Of a DNA stretch of 64,000 bases, positions 1-64,000 are shown in pieces (within the stretch, counting starts at the first letter, position 1; each line of letters starts with the position of its first letter). The position numbers and the translations under genes are program-made. Origin of the DNA: Polyangium fumosum (GTDB lineage: Bacteria > Myxococcota_A > Polyangia > Polyangiales > Polyangiaceae); NCBI RefSeq assembly GCF_005144585.1, contig NZ_SSMQ01000003.1, positions 62,001 to 126,000 of the forward strand, given 5' to 3'. The notes beneath the pieces are model-generated. The model worked only from the letters and a program-made list of their open reading frames with translations, was not told the DNA's origin and searched no databases.

Positions 1-1136
1 TGGATGACCTGCGGATCCGGCAGCGTGAGGTCGATCGTGCCCCAGGGGCTCGGCGCCTGGCCCTTGCGCTCGAAGACGGCGGCGAGGCGGCTGCCGTCCT
101 TGCTGACCACGTGGCAGGCGACGCAACGCTTGTTGTTCACGCCCTGCGACCAGGGAGGCTGGTACTGATCGTAATCGGGCGGCGGCGGCGCGCCGAGCTG
201 ATCGTACGAGCCCGAATCAAAGACGACCGACGGGTTCGCCGACCCGGGCGAGATCTTCATGAGCTGGCCCGTGTTGACAGCCCAGTAATAGATGGACCCG
301 CGCAGGCTGCCCTGCGCGATCGACCACGTCTGGCTCGCCGGCGCGTACGCCTTGCCGCCCGAGAGACGCGAGACGGAGACCTCGACGGGCTCGCCCGCGT
401 TCGAGGCCGCTAGCTTGCCCCAGAAATCCTCCGCCATGAGGAAGGCGGACGGCGGATCGGCCTTCACGTAAAACTTCGCGTCGACGTACGATTGCTTCAG
501 GTGAACGAGCCACGCGTCGCCCGGCGCGCCGCCATTCCACATGATCTCGGGCGCGAGGATGCCCCGCGCGAACACGGTCTTGTCGTAGGGATACACGATG
601 GCGCCCGAGGGGCCCGGATCCGGCGCGTCGAACGCCGCTTGCTCCTCGGCCGTGAGCCCGCCCGGGTTCTCCACGAATGCAAGCTCGACCGTGACGTCCG
701 CCGATGCCGTGAGCCCATTCGAGCTCGCCGTCACCTTGCCCTTGCCGCCCACCGTGCCCGTCGGCGAGAGCTTGCCCGTGCCGAGGCCCACGAGCGCCAC
801 GTCCGGCCGATCGAAGGTCCAATCCGCCGAGACGACGGCGGTCGTCTGGTCCTGGAACGTGGCAATGGCCTGGAAGTCGACGGGCGTGGCGACACCATTC
901 TGCACGACGATCAGCGCCGTTTTCGGGTCCACGGTGAGCGAGACGACCGGGCCATGATCGACGAAGAGCCCGTCTTCGCCCGCGTCGGGCGCGCCGCCGC
1001 CCGCGCCCCCGGGCCCCGCAGCGCCCGTGCCGCCGCCGCCCGCGCCCGACGAATTCTCTCCGCCTCCCCCGCACGCATACGCGGTGATCGCCGCGAACAT
1101 CACGAGCCAAGCCCATCCAAGCGAGCGACGTCTCAT
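1..1136 (-). CDS. TolB-like lipoprotein with CxxCH motif (partial)
   Basis: The gene runs off the left edge of the window, so the C-terminus is missing. I chose the ATG at 1136 because GGAGG and GGGAG lie just upstream and the product starts with a lipoprotein signal: Arg-rich n-region, hydrophobic core, then AYAC with Cys at residue 22. A Gly/Ala-rich linker follows, then a segment resembling a bacterial Ig-like (Big_2) domain with a VTASSNGLTASADVTV pattern. Near the visible end is a heme-type motif CVACH (111-125) in the context RCVACHVVSKDGSRLA, a signature I associate with myxobacterial TolB/WD40-like surface proteins. The likely location is outer membrane or periplasm. Substrate and function are unknown. 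Whether heme is really bound cannot be judged from one CxxCH in a partial protein. Confidence 0.7.
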   Translation of the reverse strand, partial: MRRRSLGWAWLVMFAAITAYACGGGGENSSGAGGGGTGAAGPGGAGGGAPDAGEDGLFVDHGPVVSLTVDPKTALIVVQNGVATPVDFQAIATFQDQTTAVVSADWTFDRPDVALVGLGTGKLSPTGTVGGKGKVTASSNGLTASADVTVELAFVENPGGLTAEEQAAFDAPDPGPSGAIVYPYDKTVFARGILAPEIMWNGGAPGDAWLVHLKQSYVDAKFYVKADPPSAFLMAEDFWGKLAASNAGEPVEVSVSRLSGGKAYAPASQTWSIAQGSLRGSIYYWAVNTGQLMKISPGSANPSVVFDSGSYDQLGAPPPPDYDQYQPPWSQGVNNKRCVACHVVSKDGSRLAAVFERKGQAPSPWGTIDLTLPDPQVI

Positions 1137-1363
1137 CTCCCTCGACCTCCGTCCTCGACGCTATCACGCGCCGAGCACGGCCGGGCGGCTCGTCTCGCCG
1201 GACGACGCAGAGGCCGAGCGCAAGGCCGCCGAGGAGCGCCGCGCGCGAAGAGAGATGTGGGCCTCCCCCACATCCCTCGACACGCGCGCCGAATGGACGG
1301 AGACGACGACGCGTTCGCCGAAATGGCGCGCGCGCTCGGACGAGCGCTCCCGGCCGGGCTCCG

Positions 1364-1774
1364 TCAATCGGAGTCGCGCGCCACGACCAGCCGATCGTGC
1401 TGGATACGTCCGTTCCGTTTGTGCGCCAAATGCTGCGTGATCACCTTGTCGCCGGCCGCATAGGTGCGCACCTCGGTGAAGGCGACGGCCTCGTCCGTCT
1501 CCATCTCGTCGATGATGTCCGTGCTCTTCACCTCGCGATGCCACCCGCCGACCGGGTCCCGCAGGAACTCGTCGCGGAGCTGCTTCAAGATGGCCTCGCG
1601 GCCCTGCACCACGATGGGGTGCGCGGGCGGGTTCAGGCTCGAGACCTCCTCGAGGATCGCGTCCTCGGCATAAAGGTCCGCGAGCGCCTCCACATCCCGC
1701 ATCTCCAGGGCGTGGCGAATCTGCCCCATGAGGGGCTGCTCATTGGCCTCTCGGCGACGGATCGAGCTCTCCAT
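1364..1774 (-). CDS. NTF2-like / SnoaL-like small protein
   Basis: A 136-residue protein with the layout of the NTF2-like (SnoaL, DUF4440-type) fold: an N-terminal helix with MGQIRHALEMRDVEALADLYAEDAIL, the usual helix followed by an acidic turn, then alternating strands ending in RIQHDRLVVAR. Members of this fold are small cone-shaped barrels used as isomerases, dehydratases or ligand-binding domains, so no reaction can be assigned. The ATG at 1774 is preferred over upstream starts because the extended reading frame is Arg-rich and looks non-coding. It is divergent from the metallophosphoesterase at 1933, with a hairpin repeat in the shared spacer. Confidence 0.65.
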   Translation of the reverse strand: MESSIRRREANEQPLMGQIRHALEMRDVEALADLYAEDAILEEVSSLNPPAHPIVVQGREAILKQLRDEFLRDPVGGWHREVKSTDIIDEMETDEAVAFTEVRTYAAGDKVITQHLAHKRNGRIQHDRLVVARDSD

Positions 1775-1817
1775 GAATGGCTCCCTGGTGCGTGCCCTCG
1801 GGGTTGTCGATGGGGAT

Positions 1818-1857
1818 ATGGGGGCGGTAGCTCGGCTTGCCGGGCGAGAGCCCCCAT
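1818..1857. repeat. G-tract hairpin repeat, intergenic copy
   Basis: The arms ATGGGGGC (1818-1825) and GCCCCCAT (1850-1857) are perfect inverted repeats. Between them is an inner TCGGCTTGCCGGGCGA stretch that can also fold. The core closely matches the element inside queA read on its coding strand: both have GGGGGCG, then AGCTC, GCTTGCCGG, GCGA, then GCCCCC. The copy lies in the spacer between two divergent genes, so it could affect their leaders or simply be a tolerated mobile-type repeat. Confidence 0.6.
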
Positions 1858-1932
1858 CCCTTGCGCGCCGCGCGCCCGACGACGGAAACATCACTTTGCT
1901 CGCCCCGGCTGGACGCGTCATAAGAAGCGACC

Positions 1933-3129
1933 ATGGTGCAATCGCCCTCCACGGTCGTGCTCGGTGACGTTCACCTGACCCGCTCGGTGCCACGGGCCGT
2001 GTCCGAGGATCTCGCCCGCCTGGTCGACGCATACCCGGGCGCGCGAATCGTGTGCGCAGGCGACCTCTTCGATCTCTCGGCCGATTTGCCCCGCTTGCCG
2101 CTGCCGCGCGCCGTCGAGGCGGTGTTCGAGGCGCATCCGGCTGCCAAAGCCGCGTTCGGCCGCCACCTCGCACGAGGAGGCGAGCTCTGGCTTGTGAGCG
2201 GCAACCACGACGCAGCCCTCGCGCTGGCCGATTTCCGGGATGCCCTCGTGACGGCGCTCGATCCGCCGGCCGAGGCGCGCGCGCGGCTGCGCACGACCCC
2301 TTGGTTCTTTCGCGAGGGCGACCTCCACATCGAGCACGGCCACCTCTACGACCCCGACAACGCCCCGGCTCATCCGCTCGTCGCGGGCGAAGCGAGCCTC
2401 GGCGTCCATTTCGTCGAGCAATTCATCGCGCCGACGGGCGCCTATCGCTACCTCAACATGAACGACGAGACGCCCCTCCGGCTCTTCCTCTCCGCGTTCT
2501 CGTTCTACGGCCCGCGCGCGCCCTACGTGATCTATCGTTATTTCCACGCCGCAATCCACGCCATGCTGCGCAGCGGGCGGACGTATCAACGGCGCGCGGA
2601 GGGCGAAGCGCCGCTCGGCGCGGAGGAGGCCGCTCGTTTCATCGCAGAGCTCGGCATTCCGCCCGAGCTCGTGGGCACGATGTTGCCGCTCGGCGCGCGG
2701 CCGACGATGTCGAGCTTGAGCCGGACGTTTTCGCGTCTCTACTTCGATCGGGTGCTGTCCACGCTGGCGATGAGCGCAGGGCTCTCGGCGGCGGCGCTCG
2801 GCCAAAAGCGGGCAGGCGGGGCGGCGTTTTCCATCGGGGCGCTGGCGATGACGCTGAGCTGGGCGCGCGGGCACAACCGTTATGCCGGCTCGGTGGCCGA
2901 GCAGCTCGCCGACGGCGCCACGCGGATCGCGGACGCGACGGGCGCGCGGCTCGTGGTGTTTGGTCACACGCACCGCGAGGCGCTCACGGAGCGATATGCG
3001 AATACGGCGAGCTTCGCGTTTCCGCGCAATGCGCCGGGTCGGCCGTACCTGGAGATCGAGCAGACGTACGGGATGCCGCGGGCGGTACGGCGGTATCTGC
3101 CGATGGAGTTGAAGGAAGCACGCGCCTAG
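1933..3129 (+). CDS. Calcineurin-like metallophosphoesterase
   Basis: A 398-residue protein with all five metallophosphoesterase motifs in order: GDVH at residues 11-14, GDLFD at 43-47, GNHD at 90-93, EHGH near 135, and GHTH at 344-347. These residues form the dinuclear metal centre. The general arrangement resembles LpxH-like UDP-diacylglucosamine hydrolases, but the protein is far longer than the usual 240 residues. The extra sequence lies between EHGH and GHTH and contains a hydrophobic Ala-rich stretch (near LSAAALGQ), so membrane association is possible. The substrate is unknown. The ATG at 1933 follows an AAGAAG-type ribosome site. The TAG stop (3127-3129) lies inside the first bases of the 130-bp palindromic element. 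Confidence 0.8.
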   Translation: MVQSPSTVVLGDVHLTRSVPRAVSEDLARLVDAYPGARIVCAGDLFDLSADLPRLPLPRAVEAVFEAHPAAKAAFGRHLARGGELWLVSGNHDAALALADFRDALVTALDPPAEARARLRTTPWFFREGDLHIEHGHLYDPDNAPAHPLVAGEASLGVHFVEQFIAPTGAYRYLNMNDETPLRLFLSAFSFYGPRAPYVIYRYFHAAIHAMLRSGRTYQRRAEGEAPLGAEEAARFIAELGIPPELVGTMLPLGARPTMSSLSRTFSRLYFDRVLSTLAMSAGLSAAALGQKRAGGAAFSIGALAMTLSWARGHNRYAGSVAEQLADGATRIADATGARLVVFGHTHREALTERYANTASFAFPRNAPGRPYLEIEQTYGMPRAVRRYLPMELKEARA

Positions 3130-3255
3130 CAGCCTGTGGAATTATCGTCGCGAGCGCCCCGAAGCTAGGGCGACGGAGCGAGGAATCCTCAAGGATTTCG
3201 AGCGATGTCGGCCGACGATTCGGGGCGCGCAGCAGATAAGTCCACAGGCTGCTAG
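3126..3255 (+). repeat. 130-bp palindromic MITE-like element, copy 1
   Basis: The element is bounded by perfect 15-bp inverted ends, CTAGCAGCCTGTGGA (3126-3140) and TCCACAGGCTGCTAG (3241-3255). The interior is an imperfect long palindrome folding around AATCCTCAAGGATT, with matched GCGCCCCGAA segments in both arms. It is nearly identical (2 differences in 130 counted by eye) to the reverse complement of 34973-35102. The left CTAG supplies the stop codon of the metallophosphoesterase. On the other side the recO stop is 5 bp beyond the right end. There is no reading frame for a transposase, so it would be non-autonomous. CTAG at both ends could be a 4-bp target duplication of the IS5 type, but it could equally be part of the element. 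Confidence 0.85.
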
Positions 3256-3259
3256 GCAG

Positions 3260-4021
3260 CTACTTCGCCGGACCGGCGTGCGCTTGGATCACGGCCTCCA
3301 CGAGGTCCACCACGATCCGCGTGTCCTCCGCGCGGAGTGCCTCGTCGTCGCCCGCGCAGGCGGCTTCGACGCGCGCTCGGAGGTCCGCCCGCAGCACGAG
3401 TCGCGCTCCGCCGCAAGCGCGACAGACGAGCCCGCCGGCGAGCGCATCCAGACATGCGGGCGCCTCTGCCGGGCACACGCGGCTGCAGCGCACGCATCGA
3501 TCGAGCACCAGCCCGAAGCCCATATCCGAGAGCAGGCGCAACCCTGACGTCGCGAGCTCAGCCTCGGGCGAGCGCGTGGCCGCGGGCGTATCGAGCGCGT
3601 CAAGCAGCTCGTTGACCGTGGCGAAGAGCCCCGGCTCGCGTGTGCCGGGCGGCGCGACCGAGCGGACCCAGCGCAGCGCTCTGCCTGCGGCTTCCAGACG
3701 ATCGAGCGCTGCGACGACGTGCATGCGCGGGTGCGCGATGGAGGCCTCGCCGAGCACGGCCAGGTCTTTTTGTTCGCGCTCTTCGAGCGTCACGCGGAGC
3801 AGGTGCATCGGCTCCAGCGCGACGAGACGCTTGTTCGATCGACGCGCTGAGCGCGCGACGGCCGAAAGGATGCCCCGCGCCTCGGTGAAAAGCGTGACGA
3901 TGAGATCCGCCTCGCCCACGGGGACCCGCCGGACGAGCAGCGCTTCGGTGCGCAGGATCTTTTTGAGGAGGGCGCTGCGGCCCCGGCGACGCCCGCTTGG
4001 CTCGGTCACACCGCCAAGCAT
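3260..4021 (-). CDS. recO: DNA repair protein RecO
   Basis: A 253-residue protein matching the RecO family in length and layout. An N-terminal OB-fold (EALLVRRVPVGEADLIVTLF, about residues 20-60) is followed by a helical region and a four-cysteine zinc site (CVRCSRVCP then CRACGG). RecO loads RecA onto SSB-coated single-stranded DNA with RecR in gap repair. The reading frame extends upstream into the 46-bp repeat array. I chose the ATG at 4021 because upstream residues are repeat-encoded. A GTG six codons earlier is an alternative. Gene order RodZ-like then recO on the same strand suggests co-transcription, with the repeat array between them. Confidence 0.85.
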   Translation of the reverse strand: MLGGVTEPSGRRRGRSALLKKILRTEALLVRRVPVGEADLIVTLFTEARGILSAVARSARRSNKRLVALEPMHLLRVTLEEREQKDLAVLGEASIAHPRMHVVAALDRLEAAGRALRWVRSVAPPGTREPGLFATVNELLDALDTPAATRSPEAELATSGLRLLSDMGFGLVLDRCVRCSRVCPAEAPACLDALAGGLVCRACGGARLVLRADLRARVEAACAGDDEALRAEDTRIVVDLVEAVIQAHAGPAK

Positions 4022-4041
4022 AACGCGTTCGGCGCTCACCC

Positions 4042-4225
4042 CCAGGGGGGTTTGGGGGGCGTCTCGGCGCCCCCCATCGTAACTAGACCAGGGGGGTTTG
4101 GGGGGCGTCTCGGCGCCCCCCATCGTGACTAGACCAGGGGGGTTTGGGGGGCGTCTCGGCGCCCCCCATCGTGACTAGACCAGGGGGGTTTGGGGGGCGT
4201 CTCGGCGCCCCCCATCGTAACTCGA
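4042..4225. repeat. Tandem array, four 46-bp G-tract hairpin units
   Basis: Four nearly identical units start at 4042, 4088, 4134 and 4180. Each contains GGGGGGTTTGGGGGGCG, a TCTCGG loop, CGCCCCCCATCG and then GTGACTAGA or GTAACT. GGGGGGCG and CGCCCCCC form an 8-bp stem with a 6-nt loop. Because 46 is not divisible by 3, successive units shift frame. The first unit met by the RodZ-like gene is translated as YDGGRRDAPQTPL before its stop. The last unit reads the same peptide into the frame of recO. The GGGGGGTTTGGGGG block is shared with the element inside queA. G-runs on one strand might form quadruplexes. Confidence 0.9.
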
Positions 4226-4615
4226 CAGTTCAGGGGGCATATCATGCCCGCGCGGCCGCATGACGATGCTCAGGGCCAGCGTGAACAGGATCAGCAGAAG
4301 CACGAAGGCCATCGCCACGCCGAAGCGTTTGCCCTGCGAACCTCCGGCCGGGGAGGCAATGGGAAGTGGCGTGACCACGGCGACGCGGCGGCTCGCGGTA
4401 TACCGGGCGAGCACCTCTTCCACGGGGAGGGAGACGGCCCGCGCGTAGGCGCGCAGGAACCCCCGGACGAACACTTCACCTGGCAAATCATCGAAATGAT
4501 CCGCCTCGATTCGCTCGATCGAGGGGACGGGAATGCGGGTGGCGCGGGAGACTTCCTCCACGCTCATTGCCCTCGTCTCACGGGCATGTCTCAGGTAGCG
4601 GCCGATCGACTCCAT
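4175..4615 (-). CDS. RodZ-like HTH protein with one membrane segment
   Basis: A 146-residue protein. Residues 1-75 form the helix-turn-helix domain found at the N-terminus of RodZ, with RYLRHARETRAMSVEEVS, a second helix SIERIEADHFDDLPGEVF and then FLRAYARAVSLP. A membrane segment follows (about 98-117, FGVAMAFVLLLILFTLALSI). RodZ links MreB to the wall-synthesis machinery. Full-length RodZ has a periplasmic domain after the membrane helix, but here only about 25 residues follow, and the last 15 are encoded by the 46-bp repeat array. Either this is a naturally short family member or the array has replaced the original end. The neighbour order (PilW-like TPR gene just upstream) matches the pilF-rodZ pairing known in other proteobacteria. 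Confidence 0.75.
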   Translation of the reverse strand: MESIGRYLRHARETRAMSVEEVSRATRIPVPSIERIEADHFDDLPGEVFVRGFLRAYARAVSLPVEEVLARYTASRRVAVVTPLPIASPAGGSQGKRFGVAMAFVLLLILFTLALSIVMRPRGHDMPPELSSYDGGRRDAPQTPLV

Positions 4616-4688
4616 CCCTACTTCACCCGTTCATTCAATCGATTCGATTGACTCCCTTTTGCACGTTTCAAACAAGCCGCGCAAAGAC

Positions 4689-5546
4689 TCATTGCAACGA
4701 TCCGAGTTCTGCAGCGCAACGCTTGCCGGCCACTGTCGCCGGGGCCACATCGCGGCATCGTTCGAGATCTTCCCGGGCGAGATCCTGCTGCCCGAGCTTT
4801 CCCGCCACGCGAGCGCGGGCGGCGAACCCCTCTTGGAGATTCCGACACTGAGGTTTATCCGTCTCGAGCGCTTTCGTAAAGGCCTCTCGCGCAAGCGCAA
4901 GCTCGCCTTTTTTCTCGTACGCCAACCCGAGCCGGTAGTTCCCTACACAAAACAGCGGCTGCGCCGCGAGAGACCGCCGAAGCGCGTCGATCGCCTCGTC
5001 GAGGCTCCCACGCGAAAGATATGCCCAGCCAAGATTTCCCCACGCTTGCTCGGGGGAAGCATAAAGAATGTCCTCGGCCAGCGGCTTGAGGACGGACACA
5101 GCTTCGTCGTACTTTTTCCGATGCACGAGAATGACGCCGAGCGCGTTCTTCGCGTCGCGCATCTCGGGCGCAGACTCGAGCGCGGCGCGCGCGTGGCGCT
5201 CCGCCTCCTCGAAACGGCAGTCCGTCGAGGTCTCGTCCGACGCGCAGAATGCCAAAAGAATGACGGTCGAAAGGTAGTGCGCGTCGGGGTTCGTCTCGTC
5301 GATCCGGAGCGAGGCCTGCGCATGGCCGAGCGCCTCGCGCAGCCGCCCCCCCTCGAACGCCTCCCGCCCGAGGTCGTACTCGGCGCGCGCCTTCGCGTCG
5401 ACGCCGTCCGCGCGCTCCTGCGCGCCGCTGCACGCCGGCGCGAACGTGAGCAACACAGGGAACAAGACCGAGCAAGCGAGCGCCGCAGGGCCGCGCACCT
5501 TGCGCGACCAGACGCCCGTTTTCTTGCCCGTTTGCCCCTGGATCAT
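4689..5546 (-). CDS. TPR lipoprotein, PilF/PilW-like
   Basis: A 285-residue protein with a signal peptide ending at FAPAC (Cys 39 as likely lipid site), followed by consecutive tetratricopeptide repeats. Typical TPR residues can be seen at GREAFEGGRLREALGHAQAS, AWGNLGWAYLSRGSLDEAI and YRLGLAYEKKGELALAREAF. PilF/PilW proteins are outer-membrane TPR lipoproteins that help assemble the type IV pilus secretin. Being just upstream of a RodZ-like gene supports this, since pilF and rodZ are neighbours in many proteobacteria. TPRs alone are not specific, so the pilus role is inference. Confidence 0.65.
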   Translation of the reverse strand: MIQGQTGKKTGVWSRKVRGPAALACSVLFPVLLTFAPACSGAQERADGVDAKARAEYDLGREAFEGGRLREALGHAQASLRIDETNPDAHYLSTVILLAFCASDETSTDCRFEEAERHARAALESAPEMRDAKNALGVILVHRKKYDEAVSVLKPLAEDILYASPEQAWGNLGWAYLSRGSLDEAIDALRRSLAAQPLFCVGNYRLGLAYEKKGELALAREAFTKALETDKPQCRNLQEGFAARARVAGKLGQQDLAREDLERCRDVAPATVAGKRCAAELGSLQ

Positions 5547-5832
5547 GCGTCCTTAACTGTTCGGGATCCCCTTGTTCCGTCGGAGAAGGGTTCTCCCGAT
5601 CCGCCCCCGGGCTCGCCCGAGGCCCAAATCCGGGCCAGGCGCCCGGGAAAACTTGGGTAACCCAGGCTGGAAGAAGCGTCAACCCGCAAAAGACGCCCTC
5701 CCCCACGCACCGAGACAAAGAAACACACGCACCCCTGGAAAGGGTGGCGTGACGGACACAAGGCGTGTTATGCGGGGAAATTTCGCGTTGCTTTGAGGCG
5801 AAACATTCGGCCCCGAGAAGGCCGAGATCAGG

Positions 5833-6516
5833 TCACGCCTCGCTCGCGACTTCGTCCTTCTGACCGAGCAGGCCGTAGAGCTTGCGCAGGCCCTCGATGT
5901 CCGGGACCTCGAGCCGCTCGTCGGCGACGCGGATGTACTGGCCCTCCCGGAGCTTCTGCACGCTGCGCTTGACGGTGTCGACGTCGAGGCCCACGCGCGT
6001 CGCGAGCTCCATCGGCGAGACCGAGAAGAGCGCGTTGTTGCCCCCCGGCTCGCGCGTCTGCTGCGCGAGCTTGAGGAGCGCGCTCACGATCTTCGACTGC
6101 ACGTCCGTGAGCATGATGAGCTCGATCTGATCCTCGGCGTCCCGCAGCCTTCGCACGAGCTGCTTGACCATGCGCGAGGCGATGCCCGCATTGTGCTCGA
6201 GCAAGTTCTGCAACGTCGCCTGGTCGATCGCGAGCGCGAGGCCGGACGAGAGCGCGACCGCGGTGGAGGAGCGCTCGGCGCCGGGCAAGAGGGCCGACTC
6301 GCCGAAGAGGTCGCCAGGCTTGAGCACCATCAAGCTGCGCTCGGCGCCGCGCACCTTCTTGATGAGGCGCACGCGGCCCTCCTCGAGCAGATACGCCTCC
6401 GTGCCGGGCTCGCCCTCCCGGTAGATCACCTCGCCGGGCTGGAAGCTCTTGCCGAAGCGCGCGATGAGCACACGCGCCGCCTCGGCGGCCTCGGGATCGT
6501 CGTCGAGTAGGTCCAT
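5833..6516 (-). CDS. Crp/Fnr-family transcription regulator
   Basis: A 227-residue protein with a cyclic-nucleotide-binding-type beta-roll at about residues 10-120 (FQPGEVIYREGEPGTEAYLLEEGRV, then PGDLFGESALLPG) and a C-terminal winged helix (about 150-210, SPMELATRVGLDVDTVKRSVQKLREGQYI). The phosphate-binding cassette region FGESALLPGAERSSTAVA lacks a clear cAMP-type Arg-Ser pair in exact register, so the effector is uncertain. No N-terminal Fnr-type cysteine cluster is present, so it is not an Fe-S oxygen sensor. It lies 16 bases upstream of tsaB's stop on the same strand, so it is downstream of tsaB in a likely two-gene unit. Confidence 0.85.
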   Translation of the reverse strand: MDLLDDDPEAAEAARVLIARFGKSFQPGEVIYREGEPGTEAYLLEEGRVRLIKKVRGAERSLMVLKPGDLFGESALLPGAERSSTAVALSSGLALAIDQATLQNLLEHNAGIASRMVKQLVRRLRDAEDQIELIMLTDVQSKIVSALLKLAQQTREPGGNNALFSVSPMELATRVGLDVDTVKRSVQKLREGQYIRVADERLEVPDIEGLRKLYGLLGQKDEVASEA

Positions 6517-6532
6517 CCGGTCGCGAGTCTAC

Positions 6533-7243
6533 CTAGCTGGGCCCGCCCGATGCCATCGGCTTCGCGTCGGGCGGACGAACGTAAAGCGGCTCGACGTGCT
6601 CGGCGTCGAAGTCGCCGCCGGCACCGAGCCGCGCGAGCGCGACGCGCCCCACGGCCGCAGCGTCGGGCAGGTCGGTCCCGGGGGATCGGAGGACGAAGGC
6701 CTCTAGCGCCGGGTCCTCGGCCGCGACCTCCCCGACGACACGGAGGAGCCCGCCCGGCGGAAGGAAAGAACCCGGGCCGGCGAGCACGAGCGCGGCCACG
6801 TCGGCGCGGGGCACGTGGCGCGGGGCCCAGCAGACGGCGCCGCTCGCGTCGAACGCGGCGAGGAAGAGCTCCTGCTTCTTCGCGTCGAGGGCGGCGACGA
6901 CGATGTCGTGGGGCCCAGCGCGTCCGCTCGCGAAGGCGTCCGCGGCCATGGCTTCGAGCGAGCCGACGCCGGCGAGCGGCGCGCCCTGGCCGATGGCCAT
7001 GCCCTTCGCCGCGGCGACGCCGACCCGGACGCCCGTGAACGAGCCGGGCCCGATGTCGCAGGCAAAGGCCTCGATCGACGCCGCGGAGACGCCGGCCGCG
7101 GCGAGGGCCTCGGCGGCGGCGAGGAAGACGCGCTCGGCGTGGCCTGCGAGGTCCGTGTAGACGGACGCGCCGAGGAGCTTGCCTCCGTCGAAGACGGCCG
7201 CGCTGCCGCGAGGCGTGGAGGTGGAGATGGCGAGGAGCCTCAT
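6533..7243 (-). CDS. tsaB: tRNA threonylcarbamoyladenosine protein TsaB
   Basis: A 236-residue protein starting MRLLAISTSTPRGSAAV, the ATPase-like first strand of the family, and containing the diagnostic GPGSFTGVRVG motif near residue 68 followed by AKGMAIGQGAPLAGVGSLEA. TsaB is the inactive paralogue that dimerises with TsaD to transfer threonylcarbamoyl to A37 of ANN-decoding tRNAs, and is normally essential. The start ATG at 7243 is 88 bp from the divergent TonB-like gene. tsaD, tsaE and tsaC are not in the window. Confidence 0.9.
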   Translation of the reverse strand: MRLLAISTSTPRGSAAVFDGGKLLGASVYTDLAGHAERVFLAAAEALAAAGVSAASIEAFACDIGPGSFTGVRVGVAAAKGMAIGQGAPLAGVGSLEAMAADAFASGRAGPHDIVVAALDAKKQELFLAAFDASGAVCWAPRHVPRADVAALVLAGPGSFLPPGGLLRVVGEVAAEDPALEAFVLRSPGTDLPDAAAVGRVALARLGAGGDFDAEHVEPLYVRPPDAKPMASGGPS

Positions 7244-7331
7244 GTAACCTGAAGGGGACTGGGAACGTGGGCGCGCGGGCGTTGTCCTGCCTGACGGACA
7301 CTACGAGCGCGAAGGCGCGAGGACAACCGGG

Positions 7332-8462
7332 ATGGCACGCGACGGATCCAGCACGACGTGGGTGATGCAGGGAGCGGTCATCGTGTCGATCCTGGCGCAC
7401 GCGTCGCTGATCGCCGCCGCCGGGCTGCGGAAGGAGCACGCGCCCGAGGAGTTCGCTCCCCCGGCGGATACGTGGGCCGGGACGACGGCCGCGCCGATTG
7501 GCGGTGAGCTGCACGAGGTGGACGTGACGGGCAGCGAGATCGGAGGCGCGCCCGCCGAACCGCCGGCGCCGGCGCCCGCCCCTGCCCCCGCCGCCCCAAA
7601 CGAGCCGCCCGCGGCCGCCCCGAACGAGCCCGCAGAGCCGCCGCCGCCTCCGCCCAAGGTCGACCCGCCCAAGCCGAAGGCCGATCCGCCCAAGCCGAAG
7701 GCCGATCCGCCCAAGCCCAAGGAGCCCAAGGAGCCCAAGGAGCCCAAAAAGGATCCGGACGAGCCAGTCCCCCCCTCCCACGAGCCAGTCCCCCCCTCCC
7801 ACGAGCCAGTCCCCCCCTCCGAGGAACGATCCCCCAGCTCCGGCGAACGATCCCCCAGCTCCGGCGAACGATCCCCCGTATCCAAAAATACACCCCCCCG
7901 CACCAAAACGACGCCCCCCGTATCCAAAGACACATCCCCCAGCTCCGGGGAACAAAATCCCCCGGGGGGATCGTCTCCGGGAGGCGGGGGCTCGTTCGGC
8001 GCAGAGGGGGCGTCCTCGGTCCGCGACCTGGGGCGGGCGTTCACGCGCGCCCTGCCGATGGCCAGCGGCTCGGACGCGGCATGGGGGAAGCTAGCGATCG
8101 GCAGCGGCGGGTCGATCGAGGTGGCCATGATCATCAGCGAGGAGGGCAAGATCACCGGCGTCGAGCCCCTCGCGCCGAACCCGCCCGCGCACCTGCTCAA
8201 GGCCGCCAAGAACACCATGGCCCTCCTCCGCGGCGGGACCTTCGCGCTGCAAGGCGGCTCGGTCACCGCGGGCAAGCAGATCCTCCGGCTCTCGGTCGAG
8301 CTCAGCGACACGGACGCGCCGGAGGATCCGAGCGGCGCCGGCGCGTTTGGCCTGGCGCATCGCTGGGAAGGCAAACGCGGCGTGGCCTCCTTCACGCAGA
8401 CGAGCGGGCGTCACGTCGAGATCACCGTCGAGTTCCTGCGGGTCGAGCTCACGCGGGGCTAG
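7332..8462 (+). CDS. TonB-like proline-rich membrane protein
   Basis: A 376-residue protein. The N-terminus has one membrane segment (about residues 10-30, WVMQGAVIVSILAHASLIAAA). A long Pro/Lys/Glu/Ser linker (about 75-215) is built from short tandem repeats such as DPPKPKA, EPVPPSH and ERSPSSG. A C-terminal globular part has SIEVAMIISEEGKITGVEPL and resembles the strand-helix pattern of TonB C-terminal domains. This is the architecture of proteins that span the periplasm and couple an inner-membrane ExbB/ExbD motor to the outer membrane. No exbB/exbD is nearby, so TonB function is an inference from layout. A periplasmic scaffold is the alternative. Confidence 0.6.
   Translation: MARDGSSTTWVMQGAVIVSILAHASLIAAAGLRKEHAPEEFAPPADTWAGTTAAPIGGELHEVDVTGSEIGGAPAEPPAPAPAPAPAAPNEPPAAAPNEPAEPPPPPPKVDPPKPKADPPKPKADPPKPKEPKEPKEPKKDPDEPVPPSHEPVPPSHEPVPPSEERSPSSGERSPSSGERSPVSKNTPPRTKTTPPVSKDTSPSSGEQNPPGGSSPGGGGSFGAEGASSVRDLGRAFTRALPMASGSDAAWGKLAIGSGGSIEVAMIISEEGKITGVEPLAPNPPAHLLKAAKNTMALLRGGTFALQGGSVTAGKQILRLSVELSDTDAPEDPSGAGAFGLAHRWEGKRGVASFTQTSGRHVEITVEFLRVELTRG
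7761..7886 (+). repeat. 21-bp in-frame tandem repeats in proline-rich linker
   Basis: Two different 21-bp units sit side by side, each about three times. The first begins GAGCCAGTCCCCCCCTCCC (7761-7820, encoding EPVPPSH). The second begins GAACGATCCCCCAGCTCCG (7824-7886, encoding ERSPSSG, with the third copy diverged). Upstream are shorter repeats of AAGCCGAAGGCCGAT and AAGGAGCCC. Since all units are multiples of three, copy-number change would alter linker length without breaking the frame. Confidence 0.85.
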
Positions 8463-8515
8463 AGACCCGCTGCCACGTCGCTTGCGACCCAAGGGGACGG
8501 CTTTACGTGCCGTCC

Positions 8516-9898
8516 ATGACGTCCTCCGCGCTGGCCTTCACGCTGGGCCTGGCCCTGACCCACGGGGTCCCGGCTTGCAGCAACCGCGCCGATGCGACCA
8601 CGAACGACCGCGCCTTCACGCCCACGGCGGCGGCGGCGTTGCCCCCGGCACCGCCGGGAGAGGCGGGGGTCGCGCTCGACATCTCGACCCTCGTCGAGCA
8701 CGTGCGACCGACGGTGGTGAGCATCGCGGCCACACGCGGGGCCGAGGAGCGTGGGGACCCGCAGCGCGTGCGCGCGGGCGGGACGTCACGCTCGATCGAG
8801 CGGGCGGTGGGATCGGGCTTCATCGTGAGCCCCGACGGGCTCGTCGTGACGAACGCCCACGTGGTGCACGGCGCCGAGCGCGTGCGCGTGCAGCTCTCCG
8901 ACGGACGCGAGCTCGAAGCGTCGGTGCTCGGCGAGGACGAGAAGCTCGACGTGGCGCTGCTTGCGCTGCGCGGCGCGTCGGGCCTCGCGGTCGCGCAGTT
9001 CGGGACGAGCGAGGCGCTCCGCGTGGGCGACTACCTCGTGGCCATCGGGAGCCCGTTCGGCCTGCGGCACACGGTGACCTTGGGCATCGTGAGCGCGAAG
9101 GAGCGCGTGCTCGGGCTCGGGCCCTTCGATCACCTCATCCAGACCGACGCGAGCATCAACCCCGGTTCGAGCGGTGGCCCGGTCTTCGACGGGCGCGGCC
9201 GCGTCGTCGGCGTGAGCACGGTCATCCACGCGCGCGGGCAGGGCATCGGCTTCGCGATCCCGATCGACGACGTGCGCGCCGTGATCCCGGAGCTGCGCGA
9301 CGCGGGGCACGTCTCGCGCGGCGTGCTCGGGGTCGCGTTCCAGGCGATCTCGCACGACCTCGCGCGCGCGCTCGCGCTGCCAGGGCCGACGGGCGCGCTC
9401 GTGACGGACGTCGAGGCGGGCGGGCCGGCGTCGAAGGTGGGCATCGAGCCGGGCGACGTGATCCTGTCGGCCGACGACGAGCCGATCGATCAGGCGGCGG
9501 AGCTCGCGCGGCTGCTCGGGCACCGCAAGCCCGGCGAGTCGATGCGGCTCTTGATCCGGCACGGCAAGGAGGAGCAGGTCAAGCGCGTGGTGCTGGCGAG
9601 ACCGGAGGCCGAGGAAAAACCGGCGCAGAAGCCGGAGGACGTCGGCCCGCGCAAGACCCTCGGCGTGTCGGTGAGCGACGCGCTCGGCGGCGGGGCGCGC
9701 ATCGACGGGCTCGATCCGCGCGGCGCGGCCGCGGGCGAGCTCGAAGTGGGCGACGTCGTGGTGGAGGTCAACGGCCAGCCGATCGAGGACGGCGCGGACT
9801 TCCTGCGCCTGGTGGACAAGGCGAAACGACCGGGGACGCTGCTCGTGCGGTTGCGCCGCGACGGCGAGGCGCTCTACGCGGCGGTGCGGGTGGAGTGA
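8516..9898 (+). CDS. HtrA/DegP-type serine protease with two PDZ domains
   Basis: A 460-residue periplasmic protease. A short signal ends at VPAC (Cys 21, possible lipid anchor). The trypsin-like domain has a full catalytic triad: His115 (TNAHVV), Asp145 (KLDVALLAL) and Ser219 (NPGSSGGPV). The first PDZ domain spans about 270-350 (RGVLGVAFQ to LLIRHG), and the second about 370-455 (KTLGVSVSD to LVRLRRDG). HtrA/DegP proteases degrade or refold misfolded envelope proteins, with PDZ domains sensing exposed C-termini. I chose the ATG at 8516, with AAGGGGACGG upstream, because the longer frame is Arg-rich and overlaps the TonB-like gene. It follows that gene by 53 bp on the same strand. Confidence 0.92.
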   Translation: MTSSALAFTLGLALTHGVPACSNRADATTNDRAFTPTAAAALPPAPPGEAGVALDISTLVEHVRPTVVSIAATRGAEERGDPQRVRAGGTSRSIERAVGSGFIVSPDGLVVTNAHVVHGAERVRVQLSDGRELEASVLGEDEKLDVALLALRGASGLAVAQFGTSEALRVGDYLVAIGSPFGLRHTVTLGIVSAKERVLGLGPFDHLIQTDASINPGSSGGPVFDGRGRVVGVSTVIHARGQGIGFAIPIDDVRAVIPELRDAGHVSRGVLGVAFQAISHDLARALALPGPTGALVTDVEAGGPASKVGIEPGDVILSADDEPIDQAAELARLLGHRKPGESMRLLIRHGKEEQVKRVVLARPEAEEKPAQKPEDVGPRKTLGVSVSDALGGGARIDGLDPRGAAAGELEVGDVVVEVNGQPIEDGADFLRLVDKAKRPGTLLVRLRRDGEALYAAVRVE

Positions 9899-9901
9899 GG
9901 T

Positions 9902-11686
9902 TCAGTCGGCGGGTTCGAGGCGGCGGCGAATCGTGCGGAGCAACGCGTCGACGGCGGGCTTGTACGCGAAGGTCGGCTGCACGGGCGAGCTCACCTTCTC
10001 GGCGCAGATCGAGGCGACGACGGCTTGCGTACCGAGCTCCTTCATGACGGCGAGCGGGCGCGTGGCGGGCACGGCGCGGGCGAAGCGTTGCGTCGCGCCG
10101 TAGCTCCCGTCGGGGGCCTGGCAGACGGGGTTCGTCGTGACGTCCGTGCCCGCGCACTCGCAGTCGGCCTGGCCCGTGCACTCCTTGGGCACGCGCAGCG
10201 GGAAGATGCACGCGTACTGGAGGTCGTCGCGGGCGGTGGTCGTGCGCTCGTGGCCGTTGATGGGGTTTTCGAGCGCGCTCGCCGAGGGCGGCGCGAGCGG
10301 GATGCCCGTGCGCGGGTGGATGCCTTCGCGCGGCTCGATCGAGGCGCGCATCAGCGGATCGGCGGGCGGCTCGCCGGTCTCGGGATCGCCGAGCAGGAGC
10401 GACCAGTCGAGCTCCGTCGCCGGCAAGAGGCCCGTCGCGAGCGCCTTGGGATCCACCGCGACGTCCTGCCAAGGCACGCCGAGGATGCCGGCGAAGAAGA
10501 CGAGCTCCCGCGGGCGGTCGCCGACGAAGAGCGGGTTCTTCACGAGTTCGCCGGCGCGGTTGGAGACGACGTCGCGCGCGAAGCCGTCGACATACCGCGA
10601 GGTCGGGTAGAGGAAGTCGATGCCGAAGCGACGCTTCTGTTCGAAGCAGCGGAGGTTGAGAGGATCCTCGATCGCCGTGAAAGGCGCGCTGCATGCGGGA
10701 TCGAGTTCCGTGTCGAGGCAACCGGGCGGCGTGGGCTGCGCGCACGAGACGCAGCAGGGATCGTCCGGCGTCGCGGCGCACACGCTGCGGCCGCGTGGCA
10801 TGCGGAACGGCTTGCCGTTGAGGTCCGTGCCCTGGTTGACGGCGAAGTACTGGCCGCCGTCGCGCGTCGAGCAGTCGTCCTCGTCCGTGAGGAGCAGGAC
10901 CGCGACGAGCGAGTCGGGGCGGAGGAAGTCCGCGCGTTGCTGGAGGAGGACGTCGTCGATGCCGCTCGGAACGGCCTTGTTGTCGACGAGCGAGATGTCG
11001 AGGTACGGATCGGGGTCGACGAGGAAGCGGTAGATGCTCTCGAGCTGCGCCTCGAAGCCGCAGCCCTTCGTGCGCACGCCGCCCACGATCTCGGCGAGCT
11101 TCGCGCCGAGCGCGCCGAGATCCGCGTCGCCCGGGGGGTTCGACGCCTGGCCCGGATCCCACGCGAGGAAGCCCTTGTTCTCCCAGGTGGGCACGGCGCC
11201 GCCGCTCGCCGCGCGGGTGAGCAGCCGCGCGCGATCGTTGGCGCTCGGATCGAACGTGCTGCTCGCCGGGCTGCAGATGTCCGCGCCGTGACCGCCGATG
11301 CTCGTGGAGATCACGCCGATGTGGATGTCCCTGACAGGCGCGAAGTCCCGCACACCAACAGGGCAAGGCGCCTCGGGGCTCGCCGTCTCGGAGACGATGG
11401 TGCCGAAGCCGTTCACGCAAGCGGGGCGCGTGAGCCTGTCGAGCAGGTAAGGCAACGTCTCGACGAGCAGGCCTTGCGCGGCGTCGAGGTTCCGCGAGTT
11501 GTCCACGACGAGCAGAAGATCGAGCTTGTCTGCGCGAGCCGCCGCGGGGGGCGGACCCGTGTCGATCGGCGGGACGGAAACATCGTCTTCGCCTTCGAGG
11601 GTGGTCTCGAGGTCTGCACGACCCGCACATCCGAAAGGCAGCGCCGCGGCGAGCACGAATGCCGCGGCTCGGTTCCACGAGCGCAT
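9902..11686 (-). CDS. vWA-like lipoprotein, cysteine-containing
   Basis: A 594-residue lipoprotein (lipobox PFGC, Cys 20). At residues 56-66 DLLLVVDNSRN marks the first strand and metal-site loop of a von Willebrand factor A-like domain. The usual DxSxS has become DNSRN, so metal binding may be weaker. Later it has LVAVLLLTDEDDCS, the second conserved strand of this domain, and many cysteines likely in disulfides (for example CVNGFGTIVSETASPEAPC, DDPCCVSCAQ and CTGQADCECAG). Proteins of this kind are frequent in myxobacteria and are thought to be surface-exposed binding proteins. The function is unknown. It converges with the HtrA gene, with only 3 bp between stops. Confidence 0.7.
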   Translation of the reverse strand: MRSWNRAAAFVLAAALPFGCAGRADLETTLEGEDDVSVPPIDTGPPPAAARADKLDLLLVVDNSRNLDAAQGLLVETLPYLLDRLTRPACVNGFGTIVSETASPEAPCPVGVRDFAPVRDIHIGVISTSIGGHGADICSPASSTFDPSANDRARLLTRAASGGAVPTWENKGFLAWDPGQASNPPGDADLGALGAKLAEIVGGVRTKGCGFEAQLESIYRFLVDPDPYLDISLVDNKAVPSGIDDVLLQQRADFLRPDSLVAVLLLTDEDDCSTRDGGQYFAVNQGTDLNGKPFRMPRGRSVCAATPDDPCCVSCAQPTPPGCLDTELDPACSAPFTAIEDPLNLRCFEQKRRFGIDFLYPTSRYVDGFARDVVSNRAGELVKNPLFVGDRPRELVFFAGILGVPWQDVAVDPKALATGLLPATELDWSLLLGDPETGEPPADPLMRASIEPREGIHPRTGIPLAPPSASALENPINGHERTTTARDDLQYACIFPLRVPKECTGQADCECAGTDVTTNPVCQAPDGSYGATQRFARAVPATRPLAVMKELGTQAVVASICAEKVSSPVQPTFAYKPAVDALLRTIRRRLEPAD

Positions 11687-11738
11687 GATGCCCCCGAGGC
11701 TACATGGTCGCCCGGGAGGCTGCTACGTTAGCGCCATC

Positions 11739-11972
11739 ATGGGAGCATCCTCCCGACCAACTTGCCCGCAGTGCGGCCGCGAGGCCGTGCTCGGGCCCGA
11801 AAACCCCGCGCGGCCCTTCTGCTCGGCCCGGTGCAAGGTGCTCGACCTGGAGCGCTGGCTCACGGGTGCCTACCGTGTCCCCGGCCCACCGGTCGACACG
11901 AGCATGCTGGAGGGCGAGGGGACGCGCAGGGAGGACGATCCCGACGAACCGAAGGGAGACGAAGAAACGTGA
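11739..11972 (+). CDS. yacG: DNA gyrase inhibitor YacG-like zinc protein
   Basis: A 77-residue protein with the YacG zinc site: Cys9 and Cys12 (CPQC), Cys28 and Cys32 (FCSARC), with the RPFCSARCKVLDLERWL block typical of the family. YacG binds GyrB and blocks DNA binding in E. coli. The C-terminal tail is acidic. The ATG at 11739 excludes a long Arg/Ser-rich upstream extension. Its TGA stop overlaps the GTG start of the next gene (GTGA), so the two are probably translated together. Confidence 0.85.
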   Translation: MGASSRPTCPQCGREAVLGPENPARPFCSARCKVLDLERWLTGAYRVPGPPVDTSMLEGEGTRREDDPDEPKGDEET

Positions 11973-12793
11973 CGACGAAACGCACGACCCGGCTTGCCGG
12001 GATCACGCTCGCCTCCGCGGTCTTGCTCGTATCCTTGGCCTACGTACGGACCGCAGACGCACAGGACATGTCGGCCGGAGGGCTCTCGCCGCCGCCCCCG
12101 ATGGCGCCCTCGGCGAGCCAGGCGCCGGCCGCCTCGGAGACGTCGCAAGACCTCGACGACGCGAAGAAGAGCGACTCGGGCCGCGGCCTCGAGTGGGTGT
12201 ACCTGGAGGCCGAAGGCGGCTTCCAGCACGTGGGTCTCCGGACCTTCAACATCGACGAGCAGAGCTTCAGCGCGGGGTTCATCGAGACACAGGCGAACGG
12301 CCCGGTGATCGGCGCGGGGCTCGGCTTGCGGCTCGTGTTCATCACGATCGGCGCGCGCGGCCGCGTGGGCTTCTTCAACACGTGGGACCTCTTCAGCGTC
12401 GGCGGCGAGATCGGCCTGCACCTGCCGCTCGGCAACCTGGAGCCGCACTTCGAGCTCGGCGGCGGCTACACGGCGCTCGGCAGCTTCAAGAGCGCGCTCC
12501 AGAGCGGCGCGGCGGCGACGGCCCTGGAGAACACGCAGGTCCACGGGTTTTACGTGCGCGGCCAGGCCGGGCTCGACTACTACATCACGCCCATGTTCAC
12601 GCTCGGCGTGAGCGCGAGCGCCGAGGTCCTCGGCCTCACGCGCCCGGGGCTCGATCCCTCGAAGGTCACGGAGATCCAGGGCGATCCGAACCTCACGACC
12701 CTCGAACGAGCACGCGCGGAAGTGCTCAAGGTCGAAGGGTCGAGCTACGGTGCCGCGGTCACCGGCTCCGCCGTGCTGGGGCTCCACTTCTAG
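11969..12793 (+). CDS. Predicted outer-membrane beta-barrel protein
   Basis: A 274-residue protein starting with GTG at 11969, which overlaps the yacG stop by 4 bases. The signal peptide is clear (LAGITLASAVLLVSLAYV, cleavage after ADA). A Pro/Ala-rich linker follows, then about 200 residues of alternating hydrophobic/polar strands with many Gly and aromatic residues (YLEAEGGFQHVGLRTF, GAGLGLRLVFITIGARGRVGF, HFELGGGYTALGSF), ending in Phe (AVLGLHF). That pattern suggests an OmpA/OmpW-like small barrel. No family could be named. Confidence 0.6.
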   Translation: MTTKRTTRLAGITLASAVLLVSLAYVRTADAQDMSAGGLSPPPPMAPSASQAPAASETSQDLDDAKKSDSGRGLEWVYLEAEGGFQHVGLRTFNIDEQSFSAGFIETQANGPVIGAGLGLRLVFITIGARGRVGFFNTWDLFSVGGEIGLHLPLGNLEPHFELGGGYTALGSFKSALQSGAAATALENTQVHGFYVRGQAGLDYYITPMFTLGVSASAEVLGLTRPGLDPSKVTEIQGDPNLTTLERARAEVLKVEGSSYGAAVTGSAVLGLHF

Positions 12794-12797
12794 AACG

Positions 12798-13982
12798 TTG
12801 CTCGCCCTCCAGATCCTCCTCGGCCTGCTCGCGCTCGCAGCGCCCGTCGCGCTGTACGTGGGGTTCGCCTCGCGCGACACGCTCCGCCCCTCGAGCCCGC
12901 GCTCGGTCGTGGCGACGTTCGCGCTCGGCATGCTCGCGTGCGTCCCGGCGGAGCTCTGCGAGCGCGCGCTCACGGGCGTGCTCGGGCCGCGCAAGCTCGG
13001 CGTGGGGATCGATCTCGCGGCGCTCGTGTACGCTTACCTCGTGGCCGCGCCGCTCGAAGAGGCGCTCAAGGTCGCGGCCGCGACGCCCGCGTTCCGCCTG
13101 CGCGTGGGGCAACATCGGCCGATCGACGCGATCTCGTACGCGGCGGCCGCGGCGCTCGGGTTCATGACGCTGAAGAGCGCGTTGTTCCTGATCGGCCTTC
13201 CGTTCTCGCTCATCGCGCCGGCACGCACGGCGCTGACGACGCTCGCGGCGACGTGCCTCGCGACGTGGTGGGGCTTCGCGCTCGGCCGTGATGGACAGGG
13301 CCGCATGGGCGGCGGCTGGTTCAACGCGGCCTGGGCCCTCGCCGCGGCCGGCAACGCGATCGCGCACCACGTCGCGTTTGCCCGGGGGCCGGCGTCGTTG
13401 CTCGCGACGATCCCGATCCTCGTGGTCGCCGGCGTCCTCGCCTGGATCGGCGTCCGCGACGTGCTCCAGCGGAGCGCGGAGGCGGTGAAGGTCGAGCCAC
13501 GCGAGCGCGAGCATGAGCCGAAGAAGCCGCGCCTCTTGCCGCTCGCGCCGCCTTCGCTCCGGGCGATGCGCGAGGCGCTCCGGCGCTCGGAGCGGCCCCT
13601 CTCGTTTTTCTGGATCGGCCTCGGCATGCTCGTGACGACGGGCATGATCACGGCGATGCTCGTGGGCGCGGTGCTGCTCGGGCGAAGGCTCGGCTTCGAG
13701 TTCGCGTCGATCGATCGCGACGCGTCGAACGCCGTCGCGCCGCTCCTCCTCCTGGCGAGCGCGGCGCTGCTCTCGTTCCTGTTCGCGGGGTGGATCGTGG
13801 CGCGCGCGTCGGCGGCGCGGAGCGTGCTCGAACCGGCGATCAGCGCGCTCCTGGCGATCGTCGGGACGATCGTGCTGCTCGGGCTCGCGGCGCCGGTGGC
13901 GGTGGTGATCGCGCTCGCGTGCGCGCCGCTCGCGTTCGCGCTGGCTTGTCTCGGGGCTTGGCTCGGGCTGTCGGACGCGTAG
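12798..13982 (+). CDS. PrsW-like multi-pass membrane protein, catalytic residues altered
   Basis: About 394 residues with eight or more hydrophobic segments. APLEEALKVAA near residue 80 matches motif 1 (EExxK) of the PrsW/CPBP-type intramembrane proteases, and the following GF-AL region fits motif 2. The motif-2 Glu is replaced (GFMTLKS where the family has GFxxxEN), and the motif-3 His is missing in LAATCLATWWGFALG. It may therefore be a non-catalytic relative. The start is uncertain. TTG at 12798 follows the previous stop by 4 bases, while a GTG at 12750 would overlap the upstream gene by 44 bases. A second hydrophobic half (residues 270-390) is separated by a charged linker. Confidence 0.55.
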   Translation: MLALQILLGLLALAAPVALYVGFASRDTLRPSSPRSVVATFALGMLACVPAELCERALTGVLGPRKLGVGIDLAALVYAYLVAAPLEEALKVAAATPAFRLRVGQHRPIDAISYAAAAALGFMTLKSALFLIGLPFSLIAPARTALTTLAATCLATWWGFALGRDGQGRMGGGWFNAAWALAAAGNAIAHHVAFARGPASLLATIPILVVAGVLAWIGVRDVLQRSAEAVKVEPREREHEPKKPRLLPLAPPSLRAMREALRRSERPLSFFWIGLGMLVTTGMITAMLVGAVLLGRRLGFEFASIDRDASNAVAPLLLLASAALLSFLFAGWIVARASAARSVLEPAISALLAIVGTIVLLGLAAPVAVVIALACAPLAFALACLGAWLGLSDA

Positions 13983-13984
13983 GT

Positions 13985-15079
13985 CTACGCGGAGGCCGTC
14001 TCGTTCTCGTGGCCGAGTTCGGTTTGAAGCTCCTTCAAGAGCTCCTGCGCGCGGGCCGAGATCTGCTTCGGCACCTGCACCTGCACGACGACCTGGAGCG
14101 AGCCGCGGCCCCGGCCGTCGACGCGCGGCATGCCCTTGCCGCGCACGGTGATCACCTCGCCGGGCTGCGTGCCGGCGGGGATGTCGATGCTGACCTTGCT
14201 CTCGTCGGGCAGTTCGATCTCGGACGTGCCGCCGAGCGTCGCGCTGGCGAAGGACACGAGCGCGCGCGTGACGAGGTCGGCGCCATCGCGCTCGAAGCGC
14301 TCGTCTTGCTGGAGGTCGACGTCGACGTAGAGGTCGCCGGGCGGGCCACCGAGCGCGCCGGGCATGCCTTGTCCGGGCACGCGGAGGCGCTGGCCGGCGT
14401 CGATGCCGGCCGGGAAGTTCACGACGACCTTGCGCGACTTCTCGACCGCGCCGGCGCCGTTGCACGAAGGACACGGCGTCTTCACGACCGTGCCTTCGCC
14501 GCGGCACTCGGGGCACGTCTGCGTGAACATGACGAACCCGCGCGCCGTCGACACCTGCCCGGCGCCTTCACACACGCCGCACGTCTTGCGCTTCGTGCCG
14601 GGCTTGGCGCCGCTGCCCTGGCACTCCTCGCAGGCGACGGGCGTCCGCAGCACGACCTCGCGCTTCGTGCCCGTCATCGCCTCGCGCAGCGTGAGGCGTT
14701 GCTCGACGCGGAGGTCTTGCCCGCGCGCCGGGCCGCGCGAACGACGTTGCCCGCCGCCGGCGAACCCACCGCCGCCGAACCCGCCGAACAGCTCCGAGAA
14801 GATGTCCTGGAAGTGCGTGAAGATGTCCTGGCCGCCCATGTCGGGCATGCCCTCGACACCGGCGTGACCGTAGCGGTCATACCGCGCGCGCTTCTGATCG
14901 TCGGACAAGACCTGATAGGCCTCGGTGGCTTCCTTGAAGCGCGCCTCGGCCTCCTTGTCGCCCGGGTTCCGGTCGGGGTGGTTCTTGAGGGCAGCGGCCC
15001 TGTACGCTTTGCGGAGCTCGTCGGTCGAAGCTTCCTTCGACAGCCCGAGAACCTCGTAATAATCCCGTTTTTGGCTCAT
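13985..15079 (-). CDS. dnaJ: Chaperone protein DnaJ
   Basis: A 364-residue type-I DnaJ. The J-domain (residues 1-70) has HPD at 34-36. A Gly/Phe-rich linker follows (ELFGGFGGGGFAGGG), then the zinc domain with four CxxCxGxG motifs (CEECQGSG, CGVCEGAG, CPECRGEG, CPSCNGAG) and a C-terminal substrate-binding region (KVSIDIPAGTQPGEVITVRG). It stimulates DnaK ATPase and delivers unfolded clients. The start at MSQKRDYYEVLG is canonical; 25 upstream in-frame residues are not. dnaK and grpE are absent nearby. A promoter with an internal palindrome lies just upstream. Confidence 0.96.
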   Translation of the reverse strand: MSQKRDYYEVLGLSKEASTDELRKAYRAAALKNHPDRNPGDKEAEARFKEATEAYQVLSDDQKRARYDRYGHAGVEGMPDMGGQDIFTHFQDIFSELFGGFGGGGFAGGGQRRSRGPARGQDLRVEQRLTLREAMTGTKREVVLRTPVACEECQGSGAKPGTKRKTCGVCEGAGQVSTARGFVMFTQTCPECRGEGTVVKTPCPSCNGAGAVEKSRKVVVNFPAGIDAGQRLRVPGQGMPGALGGPPGDLYVDVDLQQDERFERDGADLVTRALVSFASATLGGTSEIELPDESKVSIDIPAGTQPGEVITVRGKGMPRVDGRGRGSLQVVVQVQVPKQISARAQELLKELQTELGHENETASA

Positions 15080-15126
15080 GATCGCGGCGACCGGGGCGGC
15101 GGCCGCACAGGCCGCAAGGCCGTGAG

Positions 15127-15154
15127 ACGATAAGTCGCCCCTAGGGGCTGTCAA
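15127..15154 (-). promoter_or_regulatory. Candidate dnaJ promoter with operator-like palindrome
   Basis: On the minus strand TTGACA (15149-15154) is followed after 16 bp by TATCGT (15127-15132), 48 bases from the dnaJ ATG. The spacer contains a perfect 12-bp palindrome, GCCCCTAGGGGC (15137-15148), the classic position for a repressor. It does not resemble the CIRCE element bound by HrcA. The -10 match is moderate (4 of 6). Confidence 0.5.
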
Positions 15155-15177
15155 CCAAGCCAGCGCACCCGGCTTGG
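15155..15177 (-). terminator. Hairpin after ftsZ, end of dcw cluster
   Basis: CCAAGCC (15155-15161) and GGCTTGG (15171-15177) form a perfect 7-bp stem with a 9-nt loop, 21 bases after the ftsZ stop. There is no U-tract after it, so if it ends transcription it is weak or factor-assisted. It directly abuts the -35 box of the dnaJ promoter. Confidence 0.5.
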
Positions 15178-15197
15178 CCAGCCCCCCCTATCCGGAT

Positions 15198-16523
<1,326 letters not shown>

Positions 16524-16593
16524 GAAACGCCTCCCGGGATTTCTTTCCGGCCGCTCGGGGCCAAGGGAGCCTCGCCTGCTCCCAGGGCGACTC

Positions 16594-16615
16594 CATGGGG
16601 TGCCTCTCCCCCATG
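16594..16615 (-). promoter_or_regulatory. Leader hairpin upstream of ftsZ
   Basis: CATGGGG (16594-16600) and CCCCATG (16609-16615) are perfect arms with an 8-nt loop in the 163-bp ftsA-ftsZ spacer, about 70 bases from the ftsZ start. Further upstream in the same spacer TTCGT-AAA-ACGAA forms another small dyad in an AT-rich patch. Either could be a transcript structure or a protein site. No promoter was recognised with confidence. Confidence 0.35.
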
Positions 16616-16686
16616 AAACCGCCTATCAATCACTCACGCTTCGCTATCTCGACTTCGTTTTACGAAATTTACCCTCGTGCGTCAGC

Positions 16687-18006
16687 TCAGAAAGCTGCGC
16701 GCAACCAATTCCAGAACCGACCGCCTTGCCGTTTTTCGACGACCGGATCCTCCGAGAGCTCTCGTCGATCCGGCCTCGAAGGCGCCGTCACGCGCGGCGC
16801 GGTCTGGCGCGGCGGCGGCTGCGACTCCACGACGACGCGCGGCTCGCGCGCCTCGCGGAGCTGGTTCGCCCCGTAGTGGAGCAACCCCACGCCCGTTGCA
16901 TATTGCGGGCCCGCCACGAGCTGCGTGATTCCACGCATCCCGACCGGTACGCCGAGACGAACCGGCATACCCAGGATCTCCTCGGCGAATTCGCTCATGC
17001 CTTCCATGAGCACCGCGCCGCCCGTGAGGACCGCGCCCGCCGCGAGCTGATCGAGCAGGCCCGCGTCCTCGATGCGCTTGCGGATCACCGCGAAGATCTC
17101 CTCGATCCGCGGCTCGATGATGTCCGAAAGCACCCGGCGGGGCACCTTGCGCGGCGGATGCCCGCCGACGCCCGGAACCTCGACCTCCTCGTCGTCCGCG
17201 ACCATCCGTCCGAGCGCGCAGCCGAAATTGCGCTTCAGCCGCTCCGCCTCGGCCATCGGCGTGCGCAGGCCCGCCGCGAGATCCGCCGTCACGTTGTTTC
17301 CGCCCGCCGGAATGACGCTCGCATGCGCGATTCCGCCGTCCACGTAAATCAGCAAATCCGTCGTACCGCCGCCGATATCGATCACGGCGACGCCGATCTC
17401 TTTTTCGTCCTCGGAGAGAACGGCTTCGGCGCTCGCGAGCGGCTCGAGGACCACGTCCGCCACGGTCAATCCGCAGCGCTCCGCGCAACGGACCACGTTT
17501 TGCACGCAGGACGTCGCGGCCGTGATGAGGTTCACCTTCACGCCGAGGCGAACGCCGCTCATTCCCACGGGATCACGAATACCGTCCTGGTTGTCGACGG
17601 TGAACTCGCGCGGCAAGGCATGCAGGATCTGCCGATCGGCGTCGATCGGAATGGCGCGCGCGCCTTCGAGGACACGCGTCACGTCGACGTCCGTCACCTC
17701 GCCGCCGCCCACCGCGACCACGCCGTCCGAGGACTGGCCGCGGATGTGGTTGCCGGCGACGCCTGCATACACCGTGCGAATCTCGACGCCGGCCATCGTC
17801 TGCGCGGCCTCGATGGCCTCCGCGATCGACCGGACCGTCCAGTCGATGTTCGCCACGATGCCTTTTCGCAGCCCGCGGCACGGGACGTTGCCCACGCCGA
17901 GGATGGTGATCCCATCGGCGTCGACCTCGCCGACGACGGCAGACACCTTCGTCGTCCCGATGTCGAGACCAACGACAATCTCGCTCTGCTCCATCCTGCT
18001 CTTCAT
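16687..18006 (-). CDS. ftsA: Cell division protein FtsA
   Basis: An actin-like ATPase that tethers FtsZ to the membrane. It begins EIVVGLDIGTTKVSAVVGEV (phosphate-1), has AVIDIGGGTTDLLIYVDGGI (phosphate-2) and AVLTGGAVLMEGMSEFAEEI (adenosine motif), and ends in an amphipathic segment GRFWNWLRAAF, the membrane-targeting helix. About 439 residues from the ATG at 18006. Nearby ATGs at 17994 and 18012 are alternatives, as no ribosome site stands out. It is 112 bp from ftsQ. Confidence 0.95.
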   Translation of the reverse strand: MKSRMEQSEIVVGLDIGTTKVSAVVGEVDADGITILGVGNVPCRGLRKGIVANIDWTVRSIAEAIEAAQTMAGVEIRTVYAGVAGNHIRGQSSDGVVAVGGGEVTDVDVTRVLEGARAIPIDADRQILHALPREFTVDNQDGIRDPVGMSGVRLGVKVNLITAATSCVQNVVRCAERCGLTVADVVLEPLASAEAVLSEDEKEIGVAVIDIGGGTTDLLIYVDGGIAHASVIPAGGNNVTADLAAGLRTPMAEAERLKRNFGCALGRMVADDEEVEVPGVGGHPPRKVPRRVLSDIIEPRIEEIFAVIRKRIEDAGLLDQLAAGAVLTGGAVLMEGMSEFAEEILGMPVRLGVPVGMRGITQLVAGPQYATGVGLLHYGANQLREAREPRVVVESQPPPRQTAPRVTAPSRPDRRELSEDPVVEKRQGGRFWNWLRAAF

Positions 18007-18118
18007 TCGCATCCACCCGATACGGAGGCCGTGCGCCTCGCGAAGCAGGGCGACGCTGACATGGCGAGCGGAGGCTGGCCAAATTTCGAGAACGACAACG
18101 AGCACGAGACGCGGCAGA

Positions 18119-19045
18119 TCATCGCATCCTCACGACGACCCGCTCGGGGTGCGCCTCGTTGTCCAGGAAGATCACCGAGGGGTTCGCCTTGCGCTTGGCG
18201 AGCTCCATCAGAACGCGCGCGGCCTGCTCGATCTTCTCGCGAAACCGCGTCTGGCCCAGGTAAAGCGAGATGGCGTCCTTGCCGATCGTCATGACGATCG
18301 TGCCGTCGCGCTCCAGGTGGACCTCCTGGATCGGGTAGCGCTTGCTGATGCCCGCCCGATCCATGTCCTCGACCACGTCGAGCGCACGGCGCAGCGCGTT
18401 GACGACGCCGGGACGGTCCGCCGCGACCTTTTCGGGCGTGATGCCGGTCACGACGGGTAGATCGATCGGGTCGCCGTCGGCGACGCGCTTGAACGGGTCG
18501 CCGTCGCGCGTGACGAGGTAGAGCTCGCCGCCGATCGTGGCCACGGCCCAAGCCTCGCGCTCGACGACCGTGATGCGCACGGTCGACGGGAGCGTGCGCG
18601 TCACCTGGGCCCTCTCGACCCAGGGCTCGGTGGTGATGGCCGCGCCCGCCGTCTCCAGGTCGAGCGCGAAGATGTTGTGGCCCACGGTGACGCCGCCCGC
18701 GCCGGCGACCTGCTCGGCCGGCAAGCGGCGGTTTCCATCGACGAGCACCGTGCGGATCGCGAAGCGCGGGCTCGTCATGATGTACCGGCGCGCGCCCCAG
18801 GCGACCGCGACAGAGGCCGAGAGGACCACCATCACGCCGAGGAAAAGCGAGAGCGCGCGCGGGAGCTTCGGCCGCGGCAGCGAAAGGCGCGGCTTGGCCT
18901 TGGGCTTCGGCGGGCGGATCGTGCTCGTCGTGGCCCCGGGCGGCGGCGGCGAGTCGTGCTGCGGCTCCGGATCTTTTGGAGCAGCAACGATCGGCGGCGT
19001 CGAGGGCTTCTTCAGCCGGCGGTTCGGGGGCAGCGTGTCGCTCAT
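18119..19045 (-). CDS. ftsQ: Cell division protein FtsQ
   Basis: A 308-residue bitopic protein of the divisome. A Pro/Lys-rich cytoplasmic tail (1-65) is followed by a membrane helix (about 66-85, [18 protein letters not shown]), a POTRA domain (about 92-160, [19 protein letters not shown] to [11 protein letters not shown]) and the beta domain ([17 protein letters not shown] and on). FtsQ holds FtsB and FtsL. The ATG start overlaps the murC stop by 4 bases (ATGA). No ddl or murB is interposed between murC and ftsQ. Confidence 0.92.
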
Positions 19046-20466
19046 GGACCGCCCTCCCGGCTCGCGGGCGGAGGCTCGGTGACGCCGTCGAGGCGCGCGC
19101 GCAGGCCCTTCAGCATGTTGTTGATGTCGCCCGCGCCGAGGGCGATGACCACGTCGCCGGGGCGCGTGACCTTCGCGAGGACCTCGGGCAAATCGGCCTT
19201 GTTCGGCACGTACGTGGCGTCGTGATGGCCGTGCTCGCGGATCGACTGCACGAGCCGCTCGGCGTTCACGCCGGGCATCGGCGCCTCGCCCGCGGGGTAG
19301 ATGTCCGTGACGAAGAGGACGTCCGCGAGGTTGAAGGCGCGTGTGAAGTCATCGAAGAGATCCTTCGTGCGCGTGTAGCGGTGCGGCTGGAACGCAACGA
19401 CGATGCGGTGCGCGTCGTCGGGATACGCGCGGCGCGCGGCCTCGATCGTGGCGCGGATCTCGGCCGGGTGATGGCCGTAGTCGTCGACGAGCGTGACGCC
19501 CTGGTGCACGCCGACGACCGTGAAGCGACGCGCGACGCCGCCAAACGTGGCGAGGGCTTGCTTCGTGACGTCGAGCGGGACTTCAAGCTCGTCGGCGACG
19601 GCGATCGTCGCGAGGCAGTTGAGCACGTTGTGCGCGCCGGGCATCTTCACGGTGAAGCCGCCGAGCGGCTGGCCCCGGCGATACGCGTTGAAGCTCGTCT
19701 CCAGGCCGCGGAACTGGATGCCACGCGCGCAGTAGTCCGCGTGCGGCGAGACGCCGTAGGTGACGTGACGGCGCGGGATGCGCGGCAGGATGTCCTGCAC
19801 GTGGGGGTGATCGAGGCAGAGCACGGCGAGGCCGTAGAAGGGCACGCGCGCGGCGAACTCGATGAACGCGTCCTTGATCTTCTCGTGCGTGCCGTAGTGA
19901 TCGAGGTGCTCGGGGTCGATGTTCGTGACCACGGCGATCGTGGGCGTCAGGCGCAGGAACGAGCCGTCGCTCTCGTCGGCCTCGGCCACGAGCAGATCGC
20001 CGGCGCCGAGACGCGCGTTCGAACCGAGCGCGGCCATCTTGCCGCCGACGACGACCGTGGGATCGAGGCCGGCGTGCCGGAGCACCGTGGCGACGAGCGA
20101 GGTCGTCGTGGTTTTTCCGTGCGAACCCGCGATGGCCACGCCGTACTTCACGCGCATCAGCTCGGCGAGCATCTCGGCGCGGCCGATGACGGGGATGCCG
20201 AGGGCGCGGGCCTCGACGAGCTCGGGGTTGTCCGCGCGGATCGCGCTCGAATACACGACGACGTCGACGCCGCGGACGTTCTCGGCGCGGTGGCCGATGT
20301 CGATGCGCACGCCGAGCGAGGCGAGGCGCTGGGTCGTGGAGCCGCTCTTCACGTCGGAGCCCGAGACGTCGAACTCGAGCGAGCGGAGGATCTCCGCGAG
20401 GCCGCTCATGCCGACGCCGCCGATGCCCACGAAGTGAATGTGCCGGACGCGCCCGCGGAACATCAT
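19042..20466 (-). CDS. murC: UDP-N-acetylmuramate--L-alanine ligase MurC
   Basis: A 474-residue Mur ligase that adds L-Ala to UDP-MurNAc. Residues 9-22 ([14 protein letters not shown]) are the MurC-specific nucleotide fold, and the ATP loop GSHGKTTTT is at 114-122. [15 protein letters not shown] is the conserved C-terminal block, and [17 protein letters not shown] the family signature. Its start overlaps the murG stop by 4 bases. Confidence 0.97.
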
Positions 20467-21587
20467 GCCGTCTTTCCCCGGGCCTTCTCCCGGTGTTTCG
20501 ATTCCCGCAAACGCGCGAGCTCGAGCAGATCTGCCGCCACGGCCTTCGCCGCGTCGGGCGCGCCGATCTCGGCCGCGGCGCGCGCCATGGAAGCGCGCCG
20601 CTCGGGCGAGCTCGCGAGCGCGCGGATCTCGGAGGCGACCCGATCAGCCGTGGCCTCGGTCTGCGGCAGCGCCACGGCCGCGCCGCGCTTCTCCAGCGAG
20701 CGCGCGTTCTTGAGCTGATGATCGTCGGCCGCGAAGGGATACGGGACGAGGATCGCGGGGCGGCCGACGGCGCAGAGCTCGGCGAGCGTGGAGGCGCCGG
20801 CGCGGGCGATCACGAGGTCGGCCGAGGCGAGCGCGCGGGCCATGTCGTCGATGAACGGGACGACCTCGGCGGCACCGGACAAACCGAGCGACTCGTAGAG
20901 CGCGCGTGCCTCGGCCTCGCGCTCGCGGCCCGTCTGGTGGACGACGCGCAGGCCCGGGACCTGGTTCACGACCTGGGAGATCGCGCGCGGCACGGTCTCG
21001 TTCAAGGCCTTGGCGCCCTGGCTGCCGCCGAGGACGAGGATCGAAAGTTGGTCCTTCTGGGCCTCGTACGGCGCGGGCGCGAAGGCCTTGCGCAGGGGCA
21101 CGCCGAGGCGGCGCACGATGCTCGGCCGGAAGAACCGATCGACCTCGGGGAACGTGGTGTAGGCGCGCACGGCGAACGGCGCGAGCAGGCGGTTCGACAG
21201 GCCCATCACGCTGTTCGGTTCGAGCACGGTGACGGCGACGCCGAGCGTGCGCGCCGCGAAGCAGACGGGGCCGCCCGCGTAGCCGCCCACGGAGAGGACG
21301 GCCGAAGGCCCGAGGCGACGGACGAGATCCCGCGCGGCGGGGATCGAGGCCGCGGCGTGCTGCGCGCCTTTCAGGAACCCGGACAAACCGCCGCCGCGCA
21401 GGGGCAGGATGTCGAGGAGCTCGAGCTCGCCGCCTTGCTCGGGCACGACGCGCGCTTCGAGGCCGCGCGCGGTGCCGACGTAGACGACACGCGCCGAAGG
21501 GTCGGAGGCGCGGACCGCTTCGCCCACCGCGAGCATCGGGAAGACGTGGCCGCCCGTGCCGCCACCTGCGAGAAGAAGGGTCGTCAC
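20463..21587 (-). CDS. murG: Lipid II synthase MurG
   Basis: A 374-residue GT-B glycosyltransferase that adds GlcNAc to lipid I at the inner face of the membrane. The N-terminal [18 protein letters not shown] motif (about 4-21), [12 protein letters not shown], and [14 protein letters not shown] at the linker are diagnostic, and [23 protein letters not shown] is the UDP-binding region. The start is a GTG at 21587 overlapping the ftsW stop (GTGA). The much longer open frame upstream is the shadow of ftsW. Confidence 0.96.
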
Positions 21588-22978
21588 GCGCTCGCTCCCT
21601 CCGCGGCCGCGGCCCCATCCTGGGCCTCCGTCGCGATGAGGGCCGACGCGCTCGGCGCGCCCTCGCTCGTGCGCACGGGCGCGGGTTTGTCTTTCGGAAC
21701 TTCGTTCGTCCGCGGACGGCTGACGCTGAGCAGGACGCCCGCGCCGGCGGCGTTCACGAGCAGCGACGAGCCGCCGTAGCTCATGAACGGCAGCGTGAGG
21801 CCCTTCGTCGGCAGGATGGCCATGGCGACGGCGAGGTTGACGAGCGCCTGCACGCCGAAGAGCGTGGCGATGCCGAACGCGAGGAAGCTGCCGTAGTCGT
21901 CGTGCGCTTCGAGCGCGATCTTCACGCCGCGCGAGACGATGACGAGGTACGCGGTGACGAGGCCGAGGATGCCGAGGAAGCCGAGCTCTTCGCCGATGAT
22001 CGCGCTGATGAAGTCCGTGTGCGCCTCGGGCAGGTAGAGCACCTGCAGGCCCTTGCCGAGGCCGAGCCCGGTCCACCCGCCGGAGCCGAAGCTCATGACG
22101 GACTGGAACGGCTGATAGGCGAGGTCCTGGCGGTGGTTGTCCATGTCGATGAACGCCAGGTAACGCCGATAGCGGTAGTCGCTGAAGGCCACGAGCGCAG
22201 CGGCGCCCATGCCGAGCAGGGCCGTGAACGCTGCGATGTACGGCAGGCGCGCGCCCGCCACGAAGAGCAGCGTGAACGTGAGGAACAGGAGCACGACGGC
22301 GCTGCCGAAGTCGGGCTGCTTCAAGAGCAGCATGATGAGGAAGCCGACGACGATCAGGTGCGGCAAGAAGCCCACGGAGAAGCTCTTGATCGTGTCGGCC
22401 TTCTTCGAGAGCGAGTACGCGAGCCAGAGGACGATGCCGAGTTTGGCGGTCTCCGCTGGCTGGATGTGCACGGGGCCGATCGCGATCCAGCGGTAGGCGT
22501 TGCCGGCCTTGTGGCCGAGGCCGAGGATCGTCAGGCCCAGCATGAGCGTGACCGCGACGAGAACCGGGTACGTGAAGGGCTTGAGCTTGCGGTAGTCGAA
22601 GCGGCTCACGAGCCACATCGTGAAGAGCGCGACGAGCGCGTAGACGCCCTGGCGCTTCAGGAAGAACTGCGCGTCGTGGTACTTCACGGTCGCTTCGATC
22701 GCGCTCGCGCTGTAGACCATGACGACGCCGAAGCCGACGAGCGCGATGACCACGGCCGCGAGCACCGAGTCGACGGGGCCGGCCTTGCTCGACCGCAGGA
22801 GCGCGGTGACGCCGTTGCCGGTGCCGGCGCTCTCCTTGCGCGGCACGCGCGACTCGTTCTTCGGCGGCGCGGGCGGCGGATCGCTCGGCGGAAGGAGGCG
22901 GTTCTTCGGCGGGGGCGCGCTCGAATGGCGGCGCTCGCCGATCGCATGGTTGCCCGAGAGGACGGCGCTGCTGCTCAC
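21584..22978 (-). CDS. ftsW: Lipid II polymerase FtsW (SEDS)
   Basis: A 464-residue SEDS glycosyltransferase with about ten membrane helices. Landmarks are YSASAIEATVKYHDAQFFLKRQ, HIQPAETAKLGIVLWLAYSL (the conserved PAE region), KQPDFGSAVVL (the catalytic Asp region), LPEAHTDFISAIIGEELGF and LPFMSYGGSSLLVN. It partners with FtsI to make septal glycan. The GTG at 22978 is preceded by GGAGG at good spacing and overlaps the murD stop. A charged, Pro-rich N-terminal tail of about 70 residues is longer than in model species. Confidence 0.96.
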   Translation of the reverse strand: MSSSAVLSGNHAIGERRHSSAPPPKNRLLPPSDPPPAPPKNESRVPRKESAGTGNGVTALLRSSKAGPVDSVLAAVVIALVGFGVVMVYSASAIEATVKYHDAQFFLKRQGVYALVALFTMWLVSRFDYRKLKPFTYPVLVAVTLMLGLTILGLGHKAGNAYRWIAIGPVHIQPAETAKLGIVLWLAYSLSKKADTIKSFSVGFLPHLIVVGFLIMLLLKQPDFGSAVVLLFLTFTLLFVAGARLPYIAAFTALLGMGAAALVAFSDYRYRRYLAFIDMDNHRQDLAYQPFQSVMSFGSGGWTGLGLGKGLQVLYLPEAHTDFISAIIGEELGFLGILGLVTAYLVIVSRGVKIALEAHDDYGSFLAFGIATLFGVQALVNLAVAMAILPTKGLTLPFMSYGGSSLLVNAAGAGVLLSVSRPRTNEVPKDKPAPVRTSEGAPSASALIATEAQDGAAAAEGASA

Positions 22979-24336
22979 GACCGAACCTCCAGCATGGACT
23001 GGACCGCCTGGGCAAATTGGTCGCCGCGATCCTTGTAATCGCGGAACATGTCGAAGCTCGAACAGGCAGGGCTGAGCAGGACGGCGTCGCCGGGCTTGGC
23101 GAACCTTCGCGCGACGCGGACCGCCTCGACCATCGACGAGGCACGCGCGATCGCGATCGAGCCCCGGGCGGCAGCCTCGATGCGATCGGCCGCCTCGCCG
23201 ATGAGCACGAGGGCGCGCCCCTTCTGGCGAAGCGCCTCGACGAGCGGCTCGTACGCGCCGAGCTTGTCCTTGCCGCCTGCGATGAGGACGGCCTTGTCCT
23301 CGGTGAGGCCACGCAACGCGGCGACCGAGGCGCCGACGTTCGTGCCCTTCGAGTCGTCGTAGTAACGGACGCCGTCGATCACGCCGACGAGGACGGTGCG
23401 ATGGCCGAGGCCGCGGAAGGCGCGGACGGCGCGCGAAAGCCATGAATCCGCGCTGTCGTCGAAGGGCACGTCGAACGCGGCGACGACGCCAAGCGCCGCG
23501 CACGCGTTCTCGACGTTGTGCTTGCCGGCGATCTGGAGCGCGTCGAGCGGGAAGCTGTGCCGCGCGTCGCGATGCACGATCGAACCGCCGACGGGGCGCA
23601 CGGTGGCGGCCTCGTCGGTCGCGCTGAACGTGACCACACGCGCGCCGCCGCGGGCGGCCTGCTTCGCGCAGAGCGCATCGCCGTGCGGGATCACGGCCGT
23701 GTCCGCGGGGCCCATGTTGACGAAAGGATTTCCCTTGGCGTCGGCGTAGGCCTCGAAGCTCGGGTACCGATCGAGGTGATCGTCGGTGATGTTCAGGAGC
23801 GCATGGGCGCGCGCGTGAAGCGTCGGCACGCGTTCGGCCTGAAAGCTCGAAATCTCGAGGACGATCGCGTCGAACGATTGCCCCACGACCTCGGCGAGCG
23901 GCGTGCCGAAGTTGCCGCCGATGAACACCTTCTTCCCCGCCGCTTCGAGCATCGCGTGCACGAGCGCGGTCGTCGTGCTCTTGCCGTTCGTCCCGCCGAT
24001 CAGCGCGATGGGCGTGCCCGCGAAGAACCGCGCCGCGAGCTCCAGCTCGCCGATGACCTCGCCGCCCGCCTTCTCGAACGCTTCGAGCGCGGGGAACGAG
24101 GGCACGCCCGGCGAGATCACGACGAGGTCGATCCCGTCGAAGAGCGAGGTCGGGTGCCCGCCCGTGGCGAGCGTCACGCCCGCGGCTTCGAGGGCGATCG
24201 CCTCCTTCGACAAACGCTCGCGCGGGGCCGCGTCGGTCGCCGTGACGCGCGCGCCTTTCTCCAGGCAGAGCCGCGCCGCGGCCACGCCGCTGCGGCCGAG
24301 CCCGATCGTGAGGACCTTTTGACCTGCAAGATCCAT
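22975..24336 (-). CDS. murD: UDP-N-acetylmuramoylalanine--D-glutamate ligase MurD
   Basis: A 453-residue Mur ligase that adds D-Glu. N-terminal VLTIGLGRSGVAAARL (8-23), the ATP loop GTNGKSTTT (115-123), LEISSFQAERV, DDHLDRYPSFEAYADAK, and C-terminal DDSKGTNVGASVAAL with LLSPACSSFDMFRDYKDRG are all family marks. The ATG at 24336 leaves 5 bp to the mraY stop, one of the few non-overlapping junctions in the front part of the cluster. Confidence 0.97.
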   Translation of the reverse strand: MDLAGQKVLTIGLGRSGVAAARLCLEKGARVTATDAAPRERLSKEAIALEAAGVTLATGGHPTSLFDGIDLVVISPGVPSFPALEAFEKAGGEVIGELELAARFFAGTPIALIGGTNGKSTTTALVHAMLEAAGKKVFIGGNFGTPLAEVVGQSFDAIVLEISSFQAERVPTLHARAHALLNITDDHLDRYPSFEAYADAKGNPFVNMGPADTAVIPHGDALCAKQAARGGARVVTFSATDEAATVRPVGGSIVHRDARHSFPLDALQIAGKHNVENACAALGVVAAFDVPFDDSADSWLSRAVRAFRGLGHRTVLVGVIDGVRYYDDSKGTNVGASVAALRGLTEDKAVLIAGGKDKLGAYEPLVEALRQKGRALVLIGEAADRIEAAARGSIAIARASSMVEAVRVARRFAKPGDAVLLSPACSSFDMFRDYKDRGDQFAQAVQSMLEVRS

Positions 24337-24341
24337 CGGCC

Positions 24342-25472
24342 TCACCGGAGCTTCATCGACGCCAGCGAGACCAGCGCCAGGAGGATGGAGATGATCCAGA
24401 AGCGAACGATGATCTTGGGCTCCGCCCACCCCTTCTTCTCGTAGTGGTGGTGGATCGGCGCCATCAAGAACACGCGCTTGCCCGTGAGCTTGAACGAGGT
24501 CACCTGCGCGATGACGCTGATCGTCTCGACGAAAAAGACGCCGCCGAGCAGAACGCTCAAGAGCTCGTTCTTCGTGAAGATCGCCAGCATGCCGAGGCCC
24601 CCGCCGAGGGCCAGCGATCCCACGTCGCCCATGAAGACCTGGGCTGGGTAGGTGTTGTACCAGAGGAACCCGATGCCCGCGCCGATGACCGAGCCGCAGT
24701 ACACGCTGAGCTCGCCGGCCGAGGCGATCTTCGGGATGTCGAGGTAGTTCGCGAGCGAGAAGTTCGCGATGGTCGCGCCCGCGACGTACGACCAGATGAG
24801 GTACGTGCCGGCGTTGATCATCACGGGGCCGATCGCGAGGCCGTCGAGGCCGTCGGTGAGGTTGACGGCGTTCGACCACGCCACGACGACGAAGACCGCG
24901 AACGGGACGTAGAACCAGACCGGCAGATCGATCGAGTGCTTCGAGAAGGCCGCGAACGGCAGCGCAAGCCGCGTCTTGATCTCGGCCCAGTCGGCAGGAA
25001 GCTTGGACGAGAAAAGAAACGTGTACGAGATGGCCGAGCCGCCGATGAGGACCTGCCCGATCAACTTGTACCGTCCGGGCAAACCACCCGTGTTCTTGCG
25101 CTTGATCTTGAGGTAATCGTCGAGGTAGCCGATGACGCCGTAGCCCGCCGTCACCGCCGTCGTCGCGAGGACGAAGGGGTTGCGCAGGTCGGCCCAGAGC
25201 GCCGTCGGCAGGAGCAACGAGAGCAGGATCAGCGCGCCGCCCATGGTCGGCGTGCCCGCCTTGACCTTGTGCGTCTCGGGGCCCTCCTTGCGGACGACCT
25301 GCCCGATCTGCTTGCGCCGGAGCTCGCGGATGAACCACGGCGCCAGCACGAACGTGAGGATCATGGCGGTGATCGTCGCCATGATGGTCCGGAACGGGAT
25401 GTACCGGAGGACGTTCAGCCAGGAGAGCGAGCTGTAGTGAAACTTGAGCGGGTAGAAGAGCTCGTAGATCAC
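24342..25472 (-). CDS. mraY: Phospho-MurNAc-pentapeptide transferase MraY
   Basis: A 376-residue multi-pass membrane enzyme that makes lipid I from UDP-MurNAc-pentapeptide and undecaprenyl phosphate. GTPTMGGAL, GYLDDYLKIKRKNTGG (the DD motif), NLTDGLDGLAIGP, and HHHYEKKGWAEPKIIVRFWI (His-rich loop) are all present. The start is GTG at 25472, overlapping the murF stop (GTGA). Confidence 0.97.
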   Translation of the reverse strand: MIYELFYPLKFHYSSLSWLNVLRYIPFRTIMATITAMILTFVLAPWFIRELRRKQIGQVVRKEGPETHKVKAGTPTMGGALILLSLLLPTALWADLRNPFVLATTAVTAGYGVIGYLDDYLKIKRKNTGGLPGRYKLIGQVLIGGSAISYTFLFSSKLPADWAEIKTRLALPFAAFSKHSIDLPVWFYVPFAVFVVVAWSNAVNLTDGLDGLAIGPVMINAGTYLIWSYVAGATIANFSLANYLDIPKIASAGELSVYCGSVIGAGIGFLWYNTYPAQVFMGDVGSLALGGGLGMLAIFTKNELLSVLLGGVFFVETISVIAQVTSFKLTGKRVFLMAPIHHHYEKKGWAEPKIIVRFWIISILLALVSLASMKLR

Positions 25473-26926
25473 GAGGGCACCTCCGCGAGGGCACGCACGA
25501 TTCGCTCGGTCCCAACGCCGCGCGAACCCTTCACGAGGACCAGATCCCCAGGCTGAACGGAGAGCGCGACGGCAGGGGCCGCGTCCACGCTCGTCTCGAA
25601 GAACCGCGCAGGAATGCCTGCTTCCGAAGCACGGTCGGCGATCCGCCGCGCGTCGCCGTTCACCGCGATCACGAGCGCCGCGCCGCTCGCCGCCGCGACA
25701 CGCCCGACGTCGTCATGCCCGCGCGCCGACTCGTGCCCCAGCTCGTACATCGCGCCGAGCACGAGCACGAGCCTGCGGCCCGCATCACGCGCGAGCTCGG
25801 CCGCAGTGCGGATCGACGCGGAAGACGAGGCGGGGTTCGCGTTGTAGCTGTCGTCGATCACGATGACGTCCCGCGCGAGCTGCCGCGGGACGAGCCGACC
25901 GCCGCCCCCGCCCACGTCCGCGAGAGCGAAGGCTTCCTCGACGATCTGCGAGGTCAGGTGCTCCCCCGTGAGGGCCTCGGCAGCCGCCACGGCCGCAGCG
26001 CAGGCGTAGGCGCCGGCCTCGCCGATGAGCGGGGTCCGGAACCAGAAGGACGAGCCGTCGGGGCGCGCGAGGGTGACACGCGACGAGGAAAAACCGTCCG
26101 GTCGACGCTCCACGATCCGCAGGTCGACCCCGTCGCCCGTGCCGTAACGGACACGGTGCGCCGCGGGCGTACCTTCCATCTCGGCGACGACACGCGCGTC
26201 GTCGCCGTTGCCGACGGCGATGCCCTTGGGCGAGAGCGATCGAAAGAGCGCCCCCTTCTCCCGCGCGACGCCCTCGATCGAGCCACACCCCTCCACGTGC
26301 GCGGCCGCGACGAGCGTCACGATCGCGACATCCGGCTGGGCCATCGCCGCGAGGGACGTGATCTCGCCGGGCCGGTTCATGCCCATCTCGACGACCGCGT
26401 ACTTGTGGTCTTCGAGCCCGAGCAGCACCATCGGCACGCCGACCTGGTTGTTCAAGTTGCCCCGCGTCGCGTGCACAGCGTCCGGGAAGAGGCGATCGAG
26501 GAGCGCAGCAGTCGCCGTTCGGGTGGTGGTTTTCCCCGCCGAACCCGTGATCGCGACGATCTTCCGATCGCCCTTCCCGCGCGAGCGCCACGTCGCCACG
26601 TGGGCCCGCGCGAGCGCGCCGAGCGCATCGATCGTCGAGCGAACCCGCATCAGGGTGAGGCCCGGGACATCGTCGACGGGCTGCTCCACGAGCGCCGCGC
26701 GTGCGCCTTTTTCTGCGGCCTGCGCGAGGTAGTCGTGCCCGTCGAAGCTCTCGCCTTTGAGGGCCACGAAGAGCCCGCCGGGCGTGATCGTGCGCGTGTC
26801 GGTCGAGACGCCTTGCACCGAGCCGAGCAGGAAGAGGCTCCGGTTGTAGAGGAGCTCTCCTTCGACGATCTGGATGAGATCGATGGCCTGGAAAAAGGCC
26901 TGGTTCGTGGGGATCGGCGTGCCCAT
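25469..26926 (-). CDS. murF: UDP-MurNAc-tripeptide--D-Ala-D-Ala ligase MurF
   Basis: A 485-residue Mur ligase that adds the D-Ala-D-Ala dipeptide. N-terminal GVSTDTRTITPGGLFVALKG is the MurF/MurE domain. The ATP loop is GSAGKTTT (128-135), and MGMNRPGEI and DDSYNANPASSSASI are MurF-specific. The ATG shares one base with the murE stop (TGATG). Confidence 0.97.
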   Translation of the reverse strand: MGTPIPTNQAFFQAIDLIQIVEGELLYNRSLFLLGSVQGVSTDTRTITPGGLFVALKGESFDGHDYLAQAAEKGARAALVEQPVDDVPGLTLMRVRSTIDALGALARAHVATWRSRGKGDRKIVAITGSAGKTTTRTATAALLDRLFPDAVHATRGNLNNQVGVPMVLLGLEDHKYAVVEMGMNRPGEITSLAAMAQPDVAIVTLVAAAHVEGCGSIEGVAREKGALFRSLSPKGIAVGNGDDARVVAEMEGTPAAHRVRYGTGDGVDLRIVERRPDGFSSSRVTLARPDGSSFWFRTPLIGEAGAYACAAAVAAAEALTGEHLTSQIVEEAFALADVGGGGGRLVPRQLARDVIVIDDSYNANPASSSASIRTAAELARDAGRRLVLVLGAMYELGHESARGHDDVGRVAAASGAALVIAVNGDARRIADRASEAGIPARFFETSVDAAPAVALSVQPGDLVLVKGSRGVGTERIVRALAEVPS

Positions 26927-28533
26927 CAGGCCTCTCCCCTGCGCAGACGGAGCGCGCGCTCGGCCTCGATGCGATCGTCGAACGGCAGCGTGACCGCGCC
27001 GATGATCTGGTACGGCTCGTGGCCCTTGCCCGCGACGAGCACGACGTCGCCCGGCGCCGCTTCGAGCACCGCGCGCTCGATGGCCTTCGCGCGATCGAGC
27101 TCGACGTGGACGATCGCTCGGCCGCCCGCGAGCCCCGGCAGGATCGCCTCCGCGATGGCGCGCGGCTCCTCGCTGCGCGGGTTGTCGTTCGTGACGAACG
27201 CGACGTCCGCGCCGCGCGCCACGGCCTCGCCCATGAGCGGGCGCTTCTTCGGATCACGATCCCCGCCGCAACCAAAGACGCAGTGCACGCGACCTTGTCC
27301 AAACGCACGCACGCTGTGCAGAACCCGATCGAGCGCGTCCGGCGTGTGCGCGTAGTCGACGAGCACGATGACGTCGTCCCGCGCCGGATCGTCACAACGC
27401 TCGAGCCGCCCCGGCACCCGGATCGGCCCCGAGAGAGCGCGCGCCGCCGCGTGGAGATCGATCTCGAGCAGCCAGCAGATCGCCACGGTCGCGAGCAGGT
27501 TCTGCACGTTGTGCGCGCCAACGAGCGGCGATCGGATCGAGAGTTGCCCCGCGGGCGTCCGCGCCACGAGCGAGATGCCCGACGCCGTGTGCTCCACCGA
27601 GACGGGCGCGATGTCGGCCTCCTCGGTCGAGATACCGACCCGCGTGGAGAACCGCGCGATCGTCGCCGACGACGGACCCCCGAGGCCACGCGGCGCGAGC
27701 CTCCGCACGAGCGCGGGGCCAAACGGATCGTCGACGTTGATCGCCGCCGAGCCGGGGGCGAGGTCGACGAAGAGGCGCGCCTTCGCCTCGGCGTAGGCCT
27801 CCATCGTGCCGTGGTAGTCGAGGTGATCCTGCGTGAGGTTCAGGAACGCCGCGACACGGAAGCGCACGGCCTCGACGCGGCGCGCCGCGACCGCGATGCT
27901 CGACACTTCCATCACGAGGTGCGTCGCGCCGCGGAGGTGCATCGCCGCCGCGATCCGCGCGAGCTCGTCAGCCTCGGGGCTCGTGTGCGTCGAGGGCAGG
28001 TCGAGATCACCGAACCGATACCCGAGCGTGCCCACGATCCCGGGCCGCTGGCCCGCGGCCGCGAGGCACGCCTGCACGAGGTGCGTCGTCGTCGTCTTGC
28101 CGTTCGTCCCGGTGACGCCCACGACCTCCAGCGCGAACGTCGGATGCCCGTAGATGGCCGCCGACGCGTACGCGAGCGCGCTCGGCACGTCCGCGACCTC
28201 GATCCGCGGCAGGCCGTTCGTCTCGACGTTCACCCCCGACGCCGTCAGCACCGCGCTCGCGCCGCGCCCGATCGCGCCGGCCACGAAGCGCTCGCCGCTC
28301 GTGCGCGCGCCTGGTCGCGCGACGAAGAGATCCCCCGGGCAAACACGCCGCGAGTCGTGGTGCACGCCCGTGAGAAAGACGCTCGGATCCCCGGAAACGA
28401 GCTTCGCGCCCGGGATCTCGTTCACGAGATCGCCGAGCCTCCGGCCGAGCTTCGCCTGCTTGCACGAAGGTGGCGCGCCGTCGCTCGCCTCCCGCGGGTG
28501 GAGGAGCTCTTCGTTCGACCGTTCGTTCGTCAT
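26926..28533 (-). CDS. murE: UDP-MurNAc-tripeptide synthetase MurE (meso-DAP type)
   Basis: A 535-residue Mur ligase. ATP loop GTNGKTTTT (142-150), LTQDHLDYHGTMEAYAEAK, and VFGCGGDRDPKKRPLMGE are family marks. FVTNDNPRSEEP contains DNPR, the motif that marks meso-diaminopimelate rather than lysine addition, so the wall is predicted to be of DAP type. The N-terminus carries about 28 extra residues. The start overlaps the ftsI stop by 4 bases. Confidence 0.97.
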   Translation of the reverse strand: MTNERSNEELLHPREASDGAPPSCKQAKLGRRLGDLVNEIPGAKLVSGDPSVFLTGVHHDSRRVCPGDLFVARPGARTSGERFVAGAIGRGASAVLTASGVNVETNGLPRIEVADVPSALAYASAAIYGHPTFALEVVGVTGTNGKTTTTHLVQACLAAAGQRPGIVGTLGYRFGDLDLPSTHTSPEADELARIAAAMHLRGATHLVMEVSSIAVAARRVEAVRFRVAAFLNLTQDHLDYHGTMEAYAEAKARLFVDLAPGSAAINVDDPFGPALVRRLAPRGLGGPSSATIARFSTRVGISTEEADIAPVSVEHTASGISLVARTPAGQLSIRSPLVGAHNVQNLLATVAICWLLEIDLHAAARALSGPIRVPGRLERCDDPARDDVIVLVDYAHTPDALDRVLHSVRAFGQGRVHCVFGCGGDRDPKKRPLMGEAVARGADVAFVTNDNPRSEEPRAIAEAILPGLAGGRAIVHVELDRAKAIERAVLEAAPGDVVLVAGKGHEPYQIIGAVTLPFDDRIEAERALRLRRGEA

Positions 28534-30620
28534 GACGAGGGCTCGAAGAAAAGCTTCACCGCCGAACCTTTGGGCAGCACCGTGCCCGCCGCCGGCTCGA
28601 CCTTCGACAGGCGGCCCGTGCCGAACGCCGTGGGGGTCAAGCCCGCCGCGGTCGCCGCGCGGATCGCCTCACGCACGGGTTGTCCGGTCAGATCCGGGAC
28701 ACGCGTCTCGCCGCTCTTCATCGGCGCCGACGGCGTCACGACGCCTGCCGTGATCGGAGCCACGGCCGCGCGCGCCTCCGTGAGGACCTGGTACGTACTC
28801 GTCGCCGGATCCCCGACCTTCGCTCGATCCGAAACCTCGCTGAGCTTCATGGGCACACTGCCGCGAGGTGTGACACCGAGGTACCGCAGCGCCATCTCGC
28901 CGATGCGTCGGAACACCGGCGCGGCGACCGAGCCACCGCCGTAGGTGCCGCCGAGCGGCTCGTCGAGCACCACCGCGATCACGAGCCGCGGCTTGTCCGC
29001 AGGGACGAACCCGACGAACGAGGCGACGTAGTGCGTGTCCGTATACCTCCCCGTCGCCGGGTCGATCTTCTGCGCGGTCCCCGTTTTCCCGGCCACGCGG
29101 AAGCCTGGAATCGCAGCCTCGACGCCCGTGCCTTCGCCCTCGGTAACGGCGACGAGCATCTCCGACATCATCTTCGCGACCGACGCCTGCACCGCCTCGC
29201 GCCGCACGCGCGGCTGCGTCTCCGTCAGCAACGTGCCGCCGCCGTCCGTCACGCGCTTGATCAGCACGGGCTCGAGCAGCTTGCCGCCGTTCGCGATCGC
29301 GGCCATCGCCATCGTGAGCTGCAACGTCGTCACGCTGATGCCCTGACCGAACGAGGCCGCCGCCGTCTCGACCGAGACCCACGGCCTTGCGCGCGGCCTG
29401 AGCACGCCCATGCTCTCGCCGGGGAACGGAAGGCCCGTGGTGTCGCCGAAGCCGAACCGACGGAAGCCCTCGTAGAGCCGCTGCTCGCCGAGCCCGAGCG
29501 CGATCTTCGACGTCCCGATGTTCGAGGACAAACTGAGGATCTGCGTGACCGTGAGCCACTTGGCCGGGTGCGTGTCGTGGATGACGACGTTGTCGATCGC
29601 CATGTTCCCCTCCTCGCAATAGATCGAGGCGGTGGGGTTCACGCTGCGCGCGGCGAGCGCGGAGGCGATCGAGAAGACCTTGATCGTCGAGCCGGGCTCG
29701 AAGCGATCGACGACGCAGCGGTTGCGACGCGCGTCGGGCTCGGCCGCGCCGTAGTCGTTGGGGTTGTAGCCAGGCGCGCTCGCCATCGCGAGGATCTCGC
29801 CGGTCGAGGGATCGGCGACGACGACCGCGCCGCCCGTGGCCTCGTAGGTCTTCATCGCGGCATCGAGCTCGCGCTCGGCCGTGAACTGGATCCCCTTGTC
29901 GATCGTGAGGAAGACGTTGTGGCCCGCGAGCGCGGCCTCGTCCTCGATCCCCTCGGAGAAGATCAGGCGGCCCGAGCGATCACGCAGGCCGCGCACCTCG
30001 GAGCTCTTGCCGCGCAGCTCGTGATCGAGCGCGAGCTCCAGGCCCTCACGTCCCTCCCCGTCGGGCGAGACGAACCCGATGAGCGGGCCGCCGAGCTCGC
30101 GGTTCGGGTAAAACCGGTGGCCCTCACCCTCGATCTGGAGCCCGCGCAACGGGTAGCGCTGGTTCTTCTCGCCGAGCCCACGCACGGCCGCGACCTCGGC
30201 CTCCGAGACGCGCCGCTTCAGCCACACGAAGCGCCGGCGACGGCTGATCTTCTCGACGACCTCCTCCTGCGGGAGGTTCAAGGCCTGCGCGATGCGCTCG
30301 CCGTACTGCTGGATCCGCATCGGCAGGTAGCGGTCCTCGATGCCACGGAGCAGCTCCACCGCGTCGAGCGAGACGCTCGGCACCTCGACGCTCTCCGCGA
30401 GCGACGCGCCGTTGCGGTCGTAGATCGTGCCGCGCTTCGGCGTCACGTGCAGGCGCCGCTGCCGCTGCCGCTCGGCGAGGTCGTACCAGTCCTGCCCGTC
30501 CTCGACCTGGATGCGGTGCGCGCCCGACACGATCACGCCGAGCCCGAGGCCCATCATCCCGCAGAGGATCCCCATGCGGATGCGGATCCAGCGCGCGCGC
30601 TTGGGATCGAGGTTTTTCAC
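28530..30620 (-). CDS. ftsI: Septal peptidoglycan transpeptidase FtsI (PBP3) with PASTA domain
   Basis: A 696-residue class B penicillin-binding protein. A membrane helix (about 15-35) is followed by a non-catalytic domain beginning KRGTIYDRNGASLAES, and a transpeptidase domain with S311-T-I-K (FEPGSTIK), SSN at 366-368 and KTG at 513-515 (VAGKTGTAQK). A single PASTA domain forms the C-terminus (about 635-693, VPDLTGQPVREAIRAATAAG). PASTA domains bind muropeptides or beta-lactams and are commoner in Gram-positive PBPs. The GTG at 30620, with GGAGG upstream, overlaps the ftsL stop by 4 bases. Confidence 0.96.
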   Translation of the reverse strand: MKNLDPKRARWIRIRMGILCGMMGLGLGVIVSGAHRIQVEDGQDWYDLAERQRQRRLHVTPKRGTIYDRNGASLAESVEVPSVSLDAVELLRGIEDRYLPMRIQQYGERIAQALNLPQEEVVEKISRRRRFVWLKRRVSEAEVAAVRGLGEKNQRYPLRGLQIEGEGHRFYPNRELGGPLIGFVSPDGEGREGLELALDHELRGKSSEVRGLRDRSGRLIFSEGIEDEAALAGHNVFLTIDKGIQFTAERELDAAMKTYEATGGAVVVADPSTGEILAMASAPGYNPNDYGAAEPDARRNRCVVDRFEPGSTIKVFSIASALAARSVNPTASIYCEEGNMAIDNVVIHDTHPAKWLTVTQILSLSSNIGTSKIALGLGEQRLYEGFRRFGFGDTTGLPFPGESMGVLRPRARPWVSVETAAASFGQGISVTTLQLTMAMAAIANGGKLLEPVLIKRVTDGGGTLLTETQPRVRREAVQASVAKMMSEMLVAVTEGEGTGVEAAIPGFRVAGKTGTAQKIDPATGRYTDTHYVASFVGFVPADKPRLVIAVVLDEPLGGTYGGGSVAAPVFRRIGEMALRYLGVTPRGSVPMKLSEVSDRAKVGDPATSTYQVLTEARAAVAPITAGVVTPSAPMKSGETRVPDLTGQPVREAIRAATAAGLTPTAFGTGRLSKVEPAAGTVLPKGSAVKLFFEPSS

Positions 30621-31048
30621 GGAGAACCTCCGGGCACAGGAGAGCCAGCAGCACCCGACGGTGCAGCCGGACCAGGCGGGGGTGAGGGGGCAGAGCCCGG
30701 CTCGCCGGGCGGAGCCCCTTCCGTGGAAGGCTCGTCCTGGATCTTCACGACCCAGCGCACCGGGATCACGCGCTCGGGCGGCGGCGGCGTCATGCCGAGC
30801 AGCGTCCGCGCGACCATCTCGACGCGCTGCGGGGTCTCGTAGCTCGCCGCCTCCAGCGAGAGCACGCGCTTCACCTCGCGCAGGCGCCCTTGCTCGGCGC
30901 GCGCGCGGCCGAGCTTGTAGCCGAGGTCCACGATCCTGCCGCGCAGCCCGAGGTGCACGACGAACGCCGCCACGCTCGCGACCACCGCCAGCGACCAGAG
31001 CGCGAGGAACGGCCGCTGCTTCATGCGCTCGCTCATGCGCTCGTTCAT
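30617..31048 (-). CDS. ftsL: Cell division protein FtsL
   Basis: A 143-residue protein at the canonical position between rsmH and ftsI. A short cytoplasmic tail and membrane helix (about 13-33, FLALWSLAVVASVAAFVVHL) are followed by a coiled-coil-prone region (IVDLGYKLGRARAEQGRLREVKRV), as in FtsL. The C-terminal 45 residues are Pro/Gly/Ser-rich and not typical of FtsL, which normally ends soon after the coiled coil. The sequence is poorly conserved as expected, so the call rests on topology and position. Its ATG overlaps the rsmH stop. Confidence 0.85.
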   Translation of the reverse strand: MNERMSERMKQRPFLALWSLAVVASVAAFVVHLGLRGRIVDLGYKLGRARAEQGRLREVKRVLSLEAASYETPQRVEMVARTLLGMTPPPPERVIPVRWVVKIQDEPSTEGAPPGEPGSAPSPPPGPAAPSGAAGSPVPGGSP

Positions 31049-32013
31049 GCGAACACCTCGTCCCCGCCCTCATCCCCCGCGAGCGCGACGCGCCGCGCCG
31101 CCCGGAGCTTCGCGCTCCTCGCGCGCGGGTTCTCCGCGACCTCCTCGTCCGACGCGACGAGCGGCTTCTTCCAGAGCGGCTCCCACACGCTCGCCTCGCG
31201 CAGCGCGTGCTTGACGATCCGGTCCTCCAGCGAGTGGAACGAGATCACCGCCACGATGCCGCCCATCTTCACGACACGGCTCGCCGCGCGGAGCAGCGCT
31301 TCGAGCTCGTCGAGCTCGCCGTTCACCGCGACGCGAAGCGCCTGAAACGTCCGCGTCGCCGGATCGACCCCGCCCACGCGCGACGGCCCCACGGCCCGCA
31401 CCACGGCGCGGCGCAGATCCAGCGTCGTCTTCAGCTCCCCGTTCGCCAGCGCTTGCTTGATGCAGCGCGCCACCCGGCGGGACCTTCGCTCCTCGCCGTA
31501 GTGGTAGATCACGTTCGCCAGCTCGTCGTCGTCGAGCCGCTCGATCAGCTCGAGCGCCGTCTCGCCGCTCGACGGATCCATCCGCATGTCGAGCGGACCT
31601 TCGGCGCGGAAGCTCATGCCGCGCGTCGCGTCATCGATCTGCATCGACGACACGCCCACGTCGGCGACGAGCCCGTCCACCGGCCCCACGCCCATCTTCG
31701 CGAGGTGGTCCTCGACGTCCGAGAACCGCCCGTGCACGAGCTTCACTCGATCGCCGAAGGGCGCGAGCCGCTCCTTGGCGAGCGCGAGGGCCGTCTCGTC
31801 GCGATCGACCCCGATGAGCCGGCAGCCTGGGGCTTCTTCGAGGATCGCCTCGGCGTGGCCGCCTGCGCCGAGGGTCGCGTCCACGTAGACGCCGCCGGCG
31901 TGGGGCGCGAGCGCCTGGACCACCTCGCGGCGGAGGACGGTCACGTGGGGCGCCTTGTGCGGCTCGGGGGGTGGGGCCTTGTCTCGCATCGGCACGACGT
32001 TCACCACGTTCAT
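31045..32013 (-). CDS. rsmH: 16S rRNA m4C1402 methyltransferase RsmH
   Basis: A 322-residue SAM-dependent methyltransferase (formerly MraW). HVTVLRREVVQAL, YVDATLGAGGHAEAIL (SAM-binding loop), IGVDRDETALALA, DGLVADVGVSSMQID, MRMDPSSGETALELI, and VISFHSLEDRIVKHALRE are all family marks. It methylates N4 of C1402 in the ribosomal P site. The ATG at 32013 overlaps the mraZ stop (ATGA). Confidence 0.97.
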   Translation of the reverse strand: MNVVNVVPMRDKAPPPEPHKAPHVTVLRREVVQALAPHAGGVYVDATLGAGGHAEAILEEAPGCRLIGVDRDETALALAKERLAPFGDRVKLVHGRFSDVEDHLAKMGVGPVDGLVADVGVSSMQIDDATRGMSFRAEGPLDMRMDPSSGETALELIERLDDDELANVIYHYGEERRSRRVARCIKQALANGELKTTLDLRRAVVRAVGPSRVGGVDPATRTFQALRVAVNGELDELEALLRAASRVVKMGGIVAVISFHSLEDRIVKHALREASVWEPLWKKPLVASDEEVAENPRARSAKLRAARRVALAGDEGGDEVFA

Positions 32014-32513
32014 AGGCGGAACTGCTCCGCGATCGCGGCCTTGAAGCTCGCGAGCTCGGCCTCGCTCATCGTCTGGGCGGCCTTCCACCGCTCCTTCGAC
32101 CAGAGCTCGGCCGTCGCGCCCATCCCGGCCCACAGGACTTCCTTGTGCAGGTCGGCGTGCTCGCGCAGCGAGGGCGGCACGAGGATCCGGCCTTGTTTGT
32201 CGAGCTCGCACTCGACGGCGGCCGACAGGTACTTCCGGCGGAAGGCGACGACGTTCGGCTCGAACTGGGGGAGCGCCGCGATCTTGGCTTCGAGCTCCTC
32301 CCAGGCGCGCAGCGGGTAGCAGTGCAGGCAGGGGTCGAAGAGAGCGGGCGTCAGGATCAAGCAGACCTCGCTCGCGGGCGCCGGGGGTTTGGGGCGCAGG
32401 GCGCCGTCAGGCGACCCGGAGCCCCAAGCGGCATCGAGCACGTCGCGAAAGCGCGCGGGCAGGCTGGTCCGCCCTTTCGCGTCGATCGCGTGCTCGAAAT
32501 GACCGCGAAACAT
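32010..32513 (-). CDS. mraZ: Transcription regulator MraZ, with in-frame insertion
   Basis: A 167-residue MraZ starting with the canonical MFRGHFEHAIDAKGRTSLPA. A GTG three codons upstream is less likely. Both swapped-hairpin AbrB domains are recognisable: DAKGRTSLPARFR (11-23) and ELDKQGRILVPPSLREHA near residue 95. MraZ binds TGGG-type repeats at the head of the cluster and represses it in E. coli. It is longer than typical (about 143-152). The extra residues (about 28-47, WGSGSPDGALRPKPPAPASE) sit between RFRDVLDAA and VCLILTPALF and coincide with a member of the G-tract repeat family. Confidence 0.95.
   Translation of the reverse strand: MFRGHFEHAIDAKGRTSLPARFRDVLDAAWGSGSPDGALRPKPPAPASEVCLILTPALFDPCLHCYPLRAWEELEAKIAALPQFEPNVVAFRRKYLSAAVECELDKQGRILVPPSLREHADLHKEVLWAGMGATAELWSKERWKAAQTMSEAELASFKAAIAEQFRL
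32382..32431 (-). repeat. G-tract repeat inside mraZ
   Basis: On the mraZ coding strand the segment begins CCGCTTGGGG (32422-32431 complement) and ends CTGCGCCCCAAACCCCCGG. The queA copy, read on the opposite strand, begins CCGCTTGGGGG and ends CTGCGCCCCCAAACCCCCCG, and the two have almost the same length (50 and 51 bp). GGGGC and GCCCC near the ends form the outer stem. The middle has diverged. It encodes about 17 residues lying where other MraZ proteins have a short turn. Chance resemblance in GC-rich DNA is possible but two matched ends at equal spacing argue against it. Confidence 0.6.
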
Positions 32514-32598
32514 GGTTCCCACCGAGTCGGCTCCGCTCGTGCCTGCCAGCCAGGCGCTTTCCCCGCGCCGGAGGGACCCGGCAGGTCATGGGCATCTT

Positions 32599-32654
32599 TG
32601 CCACTTTTCCCCACGGGGCACCGCCACGCTACGGAGAGGGCCCTTGGGTGTCAA
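32599..32654 (-). promoter_or_regulatory. dcw cluster promoter and MraZ-box-like repeats
   Basis: On the minus strand TTGACA (32649-32654) is a perfect -35, followed after 17 bp by TAGCGT (32626-32631) as -10, about 110 bases upstream of the mraZ ATG. Just downstream, near the expected start site, TGGGG (32609-32613 complement) and TGGCA (32599-32603 complement) are spaced by exactly 5 bp, the spacing of MraZ-binding TGGG repeats in E. coli. The second repeat is imperfect. This fits autoregulation of the cluster. Confidence 0.65.
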
Positions 32655-32888
32655 CAGTTTGCATTTTTTGTGGAGTTTGGCGGATCCCAAGGAAGGTAGG
32701 AATCCTCCCCTCTCCTACCTTTCCGGACCAACCTCGACGCGACGAACCGGCCCGCCGGAGGCGAGATCCAGGCTCCGGTGGGAAGAGGTGGTGGAAGCTT
32801 TCGTGACCACCGCATGGACGGCGGACGATCCGGAACCGATGCGCCTCTGCACGAGTGCGCAGGTATGCCCATAACGATGGAAATGGCC

Positions 32889-32920
32889 AAAAAAGCGGCG
32901 CCGTTTGGCAAGGCCGCTTT
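32889..32920 (-). terminator. Intrinsic terminator after AgmX-like gene
   Basis: Read on the minus strand, AAAGCGGC (complement of 32913-32920) pairs with GCCGCTTT (complement of 32892-32899), and the stem runs directly into a T-run (complement of AAAAAA at 32889-32894). This is one of the few textbook Rho-independent terminators in the window. It lies about 90 bases after the stop of the AgmX-like gene and shields the dcw promoter. Confidence 0.8.
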
Positions 32921-33008
32921 CCTCCCTCCCTCTTCGCGGAGCGAAAGGGCCGGGATGGGTGAGGTCTGGGTGGGGAGGAGTGGGGCGCGCGAGAGAAGAG
33001 GAGCGCCG

Positions 33009-34421
33009 CTACTGCGCCGCGAATACGAAGGGGATGTTCACCGGGGTCGAGCCCCCCGAGACCGGGAATTTCCACCCTTTGATGCGGGCCGCGATGCAGC
33101 TCGACAAGCCCGGATAGTCCTTTTCCGCCCCGCTCGCGCTCACCGATTGCACGGCCCCCGACGGCGCGATCACGATCGAGGCCGAGACCCGCGCCGACGA
33201 GCCGCCCATGCCCTTCGTCGCGTCGAGGGCCGGCTGCCAGCAGCGCCGCTTGACCATGGGCCGGTTCGCCTCGACGACGCCGCTGATCTCGCCCGCGGAG
33301 AGCTGCCCCCCGCCCGCGGCCTGCGCGCCTCCAGCGGGTCCGCTCGTCGGCCCGGCGATGTTCGGGCCCTGAAAGCCGGACATGTCGATGGCGGCGGCGG
33401 GCGCCCCCGTCTTGGCCGTCGTGGGCCAGGGGCCGCCGAGGGGCCGGTTCGAGGCGCCGGCCTTGGGGGCTTCGGTCGGGTCGACGGCAGCGGCGGTGGC
33501 CTCGATCGTGGGCCCGGCCAGGGACGAAGGCGCGGCCGCGGCGGCGCTGGCGGAGGCGGTGACGTAGACGATCTGCGGGGCCTGTGGGGCCGGGCGGAGA
33601 AGGAGGAAGGCCGCGACCCCCCCGAAGACGGCGCCCGCGGCGATCAGCGCGAGGGCGGCGGGGTGGAGGGAGCCTTTTTTGCGGCGGCCGAGGAGGGCGT
33701 CTTCGTCGATGTCGTCCGGGATCTCGGGGGCGACGGTGCCGAGCGAGGTGGCCGGGGCGCGTGGAGCCTGGAAGGGCTCCGGGGCGGGCGCGGGGGCCGG
33801 GCGGACGAGGGTCGCGGCCGCGTCGCTCGTGGTCGCCGCGCCGGGCGAGACCTGGGGCGCCTCCGCGAAGGGGTCGCGCATCGCGAAGGGGTCTTCGAGG
33901 ACGTCGAGCGCAAAGGGCGCGGGCGCGGGCGCGGCTGCGGCTGCGCCCACCGGAGCGTCCGCAAGCGTTGCGAACGCCTCCTTTGGTTTCGAAGGGAGGT
34001 TCGCGACGGTTTCTGACGGGCCCCCTGCGTCCCGCCCCACGTTCGTAAGGGGTGCGGACGCCTCGGGGACCGGCGGAGGCGCGTTTGCAAGGGTTTCGGA
34101 CGCCTCGGGGACCGGCGGAGGCGCGTTCGCAAGGGTTTCGGACGCCGCTTTCAAATTGAACGAGGCACCTGGAAGCGGCTGGGGGGACCTCGGGGGTGCG
34201 CCGGGGGGCTTTGGCGCGGAAGGACCGAGGGCCGCGGCGCCGATCCCGGCGGGCCGCGGCGGCAGACCTGCGGCGGGCCGCGGCGGCAGGCCTGCGGCGG
34301 GGCGCGGAGGGAGGCCCGGGGCCGGGCGGATGTCGTTCACGTGCCCACAGGAAGGACACGTCACCCGGCCGGTCGCGCCGGTGCCGAGAGGAGATTTGCA
34401 CTTCAGGCAGGAGGAAGTCAT
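33009..34421 (-). CDS. AgmX/PglI C-terminal domain protein with N-terminal zinc ribbon
   Basis: A 470-residue protein. The first 30 residues form a CxxC...CxxC zinc ribbon (CLKCKSPLG, then CPSCGHV) of the MJ0042 type common in myxobacterial proteins. A long low-complexity region of Pro/Ala/Glu with repeated APPPVPEASETLAN follows, then one membrane helix near 265-285 (AALALIAAGAVFGGVAAFLLL). The C-terminal 90 residues (VVEANRPMVKRRCWQPALD to KGWKFPVSGG) are the AgmX/PglI C-terminal domain, named from M. xanthus gliding proteins and related to TonB C-terminal folds. The role in motility or envelope linkage is inference. The ATG at 34421 is preferred over TTG one codon upstream. Confidence 0.75.
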   Translation of the reverse strand: MTSSCLKCKSPLGTGATGRVTCPSCGHVNDIRPAPGLPPRPAAGLPPRPAAGLPPRPAGIGAAALGPSAPKPPGAPPRSPQPLPGASFNLKAASETLANAPPPVPEASETLANAPPPVPEASAPLTNVGRDAGGPSETVANLPSKPKEAFATLADAPVGAAAAAPAPAPFALDVLEDPFAMRDPFAEAPQVSPGAATTSDAAATLVRPAPAPAPEPFQAPRAPATSLGTVAPEIPDDIDEDALLGRRKKGSLHPAALALIAAGAVFGGVAAFLLLRPAPQAPQIVYVTASASAAAAAPSSLAGPTIEATAAAVDPTEAPKAGASNRPLGGPWPTTAKTGAPAAAIDMSGFQGPNIAGPTSGPAGGAQAAGGGQLSAGEISGVVEANRPMVKRRCWQPALDATKGMGGSSARVSASIVIAPSGAVQSVSASGAEKDYPGLSSCIAARIKGWKFPVSGGSTPVNIPFVFAAQ

Positions 34422-34532
34422 CAACGCCGCCGCGGCAAGCCTGGGATTCTACTCGACTCGGCCGCGGGACGAAACTTCCGGGAGCCAAGCGGCCGCAACG
34501 TGGTTGCGTTGCACGGAGGAGGGAGTCCATTC

Positions 34533-34976
34533 ATGTGTGGAGCGGGAGGAGCCTCCTTGGAAACGCCGAACGACGATTGGATCTACATCGGGGCGCACCT
34601 CATCCGCTTCGAGCCCCCGGACATCGTCCTTTGCCGTCCCCTCGGATACATCTCCGCCGCCGACGCGCGCGGCATGCTGGACTTCTGCGAGAAGAGCGCA
34701 GCAGAGCTCGGGAGCCGCATTTTTTATCTGGGGGATTCGTCGCGGATCACGGGGTACGCGATCTCCACGTCGCTCCAGATCTTCAATTCGCGGCCGACGG
34801 AGTACATGCGCGGCACGGCGATCTTCGGCGAGAACTTCCAGCAGCGCGTGCAGAACAGCGCCGTCCTGCGCGCGGCGCGTCGGCTCGGGCTGCCGATGGC
34901 GCGCCTGCCGATCGAGACGTTCCCCGACGAAGCCTCGGCCCGCGCCTGGATCGACGAGCTCCGCCGCAAAGGCTAG
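34533..34976 (+). CDS. STAS/SpoIIAA-like small protein
   Basis: A 147-residue protein with the strand-helix pattern of SpoIIAA-like/STAS-SEC14 proteins: IGAHLIRFEPPDIVLCRPLGYISAADARGM, then SRIFYLGDSSRITGYAIST, and a late TAIFGENFQQRVQNSAVLRAARRLG. These domains bind nucleotides, lipids or partner switches, but the specific role is unknown. The ATG at 34533 has a strong GGAGGAGGGAG site upstream. The TAG stop (34974-34976) is supplied by the CTAG at the left edge of the second 130-bp palindromic element. Confidence 0.6.
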   Translation: MCGAGGASLETPNDDWIYIGAHLIRFEPPDIVLCRPLGYISAADARGMLDFCEKSAAELGSRIFYLGDSSRITGYAISTSLQIFNSRPTEYMRGTAIFGENFQQRVQNSAVLRAARRLGLPMARLPIETFPDEASARAWIDELRRKG

Positions 34977-35102
34977 CAGCCTGTGGACTTATCTGCTGCG
35001 CGCCCCGAATCGTCGGTCGACATCGCTCGAAATCCTTCAGGATTCCTCGCTCCGTCGCCCTAGCTTCGGGGCGCTCGCGACGATAATTCCACAGGCTGCT
35101 AG
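34973..35102 (-). repeat. 130-bp palindromic MITE-like element, copy 2
   Basis: Same element as 3126-3255 in inverted orientation, with 2 differences (CCTGAAGG versus CCTCAAGG at the tip, and GTCGACCGAC versus GTCGGCCGAC). Ends CTAGCAGCCTGTGGA (34973-34987) and TCCACAGGCTGCTAG (35088-35102) are perfect. It fills the whole space between two convergent genes and its two CTAG ends provide both stop codons. As a long palindrome between convergent genes it could serve as a bidirectional terminator. Confidence 0.85.
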
Positions 35103-36649
35103 AGCAGGCCGACGAGGATCTCCTTGATGGATTGGCGCGTCGGTTCGTCCGGCGCGGCCCGGAGCGCGCGCTCCCAGACCTCGACGGCTTTGTTGCGGAA
35201 GCCGGCCTTCTGGTAGAGGACCGCGAGGTTCTTCAAGGCCGGGAAATGCCGGTCGTTGATGCGCAGCGCCGTTTCGAGCTCGCTGATCGCGTCGTAAATC
35301 TGGCCACGCTTGCCGAGCAAAAGGCCGAGGTGGAAGTGCAGGCGATACGCGAGCGGGTCGATCTTCGTCCCCTCGCGGAGAAACCCGATCGCCTCGTCGA
35401 ACTTGCCGGCCTGGTAGGCCGCGATCCCCGCCGCGAGTTTCTTCTCGGCCTCCGCCGAGATCCGCTCCGGATCGACCGGCGCCGCCTTGCCCTGCCCCTG
35501 CTCGATCGCGCGCTCGAGCGCCTCGATCACGTCCGTCACGCGGAACGGTTTTTCGACGTACGCGTCGACCTTGTAACTCGCCTTGAGGTCCTCCGCGAAG
35601 CGCCAGCCCCGGTACACCGCCGAGACGATCACGATCGGGATGTGCCCGTACCGCTCCGATCCCTTGAGCTGACGGGCGATGTCGAACCCATGCAGCTCGC
35701 CCGGGAGCATGGCGTCGAGGATGATCGCGTCCGGCACGTCCTCCTTGAGGATCCGCAGCGCCGCCTCGCCGCGGTCGGCTTCGAGGACACGGTAGCCGCG
35801 TTGTTCGAGGACGAGGCGCAGGATGTTGCGGATCTCGACCTCGTCGTCGACGACCAGCACGGTGCGTTTGCCCGGCTGGCGCGGCGGCCGGAGCGCGCCC
35901 GGGCCCGCGATGACCGAGAGATCCCGCGGGGCTTTGCCGAAGTCGGCGTCGGAGACGTCGGCGTCGGCCGCCGCGCGTTGCATGGCGTCGTCGACGATCG
36001 CGCCGATCTGGTTGCGCGTCGTGACGCGCTTCGGCGGCGGGATCGCGGCCTGCGAGGCGTCGGGCGCCGTGGGCATGGGCGCGAGGATGCTGCCTTCGAG
36101 CGGCGGAGGCTCGGCCGCCCCGCCCTGCGAGCGCGTGGGCAACGGGACGCCGGCCTTGCGGCGGACCTCGGGCGGGCAGTTCGGCCCGACGTAGTGCGAT
36201 TCGCCGCGTTCGCGCATTTCGTACGCGGCCGGAATGACCTTGAGGAGCTGGCCTTCGAGCGCGACGTACGGGAAGACGCGTTTGCCGGTGGTGAACTCGA
36301 TCTCGTCGATGATCTTGCGGTTCGTCGGCGCCGCCATCGCGAGGTGGACCTTGTCGTCCCGCACGAGGACGGGGAGCAACTTGTGCTGGATCGCGACCCC
36401 ACGCGGCACGATCGCGAGGTCCGTGAGCTTCAAGCAGATCTGCTTGAGGTCGACGCCCGGCACGCCGTTCTGCTCGCTGAGCGCCTTCAAGGCGGAGAGC
36501 TCGCTGATCGTGCCGGCCTCGGTGAGCCGCGACGCGAGGGGGACGGGCGAGCCCTGACCCGTCGCGAGCGCCCGTTCGAGCTGCTCTTCGGAGAGCGCGC
36601 GTTGCTGGACCAAGATCTTGCCGATCGGCTTTTTCGTAGGAATTTCCAC
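35099..36649 (-). CDS. MshEN (GspE N-terminal)-receiver-TPR protein
   Basis: About 516 residues from the GTG at 36649. A TTG at 36784 would leave only 11 bp to the divergent gspC and add a basic, non-conserved tail. Domains in order: a GspE/PilB N-terminal MshEN-like domain (about 5-145, KPIGKILVQQRALSEEQLERAL, then LLPVLVRDDKVHLAMAAPTN), a domain known to bind cyclic di-GMP in some homologues; a Pro-rich linker; a receiver domain (about 262-385, VLVVDDE and phosphoacceptor Asp312 in IILDAMLPG); and TPR repeats (about 410-510). There is no ATPase domain. The stop TAG is part of the palindromic element. Role: probably a signalling adaptor for secretion or pili, inferred only. Confidence 0.75.
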   Translation of the reverse strand: MEIPTKKPIGKILVQQRALSEEQLERALATGQGSPVPLASRLTEAGTISELSALKALSEQNGVPGVDLKQICLKLTDLAIVPRGVAIQHKLLPVLVRDDKVHLAMAAPTNRKIIDEIEFTTGKRVFPYVALEGQLLKVIPAAYEMRERGESHYVGPNCPPEVRRKAGVPLPTRSQGGAAEPPPLEGSILAPMPTAPDASQAAIPPPKRVTTRNQIGAIVDDAMQRAAADADVSDADFGKAPRDLSVIAGPGALRPPRQPGKRTVLVVDDEVEIRNILRLVLEQRGYRVLEADRGEAALRILKEDVPDAIILDAMLPGELHGFDIARQLKGSERYGHIPIVIVSAVYRGWRFAEDLKASYKVDAYVEKPFRVTDVIEALERAIEQGQGKAAPVDPERISAEAEKKLAAGIAAYQAGKFDEAIGFLREGTKIDPLAYRLHFHLGLLLGKRGQIYDAISELETALRINDRHFPALKNLAVLYQKAGFRNKAVEVWERALRAAPDEPTRQSIKEILVGLL

Positions 36650-36795
36650 GCCGTCCCGCGCCTCGGCCTCCACCGTATCCGAGGGGGAAATTCCGGGCAA
36701 GATGCGCACGGGCGCGCCGGGGCCGAGCAGGAGGGTGCCGCGCCGAGCCCCACGTTTTCCGGGTTTCCAGGCCACGACGGGCAACGAGCGCTGGT

Positions 36796-37806
36796 ATGGC
36801 GCTCGCTCGGGTCCGCAGGGTGCGACTCGATGCGCTGCTCAAGCGGTATTTTCCGGTTGTCGTGGGTCTGCTGCTCCTGGCATCGGCGTATTTTCAAGCC
36901 AAGGGGCTCGGCTACCTCGTCGGCGCGACGATGACCAACGGCGCCCCGGTGACGAAGCGGCCGGGGCCGAAGATCGCCGCGCATCACGAGGAAGAGTCCG
37001 GCCGGCCGAAAGGTGACGTGATCCTCGAGCGCAATCCGTTCGACTCGATGACGGGCCCGCTGGTCATGCCCGAGCAGCCACAAGGGCCGCCGCCGACGCA
37101 TCCGCTCGACGATCCACCGTGCGAGGTCGGCCTGGTGACGCTGATCGTGTGGTCGGAGGAGGATCCCGCGTGGTCGTTCGCGGCGATCGCAGGGCCCGAG
37201 GGCGTGCATCTGCATCGCCAGGGCGACCAGCTCGGCGGCTTTCACGTGGCGCACATCGGGCCGGATCGGATCTGGCTCTCGCGCGAGGGGCGGTTCTGCC
37301 AGATCGAGGTGCACGACGCGGAGCGGCGCAGGGCGATGCAGGGCATGCCGCCGCCGATGAACCAGCCGCCGATGAACCAGCCGCCGATGAACGGGGGGCC
37401 GCAAGCAGCGCCGCCCGCGACGCAGGGAAAGAGGCCGAAAGGTCAGCTCCCGCCGCACATCGCCGAGCGGATCCGGCAGACGGGGCCGAACCAGTACGAC
37501 ATCGACCGCACGGTGGTGGACGAGATCCTGACGAACCAGGCGGAGTACCTGCAGAAGGTGCGCGTGCTGCCGGCGAAGCAGGGTGATCAGACGACGGGCA
37601 TGCGGCTGATGGGCGTGCGCAAGGGGACGGCGCTCGACGCGATCGGGCTGAAGCACGGCGACCAGCTCCAGCGCATCAACGGGTTCGAGATGACGAACCC
37701 GCAGAGCGCGCTGGAGGCCTACGCGCGGCTGATGTCCGCGAACCAGATCCGCGTGGACGTGCTCCGCAACGGTCAGCCGACGACGCTGGAGCTCAACATC
37801 AAGTAG
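36796..37806 (+). CDS. gspC: Type II secretion protein GspC-like
   Basis: A 336-residue inner-membrane protein. A membrane helix near 17-37 (FPVVVGLLLLASAYFQ) is followed by a periplasmic homology region (RNPFDSMTG, then CEVGLVTLIVWSEEDPAWSFAAIAG, GFHVAHIGPDRIWLSREG), then a PMNQP repeat linker, and a PDZ-like C-terminal domain (MRLMGVRKGTALDAIGLKHGDQLQRINGFEMTNPQSALEAYARL). GspC links the inner-membrane platform to the GspD secretin. No other gsp genes are in the window, so it stands apart from its operon. It diverges from the MshEN-receiver gene, whose first domain is the GspE N-terminal type. Confidence 0.85.
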   Translation: MALARVRRVRLDALLKRYFPVVVGLLLLASAYFQAKGLGYLVGATMTNGAPVTKRPGPKIAAHHEEESGRPKGDVILERNPFDSMTGPLVMPEQPQGPPPTHPLDDPPCEVGLVTLIVWSEEDPAWSFAAIAGPEGVHLHRQGDQLGGFHVAHIGPDRIWLSREGRFCQIEVHDAERRRAMQGMPPPMNQPPMNQPPMNGGPQAAPPATQGKRPKGQLPPHIAERIRQTGPNQYDIDRTVVDEILTNQAEYLQKVRVLPAKQGDQTTGMRLMGVRKGTALDAIGLKHGDQLQRINGFEMTNPQSALEAYARLMSANQIRVDVLRNGQPTTLELNIK

Positions 37807-37809
37807 CGA

Positions 37810-38958
37810 TCACGTCGCGGGCGCGTGCTCGGCCGCGCCCGCTTCGAGCCCCGCGAGCCACTCCTTCGCGAACACGTCGTAGCGGCCCGCGAGGATCGCC
37901 TCCCGCGCCTCGCGCACGAGCGTGCCGTAGAGGTGGAGGTTGTGCACGGTGATGAGCCGCAGCACGAGGAGCTCGCTCGCGATGAAGAGGTGGCGCAGGT
38001 AGGCGCGCGAGTAGCCCGCGGCGCAGGTGGGGCAGGTGCAGGTGGGATCGAGCGGCGAAGGGTCGGTCCGGTAACGCGCCTGCTTGATGACGACCTTGCC
38101 GGTGCGCGTGAGGGCCTGGCCGTTGCGCGCGTTGCGGGTCGGCAGGACGCAGTCGAACATGTCGACGCCCGCGCCGATGGCGCGGACGAGGTCGTAGGGC
38201 GTGCCGACGCCCATGAGGTAGCGCGGTCGCTCGGGATCGAGCGTGTGCGCGACTTCGAGGAGGACCTCGTGCATGCGGGCGATGGGCTCGCCGACGGAGA
38301 AGCCGCCGAGCGCGAGGCCATCGAAGGGCATCGCCGCGAGCTCCTCGGCGTGCGCGCGCCGGAGCGCGGGATCGGTGCCGCCCTGCACGATGCCGAAGAC
38401 CGCCTGATCCGGCCGCTTGGCCGCGAGGCAACGCCGCGCCCAGCGCGTGGTGCGCGCGCACGCGGCCTCGAAGTCGGCGCGCGAGGCGTCGCCGGGCGGG
38501 CAGATGTCGAGCTGCATCGCGATGTCAGCGCCGATCTTCCCCTGCACCTGCATCGCAACTTCGGGCGTGAGGACCTTCTTCGCGCCGTCGAGATGCGAGC
38601 GGAAGACGAACCCGTCTTCACTCGTCTGCCGACGCTCGGCGAGCGAGAAGGCCTGAAAGCCGCCCGAGTCCGTGAGCATCGCGTGGGGCCACTTCGTGAA
38701 GCCGTGCAGGCCCCCGAGCTCGGCGACGACCTCGGGGCCGGGCCGGAGCCAGAGGTGGTAGGTGTTGCCGAGGACGATGCGCGCGCCCGTGGCCGCGACC
38801 TCGTCCGGGCTCATCGTCTTCACGCTGCCCTGCGTGCCGACGGGCATGAACGTCGGCGTGGGGACGTCGCCGTGGGGCGTGGTCAGGACGCCTGCGCGCG
38901 CCGCGCCGCTCGTGGCGAGGGTGCGGAAGGCATATCCGGGCGTGCTCGGCCCGCTCAT
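37810..38958 (-). CDS. tgt: Queuine tRNA-ribosyltransferase Tgt
   Basis: A 382-residue TIM-barrel enzyme that exchanges guanine for preQ1 at position 34 of GUN tRNAs. Marks are PVGTQGSVK, HLWLRPGPEVVAELGG, MLTDSGGFQAFSL (nucleophile region), GIVQGGTD, LGGFSVGEP, MGVGTPYDLV, and the zinc site CTCPTCAAGYSRAYLRHLF. Its ATG overlaps the queA stop by 4 bases. It converges with gspC (3 bp apart). Confidence 0.96.
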   Translation of the reverse strand: MSGPSTPGYAFRTLATSGAARAGVLTTPHGDVPTPTFMPVGTQGSVKTMSPDEVAATGARIVLGNTYHLWLRPGPEVVAELGGLHGFTKWPHAMLTDSGGFQAFSLAERRQTSEDGFVFRSHLDGAKKVLTPEVAMQVQGKIGADIAMQLDICPPGDASRADFEAACARTTRWARRCLAAKRPDQAVFGIVQGGTDPALRRAHAEELAAMPFDGLALGGFSVGEPIARMHEVLLEVAHTLDPERPRYLMGVGTPYDLVRAIGAGVDMFDCVLPTRNARNGQALTRTGKVVIKQARYRTDPSPLDPTCTCPTCAAGYSRAYLRHLFIASELLVLRLITVHNLHLYGTLVREAREAILAGRYDVFAKEWLAGLEAGAAEHAPAT

Positions 38959-40097
38959 CGTTGTCTCCTCAGCAGCATCGCGTCGCCGTACGAGTAAAAC
39001 CGGTACCTCTCCTCGATCGCGACGCGGTAACTCTCGAGGACACGCGGCAGCCCCGCGAAGGCGCCCACGAGCGCGAGGAGCGTGGACTCCGGCAGGTGAA
39101 AATTCGTCAGCAGCCGATCGACCACGCGAAAGCGATAGCCCGGCTGGATCAAGAGGCGCGTCTCCCCTTCCCGCGCGACGACGTGCCCCTCGCGCGTGGG
39201 GTCCGCGGCGCTCTCCAGGGCGCGGACGCTGGTCGTCCCGATCGCCACGATCTCCCGGCCTTTCTGCCTCGCGCGCGCCACGGCGTCGGCTGTCTCGGGC
39301 GGCACGCGGTAGGCCTCGGCGTGCATCGGGTGATCATCGAGATCGGACACTGTCACCGGCTGAAACGTGCCAAGGCCGACGTGCAACGTGACCCGCGCGA
39401 GCTCCATCCCACGCGCGGAAAACCGCTCGATCAGCGGCTCGGTCAGGTGCAGGCCCGCGGTCGGCGCGGCGACGGCGCCGGGCTCGCGGGCGTAGACGGT
39501 CTGGTAGCGCGCGCGGTCCGTGGCGTCGTCGTCGCGACGGATGTACGGCGGGAGCGGGATGTGGCCCGCGGCCTCGACCGCGTCGGGGACGGAGCGGCCC
39601 TCGGGCGAGAAGAGGACGACGTCGAAGAGGCCTCGTTCTCCGCTTGGGGGCTTCGCTCCGGCAAGCGGAGCTGCGCCCCCAAACCCCCCGTCGCGACCTT
39701 CGATCCGCGCGACGAGCGAGGCGGGGCCGTCGATGGTGATCTCGGCGCCTTCGCGGAGAGGCTTGGACGAACGACCGAGGGCGCGCCATCGCTCGGCGGG
39801 GAGGCGCTCGCCGCTTCGATCGACGTACGCGTCGGCGACTTTCCGGACGAGGAAGATCTCGACCTTGCCGCCGCTCGACGCTTTGCGGCCGAGGAGCCGC
39901 GCGGGCAGGACACGCGTGTCGTTGACGACGACGAGCGCGCCTTCGGGCAGGCGGTCGGCGAGGTCGCGGATGAAGGCGTGTTCGAGGCGGCCGGGCGCGT
40001 CGTCGACGACGAGCAGGCGCGCGCTTTCACGATCCGGGGACGGATGCGCGGCGATGAGCTCGGGCGGTAGATCGTAGGCGAGGAGGTCGCGGCGCAC
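38955..40097 (-). CDS. queA: tRNA preQ1 ribosyltransferase-isomerase QueA, with in-frame insertion
   Basis: A 380-residue enzyme that builds the epoxycyclopentane ring of queuosine from SAM. Marks are LLAYDLPPELIAAHP, LVVVNDTRVLPARL, GHIPLPPYIRRDD, YARAEPGAVAAPTAGLH-type block (YAREPGAVAAPTAGLH), VTLHVGLGTFQPV and TNFHLPESTLL. The likely start is GTG at 40097. Residues about 136-155 (GGFGGAAPLAGAKPPSGER) have no counterpart in standard QueA and coincide with a G-tract hairpin repeat that keeps the frame. queA-tgt are translationally coupled. Confidence 0.95.
   Translation of the reverse strand: MRRDLLAYDLPPELIAAHPSPDRESARLLVVDDAPGRLEHAFIRDLADRLPEGALVVVNDTRVLPARLLGRKASSGGKVEIFLVRKVADAYVDRSGERLPAERWRALGRSSKPLREGAEITIDGPASLVARIEGRDGGFGGAAPLAGAKPPSGERGLFDVVLFSPEGRSVPDAVEAAGHIPLPPYIRRDDDATDRARYQTVYAREPGAVAAPTAGLHLTEPLIERFSARGMELARVTLHVGLGTFQPVTVSDLDDHPMHAEAYRVPPETADAVARARQKGREIVAIGTTSVRALESAADPTREGHVVAREGETRLLIQPGYRFRVVDRLLTNFHLPESTLLALVGAFAGLPRVLESYRVAIEERYRFYSYGDAMLLRRQR
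39640..39690 (-). repeat. G-tract hairpin repeat inside queA
   Basis: On the queA coding strand it reads CGGGGGGTTTGGGGGCG, then AGCTCCGCTTGCCGGAGCG, then AAGCCCCCAAGCGG. Outer arms GGGGGC and GCCCCC (39646-39651 and 39675-39680) and inner arms CTCCG and CGGAG (39656-39660 and 39666-39670) give a nested hairpin. It shares the GGGGGGTTTGGGGG block with the 46-bp array and the hairpin centre with the copy at 1818-1857. At 51 bp it adds 17 codons without a stop. Confidence 0.75.
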
Positions 40098-40106
40098 GCG
40101 CGGCTG

Positions 40107-40484
40107 TTAGCACGCGACTTGCGCAGGCGCCGGGGTCTTGGCTTGCAGCAGGCGGCTGAGCTCGGAGAGGGCGTAGGGCTTGGGGATGAAGCCGGCGGCG
40201 CCGCAGTCGGCGCGCTCCATCTGGCGCGACGAGAGGTGGTAGGCGCTCGCGAGGTAGACGCGCACGTTCGGGAACATGCGGCGGATCTGACGCACGAGGT
40301 CTAGACCACTCATGCCTGGAAGCATCAGGTCGACCATCGCGACGTCGACGGCCTTCTCGCCGAGCAAGCGCAGCGCCTCTTCCCCGGACGCGGCGCCGAC
40401 GACCTCGAACCCCTCCAGCCGAAGCCCGATCGAGAGCGTCTTGCGTTGATTCTCCTCGTCATCGACGATCAACACGCGCGGCAT
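40107..40484 (-). CDS. Stand-alone receiver-domain response regulator
   Basis: A 125-residue single receiver domain: VLIVDDEENQRKTLSIGLR with acidic pair Asp8/Asp9, phosphoacceptor Asp52 (VAMVDLMLPGMSG), and Lys in FIPKPYALSELSRLL. There is no output domain, so it must act by protein contact or as a phosphate relay. The ATG at 40484 removes a basic extension. It lies downstream of the NtrC-type gene with a 243-bp spacer containing palindromic sites, and 9 bases upstream of queA on the same strand. Confidence 0.88.
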   Translation of the reverse strand: MPRVLIVDDEENQRKTLSIGLRLEGFEVVGAASGEEALRLLGEKAVDVAMVDLMLPGMSGLDLVRQIRRMFPNVRVYLASAYHLSSRQMERADCGAAGFIPKPYALSELSRLLQAKTPAPAQVAC

Positions 40485-40640
40485 GGGTAAGGACCCCTTC
40501 AGAGACGACGCCGACACGAAAGCGCTCGGGTTCGTCTTTGCCGTTTTTCGAAGCAACACACGTTCCATCGACGGATCCCGGGGAAAACCCCCGGTGATCG
40601 ACGCCGCAACGCATCATCCGGGGCAGACGAGGTGTGCCTC

Positions 40641-40697
40641 GAACATTGCATGTCGGAAAGGTGCTTCGCTCGGGACATTGCACATTTGCAATGTCCC
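40641..40697. promoter_or_regulatory. Paired palindromic sites with ACATTGCA half-sites
   Basis: GGGACATTGCA (40672-40682) and TGCAATGTCCC (40687-40697) are perfect 11-bp arms around CATT. About 37 bp away a second, overlapping dyad GAACATTGCATGTC (40641-40654) reuses ACATTGCA/TGCAATGT. The region is AT-richer than its surroundings. Two similar dyads suggest a dimeric regulator upstream of the stand-alone response regulator. The first alone could also be a hairpin after the NtrC-type gene, but no U-tract follows on either strand. Confidence 0.45.
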
Positions 40698-40727
40698 GGG
40701 GGCGGGCTCCGGAGGCGGGGGGCGGGT

Positions 40728-42086
40728 TCAGACCGGCGGATACGTGATCGCGAGCCGTGTCATCTTGCGCCAGAGCGTGGTGGCGCTGATGCCGAGCACC
40801 TCGGCGGCGCGCTCGCGGCTGCCGTCGCACTCGCGCAGCGCGGACTCGATGGCTTGACGTTCGGCGGAGTCGACCACGTCGGAGAGGGCGCGGCCGCCGC
40901 TCGTCGGGGCCGTCTTCTGCGAGGGGCCGGGGGTGAGGCCGAGGTCGTCGATCGTGATCATGCCGCCGCCCGAGAGCGCGACGGCCTGCTCCACGAGGTT
41001 CTCGAGCTCGCGGATGTTGCCCGGGAACTCGTAGCCCGACACCGCCTCGAGCACACCGTCGCCGACGCGCGCCTTCGTGCTCATCTTGCGGTTGTACTTG
41101 TCGAGGAAGAACTCGAAGAGGACCGGGATGTCCTCCCGACGCTCGCGCAGCGGCGGCAGGATGAAGCGCGCCACGTTGAGGCGGTAGTAGAGGTCCTGCC
41201 GGAAGCGACGCTCGGCGACGGAGGTCATGAGGTCCTGGTTCGTCGCGGCGATGATGCGCACGTCGACGCGGATCGGCTTGTTCTCGCCGACGCGGCGGAT
41301 CTCGTTCTCCTGGATCGCGCGGAGCAGCTTCGCCTGGAAGGTCAGCGGCGTCTCGGCGATCTCGTCGAAGAAGAACGTGCCGCCGTCGGCCTCCTCGAAG
41401 AGGCCCTTGCGCGCCGAGACCGCGCCCGTGAACGAGCCACGCGCATGGCCGAAGAGCTCGCTCTCGAGGAGCGTCTCGCTGATCGCGGCGCAGTTGACGG
41501 GGACGAACGGGCGATCGGCGCGCTTCGAGTTCGCGTGGATCGCCTTGGCCACGAGCTCCTTGCCCGTGCCGCTCTCGCCCGTGATGAGCACCGTCGCGTC
41601 CGTCGGCGCGACGCGCACGATACGCGCGAGCACCTCGCGGATCGCGTGCGAGCGGCCGATGATGTTCTCGAACTTGTAGCGCTCGCGGAACTCGGTCGCG
41701 AAGAGCGAGACCTGGCCCGTGAGCCTGCGGTTCGCGATCGCGCGCTCGACCTTCACGAGCAGCTCCTGCTCCGTGAAGGGCTTCTGGATGTAGTCGAAGG
41801 CGCCGAGGCGCATGGCCTCGACCGCGCTCTCGATCGTGCCGTACGCGGTCATCACGATGACCTCGGTCATCGCGTGCGTCTCTTTGACCGCGCGCAGGAC
41901 GCCGATGCCGTCGTTGCCGCCCATGCGCAGGTCGGTCAGCACGAGGTCGTAAGCGCCCTTCGATCCGCGGTCCGCGCCTTCTTTTCCGTCGCTCGCCTCG
42001 TCGACTTCGTAGCCCGCGCTCCGCAGCATCATCGCGAGCGTCGTGCGCATGTTGCGCTGATCATCGACGACGAGAATCTTCGCCAT
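40728..42086 (-). CDS. NtrC-family sigma54-dependent response regulator
   Basis: A 452-residue regulator. The receiver domain (1-120) has phosphoacceptor Asp52 (LVLTDLRMGG). The AAA+ domain (about 140-370) has Walker A GESGTGKE (170-177), the sigma54-contact loop GSFTGA (217-222, normally GAFTGA), Walker B GGTFFFDEIAE and the R-finger region LRERREDIP. The C-terminal Fis-type HTH (about 410-450) is GSRERAAEVLGISATTLWRKM. It activates transcription at sigma54 promoters after phosphorylation. No histidine kinase gene is adjacent, so the partner kinase is elsewhere. Confidence 0.94.
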   Translation of the reverse strand: MAKILVVDDQRNMRTTLAMMLRSAGYEVDEASDGKEGADRGSKGAYDLVLTDLRMGGNDGIGVLRAVKETHAMTEVIVMTAYGTIESAVEAMRLGAFDYIQKPFTEQELLVKVERAIANRRLTGQVSLFATEFRERYKFENIIGRSHAIREVLARIVRVAPTDATVLITGESGTGKELVAKAIHANSKRADRPFVPVNCAAISETLLESELFGHARGSFTGAVSARKGLFEEADGGTFFFDEIAETPLTFQAKLLRAIQENEIRRVGENKPIRVDVRIIAATNQDLMTSVAERRFRQDLYYRLNVARFILPPLRERREDIPVLFEFFLDKYNRKMSTKARVGDGVLEAVSGYEFPGNIRELENLVEQAVALSGGGMITIDDLGLTPGPSQKTAPTSGGRALSDVVDSAERQAIESALRECDGSRERAAEVLGISATTLWRKMTRLAITYPPV

Positions 42087-42194
42087 GGGTTCCCCCGGCC
42101 TCCGTCTGGGGGCCTTTGCACGTGCAGTCGATCGCGCGGCCCGCCAGGGACCTGGTGCCGCGCGACCCTATCATCGCCACGATTGCCTCGCGCG

Positions 42195-42674
42195 TCAGCT
42201 CTTGCAGTGCGAGAGCTGCCGCGAAAGGTAGAGCGGCTCGCCGAGCTTCTGAACCAGATCGATCTGGGTTTCGAGCCAGTCGATGTGCTCCTCCTCGCCT
42301 TCCAGGATGCTCCGGAGCAGCGCCTCGCTCTGATGGTCACCCTTCTCACGACAGAGAGCGATCGAGCTGTTCAGGCGCGTCACGGCTGCGTACTCGAGGT
42401 CGAGATCACTCTTGAACTGCTCGGGCACGGTCTGGCCGACGTTCAGCTTGTCGAGGCGCTGCAGGTTCGGCAGGCCTTCAAGGAAGAGGATCCGCTTCAT
42501 GATCGCCTCGGCGTGGCGCATCTCGTCGATCGACTCGTCGCGGCTGCGCTCGGCCAGCGCCAGATAACCCCAGTTTTCGCACATCTTGGCGTGCATGAAA
42601 TACTGGTTGATCGCCACGAGCTCGGCAGCGAGCACCTCGTTCAGCGCGTGGATGACGTCTCTGTCGCCCTTCAT
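42195..42674 (-). CDS. bfr: Bacterioferritin
   Basis: A 159-residue four-helix subunit of the 24-mer iron-storage shell. All ferroxidase residues are in place: Glu18, Glu51, His54, Glu94, Glu127 and His130, and Met52 is the heme ligand. Iron is oxidised by the di-iron site and stored as mineral. The bacterioferritin-associated ferredoxin gene lies 202 bp upstream on the same strand. The spacer holds a small dyad CGAGAG-AGAG-CTCTCG (42761-42776), so bfr may have its own promoter as well. Confidence 0.96.
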   Translation of the reverse strand: MKGDRDVIHALNEVLAAELVAINQYFMHAKMCENWGYLALAERSRDESIDEMRHAEAIMKRILFLEGLPNLQRLDKLNVGQTVPEQFKSDLDLEYAAVTRLNSSIALCREKGDHQSEALLRSILEGEEEHIDWLETQIDLVQKLGEPLYLSRQLSHCKS

Positions 42675-42876
42675 GGAAACCTCTAGCCTGCAAGGGTTAC
42701 GGCTCCGGCGATACGGTGGCCGCGATGTCCGCCTAGCACGCTATCGGAAAAATGGGCAGGCGAGAGAGAGCTCTCGAAACAAAACGACACCGTCACGCGA
42801 CAAACGCTGCCGCGCGCACGGAACGTTGAAGATGTCGAAAACCGTTATCGAGAACCGAACGAGCCGAGCCGAACCC

Positions 42877-43122
42877 TCAGGCAGCCGACGAGGCGGATCG
42901 AAGCATGCGGAGCCGACGAACCCCGCAACTCGGGGCGGAATCAGCGCCCTCCGTGGAGACCGGTCCATCCCCCTCGACGAGGGACATCACGGTCGCCCGG
43001 CACGAGCCGCAACGAGTGCCGGCCCGCGTTTTTTCCATGACTTCATGGGCCGTCGAGGCACCAGCGCCCACGAGGTCCAAGATGTCCTTCTCCGAAACCG
43101 CCTCACAGATGCAGACGTACAT
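42877..43122 (-). CDS. bfd: Bacterioferritin-associated ferredoxin (Bfd-like)
   Basis: An 81-residue protein with the BFD [2Fe-2S] ligands Cys4, Cys6, Cys38 and Cys41 (MYVCICEAVSE and RCGSC). Bfd reduces the ferric core of bacterioferritin so iron can be released, which fits its place upstream of bfr. The C-terminal 25 residues beyond the Fe-S fold are Ser/Arg/Ala-rich and unusual. A Fur-like dyad lies 31 bp upstream, matching the known induction of bfd under iron limitation in other bacteria. Confidence 0.9.
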   Translation of the reverse strand: MYVCICEAVSEKDILDLVGAGASTAHEVMEKTRAGTRCGSCRATVMSLVEGDGPVSTEGADSAPSCGVRRLRMLRSASSAA

Positions 43123-43152
43123 AGGTGCTGATCCGACCGTCCGGCGTCCTGT

Positions 43153-43179
43153 TGATGTTGAGAATAGCTTTCAACATCA
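43153..43179 (-). promoter_or_regulatory. Fur-box-like dyad upstream of bfd
   Basis: TGATGTTGA (43153-43161) and TCAACATCA (43171-43179) are perfect 9-bp arms with a 9-bp centre. The centre and inner arms give TGAGAAT-A-GCTTTCA (43159-43173), which matches the 7-1-7 Fur consensus at 10 of 14 positions. It ends 31 bp before the bfd ATG. Iron-responsive repression is inferred from sequence and from how bfd genes are regulated elsewhere. Confidence 0.55.
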
Positions 43180-43230
43180 TCGAGGTCAATACCGTCGGCC
43201 AGGATCGATCGTCTGTTCGAGGCGGAGTGG

Positions 43231-43995
43231 TCACATGGCGAGGCCGCCGTCGACGTCGATGGTGCGACCGTTGAAATACTCGCACTCGATGACGAAACGA
43301 ACGGCGAGCCAGAGGTCCTCGGGCAAGCCGATGCGGCCGACGGGGATCGCGGCGACGAGCGCGTCTTTGGCCTTCTGGTTCATGCCCTGGGTCATGGGCG
43401 TCTCGACCATGCCCGGCGCGACACAGCCGACGCGGATGCCAAAGGGCGCGAACTCGAGGGCCCAGGTCTTGGTGTTGGTGGCGAGCGCGGACTTTGCGGC
43501 GCTGTAGTTCGACTGTCCGCGGTTTCCATGGCGCGCGATCGAGCTGATGTTGACGATGACGCCCTTCTCGCCGCTCGCCGCCATCTTGGCGACGACGTCG
43601 CGGACCATGTACGTCGCGCCCGTGAGGTTCACGTCGATGACCGCCTGCCACTGCTGGGCGGAGAGCTTCGTGATCGCGCCCGTCGTGCGGTCTTTCTTCA
43701 CGAGCAAGCCGTCGCGCAGGATGCCGGCGTTGTTGACGAGGCCGTTCAGGCCGCCCATGGCCTCGTGCGCGAAGTCGACAAACGCGGAGACCTCGGCCTC
43801 GCTGCCGACGTCGATGCGCTTCGGGTGGATCTTGCCGCGGAGCTCCTTGGCCTCCTCCGCGAGCGAGGCGAGCGCGGCCTCGTTCACGTCGCCCGCGACC
43901 ACCTGTCCGCCCGCCTCCGCGAGGCGATAGGCGTAATGACGGCCGAGGCCCGAGGCGGCGCCGGTGACGATGAACTTGGTGTCTTCGAGTCGCAT
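43231..43995 (-). CDS. Short-chain dehydrogenase/reductase
   Basis: A 254-residue classical SDR. The NAD(P) motif TGAASGLG is at 11-18, NNAG near 88-91, and the catalytic residues are Ser152 region (NISSIA), Tyr164 and Lys168 (NYSAAK). C-terminal GRTIDVDGGLAM is typical of FabG-like enzymes. Asp in VAGDVNEAA after strand 2 favours NAD over NADP. The length and features resemble hydroxyacyl-CoA or 3-oxoacyl reductases, but the substrate cannot be set. The ATG at 43995 follows GGAGGAG. It is divergent from a lipoprotein gene. Confidence 0.85.
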   Translation of the reverse strand: MRLEDTKFIVTGAASGLGRHYAYRLAEAGGQVVAGDVNEAALASLAEEAKELRGKIHPKRIDVGSEAEVSAFVDFAHEAMGGLNGLVNNAGILRDGLLVKKDRTTGAITKLSAQQWQAVIDVNLTGATYMVRDVVAKMAASGEKGVIVNISSIARHGNRGQSNYSAAKSALATNTKTWALEFAPFGIRVGCVAPGMVETPMTQGMNQKAKDALVAAIPVGRIGLPEDLWLAVRFVIECEYFNGRTIDVDGGLAM

Positions 43996-44111
43996 GGTCT
44001 CCTCCAGGAAGCGAGGGCGCGAAAGCCCTCGGATGCCGGGTGATACACGGGCAGATGGAGATCGGGAAGGCCACGCTTGCACCGGGTGGCCCCGGTGATA
44101 TTTCCCGAGCC

Positions 44112-44522
44112 ATGCTTCGCCGCGCGCTGCTCGTTTTGTGCATGGCCCTCGGCTCCGTGGCCGCATGCAACCGCGACGTGCCCGTCCCCGCCGCGTCCGA
44201 TCCCGACGGCAAGGACCTGGTGCAGGGCGCCGTCGTCGCGGCCACCGAGTCGAGCGGAGGAATCCGGCTCTACAAGATCATCCACGTCGACGACTACCCG
44301 GAGCCCGCAGGCCCCGAGTACCACATGATCGCGTACAACCCGAAGGTGCCGACGTTCCAGGACGCGGCGAACCTGTGGAAGCACAAGCGGAGCGAGGTGA
44401 CGGTCGCGATCGACCACATCTTCGTGCGGCTCGTGAGCTTCGGCAAACGCGACCACCGCGTGCTCTTCGTCGAGCCCGTGACGGACGAAGAGAGAGCGCC
44501 GTACCTGAAGGCGAAACGCTAA
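44112..44522 (+). CDS. Small lipoprotein of unknown function
   Basis: A 136-residue protein with a lipoprotein signal (RRALLVLCMALGSVAAC, Cys 20). The mature part is compact and mixed alpha/beta (VVAATESSGGIRLYKIIHVDDYP, then TVAIDHIFVRLVSFGKRDHRVLFVEPVTDEE). I recognise no family. The ATG at 44112 is chosen for the signal peptide. Its stop overlaps the sigma-factor stop on the other strand by 4 bases. Confidence 0.65.
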   Translation: MLRRALLVLCMALGSVAACNRDVPVPAASDPDGKDLVQGAVVAATESSGGIRLYKIIHVDDYPEPAGPEYHMIAYNPKVPTFQDAANLWKHKRSEVTVAIDHIFVRLVSFGKRDHRVLFVEPVTDEERAPYLKAKR

Positions 44523-45184
44523 CGCGTCCGGGCGGCGATCGCGGTCGCGAGCAACTGGATCGCCTGCGTGTGCAGGCGGCTCGCCCAGCTCTTGCTGATG
44601 CCGAGATCCGCGGCGATCTCGTCGAAGTCCTCTCCCTGGAAGTAGTGCCGCTCGACGAGCTTGCGCTCGCGCTCGGGGAGCGCGTCGATGGCGCGGCGAA
44701 GGGCGTGCGCCATCTCGGCGCGCGAGATGTGCTCCTCGGGCGTGCTCGCGCCGGAGACGAGGCCAAGCGCGAGGGCCACCGCGTGCGCTTCGAGGAGGCG
44801 ATCGAGCGCGGAGACGTGGTCGTCCTCGGAGAAACCCGCGTCGTCCGATGTGGAGGCGAGCCCGATGGAGAGGCGCTCGGCGCAGAGGAGAGCCGTGGCG
44901 CGGGCGAGGGCCCGACGAAAGCGACGCTCCCGCTTGATGCCGTCGAGGATGGCCCAGCGGACCTTGCGAGCGACGTACGTGGGGAGCGACGCGCGGGCCG
45001 GATCGAAGGTGCGCGCGGCTTCGAGCAGGCCCTCCTGGGCGCTCGCGCGCATGTCCTCGATCGGGACCACGTGCCCGAGCCTGCGCACCATCCAGCGCAG
45101 GACGTGCTCCAGCACGGGCTTGCCCTCGTTGTAATGACGCTCGATCGCGGGGTCTTCGCCGAGCGAAGCGACACGAAGGGTCAC
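44519..45184 (-). CDS. Sigma-70 family RNA polymerase sigma factor
   Basis: A 221-residue sigma factor. Region 2 (about 25-90) has LEHVLRWMVRRLGHVVPIEDMRASAQEGLLEAARTFDP with the YVARKVRWAILDGIKRERR DNA-melting helix. Region 4 (about 165-215) has ALPERERKLVERHYFQGEDFDEIAADLGISKSWASRLH. Between them is a shortened region 3, so it resembles FliA/WhiG-type alternative sigma factors rather than ECF factors. The GTG start overlaps the stop of the upstream small gene (GTGA), suggesting coupled translation. No flagellar genes are nearby. Confidence 0.88.
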   Translation of the reverse strand: MTLRVASLGEDPAIERHYNEGKPVLEHVLRWMVRRLGHVVPIEDMRASAQEGLLEAARTFDPARASLPTYVARKVRWAILDGIKRERRFRRALARATALLCAERLSIGLASTSDDAGFSEDDHVSALDRLLEAHAVALALGLVSGASTPEEHISRAEMAHALRRAIDALPERERKLVERHYFQGEDFDEIAADLGISKSWASRLHTQAIQLLATAIAARTR

Positions 45185-45492
45185 TCGTCGGCCCCGGATC
45201 CGGCTCGCCGCGAATGAATGCCGCTGGCCCGACGAACCTCGGGCGCCTCGTCGGGCCCAAAGGCGTCCCCGACAAACGCCTCGCCGCTCTGCTCGACGTG
45301 CCTCGGCGCGGCACGACGAAGGAGGCGCGCGGCGTGTTCGTCGGTCGCGAGCCTCTCGGCGAGCTCATTCCGCAGGAATTCGAGGTCTTCGCTGGCGAGG
45401 AGGCCGCGGTACGGGGCGACGGCAGCGTCGATGCGCGCCGCGACCCAGGGGTCGGCGAGGAGGGGGTGCATCGGTAAGGAAAAACCTAGCAC
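45181..45492 (-). CDS. Small hypothetical protein coupled to sigma factor
   Basis: A 103-residue protein from GTG at 45492 (96 residues from ATG at 45471), mostly helical and acidic, with PWVAARIDAAVAPYRGLLASEDLEFLRNELAERLATDEHAARLLRRA. There are no cysteines and no membrane segment. I recognise no family. It overlaps the sigma-factor start by 4 bases, a layout often seen for a sigma factor and its regulator. The order here puts it first, and an anti-sigma role is only a possibility. Confidence 0.55.
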   Translation of the reverse strand: MLGFSLPMHPLLADPWVAARIDAAVAPYRGLLASEDLEFLRNELAERLATDEHAARLLRRAAPRHVEQSGEAFVGDAFGPDEAPEVRRASGIHSRRAGSGADE

Positions 45493-45530
45493 CCGAAGGA
45501 GCGGCGAAACAAGGGGAAAGAAGGGGGCCG

Positions 45531-45550
45531 AGGTTCGATGGGACGAACCT
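45531..45550. terminator. Hairpin between two minus-strand genes
   Basis: AGGTTCG (45531-45537) and CGAACCT (45544-45550) are perfect 7-bp arms with a 6-nt loop, about 55 bases after the lipoprotein stop and 40 bases before the next gene's start. There is no clear U-tract, so termination is plausible but not certain. Confidence 0.4.
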
Positions 45551-45603
45551 GGTTGTTCCGCGGGGTTTTTCCGGGGGGCGGGGGCGAACCGGGCGCCCTC
45601 GAC

Positions 45604-46146
45604 TTACTTCGGCGGGTCTTCCCCGTTCAGACACTCGTCGAACGCCTTCACGCTCTTCGCGGCCATCGCACATTCGAGCCGCTTCCTCTCGGCCACCTTG
45701 CCGACGAGGCTCTCGATGCAGCCGTTCGCCCACGGCTCGCCCATCTTCCCGACCACCGCGTCGATGTTCTTCACGGCCTGCTCGCGCTGCTTGTCCGTGA
45801 GCCTCTTGTCGAGCCCGGCGATCTGGTCTCCGCGTTGCACCGCGACGTACTGCTTGCCGAGCTCGATGCAGTCCTTCTCCGTCAACGTGTAGTCGTTGGC
45901 GGCGCCGTCATCGGTGATCTTCTTCGCGCCGTGCGAGAGCGGCTTCGGCTCGGGCTCCGCCGCGACCGCCCCGGTGTCCTGCGGCTCGCTCGCCCCGTCG
46001 TCCGGGGCAGAGTCGTTCTGGTGCGTGGCGTCTTCGGGCGGCGGCGTGGAGGCGCCGCAGCCGAGGGCCCCGAGCGAGAGGAGCGTGACGAACGTCGTGG
46101 CGGGGACGTTCGCGGCGAGCGTGGACAGCAGGGAACGGCCGTTCAT
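45604..46146 (-). CDS. Lipoprotein of unknown function
   Basis: A 180-residue protein with signal peptide and lipobox LGALGC (Cys 32), an acidic Pro/Asp/Ser linker, then a helical domain with conserved-looking Cys residues (KDCIELGKQYVAVQRGD, ANGCIESLVG, LECAMAAKS, FDECLNG). The four Cys may form two disulfides. Several myxobacterial proteins have this DUF-like four-Cys helical layout, but I cannot name the family. It diverges from ftsH. Confidence 0.65.
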   Translation of the reverse strand: MNGRSLLSTLAANVPATTFVTLLSLGALGCGASTPPPEDATHQNDSAPDDGASEPQDTGAVAAEPEPKPLSHGAKKITDDGAANDYTLTEKDCIELGKQYVAVQRGDQIAGLDKRLTDKQREQAVKNIDAVVGKMGEPWANGCIESLVGKVAERKRLECAMAAKSVKAFDECLNGEDPPK

Positions 46147-46281
46147 GGACCGGGAAGCGTACGCCTGCTCCTTTTGGGCTGTCCATCCTCGCCGGTACGC
46201 CGGTGCACGGCCCGAGGTCGCTTCCCGGGGGGATCGCCGTTGGCAAAGCGTGTGCAGGCAGGTCGCACGGGGCGGAGACCA

Positions 46282-48165
46282 ATGCGATCGTTCTGGGTTT
46301 ACATCCTGCTCGTCGTGGGTGCGGTGCTCCTGCTCGGCTCGCTCGAGGGGAGCGAAGAGCGAATTCCTTACGCTCGGTTCCGGGACATGGCCGAGCAAGG
46401 CGTGCTCACCGAGGTGCAGATCAAAGGGGATACGTACATCGGGCGCACGGCGCCGAACGCGCCCGTCGGCACGTCGCAGACGTTCCGGACCGGCCGTATC
46501 GAGGGAGCCGAGACAGCCCTGCTCGCGACGCTCGACGCGAAGGACGTCCCGTACACCCGGGTCTCCGACGGCGGGCCGTCGCTGTCGATGATGCTGCTCT
46601 GGGCGCTCCCGCTCGTAGGCGTGCTCCTGCTCGTGGGCTCGATGTCGCGCAAAGCACCAACGCCGAACATCACGAACCCTGCGCTGAACTTCGGCAAACA
46701 CAAGGCGCGGCTCTACGTGGACAAGGGCGCGCCGATCACGTTCCGCGACGTGGCCGGCAGCCACGAGGCGAAAGCGGAGCTCACCGAGATCGTCGAGTTC
46801 CTGAAGGCGCCGGAGCGATACCGCAGGCTCGGCGGGCGGATCCCGAAGGGGTGCTTGCTCGTGGGGCCGCCCGGGACAGGCAAGACGTTGCTCGCGCGGG
46901 CCGTGGCCGGCGAGGCGAACGTGCCGTTCTTCAGCATCTGCGGCTCGGAGTTCGTCGAGATGTTCGTCGGCGTGGGCGCGGCGCGTGTGCGCGACCTGTT
47001 CACGCAGGCGCGCGAGAAGCCGGCCGCGATCCTGTTCGTCGACGAGCTCGACGCCGTCGGGAAGGCGCGCGGCGCAGCCGGGCCGATCGGCGGCAACGAC
47101 GAGCGCGAGCAGACGCTGAACCAGCTCCTCACGGAGATGGACGGCTTCGACGGCGCGACGGGGCTCGTGGTGATCGCCGCGACGAACCGCCCCGAGATCC
47201 TCGACCCGGCGCTCACGCGCGCGGGGCGCTTCGATCGGCGCGTGTACGTCGATCGGCCGGACCTGCGGGAGCGGCGCGAGATCCTGGAGGTGCACGCGCG
47301 AAGGGTGCTGCTCGGGCCGGACGTGAACCTCGACGACATGGCCGCGCAGACGACGGGGCTCGTGGGCGCGGATCTCGCGAACCTGCTGAACGAGTCGGCG
47401 CTGCTGGCGGCGCGCAGGCACGCGACCGCAGTGAGCAAGCTGGATCTCGACGAGGCGATCGAGCGGGTCATCGCGGGGCTGGAGCGCAAGAGCCGAAGGC
47501 TCGGGGCGCACGAGCGGGTGGTCGTGGCGTACCACGAGGCGGGGCACGCGATCGCAGCGGAGCTCTTGCCGACGCAGGATCCGGTGCGGAAGGTGTCGAT
47601 CGTGCCGCGTGGGATCGGCGCGCTCGGCTACACGCTGCAGAAGCCGCGCGAGGACCGGTACCTGATGAGCCGGCAGGAGATCCTCGATCGGCTCGTGGTG
47701 CTGCTCGGCGGGCGCGTGGCGGAGCAGCGGACGTTCGGCGACGCGTCGACGGGCGCGCAGGACGATCTCGTGAACGCGACGGACATCGCGCGGCGCATGG
47801 TGCGCGAGCTCGGGATGGGCGGCTCGGCGCTGGGGCTCGCGTCGTTCGATCCACGGCGAAGCGTGACGTTCGAGCGCGGCGGCTACGACTACAGCGAGGA
47901 GACGGCGCGTGTCGTGGACGCCGAAGTGGGGCGGCTGCTGGCAGACGCAGAGGCGCGGACGAAGTCGCTCATCAACGAGCACTTCGACGCGCTCGAGCGG
48001 ATCGCGCGGCGGCTCTTGGATGTGGAGACGTTGTCCGGCGAGGAGGTGCGCGCGCTGCTCCACACGCCGTCGGCGGAGAAGCCGAAGGCGGAGGCGGAGA
48101 ACGTCGACGTGTCGATCGAGGACGTGCCGACGAGCGAGGCGAGGCCGCGGGCGGCTTGTCGGTAG
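46282..48165 (+). CDS. ftsH: ATP-dependent zinc metalloprotease FtsH
   Basis: A 627-residue membrane-anchored AAA+ protease. Two membrane helices (about 5-20 and 103-120) flank a periplasmic segment. Walker A GPPGTGKT is at 195-202, Walker [12 protein letters not shown] near 250-260, and the SRH region is [21 protein letters not shown]. The zinc site HEAGH is at 418-422 with a downstream [14 protein letters not shown] carrying the third ligand. It degrades membrane proteins and short-lived regulators. The ATG at 46282 has GGGGCGGAG upstream. A much longer open frame upstream is not coding. Confidence 0.95.
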
Positions 48166-48185
48166 GTTAGGAGGGATCAGGACGC

Positions 48186-48211
48186 GGGCGCGGAGATCGT
48201 GTCCCGCGCCC
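48186..48211. terminator. Bidirectional hairpin between ftsH and lepB
   Basis: GGGCGCGG (48186-48193) and CCGCGCCC (48204-48211) form a perfect 8-bp stem with a 10-nt loop in the 53-bp gap between two convergent genes. It lacks a U-tract, but position and strength suggest it ends transcription from both sides. Confidence 0.55.
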
Positions 48212-48218
48212 CCGCCCC

Positions 48219-48899
48219 TCACTGAATCGCGCGAAACACCCGCTCGAAATCGAGCCCTTCTCCCCGGAACATCACCCCGAGCACCTGCCCTCGCACGAGC
48301 GTGTTCGGCACCGTGCCCATCACCCGGCTGTCGAGCGACGCGGGCCGGTTGTCGCCCATCACGAAGAGATGATCCCGCGGCACCACCGCGGGGCCGAAGT
48401 CCTCGAAGTCGCGACCTCCCGACTCATGCGCGAGGCCGCCGAGGTGCTCCAAGAACCGCCCGTCCGCGAGCCTCTCGATGCGCTGCGGACGACCGTCGAT
48501 GTAGAGGATCCCCCGCTTCATCGCGACCGATTGTCCCTCCGTCGCGACCACGCGCTTGACCAGCGGGATCGCGCCGCCGCGTGGATCCGCGAAGACCACG
48601 ACGTCGCCGGGACGCGGGCTCCTGTGATGGAAGAGCCACGCGTCGGTGAAGGGCACGCGCAAGCCGTAGGCGGCTTTTGCCACGAAGATGCGATCGCCGG
48701 GCTCGATCGTCGGCCACATCGAGCCCGTGGGCACGTGGTATTGATCGGCGAGCGAGGCGCGCGCCGCCGTCAGCACGAAGACGAGCGCGACAAACTTGAG
48801 GGTCCGCTTGAAGAGGGCCGCGAGCAGGCGCTTGCGTCGCGACGCGACGGGCGGCGTTGCCTCTTCGGAAAGCGTCAGGGAAGGCTCGAACGAGGCCAT
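48219..48899 (-). CDS. lepB: Signal peptidase I
   Basis: A 226-residue type I signal peptidase. A membrane helix (about 31-50) is followed by the catalytic Ser60 (PTGSMWPTIEPGD) and Lys115 (LVKRVVATEG), plus box D GDVVVFADP and box E VMGDNRPASLDSR. It cleaves secretory signal peptides at the outer face of the inner membrane. It has only one membrane helix, unlike E. coli LepB with two. The ATG at 48899 is favoured over upstream in-frame starts. lepB is 49 bp from the divergent aroE. Confidence 0.93.
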   Translation of the reverse strand: MASFEPSLTLSEEATPPVASRRKRLLAALFKRTLKFVALVFVLTAARASLADQYHVPTGSMWPTIEPGDRIFVAKAAYGLRVPFTDAWLFHHRSPRPGDVVVFADPRGGAIPLVKRVVATEGQSVAMKRGILYIDGRPQRIERLADGRFLEHLGGLAHESGGRDFEDFGPAVVPRDHLFVMGDNRPASLDSRVMGTVPNTLVRGQVLGVMFRGEGLDFERVFRAIQ

Positions 48900-48948
48900 C
48901 GCGTGATGCTCGGTAGCATCACGGTCGAGGTCGATCCAGCCTGCGGAC

Positions 48949-49782
48949 ATGACGAACGCCCACGCCTCCGCGGCGAAGCTCACGTTGTGTGGATCGATTT
49001 CGCTTTATCCAGTTTCGCTCGGCGCAGCGATGCACCTCGCGGGCTACCGCGCGCTCGGCTTGCCGTTCACGTACGTGCCGTTTCGCGTGACCGATCTCGG
49101 CGGCGCGATCACGGGCATGCGCGCGCTCGGGATCCACGGGCTCGGCGTGTCGATGCCGTACAAGCAGCAGATCCTTCCACTGCTCGACGGGATCGATCCG
49201 CTCGCCGCGAAGATCGGCGCGGTGAACACGGTCGTGCAGGAGGACGGGCGGCTCCTCGGGTACAACACCGACTGCGTGGGCGCGGTGCGCGCGATCGAGG
49301 AGATCGCGCCGGTGAAGGGCGCACGCGCGCTCGTGCTCGGGGCCGGCGGGGCCGGGCGCGCGGTTGCGCACGGGCTCGCGGACGCGGGCGCGGAGGTTGT
49401 CGTGACGAACCGAAGCCTCGACAAGGCCGAGGCGCTCGCGGCCGAGATCGGGGGACGCGCGGCCGGCGTGGAGGAGGCGCGGAACGCGGGGCGCTACGAC
49501 GTCGTCGTGAACGCGACGTCCGTGGGCATGGGGGAGATCGCGGCGGAGAGCCCCGTGCCGGAAGAGGCGATCCCCGCGGGGCTGCTCGTGATGGACATCG
49601 TGTACAAGCCGATCGAGACGGCGCTCGTCCGCGCGGCGACGCGGCGAGGCGCGCGCGTGATCCACGGCGGGCGCATGCTGCTGCACCAGGCGGCGCGGCA
49701 GTTCGAGCTCTACACGGGCGAGCGGGCCCCGCTCGACGCCATGGATGCCGCGCTGCGGGAGCAGATCGCCAAGCTCGGGTGA
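48949..49782 (+). CDS. aroE: Shikimate dehydrogenase AroE-like
   Basis: A 277-residue enzyme that reduces 3-dehydroshikimate with NADPH. Lys72 (VSMPYKQQ), Asn93 (AVNTV) and Asp108 (YNTDCVGA) are in place, and the dinucleotide loop is GAGGAGRA (131-138). The N-terminal substrate loop differs from the family: it reads GSISLYPVSLGAAMH instead of the usual GxPxxHSxSPxxH. The Ser pair that binds the shikimate carboxylate is thus altered, and it may be a related quinate/shikimate or aminoshikimate-type enzyme. Confidence 0.85.
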   Translation: MTNAHASAAKLTLCGSISLYPVSLGAAMHLAGYRALGLPFTYVPFRVTDLGGAITGMRALGIHGLGVSMPYKQQILPLLDGIDPLAAKIGAVNTVVQEDGRLLGYNTDCVGAVRAIEEIAPVKGARALVLGAGGAGRAVAHGLADAGAEVVVTNRSLDKAEALAAEIGGRAAGVEEARNAGRYDVVVNATSVGMGEIAAESPVPEEAIPAGLLVMDIVYKPIETALVRAATRRGARVIHGGRMLLHQAARQFELYTGERAPLDAMDAALREQIAKLG

Positions 49783-49833
49783 TCGCGGCCCGAGCTCGCC
49801 CGTTTTGTTTGCAGAGCATCGTCGTCTGCCGGC

Positions 49834-51084
49834 ATGCTCCGCGCCGTGGATCGCCGGGCCCAGTTGATTCCGCTGCTCGCCGTCGTGGCCCTCGGATGCA
49901 GCAGCGAGGCGTCCCCCGCACCCGCGCCCACCTCGACGAACGTCGCGGCAGCCGCTCCCGCAGCCGCTTCCGCTTCCGCTTCCGCTTCCGCTTCCGCAGC
50001 CGCTTCCGCAGCCGCTTCCGCTTCCGCTCCCGCTCCCGAGCCTCCGCCCGAGGGCATGATCGCCCTCCCGCCGGCCGTCTACCTCATGGGCTCGCGCGCG
50101 ACCGAAGGGTTGCCCGAGGAGCGGCCGATGCACGAGGTCGTCCTCGCCGGCTTCTACCTCGACAGCACCGAGGTCACCGTCGCCGCCTACCGCGCCTGCA
50201 TCGCCGCCGGCACTTGCACCCCTTCGCACACCGGCGAGGCCTTCTGCCCCCGAGACGCCGAAGGCCACGCCGATCACCCCATCAGTTGCATCGACTTCCA
50301 CCAAGCCGAGGCCTACTGCGCCTTCGCCAAGAAGCGCCTGCCCACCGAGCGCGAGTGGGAGTACGCCGCCCGCGCCGGCAACGAGCACCGCAAGTTCTCC
50401 TGGGGCGACGACCCGCCCGACGAAAAACACGCCTGCTACGACCACCCCGGCACCTGCCCCGTCCGCTCCTTCCCTGCCGGCGCCTTCGGCCTCTACGATA
50501 TGTCGGGCAATGTGTGGGAGTGGACGTCCACCGTCTACGGCCCCTACCCGGACGAGGCCACCACCGGCACGCACCGCGTCTACCGCGGCGGGAGCTGGAG
50601 CCGCCGGTTCCCCAAATGGCTCCGCACGGCCCTGCGCAATCGTTACGAGCCGCACAAGTGGAGCGCTTCCCTCGGCGTGCGTTGCGCGAAGTCGCAAACC
50701 CCCCTCACCTGCCCTCCCGAGACCGAGGCCCGCGGCGATGCCTGCGTCCGTGTGAAGGGCGATCCCCTGTGCGAGCCCGGTTTCTCGTGGAATGGCAGAG
50801 CTTGCTCCCTCGGCGGCGTGGCCCTGCCCGCTCCCGCCGAGGGCGCCCCGCCCCCCGCCGCCACGGCCGCCACCGCCGAACCCCTCGCCGCCGAGCCCGC
50901 ACCCGTGCGTCGCAGCCGCACGCCACGATTCGACGACGATTGCAAGGCGTATTACGCTGGACGCCCTGCCGCCTATCGGTACGAGGGAGGCACGTTTTAC
51001 AGCCGGAACCCGGTCATCGCGGGCGACGGCTGCACGAAACGGGATATGGGAGAGAGCTGGACGAGCGCATGCTGTCCGGGCTAA
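49834..51084 (+). CDS. Formylglycine-generating-enzyme-like (SUMF1) lipoprotein
   Basis: A 416-residue protein with a lipobox VALGC (Cys 22), an Ala/Ser linker (about 40-68) and an FGE-sulfatase domain (about 75-285): PPAVYLMGSRATEGLPEERP, FYLDSTEVTVAAYRACI, HPISCIDFHQAEAYCAF, KRLPTEREWEYAARAG, FGLYDMSGNVWEWTST, YRGGSW. The copper-binding cysteine pair of true FGE was not recognised, so it is probably a non-enzymatic or C-type-lectin-like member. The C-terminal 130 residues are Cys-containing and unrelated. It follows aroE by 51 bp. Confidence 0.8.
   Translation: MLRAVDRRAQLIPLLAVVALGCSSEASPAPAPTSTNVAAAAPAAASASASASASAAASAAASASAPAPEPPPEGMIALPPAVYLMGSRATEGLPEERPMHEVVLAGFYLDSTEVTVAAYRACIAAGTCTPSHTGEAFCPRDAEGHADHPISCIDFHQAEAYCAFAKKRLPTEREWEYAARAGNEHRKFSWGDDPPDEKHACYDHPGTCPVRSFPAGAFGLYDMSGNVWEWTSTVYGPYPDEATTGTHRVYRGGSWSRRFPKWLRTALRNRYEPHKWSASLGVRCAKSQTPLTCPPETEARGDACVRVKGDPLCEPGFSWNGRACSLGGVALPAPAEGAPPPAATAATAEPLAAEPAPVRRSRTPRFDDDCKAYYAGRPAAYRYEGGTFYSRNPVIAGDGCTKRDMGESWTSACCPG
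49966..50037 (+). repeat. Hexanucleotide microsatellite coding an Ala-Ser linker
   Basis: Twelve consecutive hexamers, mostly GCTTCC with GCAGCC and GCTCCC variants, encode Ala-Ser, Ala-Ala and Ala-Pro pairs right after the lipid anchor. The hexamer keeps the frame, so slippage would change only linker length. Confidence 0.9.
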
Positions 51085-51240
51085 CGCATCCCTGAGCGGC
51101 TCGGATTCCACGGGGCCACGGGCGCTCGCTCGCCGTCCCTGGTGGCCCAAGGCCGCTCGCCCATCTAGGCTGTCCGCCTCTGGGGGACCCGCTGCGCTCG
51201 GACGAGCCGAGCCACCGCGCCCCAAGGCCTCTGTTTTCCC

Positions 51241-52272
51241 ATGCTGCCCTACGAGATTCGCGCCGCCACCCTCGGTGATGAGGAGCAAATGCTCCGCGTC
51301 GCGCGACACCTCAACTCGGTCAACCTGCCGCACGATCGGGACGAGATTCACGAGATCGTGAGCCTCTCCCACAAGAGCTTCACCGGCGAGATCAAGGACC
51401 CGCGCCTCCGGCAGTACGTCTTCGTGCTCGTCGACCGCGCGAAGGAGCACATCGTCGGCACCTCGATGATCATCGCGCAGCTCGGCCGGCGGGGCGCGCC
51501 GTACATCTACTTCGACGTGCTCGACGAGGAGCGCTACTCGGCCACGATCGACCGGCACTTCCACCACACGCTCCTGCGCATCGGCTACTCGTACGACGGC
51601 CCGACCGAGATCGGCGGCCTCGTGATCATGCCCGAGTACCGCCGCGCCAGCGACCGGCTCGGCACGGCCATCTCCTACGTCCGGTTCCTCTACCTCGCCG
51701 CCCACCGCGATCTCTTCCAGCAGGAGGTCCTCGCCGAGCTCATGCCTCCGCTCGAACCCGACGGCACGAGCCACCTGTGGGAGGCCCTCGGCCGCCGCTT
51801 CACCGCCCTCTCGTATGGCGAAGCCGACCGGCTCTCGAAGAAGAACAAAGAGTTCATCAAGGGCCTCTTCCCCGAGGGCGCGATCCACGCGACCCTCATG
51901 CCCGAGGACGCGCAGAAGGTCATCGGCAAGACGGGCTTGCAGACCCGCGGCGTCGAAAAACTCCTGCGCCGCATCGGCTTCCGCTACGCCCACCGCGTCG
52001 ACCCCTTCGACGGCGGCCCGCACTACACGGCGCGGATGGACGAAATCAGCCTGATCGCCGACACGAAGCGCACCCGCGCCGATCGCCCCTTCTCCCCGAC
52101 CGCCGGCGACCGCAAAGGCATCCTCGCCATCGAGATGCCCGAGCCGCCCTTCTTCCGCGCCGTCCTCGGCAACCTGCGCGAGGGCCCCCGCGGCGTCGCC
52201 GTCGACGACGAGGCCTGGGAGTCGCTCAACCTGCACCACTCGAGCCCGCTCATCGTGCTCCCGATCGAGTGA
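51241..52272 (+). CDS. AstA-like arginine/ornithine N-succinyltransferase family protein
   Basis: A 343-residue acyltransferase. YEIRAATLGDEEQMLRVARH at the start, then YVFVLVDRAKEHIVGTSMI, EIGGLVIMPEYRR, LGTAISYVRFLYLAAHRDLF, VLAELMPPLEPDGTSHLWEALGRRFTALSY and AIHATLMPEDAQKVIGKTGLQTRG match the AstA pattern, whose E. coli member starts arginine catabolism with succinyl-CoA. No astB, astC, astD or astE genes are nearby, so the actual acyl donor or acceptor may differ. The ATG at 51241 is preceded by a T-rich stretch with no obvious ribosome site. Confidence 0.75.
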   Translation: MLPYEIRAATLGDEEQMLRVARHLNSVNLPHDRDEIHEIVSLSHKSFTGEIKDPRLRQYVFVLVDRAKEHIVGTSMIIAQLGRRGAPYIYFDVLDEERYSATIDRHFHHTLLRIGYSYDGPTEIGGLVIMPEYRRASDRLGTAISYVRFLYLAAHRDLFQQEVLAELMPPLEPDGTSHLWEALGRRFTALSYGEADRLSKKNKEFIKGLFPEGAIHATLMPEDAQKVIGKTGLQTRGVEKLLRRIGFRYAHRVDPFDGGPHYTARMDEISLIADTKRTRADRPFSPTAGDRKGILAIEMPEPPFFRAVLGNLREGPRGVAVDDEAWESLNLHHSSPLIVLPIE

Positions 52273-52276
52273 CGCC

Positions 52277-52298
52277 ACGGCTCGGCATGCCGAGCCGT
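52277..52298 (+). terminator. Perfect palindromic hairpin after AstA-like gene
   Basis: ACGGCTCGGCA and TGCCGAGCCGT are continuous perfect arms (22 bp in all) starting 5 bases after the stop. There is no U-tract, but position and strength fit a transcript end that separates this gene from the GMC gene. Confidence 0.5.
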
Positions 52299-52310
52299 CG
52301 TGCTCGCTCC

Positions 52311-52356
52311 CTTGTGTTCTGTGCATTCTTTAGCTACAGAATTTTTAGTACACAAG
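52311..52356 (+). promoter_or_regulatory. AT-rich symmetric dyad in GMC gene promoter
   Basis: Outer arms CTTGTGT (52311-52317) and ACACAAG (52350-52356) and inner arms ATTCT (52325-52329) and AGAAT (52338-52342) are perfectly symmetric, with 7-bp spacers on each side and TAGCTA at the centre. A possible -35 TTGTGT and -10 TACAGA (17-bp spacing) lie within it. The ribosome site GGGAGG of the GMC gene follows at once. This is one of the AT-richest spots in the window and looks like an operator for a dimeric or tetrameric repressor. Confidence 0.5.
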
Positions 52357-52366
52357 GGAGGCACGC

Positions 52367-54391
52367 ATGGTTGCGCACCTGGACCCTCTGCTATCCGTCC
52401 CCACCGAAACGGGTCCTCCTTCGAGTGGGCACAGGAACAAGGCGCCGGCACACGCGCGGGACGACCGAGACCGGTGGCTCTCCGCGCGCGAGCTCGACAT
52501 CCTGACGGCGGTCGCCGAGGTCGCGCTGCCGCCGGGGCATTTCCTCGAAGGCGCGGGCCGAGAGACCGCCGAGGCCACGCACCGCTACCTGTCCGACATC
52601 CCGCGGGAAGGGATCCGCGTCTTTCAGGCCGCCCTTTGGGCCGTCGAGCTCTCCACGTTGCCGACGAAACGAAGGCCGTTCTCCGAGCTTTCGCGCGAGG
52701 CGCGCCTCGCGGCCCTCGGGGGCTTCGAGCAATCGCGCGTGCTGCCGATCCGCGAGGTCCTCCGGGTCCTGCTCACGCCGCTGAAGGCAATGCATTTCGA
52801 CCGGCCCGAAATGTATCGCCACGTCGGTTGTCGTTACGAACTCGAGACGGTGCGCGACGAAAAACCCCGCTGGCTCGCCCGCGTGACCGACGGGCGCGAA
52901 ATCGAGGAGGATCTCGACCTCGAATGCGAGGTCGTCGTGGTCGGCACGGGCGCGGGCGGCGCGGCCGCGGCCTACGAGCTCGCCTCGCGCGGGCGGGCCG
53001 TGCTCATGCTGGAGGAGGGCCATTACCACCGGCGGTCGAGCTTCAACGGCAGGCCCTCCCGCGCATATCGCGACCTCTACCGCGACAAGGGAATGACCGT
53101 CGCGCTCGGCAACGTGAACATCCCCGTCTGGGTCGGCCGCGCCGTCGGCGGCAGCACGGTCATCAACTCGGGCACCTGCTACCGCGCCCCCGCCCGCACC
53201 TTCGCGTACTGGCGTGATCGCCACGGCCTGCCCCGCGACTTCTCGCCCGAAGGCCTCGGCCCTTATTACGAGCGCGTCGAGGCCATGCTCGGCGTCGCGC
53301 CCGCGAGCCCGCTCCACCTCGGCAAGATCGCCGGCATCATCGCGCGCGGCGCCGAGCACCTCGGCCTCCGCCACCACGCGCTCACCCGCAACGCCCCCGA
53401 TTGCGATGGCCAGGGCATCTGCTGCTTTGGCTGCCCCACGGGCGCGAAACGATCGACCGACGTGAGTTACGTGCCCGCCGCGCTCGCCCGCGGCGCCGAG
53501 CTCGTGACGGCCGCGCGCGCCGATTTCGTGGACATCGTGGCCGGCCGCGCCCGCGGCGTCACCGCGACGCTCGGCGCCGAACGGACGAAGGGCCGACCCC
53601 CGCGCCTCCGCGTCCGCGCGGATGCCGTGATCGTCGCCGGCGGCACGCTCATGACGCCGCTGCTCCTGCGCCGCAGCGGCGCTTGCCTCTCCTCGGGGAT
53701 GCTCGGGAAAAACCTCTCGATCCACCCCGCCTCGAAGGTGATGGCGCTCTTCGACGACCGCGTCGATCCATGGAACGGGATCCCCCAAGGGTATTCGATC
53801 GACCATTTCGCCGAAGAAGGCCTGCTCTTCGAAGGCAGCTCGCTCCCCTTCGACGTCACCGCGCTCGGCGTGCCCTGGTCCGGCCCGCGGTACATCGAGC
53901 TGATGGAAAAATACCCTTACCTCGCGTCATTCGGCTTCATGGTCCAGGACCATAGCCGCGGCGAGGTCCGCACGGGCCCCGGCGGCCGCCCGCTCCTGCT
54001 CTACCGCATGAACGAGCGGGATACGCGCCTCCTCCAGCGCGGCGTCGAGATCCTTTGCGAGGTCTTTCAAGCGGCCGGCGCGCGCCGCGTCTTGCCGTTC
54101 GTCACGGGCCACGACGAGGTGAACACGAAGGACGCGCTCGCGCGTCTCCGAGCGAGCCGCATCCGCGCCGGGGACATCGAGGTCACGGCGTACCACCCCC
54201 TCGGCACATGCCGTATCGGAACCCATCCCGCCCGCTCCTGCCTCGGCCCCGACCACGAAGCCCACGACGTCGCGGGCCTCTATGTATGCGACGGCAGTGC
54301 TATCCCTTCCTCGCTCGGGGTGAACCCGCAGATGACCATCATGGCCATGGCCCTGCGCGCCGCCGAAATCCTCCATCAGCGCCTCGGCTAG
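52367..54391 (+). CDS. GMC-family FAD oxidoreductase with N-terminal extra domain
   Basis: A 674-residue flavoenzyme. Residues 38-150 form a helical region similar to the gluconate 2-dehydrogenase subunit 3 family (LSARELDILTAVAEVALPPG). The FAD-binding loop GTGAGG is at 193-198, with VGRAVGGSTVINSGTCYRAP and CDGQGICCFGCPTGAKRSTDVSY as later family blocks, and the active-site His in YHPLGTCRIG, ending with the FAD-binding NPQMTIMAMALRAAEIL. The cysteine block resembles long-chain alcohol oxidases of the GMC family. Oxidation of an alcohol or sterol is likely, but the substrate is not defined. Confidence 0.85.
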   Translation: MVAHLDPLLSVPTETGPPSSGHRNKAPAHARDDRDRWLSARELDILTAVAEVALPPGHFLEGAGRETAEATHRYLSDIPREGIRVFQAALWAVELSTLPTKRRPFSELSREARLAALGGFEQSRVLPIREVLRVLLTPLKAMHFDRPEMYRHVGCRYELETVRDEKPRWLARVTDGREIEEDLDLECEVVVVGTGAGGAAAAYELASRGRAVLMLEEGHYHRRSSFNGRPSRAYRDLYRDKGMTVALGNVNIPVWVGRAVGGSTVINSGTCYRAPARTFAYWRDRHGLPRDFSPEGLGPYYERVEAMLGVAPASPLHLGKIAGIIARGAEHLGLRHHALTRNAPDCDGQGICCFGCPTGAKRSTDVSYVPAALARGAELVTAARADFVDIVAGRARGVTATLGAERTKGRPPRLRVRADAVIVAGGTLMTPLLLRRSGACLSSGMLGKNLSIHPASKVMALFDDRVDPWNGIPQGYSIDHFAEEGLLFEGSSLPFDVTALGVPWSGPRYIELMEKYPYLASFGFMVQDHSRGEVRTGPGGRPLLLYRMNERDTRLLQRGVEILCEVFQAAGARRVLPFVTGHDEVNTKDALARLRASRIRAGDIEVTAYHPLGTCRIGTHPARSCLGPDHEAHDVAGLYVCDGSAIPSSLGVNPQMTIMAMALRAAEILHQRLG

Positions 54392-54473
54392 ACAAATGGC
54401 CGCTTGAACAGACGCTTCCAGGCAGGACGCATCGCATTGCTAGACGAATTGCCGCTTTAACAGACGACTTTCC
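54389..54473 (+). repeat. Imperfect direct repeat downstream of GMC gene
   Basis: TAGACAAATGGCCGCTTG then AACAGACGCTTCC (from 54389) recurs as TAGACGAATTGCCGCTTT then AACAGACGACTTTCC (from 54441). The two copies of about 32 bp are offset by 52 bp, and the first overlaps the GMC stop codon. They may come from a small duplication or be regulatory repeats. No wider family was seen in the window. Confidence 0.6.
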
Positions 54474-54738
54474 GGCCTTTCGGACATTTCTCGTCCGTCC
54501 GATAGCTGTCCCAACGCTTCCACGTCCGTCCGAGCGGTGGTAAGGTCGGTCGCCCGAGGGACGGTCCCCGGGGCGATTCCAGCGGATCTCTTCCTTCCCA
54601 AAACTGCGGCATGGTCGCCTGAAAAAATACCGCGCGTGCGGCGCGAATGCCGACGAACGCGGAAGACCGTGAGGCGGGGGACGGATAGGAAGCACTCGAA
54701 TCGCGGATGTGCCTGCTTACAGGAAGGTTTCAACAACA
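54392..54738 (+). other. 347-bp spacer before cysteine-rich gene
   Basis: No gene is seen. It holds most of the direct repeat, then a stretch with CGTCCGTCCGA-type short repeats (54490-54540), and then a leader before the cysteine-rich gene with AGGAAGG as ribosome site. No promoter of known type was identified. Confidence 0.5.
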
Positions 54739-57039
54739 ATGAGCAACAAGGCGCAGGCCCCCCGAGGGGGGTGGCGATGGGCGCTGACGGCGGCTTTCAT
54801 GAGCCTCGCCGTGGCCTCTTGGACGGGGTGTAGCGACGGCGGGTCGAACACGACCGCCGGCGAAGGCGGCGCTGGCGCGACCGGCGGCATGGGCGGCATG
54901 GGCGGCGGCAACGGCGGCTCCGGCATGGGCGGCAGCGACCCGTGTCCCGCCGGACAAACCGACTGCGACGGCACGTGCACGCTCACCGATATCGATCCGA
55001 ACAACTGCGGCGCGTGTGGCGCGGCCTGCGCGGCCGGCGAGGTGTGCGCGGCGGGGATGTGCGGCCTGACGTGCGCCGGCGGCACGACGAATTGCGATGG
55101 CAAATGCGTCGACACGAATCTCGACCCGGCGAACTGCGGCACGTGCGGCACGGCCTGCGCGGCCGATGAGGTCTGCTCGGGCGGCCAGTGCGGCACGCAA
55201 TGCGTCGGCGGCACGACGAAGTGCGGGAGCGAGTGCGTCGACACGACCCTCGACCCGGCGAACTGCGGCATGTGCGGCACGGCCTGCGCGGCCGGTGAGG
55301 TCTGCGCAAACGGCCAATGCGGCCTCGCCTGCGTCGGCGGCACGACGAACTGCAATGGCAAGTGCGTCGACATCACGATCGACGCGCTGAACTGCGGCAT
55401 GTGCGGCACGATGTGCCCGGCCGGTCAGGCGTGCTCGAACGGGCAGTGCGCCACGCAATGCGTCGGCGGCACGACGAACTGCAATGGCAAGTGCGTCGAC
55501 ACGACCATCGACCCGACGAACTGCGGCATGTGCGGCACGGCCTGCGCGGCCGGCCAGGTCTGCGCGAACGGCCAATGCGGCCTCGCCTGCGTCGGCGGTA
55601 CGACGAACTGCAATGGCAAGTGTGTCGACACGACGGTCGACCCGCTGAACTGCGGCATGTGCGGCACCGCGTGCCCGAACGGCCAGGTCTGCTCGAATGG
55701 CATGTGCCAGCTCGCCTGCGTCGGCGGCACGGCGAACTGCAATGGCAAGTGCATCGACCTCTCGCTCGACCCGCTGAACTGCGGCGCCTGCGGCGCGGCA
55801 TGTCCCTTCGGCGAGGTCTGCACGGCCGGCAAGTGCCAGCTCAACTGCGTCGGGCAAACGACGAAGTGCGGCTCGCTCTGCGTCGACATCAAGACGGACA
55901 CGGCGAACTGCGGCATGTGCGGCAAGGCCTGCGCTGCCGGTCAGGTTTGCTCGAACGGCGCCTGCCAACTCACCTGCGTCGGCGGCACGACGAAGTGCGG
56001 CAGCACCTGCGTCGACACCAGCACGGACGGCGCGAACTGCGGCATGTGCGGCAAGGTCTGCGCGGCCGGCGAGGTCTGCGCGGCCGGTCAATGCAACCTG
56101 AACTGCGTCGGCGGCACGACGAAGTGCGCGAACACCTGCGTCAACACGAAGAACGACCCGGGCAACTGCGGCGCCTGCGGCAACGTCTGCGCCGCCGGTA
56201 ATGTCTGCACGAACGGCCAGTGCGCCGCGCAATGCGGCCCCGGCACCACGAAGTGCGGCAACGTCTGCGTCGACACGAAGCTCGATCCGAGCAACTGCGG
56301 CACGTGCGGCAACGCCTGCGCGGCCGGCCAGGTCTGCTCGAACGGCACCTGCGGCACGACGTGCGCGGCCGGGACGACGAAGTGCGGCAACGAATGCGTC
56401 GACACGCAGACGGACGAGGCGAACTGCGGCATGTGCGGCACGGCCTGCCTGGCCAGCGTCGCCTGTTATGCCGGCGTCTGCCAGCCGCCCGGTGGCTGCG
56501 ATACGCTCGGGAGCTGCGGCACCTGCCAGCAATGCGCGTTCGACGGTATCTGCTCGGACGAGCTCGCGACCTGCGCGAACAGCCAGGATTGCGTCACGCT
56601 CTTCAACTGCCTGAACCCCGCCAGCGGCGTCTGCGACGCGGCCTGCCAGAACATGTGCGTGCAGCAAACGACGCAGGCCGCCATCGATGAGTACAACAAC
56701 ATCATCGAGTGCCTCTTCTGCCAGGAGTGCGGGACGAGCTGCGGCGTGGACCCGGTGGCGAACGGCTGCCCGGCGAGCTGCGACAACAACCCCAATGGCT
56801 GCGCCGGCTGCTATGCCTGCGCCGCGGGGATGGGCGGCAACTGCGAGGACGACCTGCAGATCTGCCTGAACAACGCCGAATGCGTCGCGCTCGACGACTG
56901 CTTCGTGGCGTGCCCGGCCGGCGATCAGCAGTGCCAGCTCGACTGCGAGCAGGCGCACGTATTCGGCATCGCCGACTACAACGCCATCGTTCTCTGCGGC
57001 TTCTATCAGGAATGCCCGAACGACTGCCTCGGGCCGTGA
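54739..57039 (+). CDS. Cysteine-rich repeat lipoprotein (12 x 43-residue units)
   Basis: A 766-residue secreted protein. Lipobox SWTGC (Cys 31) and a Gly/Met-rich linker precede twelve 43-residue repeats (residues 69-584), each with eight Cys in a fixed pattern around CxGGTTxCxxxCVDTxxDPxNCGxCG, then AxGxVC and NGxC. After that come two other Cys-rich segments (about 585-766, with ECLFCQECGTSCG and GCYACAAGMGGNC). All Cys are probably in disulfides, giving a long, stiff, protease-resistant rod on the cell surface. Such repeats are frequent in myxobacteria. The role could be adhesion or shielding. The start ATG at 54739 follows AGGAAGG. Confidence 0.8.
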   Translation: MSNKAQAPRGGWRWALTAAFMSLAVASWTGCSDGGSNTTAGEGGAGATGGMGGMGGGNGGSGMGGSDPCPAGQTDCDGTCTLTDIDPNNCGACGAACAAGEVCAAGMCGLTCAGGTTNCDGKCVDTNLDPANCGTCGTACAADEVCSGGQCGTQCVGGTTKCGSECVDTTLDPANCGMCGTACAAGEVCANGQCGLACVGGTTNCNGKCVDITIDALNCGMCGTMCPAGQACSNGQCATQCVGGTTNCNGKCVDTTIDPTNCGMCGTACAAGQVCANGQCGLACVGGTTNCNGKCVDTTVDPLNCGMCGTACPNGQVCSNGMCQLACVGGTANCNGKCIDLSLDPLNCGACGAACPFGEVCTAGKCQLNCVGQTTKCGSLCVDIKTDTANCGMCGKACAAGQVCSNGACQLTCVGGTTKCGSTCVDTSTDGANCGMCGKVCAAGEVCAAGQCNLNCVGGTTKCANTCVNTKNDPGNCGACGNVCAAGNVCTNGQCAAQCGPGTTKCGNVCVDTKLDPSNCGTCGNACAAGQVCSNGTCGTTCAAGTTKCGNECVDTQTDEANCGMCGTACLASVACYAGVCQPPGGCDTLGSCGTCQQCAFDGICSDELATCANSQDCVTLFNCLNPASGVCDAACQNMCVQQTTQAAIDEYNNIIECLFCQECGTSCGVDPVANGCPASCDNNPNGCAGCYACAAGMGGNCEDDLQICLNNAECVALDDCFVACPAGDQQCQLDCEQAHVFGIADYNAIVLCGFYQECPNDCLGP
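54943..56490 (+). repeat. Twelve 129-bp coding repeats
   Basis: Twelve back-to-back units of exactly 129 bp. Units 3-6 are most alike at the DNA level, sharing long runs such as TGCGTCGGCGGCACGACGAA, whereas units 1, 7, 8 and 10-12 have drifted. This suggests recent expansion or gene conversion in the middle. No length variation is seen between units. Confidence 0.9.
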
Positions 57040-57051
57040 AGCCCTGAGCGT

Positions 57052-57086
57052 ATGTCCGGATCCCGGAAAAACCGGGATCCGGACAT
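57052..57086 (+). terminator. Strong hairpin after cysteine-rich gene
   Basis: ATGTCCGGATCCCGG (57052-57066) and CCGGGATCCGGACAT (57072-57086) are perfect 15-bp arms with an AAAAA loop, 12 bases after the stop. The strongest isolated hairpin in the window. There is no U-tract after it. Confidence 0.65.
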
Positions 57087-57129
57087 GACGCGGTACCCGG
57101 GCACACCTCGGGTGGAGTAAGCTCCGCCC

Positions 57130-58035
57130 ATGCCGAAGACCCCTCCCCCAAAGCGCGGCCCTGGCCCGAAGAAAAAGCCGACCAGCGTCGAGCTTCCCCC
57201 CGCGCAGCGATTTGCTCCCCTCGCGATCGGCCTCGGCATCGGCATGATGGTGATGATCACCGTGACGGCGCTGCGAAAGCGGCCCGCCCCGACGACCGCC
57301 CCCTCGGCCGACCCCGGGCTCGAATCCCCCCAGCAGCGAACCGATAGGCTCGCCCGCGCCTGCGAGGCCGCGCGCGCGATGCTCTGGACCGGCGGCGCCT
57401 GGGGCGCGATGCCGCTCGAAGGATTCACGGTGCGGCTCTGGCTCGGCCCAAACAACGGGAAGATGGTCACGCATCCGGTGATCGAGGCCGCGAGCCAGAA
57501 GAGCAAGCTCGGCGAAGACGTGGACGCGCTCCTCGCAAAGGTGAACGACGGGTCCGTCTCCGTCGTGCGGTACGAGCCGCGGGGCGAGATCGAAATCGCG
57601 TTCTCGGAAGGATACGCGCGGGCCTTTTTCGAGCTCGAAGGCCGCAATCGGTTCATCGGGCTGGGCGAGCGAATCGCCCGCGAGACGGGCGCGGACGGGG
57701 CCGCGCTTTATGCCGGTTGCAGCCACCTCGACACGCGCGACGTCGGCGCCTGGTTCCACGGCAAGGACACGAAGAAGGCCGCAGCGGCCCTGGTCTACGT
57801 GATGGGCCGGCCCGGCGACGTCCGGACCCCGAAGTACGTGCCCGCCGCGAAGGACCTCGCCACGATCCAGGCCGGCACGGCCCCGCTCGCCGACGCGACG
57901 ATCCTCGAAATCGTGCGCGACGACGGCGCGCGCACGGTCACGACCGACGGCGTCTCGATCACGTTCCCCTACGCGAATCCGGTGCGCGCCGCGCAATCGA
58001 GCGCGAAGATCGCGGAGAAGCTCGTCCTCCCCTGA
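57130..58035 (+). CDS. Membrane-anchored protein of unknown function
   Basis: A 301-residue protein. A basic Pro/Lys tail (1-25) and one membrane helix (about 28-46, FAPLAIGLGIGMMVMITVTAL) precede an extracytoplasmic domain of about 230 residues with FTVRLWLGPNNGKMVTHPV, VSVVRYEPRGEIEIAFSEGY, and a single Cys at YAGCSHLDTRDVGAW. No family is recognised. The domain looks well ordered and codon use is typical of its neighbours. Confidence 0.6.
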   Translation: MPKTPPPKRGPGPKKKPTSVELPPAQRFAPLAIGLGIGMMVMITVTALRKRPAPTTAPSADPGLESPQQRTDRLARACEAARAMLWTGGAWGAMPLEGFTVRLWLGPNNGKMVTHPVIEAASQKSKLGEDVDALLAKVNDGSVSVVRYEPRGEIEIAFSEGYARAFFELEGRNRFIGLGERIARETGADGAALYAGCSHLDTRDVGAWFHGKDTKKAAAALVYVMGRPGDVRTPKYVPAAKDLATIQAGTAPLADATILEIVRDDGARTVTTDGVSITFPYANPVRAAQSSAKIAEKLVLP

Positions 58036-58074
58036 AGAATGGTGCGGGGAGACAAACGCTCCCCGGCCAAACCC

Positions 58075-58112
58075 TAGAACATCGATCGGTTCAAGAGCCG
58101 CTCGATGTTCTA
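58075..58112. terminator. Hairpin between convergent genes
   Basis: TAGAACATCGA (58075-58085) and TCGATGTTCTA (58102-58112) are perfect 11-bp arms, with CGG and CCG pairing inside the loop. A partly repeated TGTTCTAG follows and provides the lolD-like stop codon (58117-58119). The 81-bp gap lies between convergent genes, so it probably acts on both. Like the 130-bp element it is flanked by CTAG-type ends (CCTAGAACAT and ATGTTCTAGG). Confidence 0.55.
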
Positions 58113-58116
58113 TGTT

Positions 58117-58872
58117 CTAGGCTTGGGCCTCGGCCCTCGCCTCCGGCGCCGCGCCGGCTCTTTCGGCCTCGAACGGGGATTGACCGCGACGAACGTCGCT
58201 CTCGATCCGCCCGTCGGTCACCGTCACCATCCGCGGCATCGACTCGGCGAAGCTCGGGTTGTGCGTGACGACCACGATCGTCGTGCCGTGCTTGCGGTTG
58301 ATCTCGAAGAAGAGCTCGTGCATCGCCTTCGAGGTGCTCGAATCGAGGTTGCCCGTCGGCTCGTCGGCGAGCAGGAGCTTCGGCGAGAGCACGAGCGCGC
58401 GCGCCAGCGCCACGCGTTGCTGCTCGCCGCCCGAGAGCTCGCCGGGCCGATGCGTCACGCGGTGCGAGAGGCCCACCTCGTTGAGCAGCGCCGTCGCGGG
58501 CGCCTCCATTTCCTTGCGTGACTTGCCCTGGATCAGGCCGGGCATCATCACGTTCTCCAGCGCATTGAACTCGGGCAGGAGGTGGTGGAACTGGAACACG
58601 AAGCCAATCGTGCGGTTCCGGATCGCCGCGAGGCGCGCGCTCGGCAGGCCCACGAGGTGCTCGCCCGCGAGCTTGATCTTCCCGCTCGTCGGCAAGTCCA
58701 GCGTGCCGATGCAATGGAGCAGCGTGCTCTTGCCTGCGCCCGAGGGGCCGACGATCGCCACGACCTCGCCTTGATCGATGACGAGGTCGATCCCGCGGAG
58801 CACGTCGAGCCGACGCCCCATGTGGACGAACGACTTTTGCAGATTCTCGATGACGATGAGCGGCTCGCTCAT
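58117..58872 (-). CDS. lolD: ABC transporter ATPase, LolD-like
   Basis: A 251-residue ATPase. Walker [10 protein letters not shown] (42-50), Q-loop [12 protein letters not shown], signature [15 protein letters not shown] (146-160) and Walker [13 protein letters not shown] are intact. [16 protein letters not shown] is the LolD-type pattern. With LolC/LolE it extracts lipoproteins from the inner membrane. It is 4 bp downstream of the lolE-like permease gene. Confidence 0.88.
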
Positions 58873-58876
58873 GGGC

Positions 58877-60571
58877 TCACTCGTAACGGAGCCCGTCGAC
58901 GGGCGAAAGCCTCGACGCCGCGCGGGCCGGATAAAGGGTGGCGATCGTGCAGATGATGAGCGCGGCGACCGCGACCATCGCGTAGTCGCTCCCGTTCACG
59001 TTCACCGGCAATCGGTCGATGTAATACACCTCGGGATCCAACCGGACGCCGAAGCGCGCGAGGCCCGAGCAGGCGGCGAACGCGGTGCCCACGCCGAACA
59101 CGGTGCCGATGCCGCCGATGATGACACCTTCGAGCATGAAGATGCGCATGATCGCGCCGTCCGACGCGCCGAGCGCCTTCAGGATCGCGATCTCTTTGCC
59201 CTTCTCGGTCACCATGAGCAGCAGCGTGCAGACGATGCAGAAGCTCGCGACCGCGATCGCAATCGAGAGGATGATGAACGTCGCGATCTTCTCCAGCTTC
59301 AGAGCGCTGAAGAGGTTCTTGTTCATCTCCACCCAATCGCGGACCCGGAGCGGCTCCTTGCCAGGCCCCATGTCGAACTTCGCGGCCGCGGCCGCCACGA
59401 GCGGCGTCACCTCCGCGACCCGCTCGGGATCCGGCACGCGCACGTCGATCTGGCTGATGTTGTCGCCCATGCTGAAGAAGCTCTGGGCCACGTCGAGCTT
59501 GATGTACGCGTGCGTCGCGTCGTACTCGTACATCCCGCTGTAGAAGATCGCCGCCACGCGGAACCTGCGCGTCCGCGGCATCACGCCCATTGGCCCGAGC
59601 TCGCCCATCGGCGAGAGCAACGTGATCTCGTCGCCCACGAGCACGTGCAGGCTCTTCGCGAGCTCCTTGCCGATGATCACACCCGGCAGGACCTTCACGT
59701 CCTTGCGCAACGCTGCCTTCACCGCCGGATCGAGGTCCGCCGAGGCGCGCAGGTCCGGCCCCTTGAAGTACGGCTCGCCCCCGGGGCCCCGGCCGATGAT
59801 CGTGTCCGCCGGCAGATCCGCGAGCTTCTCTGGATCATCGAGCCACTCGAAGTTGCCGACCTCGATGTTCTGCTTGAGGTCGATCACCTGCGCGATCGTG
59901 TTCGTGTCGATGCCGCGCACGAGCGCGCCCGCGGTGTTCGACGCCGACGAGCCCATCGCGTCGCCCGCCACGACCGGCGTCGCCGCCCCGCCCTTCGGCG
60001 CGACCGCGAGCCGGATGCCGTCGAGCTTGTCTTCCCAGTCGCCGTAGCCGCCGGGCTGCGTCACGTCGACGACGATGTGCGCGTTGTTGCCCAGGATCTT
60101 GCGCTTCAGGTCGGCGCCGAAGCCGCCCATGATGCTCGTCACGGAGCAGAGCGCGCACGAGCTCACCGCGACGCCGGCCATGCTGAGCACGCTAATCACC
60201 GTGAGGAACCCGCTCTTCGTGGCGCGCACGTGCCGCGCGCCCACGTATGAGCTGAAGCCGCGACGCTCCAAGATGTCGAGGATCACCGGCAGGAACGCGG
60301 CGAGCACGACGAGCAGGAAGATCACGCCCGTGCCGAGCGCGGAGAACCCGACGATCTCGTCCCGCAGCCGGAACGGCGCGAACCGCTCGCGCGTGGTCTT
60401 CGCCGCGAGGGTCGAGAGTCCGACGAAGGCGAACCCCAGGAGCGACCCGAGGAGCCACGCGACGCCCCGCGGGGAGCCTGCTTGCAAGCGCCGGAAGCCG
60501 AGCACGGCGATCCACACCGACGCGAGGACGGAGAGGATACGCAGGACGAGGAAGGGAAGCTCTGCGATCAA
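58877..60571 (-). CDS. LolC/LolE-like permease with extra N-terminal helices
   Basis: A 564-residue membrane protein. The Lol-type core begins near residue 125 ([36 protein letters not shown]), with a large periplasmic domain (about 155-410) and three late helices ([23 protein letters not shown] and following). LolC/E proteins are normally about 400 residues. The first 120 add three or four hydrophobic segments ([55 protein letters not shown]), an unusual fusion. The TTG start at 60571 overlaps the lysS stop (TTGA). Confidence 0.8.
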
Positions 60572-62232
60572 CTGCCGCTCGCCTCGGGCCGGAGGAGGGG
60601 GAAGAGGATGACGTCGCGGATCGACGCGGCGCCCGTGAGCAGCATCGTGAGCCTGTCGACGCCCATGCCGAAGCCTGCGGTCGGCGGCATGCCGTACTCG
60701 AGCGCGCGCACGTAATCGGCGTCGTAATCCATCGTCTCCTCGGCGCCCTTGGCCTTCTTCTCGACCTGCGCCCGGAAACGCGCGTCCTGATCCTCGGGAT
60801 CGTTCAGCTCGCTGAAGGCGTTGCAGAGCTCGCGGCCGTCGACGAAGAGCTCGAACCTGTCGACGAGCGCTTCATTCCCGTCCTTCTTCCGCGCCAGCGG
60901 CGAGACCTCGAACGGGTAGTCGATGATGAACACGGGCAGGCTCTTCGAGCCGTCGTCCGTGCGGTAGTCCGCGGTGAGGAAAGGCTCGGCGAGGTACTCG
61001 TAGGCGCAGAAGACGCGCTCGCCGGCCGAGTCGCACTTCTTCATGCCCGAGCGGAAGTTCGCCCAGTCGATCTCGCGCTTCTTCTCCTTGGCGGCCTTCG
61101 CCCAGACCTTGATCGGCGCGTCGTCGTCGGCGACCTTCGTGGCGACCTCCGGGGGCAAACCCGAGCGAGCGAGGGCGTTCTCGATGGCCTTCGCCATCGG
61201 GACCCGGACGAACCGCTCGAAGGACCAGGTGCGCCCCTTCGCCCACGCCGCGTGCTCCTCGGGCAGCGCCGCGGCGAGCGCCTCGTCGACGGCGCGGAGC
61301 ATGGCCTCGGTCTGGTCCATGAGCGTCTCGTACGTGGCGTAGGCCTGGTAGTACTCGAGCATCGTGAACTCGGGGTTGTGCCGCGTGGAGAGCCCCTCGT
61401 TCCGGTAACACCGCGCGATCTCGTAGACACGCTCGAAGCCGCCCACGACGAGGCGCTTCAAGTAGAGCTCCGGCGCGATGCGCATGAAGAGCTCCATGTC
61501 GAGCGTGTTGTGGTGCGTCTTGAAAGGCCGGGCCGCGGCGCCGCCGATGATCGTGTGCATCGTGGGCGTCTCGACCTCCAAAAACCCTTTGCCGTCGAAG
61601 AACCGGCGCAGCGCCGAGATGAGGAACGTACGCGCCCGGAAGACCGTGGCGACCTCGCGGTTCGCCACGAGGTCGACGTAGCGCATGCGGTAACGCGCCT
61701 CGACGTCCTTGAAGCTCGTCTTCGTGGGCAGCGGGCGATAGGCCTTCGTGAGCAGGCGGAAGCTCGTCGCCTTGACGCTGAGCTCCCCCTTCTGCGTGGC
61801 CATCGCCGTGCCGCTCGCCTCGATGATGTCGCCGAGGTCGATCTCCTCGTGCAGGCGCGCATACGCCTCGCCGAGCACGGCCTCGTCGCAGTAGAGCTGA
61901 AGCTCGCCCGTGCGATCGCGGAGACGCACGAACGAGACGCCGCCCATCTGCCGCAGGAAGAGGACCCGGCCCGCGATCCGCAAGGGCTCGGGCGTGACCT
62001 TCTCCGCGTCGTACCGGCCCGCGGCATTCTTCGCGCCGTCGAACCGCGCGCGGGCCGAGGCGAGATCCACGAGCGATTCGCCCGACGTGACGTCGTTGGC
62101 GAAGGGGTTTTCCCCGCGCCCGCGGATCTTCGTGGCCTTCTCTTTCCGAACGGCGATCAGGGTCTCCTCGGCGTGCGGTGTCGCCGCAGCCGCCGAAGAG
62201 CCTCCCTTCTTGTCCTGCTTGTCCTCGCTCAC
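60568..62232 (-). CDS. lysS: Lysyl-tRNA synthetase (class II)
   Basis: A 554-residue class II enzyme. The anticodon-binding OB-fold spans about 60-190 ([30 protein letters not shown]). Motif 1 is [21 protein letters not shown], motif 2 [34 protein letters not shown], motif 3 near [16 protein letters not shown]. About 60 N-terminal residues are extra. The GTG start overlaps the prfB stop by 4 bases, so prfB-lysS form a translationally linked pair, an arrangement also seen in E. coli. Confidence 0.97.
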
Positions 62233-63375
62233 GCGTCGTCCTCTGCGACCACTTGGCCGCCCTTCTTCAGCGTGCCGCCCGCCGCGGCCAAGAGGTACGC
62301 CTCGATGAACGCGTCGAGATCCCCGTCGAGCACTGCATCCACGTTGCCGGACTCCGACGCGGTCCGCACGTCCTTCACGAGGCGGTAGGGCGCGAGCACG
62401 TAGTTGCGAATCTGGCTGCCGAAGTTGATCGCGGTCTTCGAGGCCTGGTACGCGGCGTTCTCGGCGTCGCGCCGCGCCAGCTCACGCTCGTAGAGCTTCG
62501 CCTTCAGCATCTTGAGCGCCATCGCCCGGTTCTGATGCTGGCTGCGCTCGGCGCGGCAGACGATGTTGATCGTCGGATCGGGCAGGTACCGGAGCCGGAC
62601 CGCCGTCTCGACCTTGTTCACGTTCTGCCCGCCCTTGCCGCCGGCGCGCATCGTCGTGATCTCGATGTCCTTCTCGTTGATGTCGATCTGGATGTCGTCC
62701 CCGACGTCGGGCGTGATCTCGACCGCGGCGAACGCGGTTTGTCGCGTATGATCCGCGTTGAACGGGCTCATGCGCACGAGCCGGTGCACGCCGGTCTCCG
62801 AGCGCAGATACCCGTAGGCGCCCGGCCCCGACACGGTGAACGAGACCGCGTCGATGCCGGCCTCGTCGCCGTCCTGGTAGTCGATGATCTCCGTCTTGTA
62901 GCCGCGCCTCTCGCAGAAGCGCAGGTACATGCGGAGCAGCATCGACGCCCAGTCCTTGGCGTCCGTGCCGCCGGCGCCCGGGTGAATGCTGACGATGGCA
63001 TTCGACTGATCCGCGGGCCCGCTCAGCATCCGCTCGAGCTCAACCTTGCGCAGACGCGCGTCGAGCTCGACGACCTGCTTCTCGCAGTCGGCCATCGCGG
63101 CTTCGTCGTTCTCGGCGGCCGCGAGCTCCAGGTACTCGGCGGTGTCGTCGATCGCGCGGCCGAGCGTCTGCGCGACTTCGAGCTTTTGCTCGACGTCCGC
63201 GCGCTTGCGCAGCGTGGCCTGCGCCTTCGTTTGATCGTTCCAGAAACCAGGCTCGAGCGACTTTTGCGTCAGCTCGGCGAGCATGCGCGTGAGCTTGGGG
63301 ACGTCAAAGATGCCCCCTTAGCGCAGCATAGCGCCTTTTGAGGTCTTCGATTTTCTCGCGGGTCTCGGACAGCAT
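62229..63375 (-). CDS. prfB: Peptide chain release factor RF2 (programmed +1 frameshift)
   Basis: Release factor 2, 381 residues when the frameshift is included. The first frame starts at ATG 63375 and gives 23 codons ([20 protein letters not shown], then GHL) before TGA at 63304-63306. Skipping one base continues as [12 protein letters not shown] to the stop at 62229. The tripeptide SPF ([11 protein letters not shown]) is the UGA-recognition motif and GGQ ([13 protein letters not shown]) is the hydrolysis motif. It is not a broken gene: the site is the classic autoregulatory frameshift. It recognises UGA and UAA stops. Confidence 0.95.
63304..63318 (-). other. prfB programmed +1 frameshift site
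   Basis: On the coding strand: AGGGGG (complement of 63313-63318), CAT, then CTTTGAC. This is the same arrangement as the E. coli site, an internal ribosome-binding-like element three bases before a slippery CUU followed by an in-frame UGA and C. When RF2 is scarce the ribosome shifts +1 and makes more RF2. Confidence 0.95.
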
Positions 63376-63438
63376 GGGCGGCGGTTTATTCGATTTCCGC
63401 CGCCCACGCCAGAGGGTTTGGAGCTTCGGGCTCCATGA

Positions 63439-64000
63439 TCACGTGGGATCGGGGCCCGGCGTCTTCTCGCCGTTCGCGGGCAGCTCGGGCTTCTTGATGT
63501 ACTCCAGCGGGATCTCGCCCGTCAGCGATTTCAAGAACGCCACGATGTCCGCGACGTCCGCATCGGGCAGCTCCTTGCCGAGCTGGTGATACGCCATCGC
63601 CTGCACCGCCGTCTCCAGGCGATCGAAGGCGCCGTCGTGGAACCACGGCCCCGTCTGCGCCACGTTGCGCAGCGTCGGGACGCGGAAGACCATCTTGTCC
63701 TCGTCCTTCTTCGTGACGTCGTAGCGGCCGAGATCCTTCTGGTTCGGGTACGCCTTGATCAGGCCGAGCTTCTGGAAGCTCGAGCCGCCGAGCGAGCTGC
63801 CGCTGTGGCACGAGGTGCAGCCGTTCTGCACGAACTTCGTGAGGCCCGCGCGCTCCTGATCCGTGAGCGCCGTCTTGTCGCCGGCCATGTACTTGTCGAA
63901 ACGCGAGGGCGTCACGAGCTGCCGCTCGAACGCGCCGATCGCCTTCGCGAGGTTGTCGTACGAGATCGGCTCCTTGTCGTCGGGGAAGGCCTTCTTGAAG
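63439..64000 (-). CDS. Di-heme cytochrome c peroxidase-like (partial)
   Basis: Runs off the right edge, so the N-terminal part is missing. The visible 187 codons contain KAIGAFERQLVTPSRFDKYMAGD, the second heme motif CTSCHSG, and FRVPTLRNVAQTGPWFHDGAF, all typical of the CcpA/MauG family of periplasmic di-heme peroxidases that reduce hydrogen peroxide. After the C-terminal FLKSLTGEIP the tail is Pro-rich. The gene is upstream of prfB on the same strand, 63 bases away. Confidence 0.9.
   Translation of the reverse strand, partial: FKKAFPDDKEPISYDNLAKAIGAFERQLVTPSRFDKYMAGDKTALTDQERAGLTKFVQNGCTSCHSGSSLGGSSFQKLGLIKAYPNQKDLGRYDVTKKDEDKMVFRVPTLRNVAQTGPWFHDGAFDRLETAVQAMAYHQLGKELPDADVADIVAFLKSLTGEIPLEYIKKPELPANGEKTPGPDPT

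Follow-up and report, generated by a model that had tools for sequence, protein, structure and literature searches.

The queA gene of Polyangium fumosum carries a 51-bp insertion that is probably one copy of a non-autonomous, mobile hairpin element of ~51 bp confined to a single genus. Palindromic repeats within coding sequence are known above all from the reduced genomes of Rickettsia, with the Rickettsia palindromic elements (RPEs) as the classic case. Here the same outcome is met in genomes of 11–13 Mb, and relatives have the same genes in filled and in empty form, so that the way in which an insertion begins, the length and frame that a gene tolerates, and a possible gain of function by the inserts all become testable. 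Moreover, a Y1 transposase went undetected in three genomes loaded with the repeat, which points to an as yet unknown route for moving short hairpins.

The hairpin repeat in queA

Within the window (i.e., the whole 64,000-nucleotide stretch of DNA analyzed here), queA (QueA, 380 aa) lies on the minus strand at 38955–40097, as identified from its open reading frame, from alignments and from a PF02547 match (7.8e-118) that covers residues 10–379 of a 383-codon open frame. The preliminary description of this DNA had placed a 51-bp repeat with a nested hairpin at 39640–39690, and such a repeat is indeed present: the covariance model R3 (built from 25 copies, and the source of all model results reported here) yields a 55-nt match on the minus strand at 39636–39690 (75.3 bits), i.e., 4 nt past 39640, to which the fold and the empty alleles of relatives can be added. 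The nesting consists of a two-part stem (8 + 6 bp) with an internal loop, the complete order being an unpaired G-run arm (on the gene's strand, GGGGGTTT), an 8-bp outer stem, a 3 x 3 internal loop, a 6-bp inner stem, a 5-nt loop and an unpaired 3′ tail. The outer stem of the repeat pairs a G-run with a C-run, and the consensus tail is approximately AAGCGTnGA. An intramolecular G-G-C triplex is conceivable for the G5-T3-G5 arm, purely as an idea.

Folded as RNA, the queA copy reaches −35.8 kcal/mol (z = −2.27, 7 of 200 shuffles equally stable), and as DNA its fold has z = −1.64 (15 of 200 shuffles equally stable), so that folding energy is weak evidence by itself. A 15-mer taken from the head of the element matches the window 10 times (≤2 mismatches, 0.19 expected), once in queA, once in a copy at 1810 and eight times, overlapping, on a 46-bp tandem variant. 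Genome-wide, this head pattern has 73 matches at ≤1 mismatch (31 exact) vs. 50 for a backward-pattern control, hence it is the structure model, and not the plain head pattern, which is diagnostic of the repeat.

Filled and empty queA alleles

In a DNA alignment of queA from the six genomes of the genus, filled and empty alleles have the same flanks and differ by 51 bp. Long QueA (383-codon open frames) is found in the P. fumosum genome (G000), G085 and G086, and short QueA (366–367 codons) in G087, G088 and G089; compared with the latter, which are empty, the net gain is exactly 51 bp, i.e., the 17 added codons announced in the preliminary description. As also stated there, the queA frame contains no stop across the insert, and the ORF reads through 17 additional residues at about positions 137–153 of QueA. 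The G087 and G088 alleles have five bases (CCCGA) at this place that the filled allele replaces. The proposed alignment with orthologues finds the segment missing from three of the six congeneric queA genes and from all 30 distant QueA sequences aligned (from 80 fetched relatives); at that place, L042 has an unrelated longer loop. Neither of the two observations named beforehand as arguing against an insertion, i.e., orthologues sharing the segment as non-repeat DNA and a lack of further copies, was made.

Judging from substitution rates, queA with the insert is still evolving under purifying selection, with dN/dS of 0.11 (G000–G085), 0.25 (G000–G086) and 0.19 (G085–G086) between carriers, and of 0.13–0.28 among non-carriers. 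The insert itself differs between carriers by 0 synonymous and 1–2 nonsynonymous changes, which are too few to weigh much. Among the six genes, queA of the carrier G086 is nearest to that of the non-carrier G088 (dS 0.123), and since this pattern is not fully tree-like, one has to allow for loss, for repeated insertion or for an interspecies exchange of alleles.

An AlphaFold2 model of QueA (31 sequences, pLDDT 89.9) places residues 139–154, which make up almost all of the insert, in a loop between strands 128–135 and 158–163 with a pLDDT < 50, a low confidence to be expected where no relatives are available for the insert part. In this model, the 17 residues would extend the turn that connects two beta strands, probably as a disordered loop which the protein tolerates and which has no function of its own.

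Copies and distribution of the repeat family

Searching the 12.98-Mb genome of P. fumosum, as the preliminary description had suggested, returned at least 137 copies of the repeat (R3, E ≤ 0.01, among the best 150 of 24238 first-look candidates), and G085 holds at least 115 (R3, E ≤ 0.01, among the best 150 candidates). One of the 137 falls outside the analyzed loci, leaving 136 copies examined. In 127 aligned copies, standard pairs occupy 96.0% of the pair cells, cells changed on both sides number 103 (vs. 21.9 in shuffles, and 8–11 when the pairing is slid), and compensatory changes are seen at 12 of the 14 stem pairs, the size of this covariation being inflated by the relatedness of the copies (subfamilies) and by an alignment fitted to the structure. 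Neighboring copies less than 200 bp apart are direct, head-to-tail pairs in 12 of 12 cases among the 136 copies, and the ORFs between nearby copies revealed no obvious common gene by coding score, the sole measure used.

As far as strict-filter searches show, the repeat is essentially genus-restricted. Across 183 genomes of the order (E ≤ 1e-6, strict filters), eight had a match, namely the six of the genus, with 29–31 matches among the best 31 candidates each, and two of one other genus, which were the only ones of the other 177 genomes to match, with 1 match each. At the family level and E ≤ 1e-4, six genomes outside the genus had 1–2 matches (best 53 candidates per genome, stricter filters). 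Rfam gave no family match to the repeat at ten loci with E up to 0.1, where it reported only a tRNA elsewhere in L191. The preliminary description knew of no such repeat in myxobacteria, and the literature searched (most subscription journals and all supplements being outside reach) likewise contained no such report; neither “Myxo” nor “Sorangium” occurs in the text of PMC3733652.

In the window, R3 also detects a second, weaker copy at 30676–30728 on the plus strand (44.0 bits, E 3e-05), which adjoins a penicillin-binding-protein-like ORF (named by eye) and stands outside the at least 137 copies counted above, and a third, weaker one at 1810–1865 on the plus strand (43.0 bits), which by the codon test is not in frame inside a gene. 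At 4042–4225 on the plus strand, a short-hairpin variant with the same G-run head and an ATCGT tail is repeated head-to-tail in four near-identical 46-bp copies. Elsewhere, a single copy of this 46-bp variant was seen at L391, and the copy at L389 has lost the inner hairpin, with the G-run/C-run outer stem alone left.

Copies within genes and their reading frame

The repeat is depleted in genes, with 35 of 136 copies in frame within coding sequence compared to 455 of 600 random positions from the same loci. Codon scores were trained on the fetched sequence, and a stricter cut leaves 30 of these 35 copies (hereafter “strong”). As for the number and frame of copies inside genes, raised in the preliminary description, these 30 of 136 use all six frames: antisense 1 (10 copies), sense 1 (6), sense 2 (5), sense 0 (4), antisense 0 (3) and antisense 2 (2). 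Every strong copy is 54–55 nt long, whereas the shorter copies (50–53 nt) are strongly in frame in 0 of 32 cases and weakly in one (Fisher p-value 1.3e-4 with the five weak rows excluded; p-value 5e-4 over 124 clusters, the weak rows being treated as outside). In 64–94% of the 55-nt copies, any given one of the six frames is open.

Host genes of in-frame copies include queA, mutS, pheT, murJ and trmO. Pfam was applied to 22 ORFs with in-frame copies and eight further ORFs (of the seven strong copies found later, one lies in the pheT ORF already included), and matched 20 of the 22 host ORFs with a spanning copy. The copy falls inside the matched stretch in 12 of these: QueA, Fe-ADH, EamA, pseudouridine synthase, MurJ, MutS domain III, DNA polymerase B exonuclease, TrmO, alpha-amylase, a molybdopterin-binding domain, an MrfA/Hrq1-type helicase zinc-binding domain and a pyridine nucleotide oxidoreductase. 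In PheT, a Y-family polymerase and several kinases, it is located between or beside domains. Two ORFs carry two in-frame copies each (L259, 2501–2555 and 4107–4160; L226, 2501–2555 and 2946–3000), and these double-copy ORFs are a 981-codon ORF without a Pfam match and the pheT ORF.

Tests restricted to in-frame copies cannot, by design, show the absence of frame-broken ones, but empty alleles can. At 42 sites, a relative has the empty allele. In 24 of these, coding sequence runs through the site in that relative (≥15 bits on each side), and the filled P. fumosum allele is in frame at all 24; at that cut, the relative shows no such continuous coding at the remaining 18. A first, crude frame test (n = 136) had scored 24 copies as in frame and 12 as shifted, and the ORFs of six of these 12 were put to Pfam. 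Nine of the shifted copies have a typed empty allele, none of it coding through, and as they are among the 18 sites not coding through they look like gene boundaries; the frame claim covers typed sites, with the other three copies outside it. The net gain at the 24 in-frame sites was 51 bp at 13, 54 bp at 10 and 48 bp at one. At the 18 other sites, the gain is still divisible by three in 15 cases, for which reason 51 bp seems to be what an insertion usually yields, beyond what selection would have left behind, an intrinsic length which rests on these 18 sites, several of them near gene starts or ends.

Turnover and target sites

Site searches in G085 and G087 covered 48 of the 136 copies, a non-random choice made of 36 with same-strand coding on both sides and the 12 best others. 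Joined flanks allowed 43 sites to be typed (by automatic calls, some “empty” alleles being remnants), and G085 proved empty at 32 of 40 sites and G087 at 36 of 40. Of the 37 sites for which both relatives could be typed, 26 lack the repeat in either genome (20 of them with an identical net length) and one carries it in both; G085 alone is filled at seven, and G087 alone at three. Since the numbers of copies listed are similar (at least 137 vs. at least 115) despite mostly empty sites, gain and loss are probably both ongoing.

At sites 0, 11 and 42, G000 and G087 have the repeat and G085 has the empty allele, and because these sites and queA are not fully tree-like, some losses, interspecies recombination or repeated insertions must occur. 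Site 42 looks like an in-frame loss in G085, where the empty allele has flanks 98–99% identical to those of G000, G087 being filled. Some G087 alleles scored as empty are remnants: that of site 5 retains the head but not the hairpin, and those of sites 50 and 83 look partial. In G085, site 53 was scored as filled and has an internal deletion.

A target duplication of fixed length was not found: 29 of 42 sites have no overlap, and the 13 overlaps (1–15 bases) resemble those of a swapped-element control. Few target bases are lost (0 or 1 at 28 of 43 scored alleles, 0–2 at most typed alleles). Empty sites bear a same-strand G-run of ≥3 in 43% of 42 cases (control, 19%) and an opposite-strand one in 5% (control, 18%), and the left junction overlaps the element's G-run.

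Candidate mechanisms of insertion

We suggest that a trans-acting enzyme would join or copy the hairpin into DNA, and that the G-run arm of the element may pair at, or extend, a G-run in the target, as the G-run overlap at one junction suggests. A typical insertion would be frame-neutral, with a usual net gain of 51 or 54 bp, also outside continuous coding frames, and with all six frames mostly open. Selection would then purge frame-breaking copies and copies in structured parts, and the survivors would lengthen loops.

One possible, if rather doubtful, form of this scheme is RNA-templated and target-primed, a C-strand transcript ending in C-runs annealing to a nicked target G-run and being copied by a reverse transcriptase (RT) acting in trans. 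The G-run overlap at the left junction, the same-strand target G-runs and the few bases lost would all fit such a route, and RT genes are present in all six genomes of the genus, but so they are in 75 of 108 family genomes, and their presence is thus not discriminating. Truncated copies form no clear class among 16 partial pattern hits, which comprise L389 without the inner hairpin, L391 with the short variant, five loci with some R3 match, and otherwise weak or unrelated hits. R3 has no match at two of the three P. fumosum RT loci and at one G087 RT locus and a weak one (32 bits) near a G085 RT, and Rfam has no match at these loci. More speculatively, and on balance unlikely, the repeat could be a bacterial counterpart of SINEs, i.e., a 51-nt, frame-neutral hairpin copied by a trans enzyme from an RNA (or ssDNA) template into G-run targets, and which, while spreading within one genus, would keep adding loops of ~17 residues to housekeeping proteins, whichever of the six frames is read.

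Movement of a classical REP family on single-stranded DNA by a RAYT or an IS200-type Y1 transposase seems improbable. The short hairpins, their high number and their occurrence within genes do fit REPs as described in PMC3733652, the absence of a fixed target duplication also speaks for this reading, and the P. fumosum genome has one IS200-like Y1 gene. However, this gene (L111, open frame of 152 codons, the sole Y1 match) has no repeat within the surrounding 3.4 kb, and PF01797 has no match in G085, G086 and G087 (a very diverged enzyme could escape), where element numbers are like those of the other genomes among the matches listed. The terminal GTAG of such families is absent, close pairs are direct in 12 of 12 cases, and G085 shows no replication-strand bias, with 51 leading and 51 lagging copies (102 of its 115 matches, tandem neighbors and one partial match excluded, ori set at dnaA), although rearrangements could blur such a bias. 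Together these points strongly weaken the case for a RAYT or IS200-type mobilizer, which we regard as unlikely.

It is more improbable still that the repeat is retained for a job (RNA folding, termination or regulation) and its in-gene copies selected for. The structure is upheld across copies, and some of them sit at gene ends, where in at least one case the upstream frame terminates inside the element, but most typed sites vary between close relatives, copies are rarer in genes than random positions are, the hosts are unrelated genes in which any frame is used, and the substitutions in the queA insert (0 synonymous, 1–2 nonsynonymous), for the little weight they carry, speak against it as well. 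Finally, an old, lineage-specific QueA loop merely resembling the repeat, for which one could cite its occurrence in three of the six congeners, is refuted by the at least 136 other copies elsewhere and by empty alleles with the same flanks.

Comparison with known repeats

We file the mobile hairpin as a REP-like family of coding palindromes without a detectable RAYT, coding palindromes as such being already known. RPEs are described as dispersed palindromes, many of them in frame in unrelated genes (PMC10969869, PMC3733652), ~150 bp long (PMC10969869), and RPE-4 and RPE-6 are CGTC REPs (PMC3733652). The likeness to Rickettsia elements drawn in the preliminary description holds as a similar mode of action, the present repeat being also in frame in many unrelated protein genes (the 30 strong copies of 136), and membership of the RPE family forms no part of what is supported. 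Compared by description only, it differs from RPEs in its net 51 bp, a stem not headed by CGTC, the use of six frames, a majority of copies outside genes, and host genomes of 11–13 Mb.

Among REPs, known within genes of several phyla with repair and tRNA genes among the hosts (PMC3733652), the GTAG type consists of short hairpins with high copy number, intragenic in e.g. O. terrae, whose termini may provide the TAG stop of a flanking gene (PMC3733652). The present repeat, in contrast, has no terminal GTAG (the motif is internal only, inside the outer stem, in 24 of 80 55-nt copies), no Y1/RAYT match in three genomes, no inverted dimers among close pairs, and a longer, two-part stem with a G-run arm. 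For CGTC REPs, PMC3733652 gives intragenic units, no transposase reported, a terminal CGTC, one 8–9-bp stem, a 4–5-nt loop, mostly a CCA tail and mainly head-head dimers. Intragenic units occur here too, and Y1, the transposase class searched, was not found in G085, G086 and G087. In the present repeat, CGTC follows the stem on its 3′ side (in 21 of 80 copies), the stem has 8 + 6 bp, the consensus tail lacks CCA, and close pairs are exclusively direct. MITEs, finally, are non-autonomous and have reported in-frame fusions (PMC10969869) and lengths of 70–300 bp (PMC3733652); the repeat differs from them in lacking a fixed target duplication, in being a single hairpin and not two separated terminal inverted repeats, and in its shorter 51 bp.

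Other repeats in the window

The window includes several other repeats. Positions 3115–3266 and 34973–35102 hold two copies of a ~130-bp repeat in inverted orientation (98% identity, 31.7 kb apart), the first with 32-nt inverted ends (84% complementary); this repeat looks like a separate, MITE-type element. Tandem 21-bp repeats with C-runs, in two related units, occupy 7759–7953, and twelve direct repeats at 54874–56592 are spaced by 129 nt (43 codons if coding) and are 61–83% identical to the reference copy.
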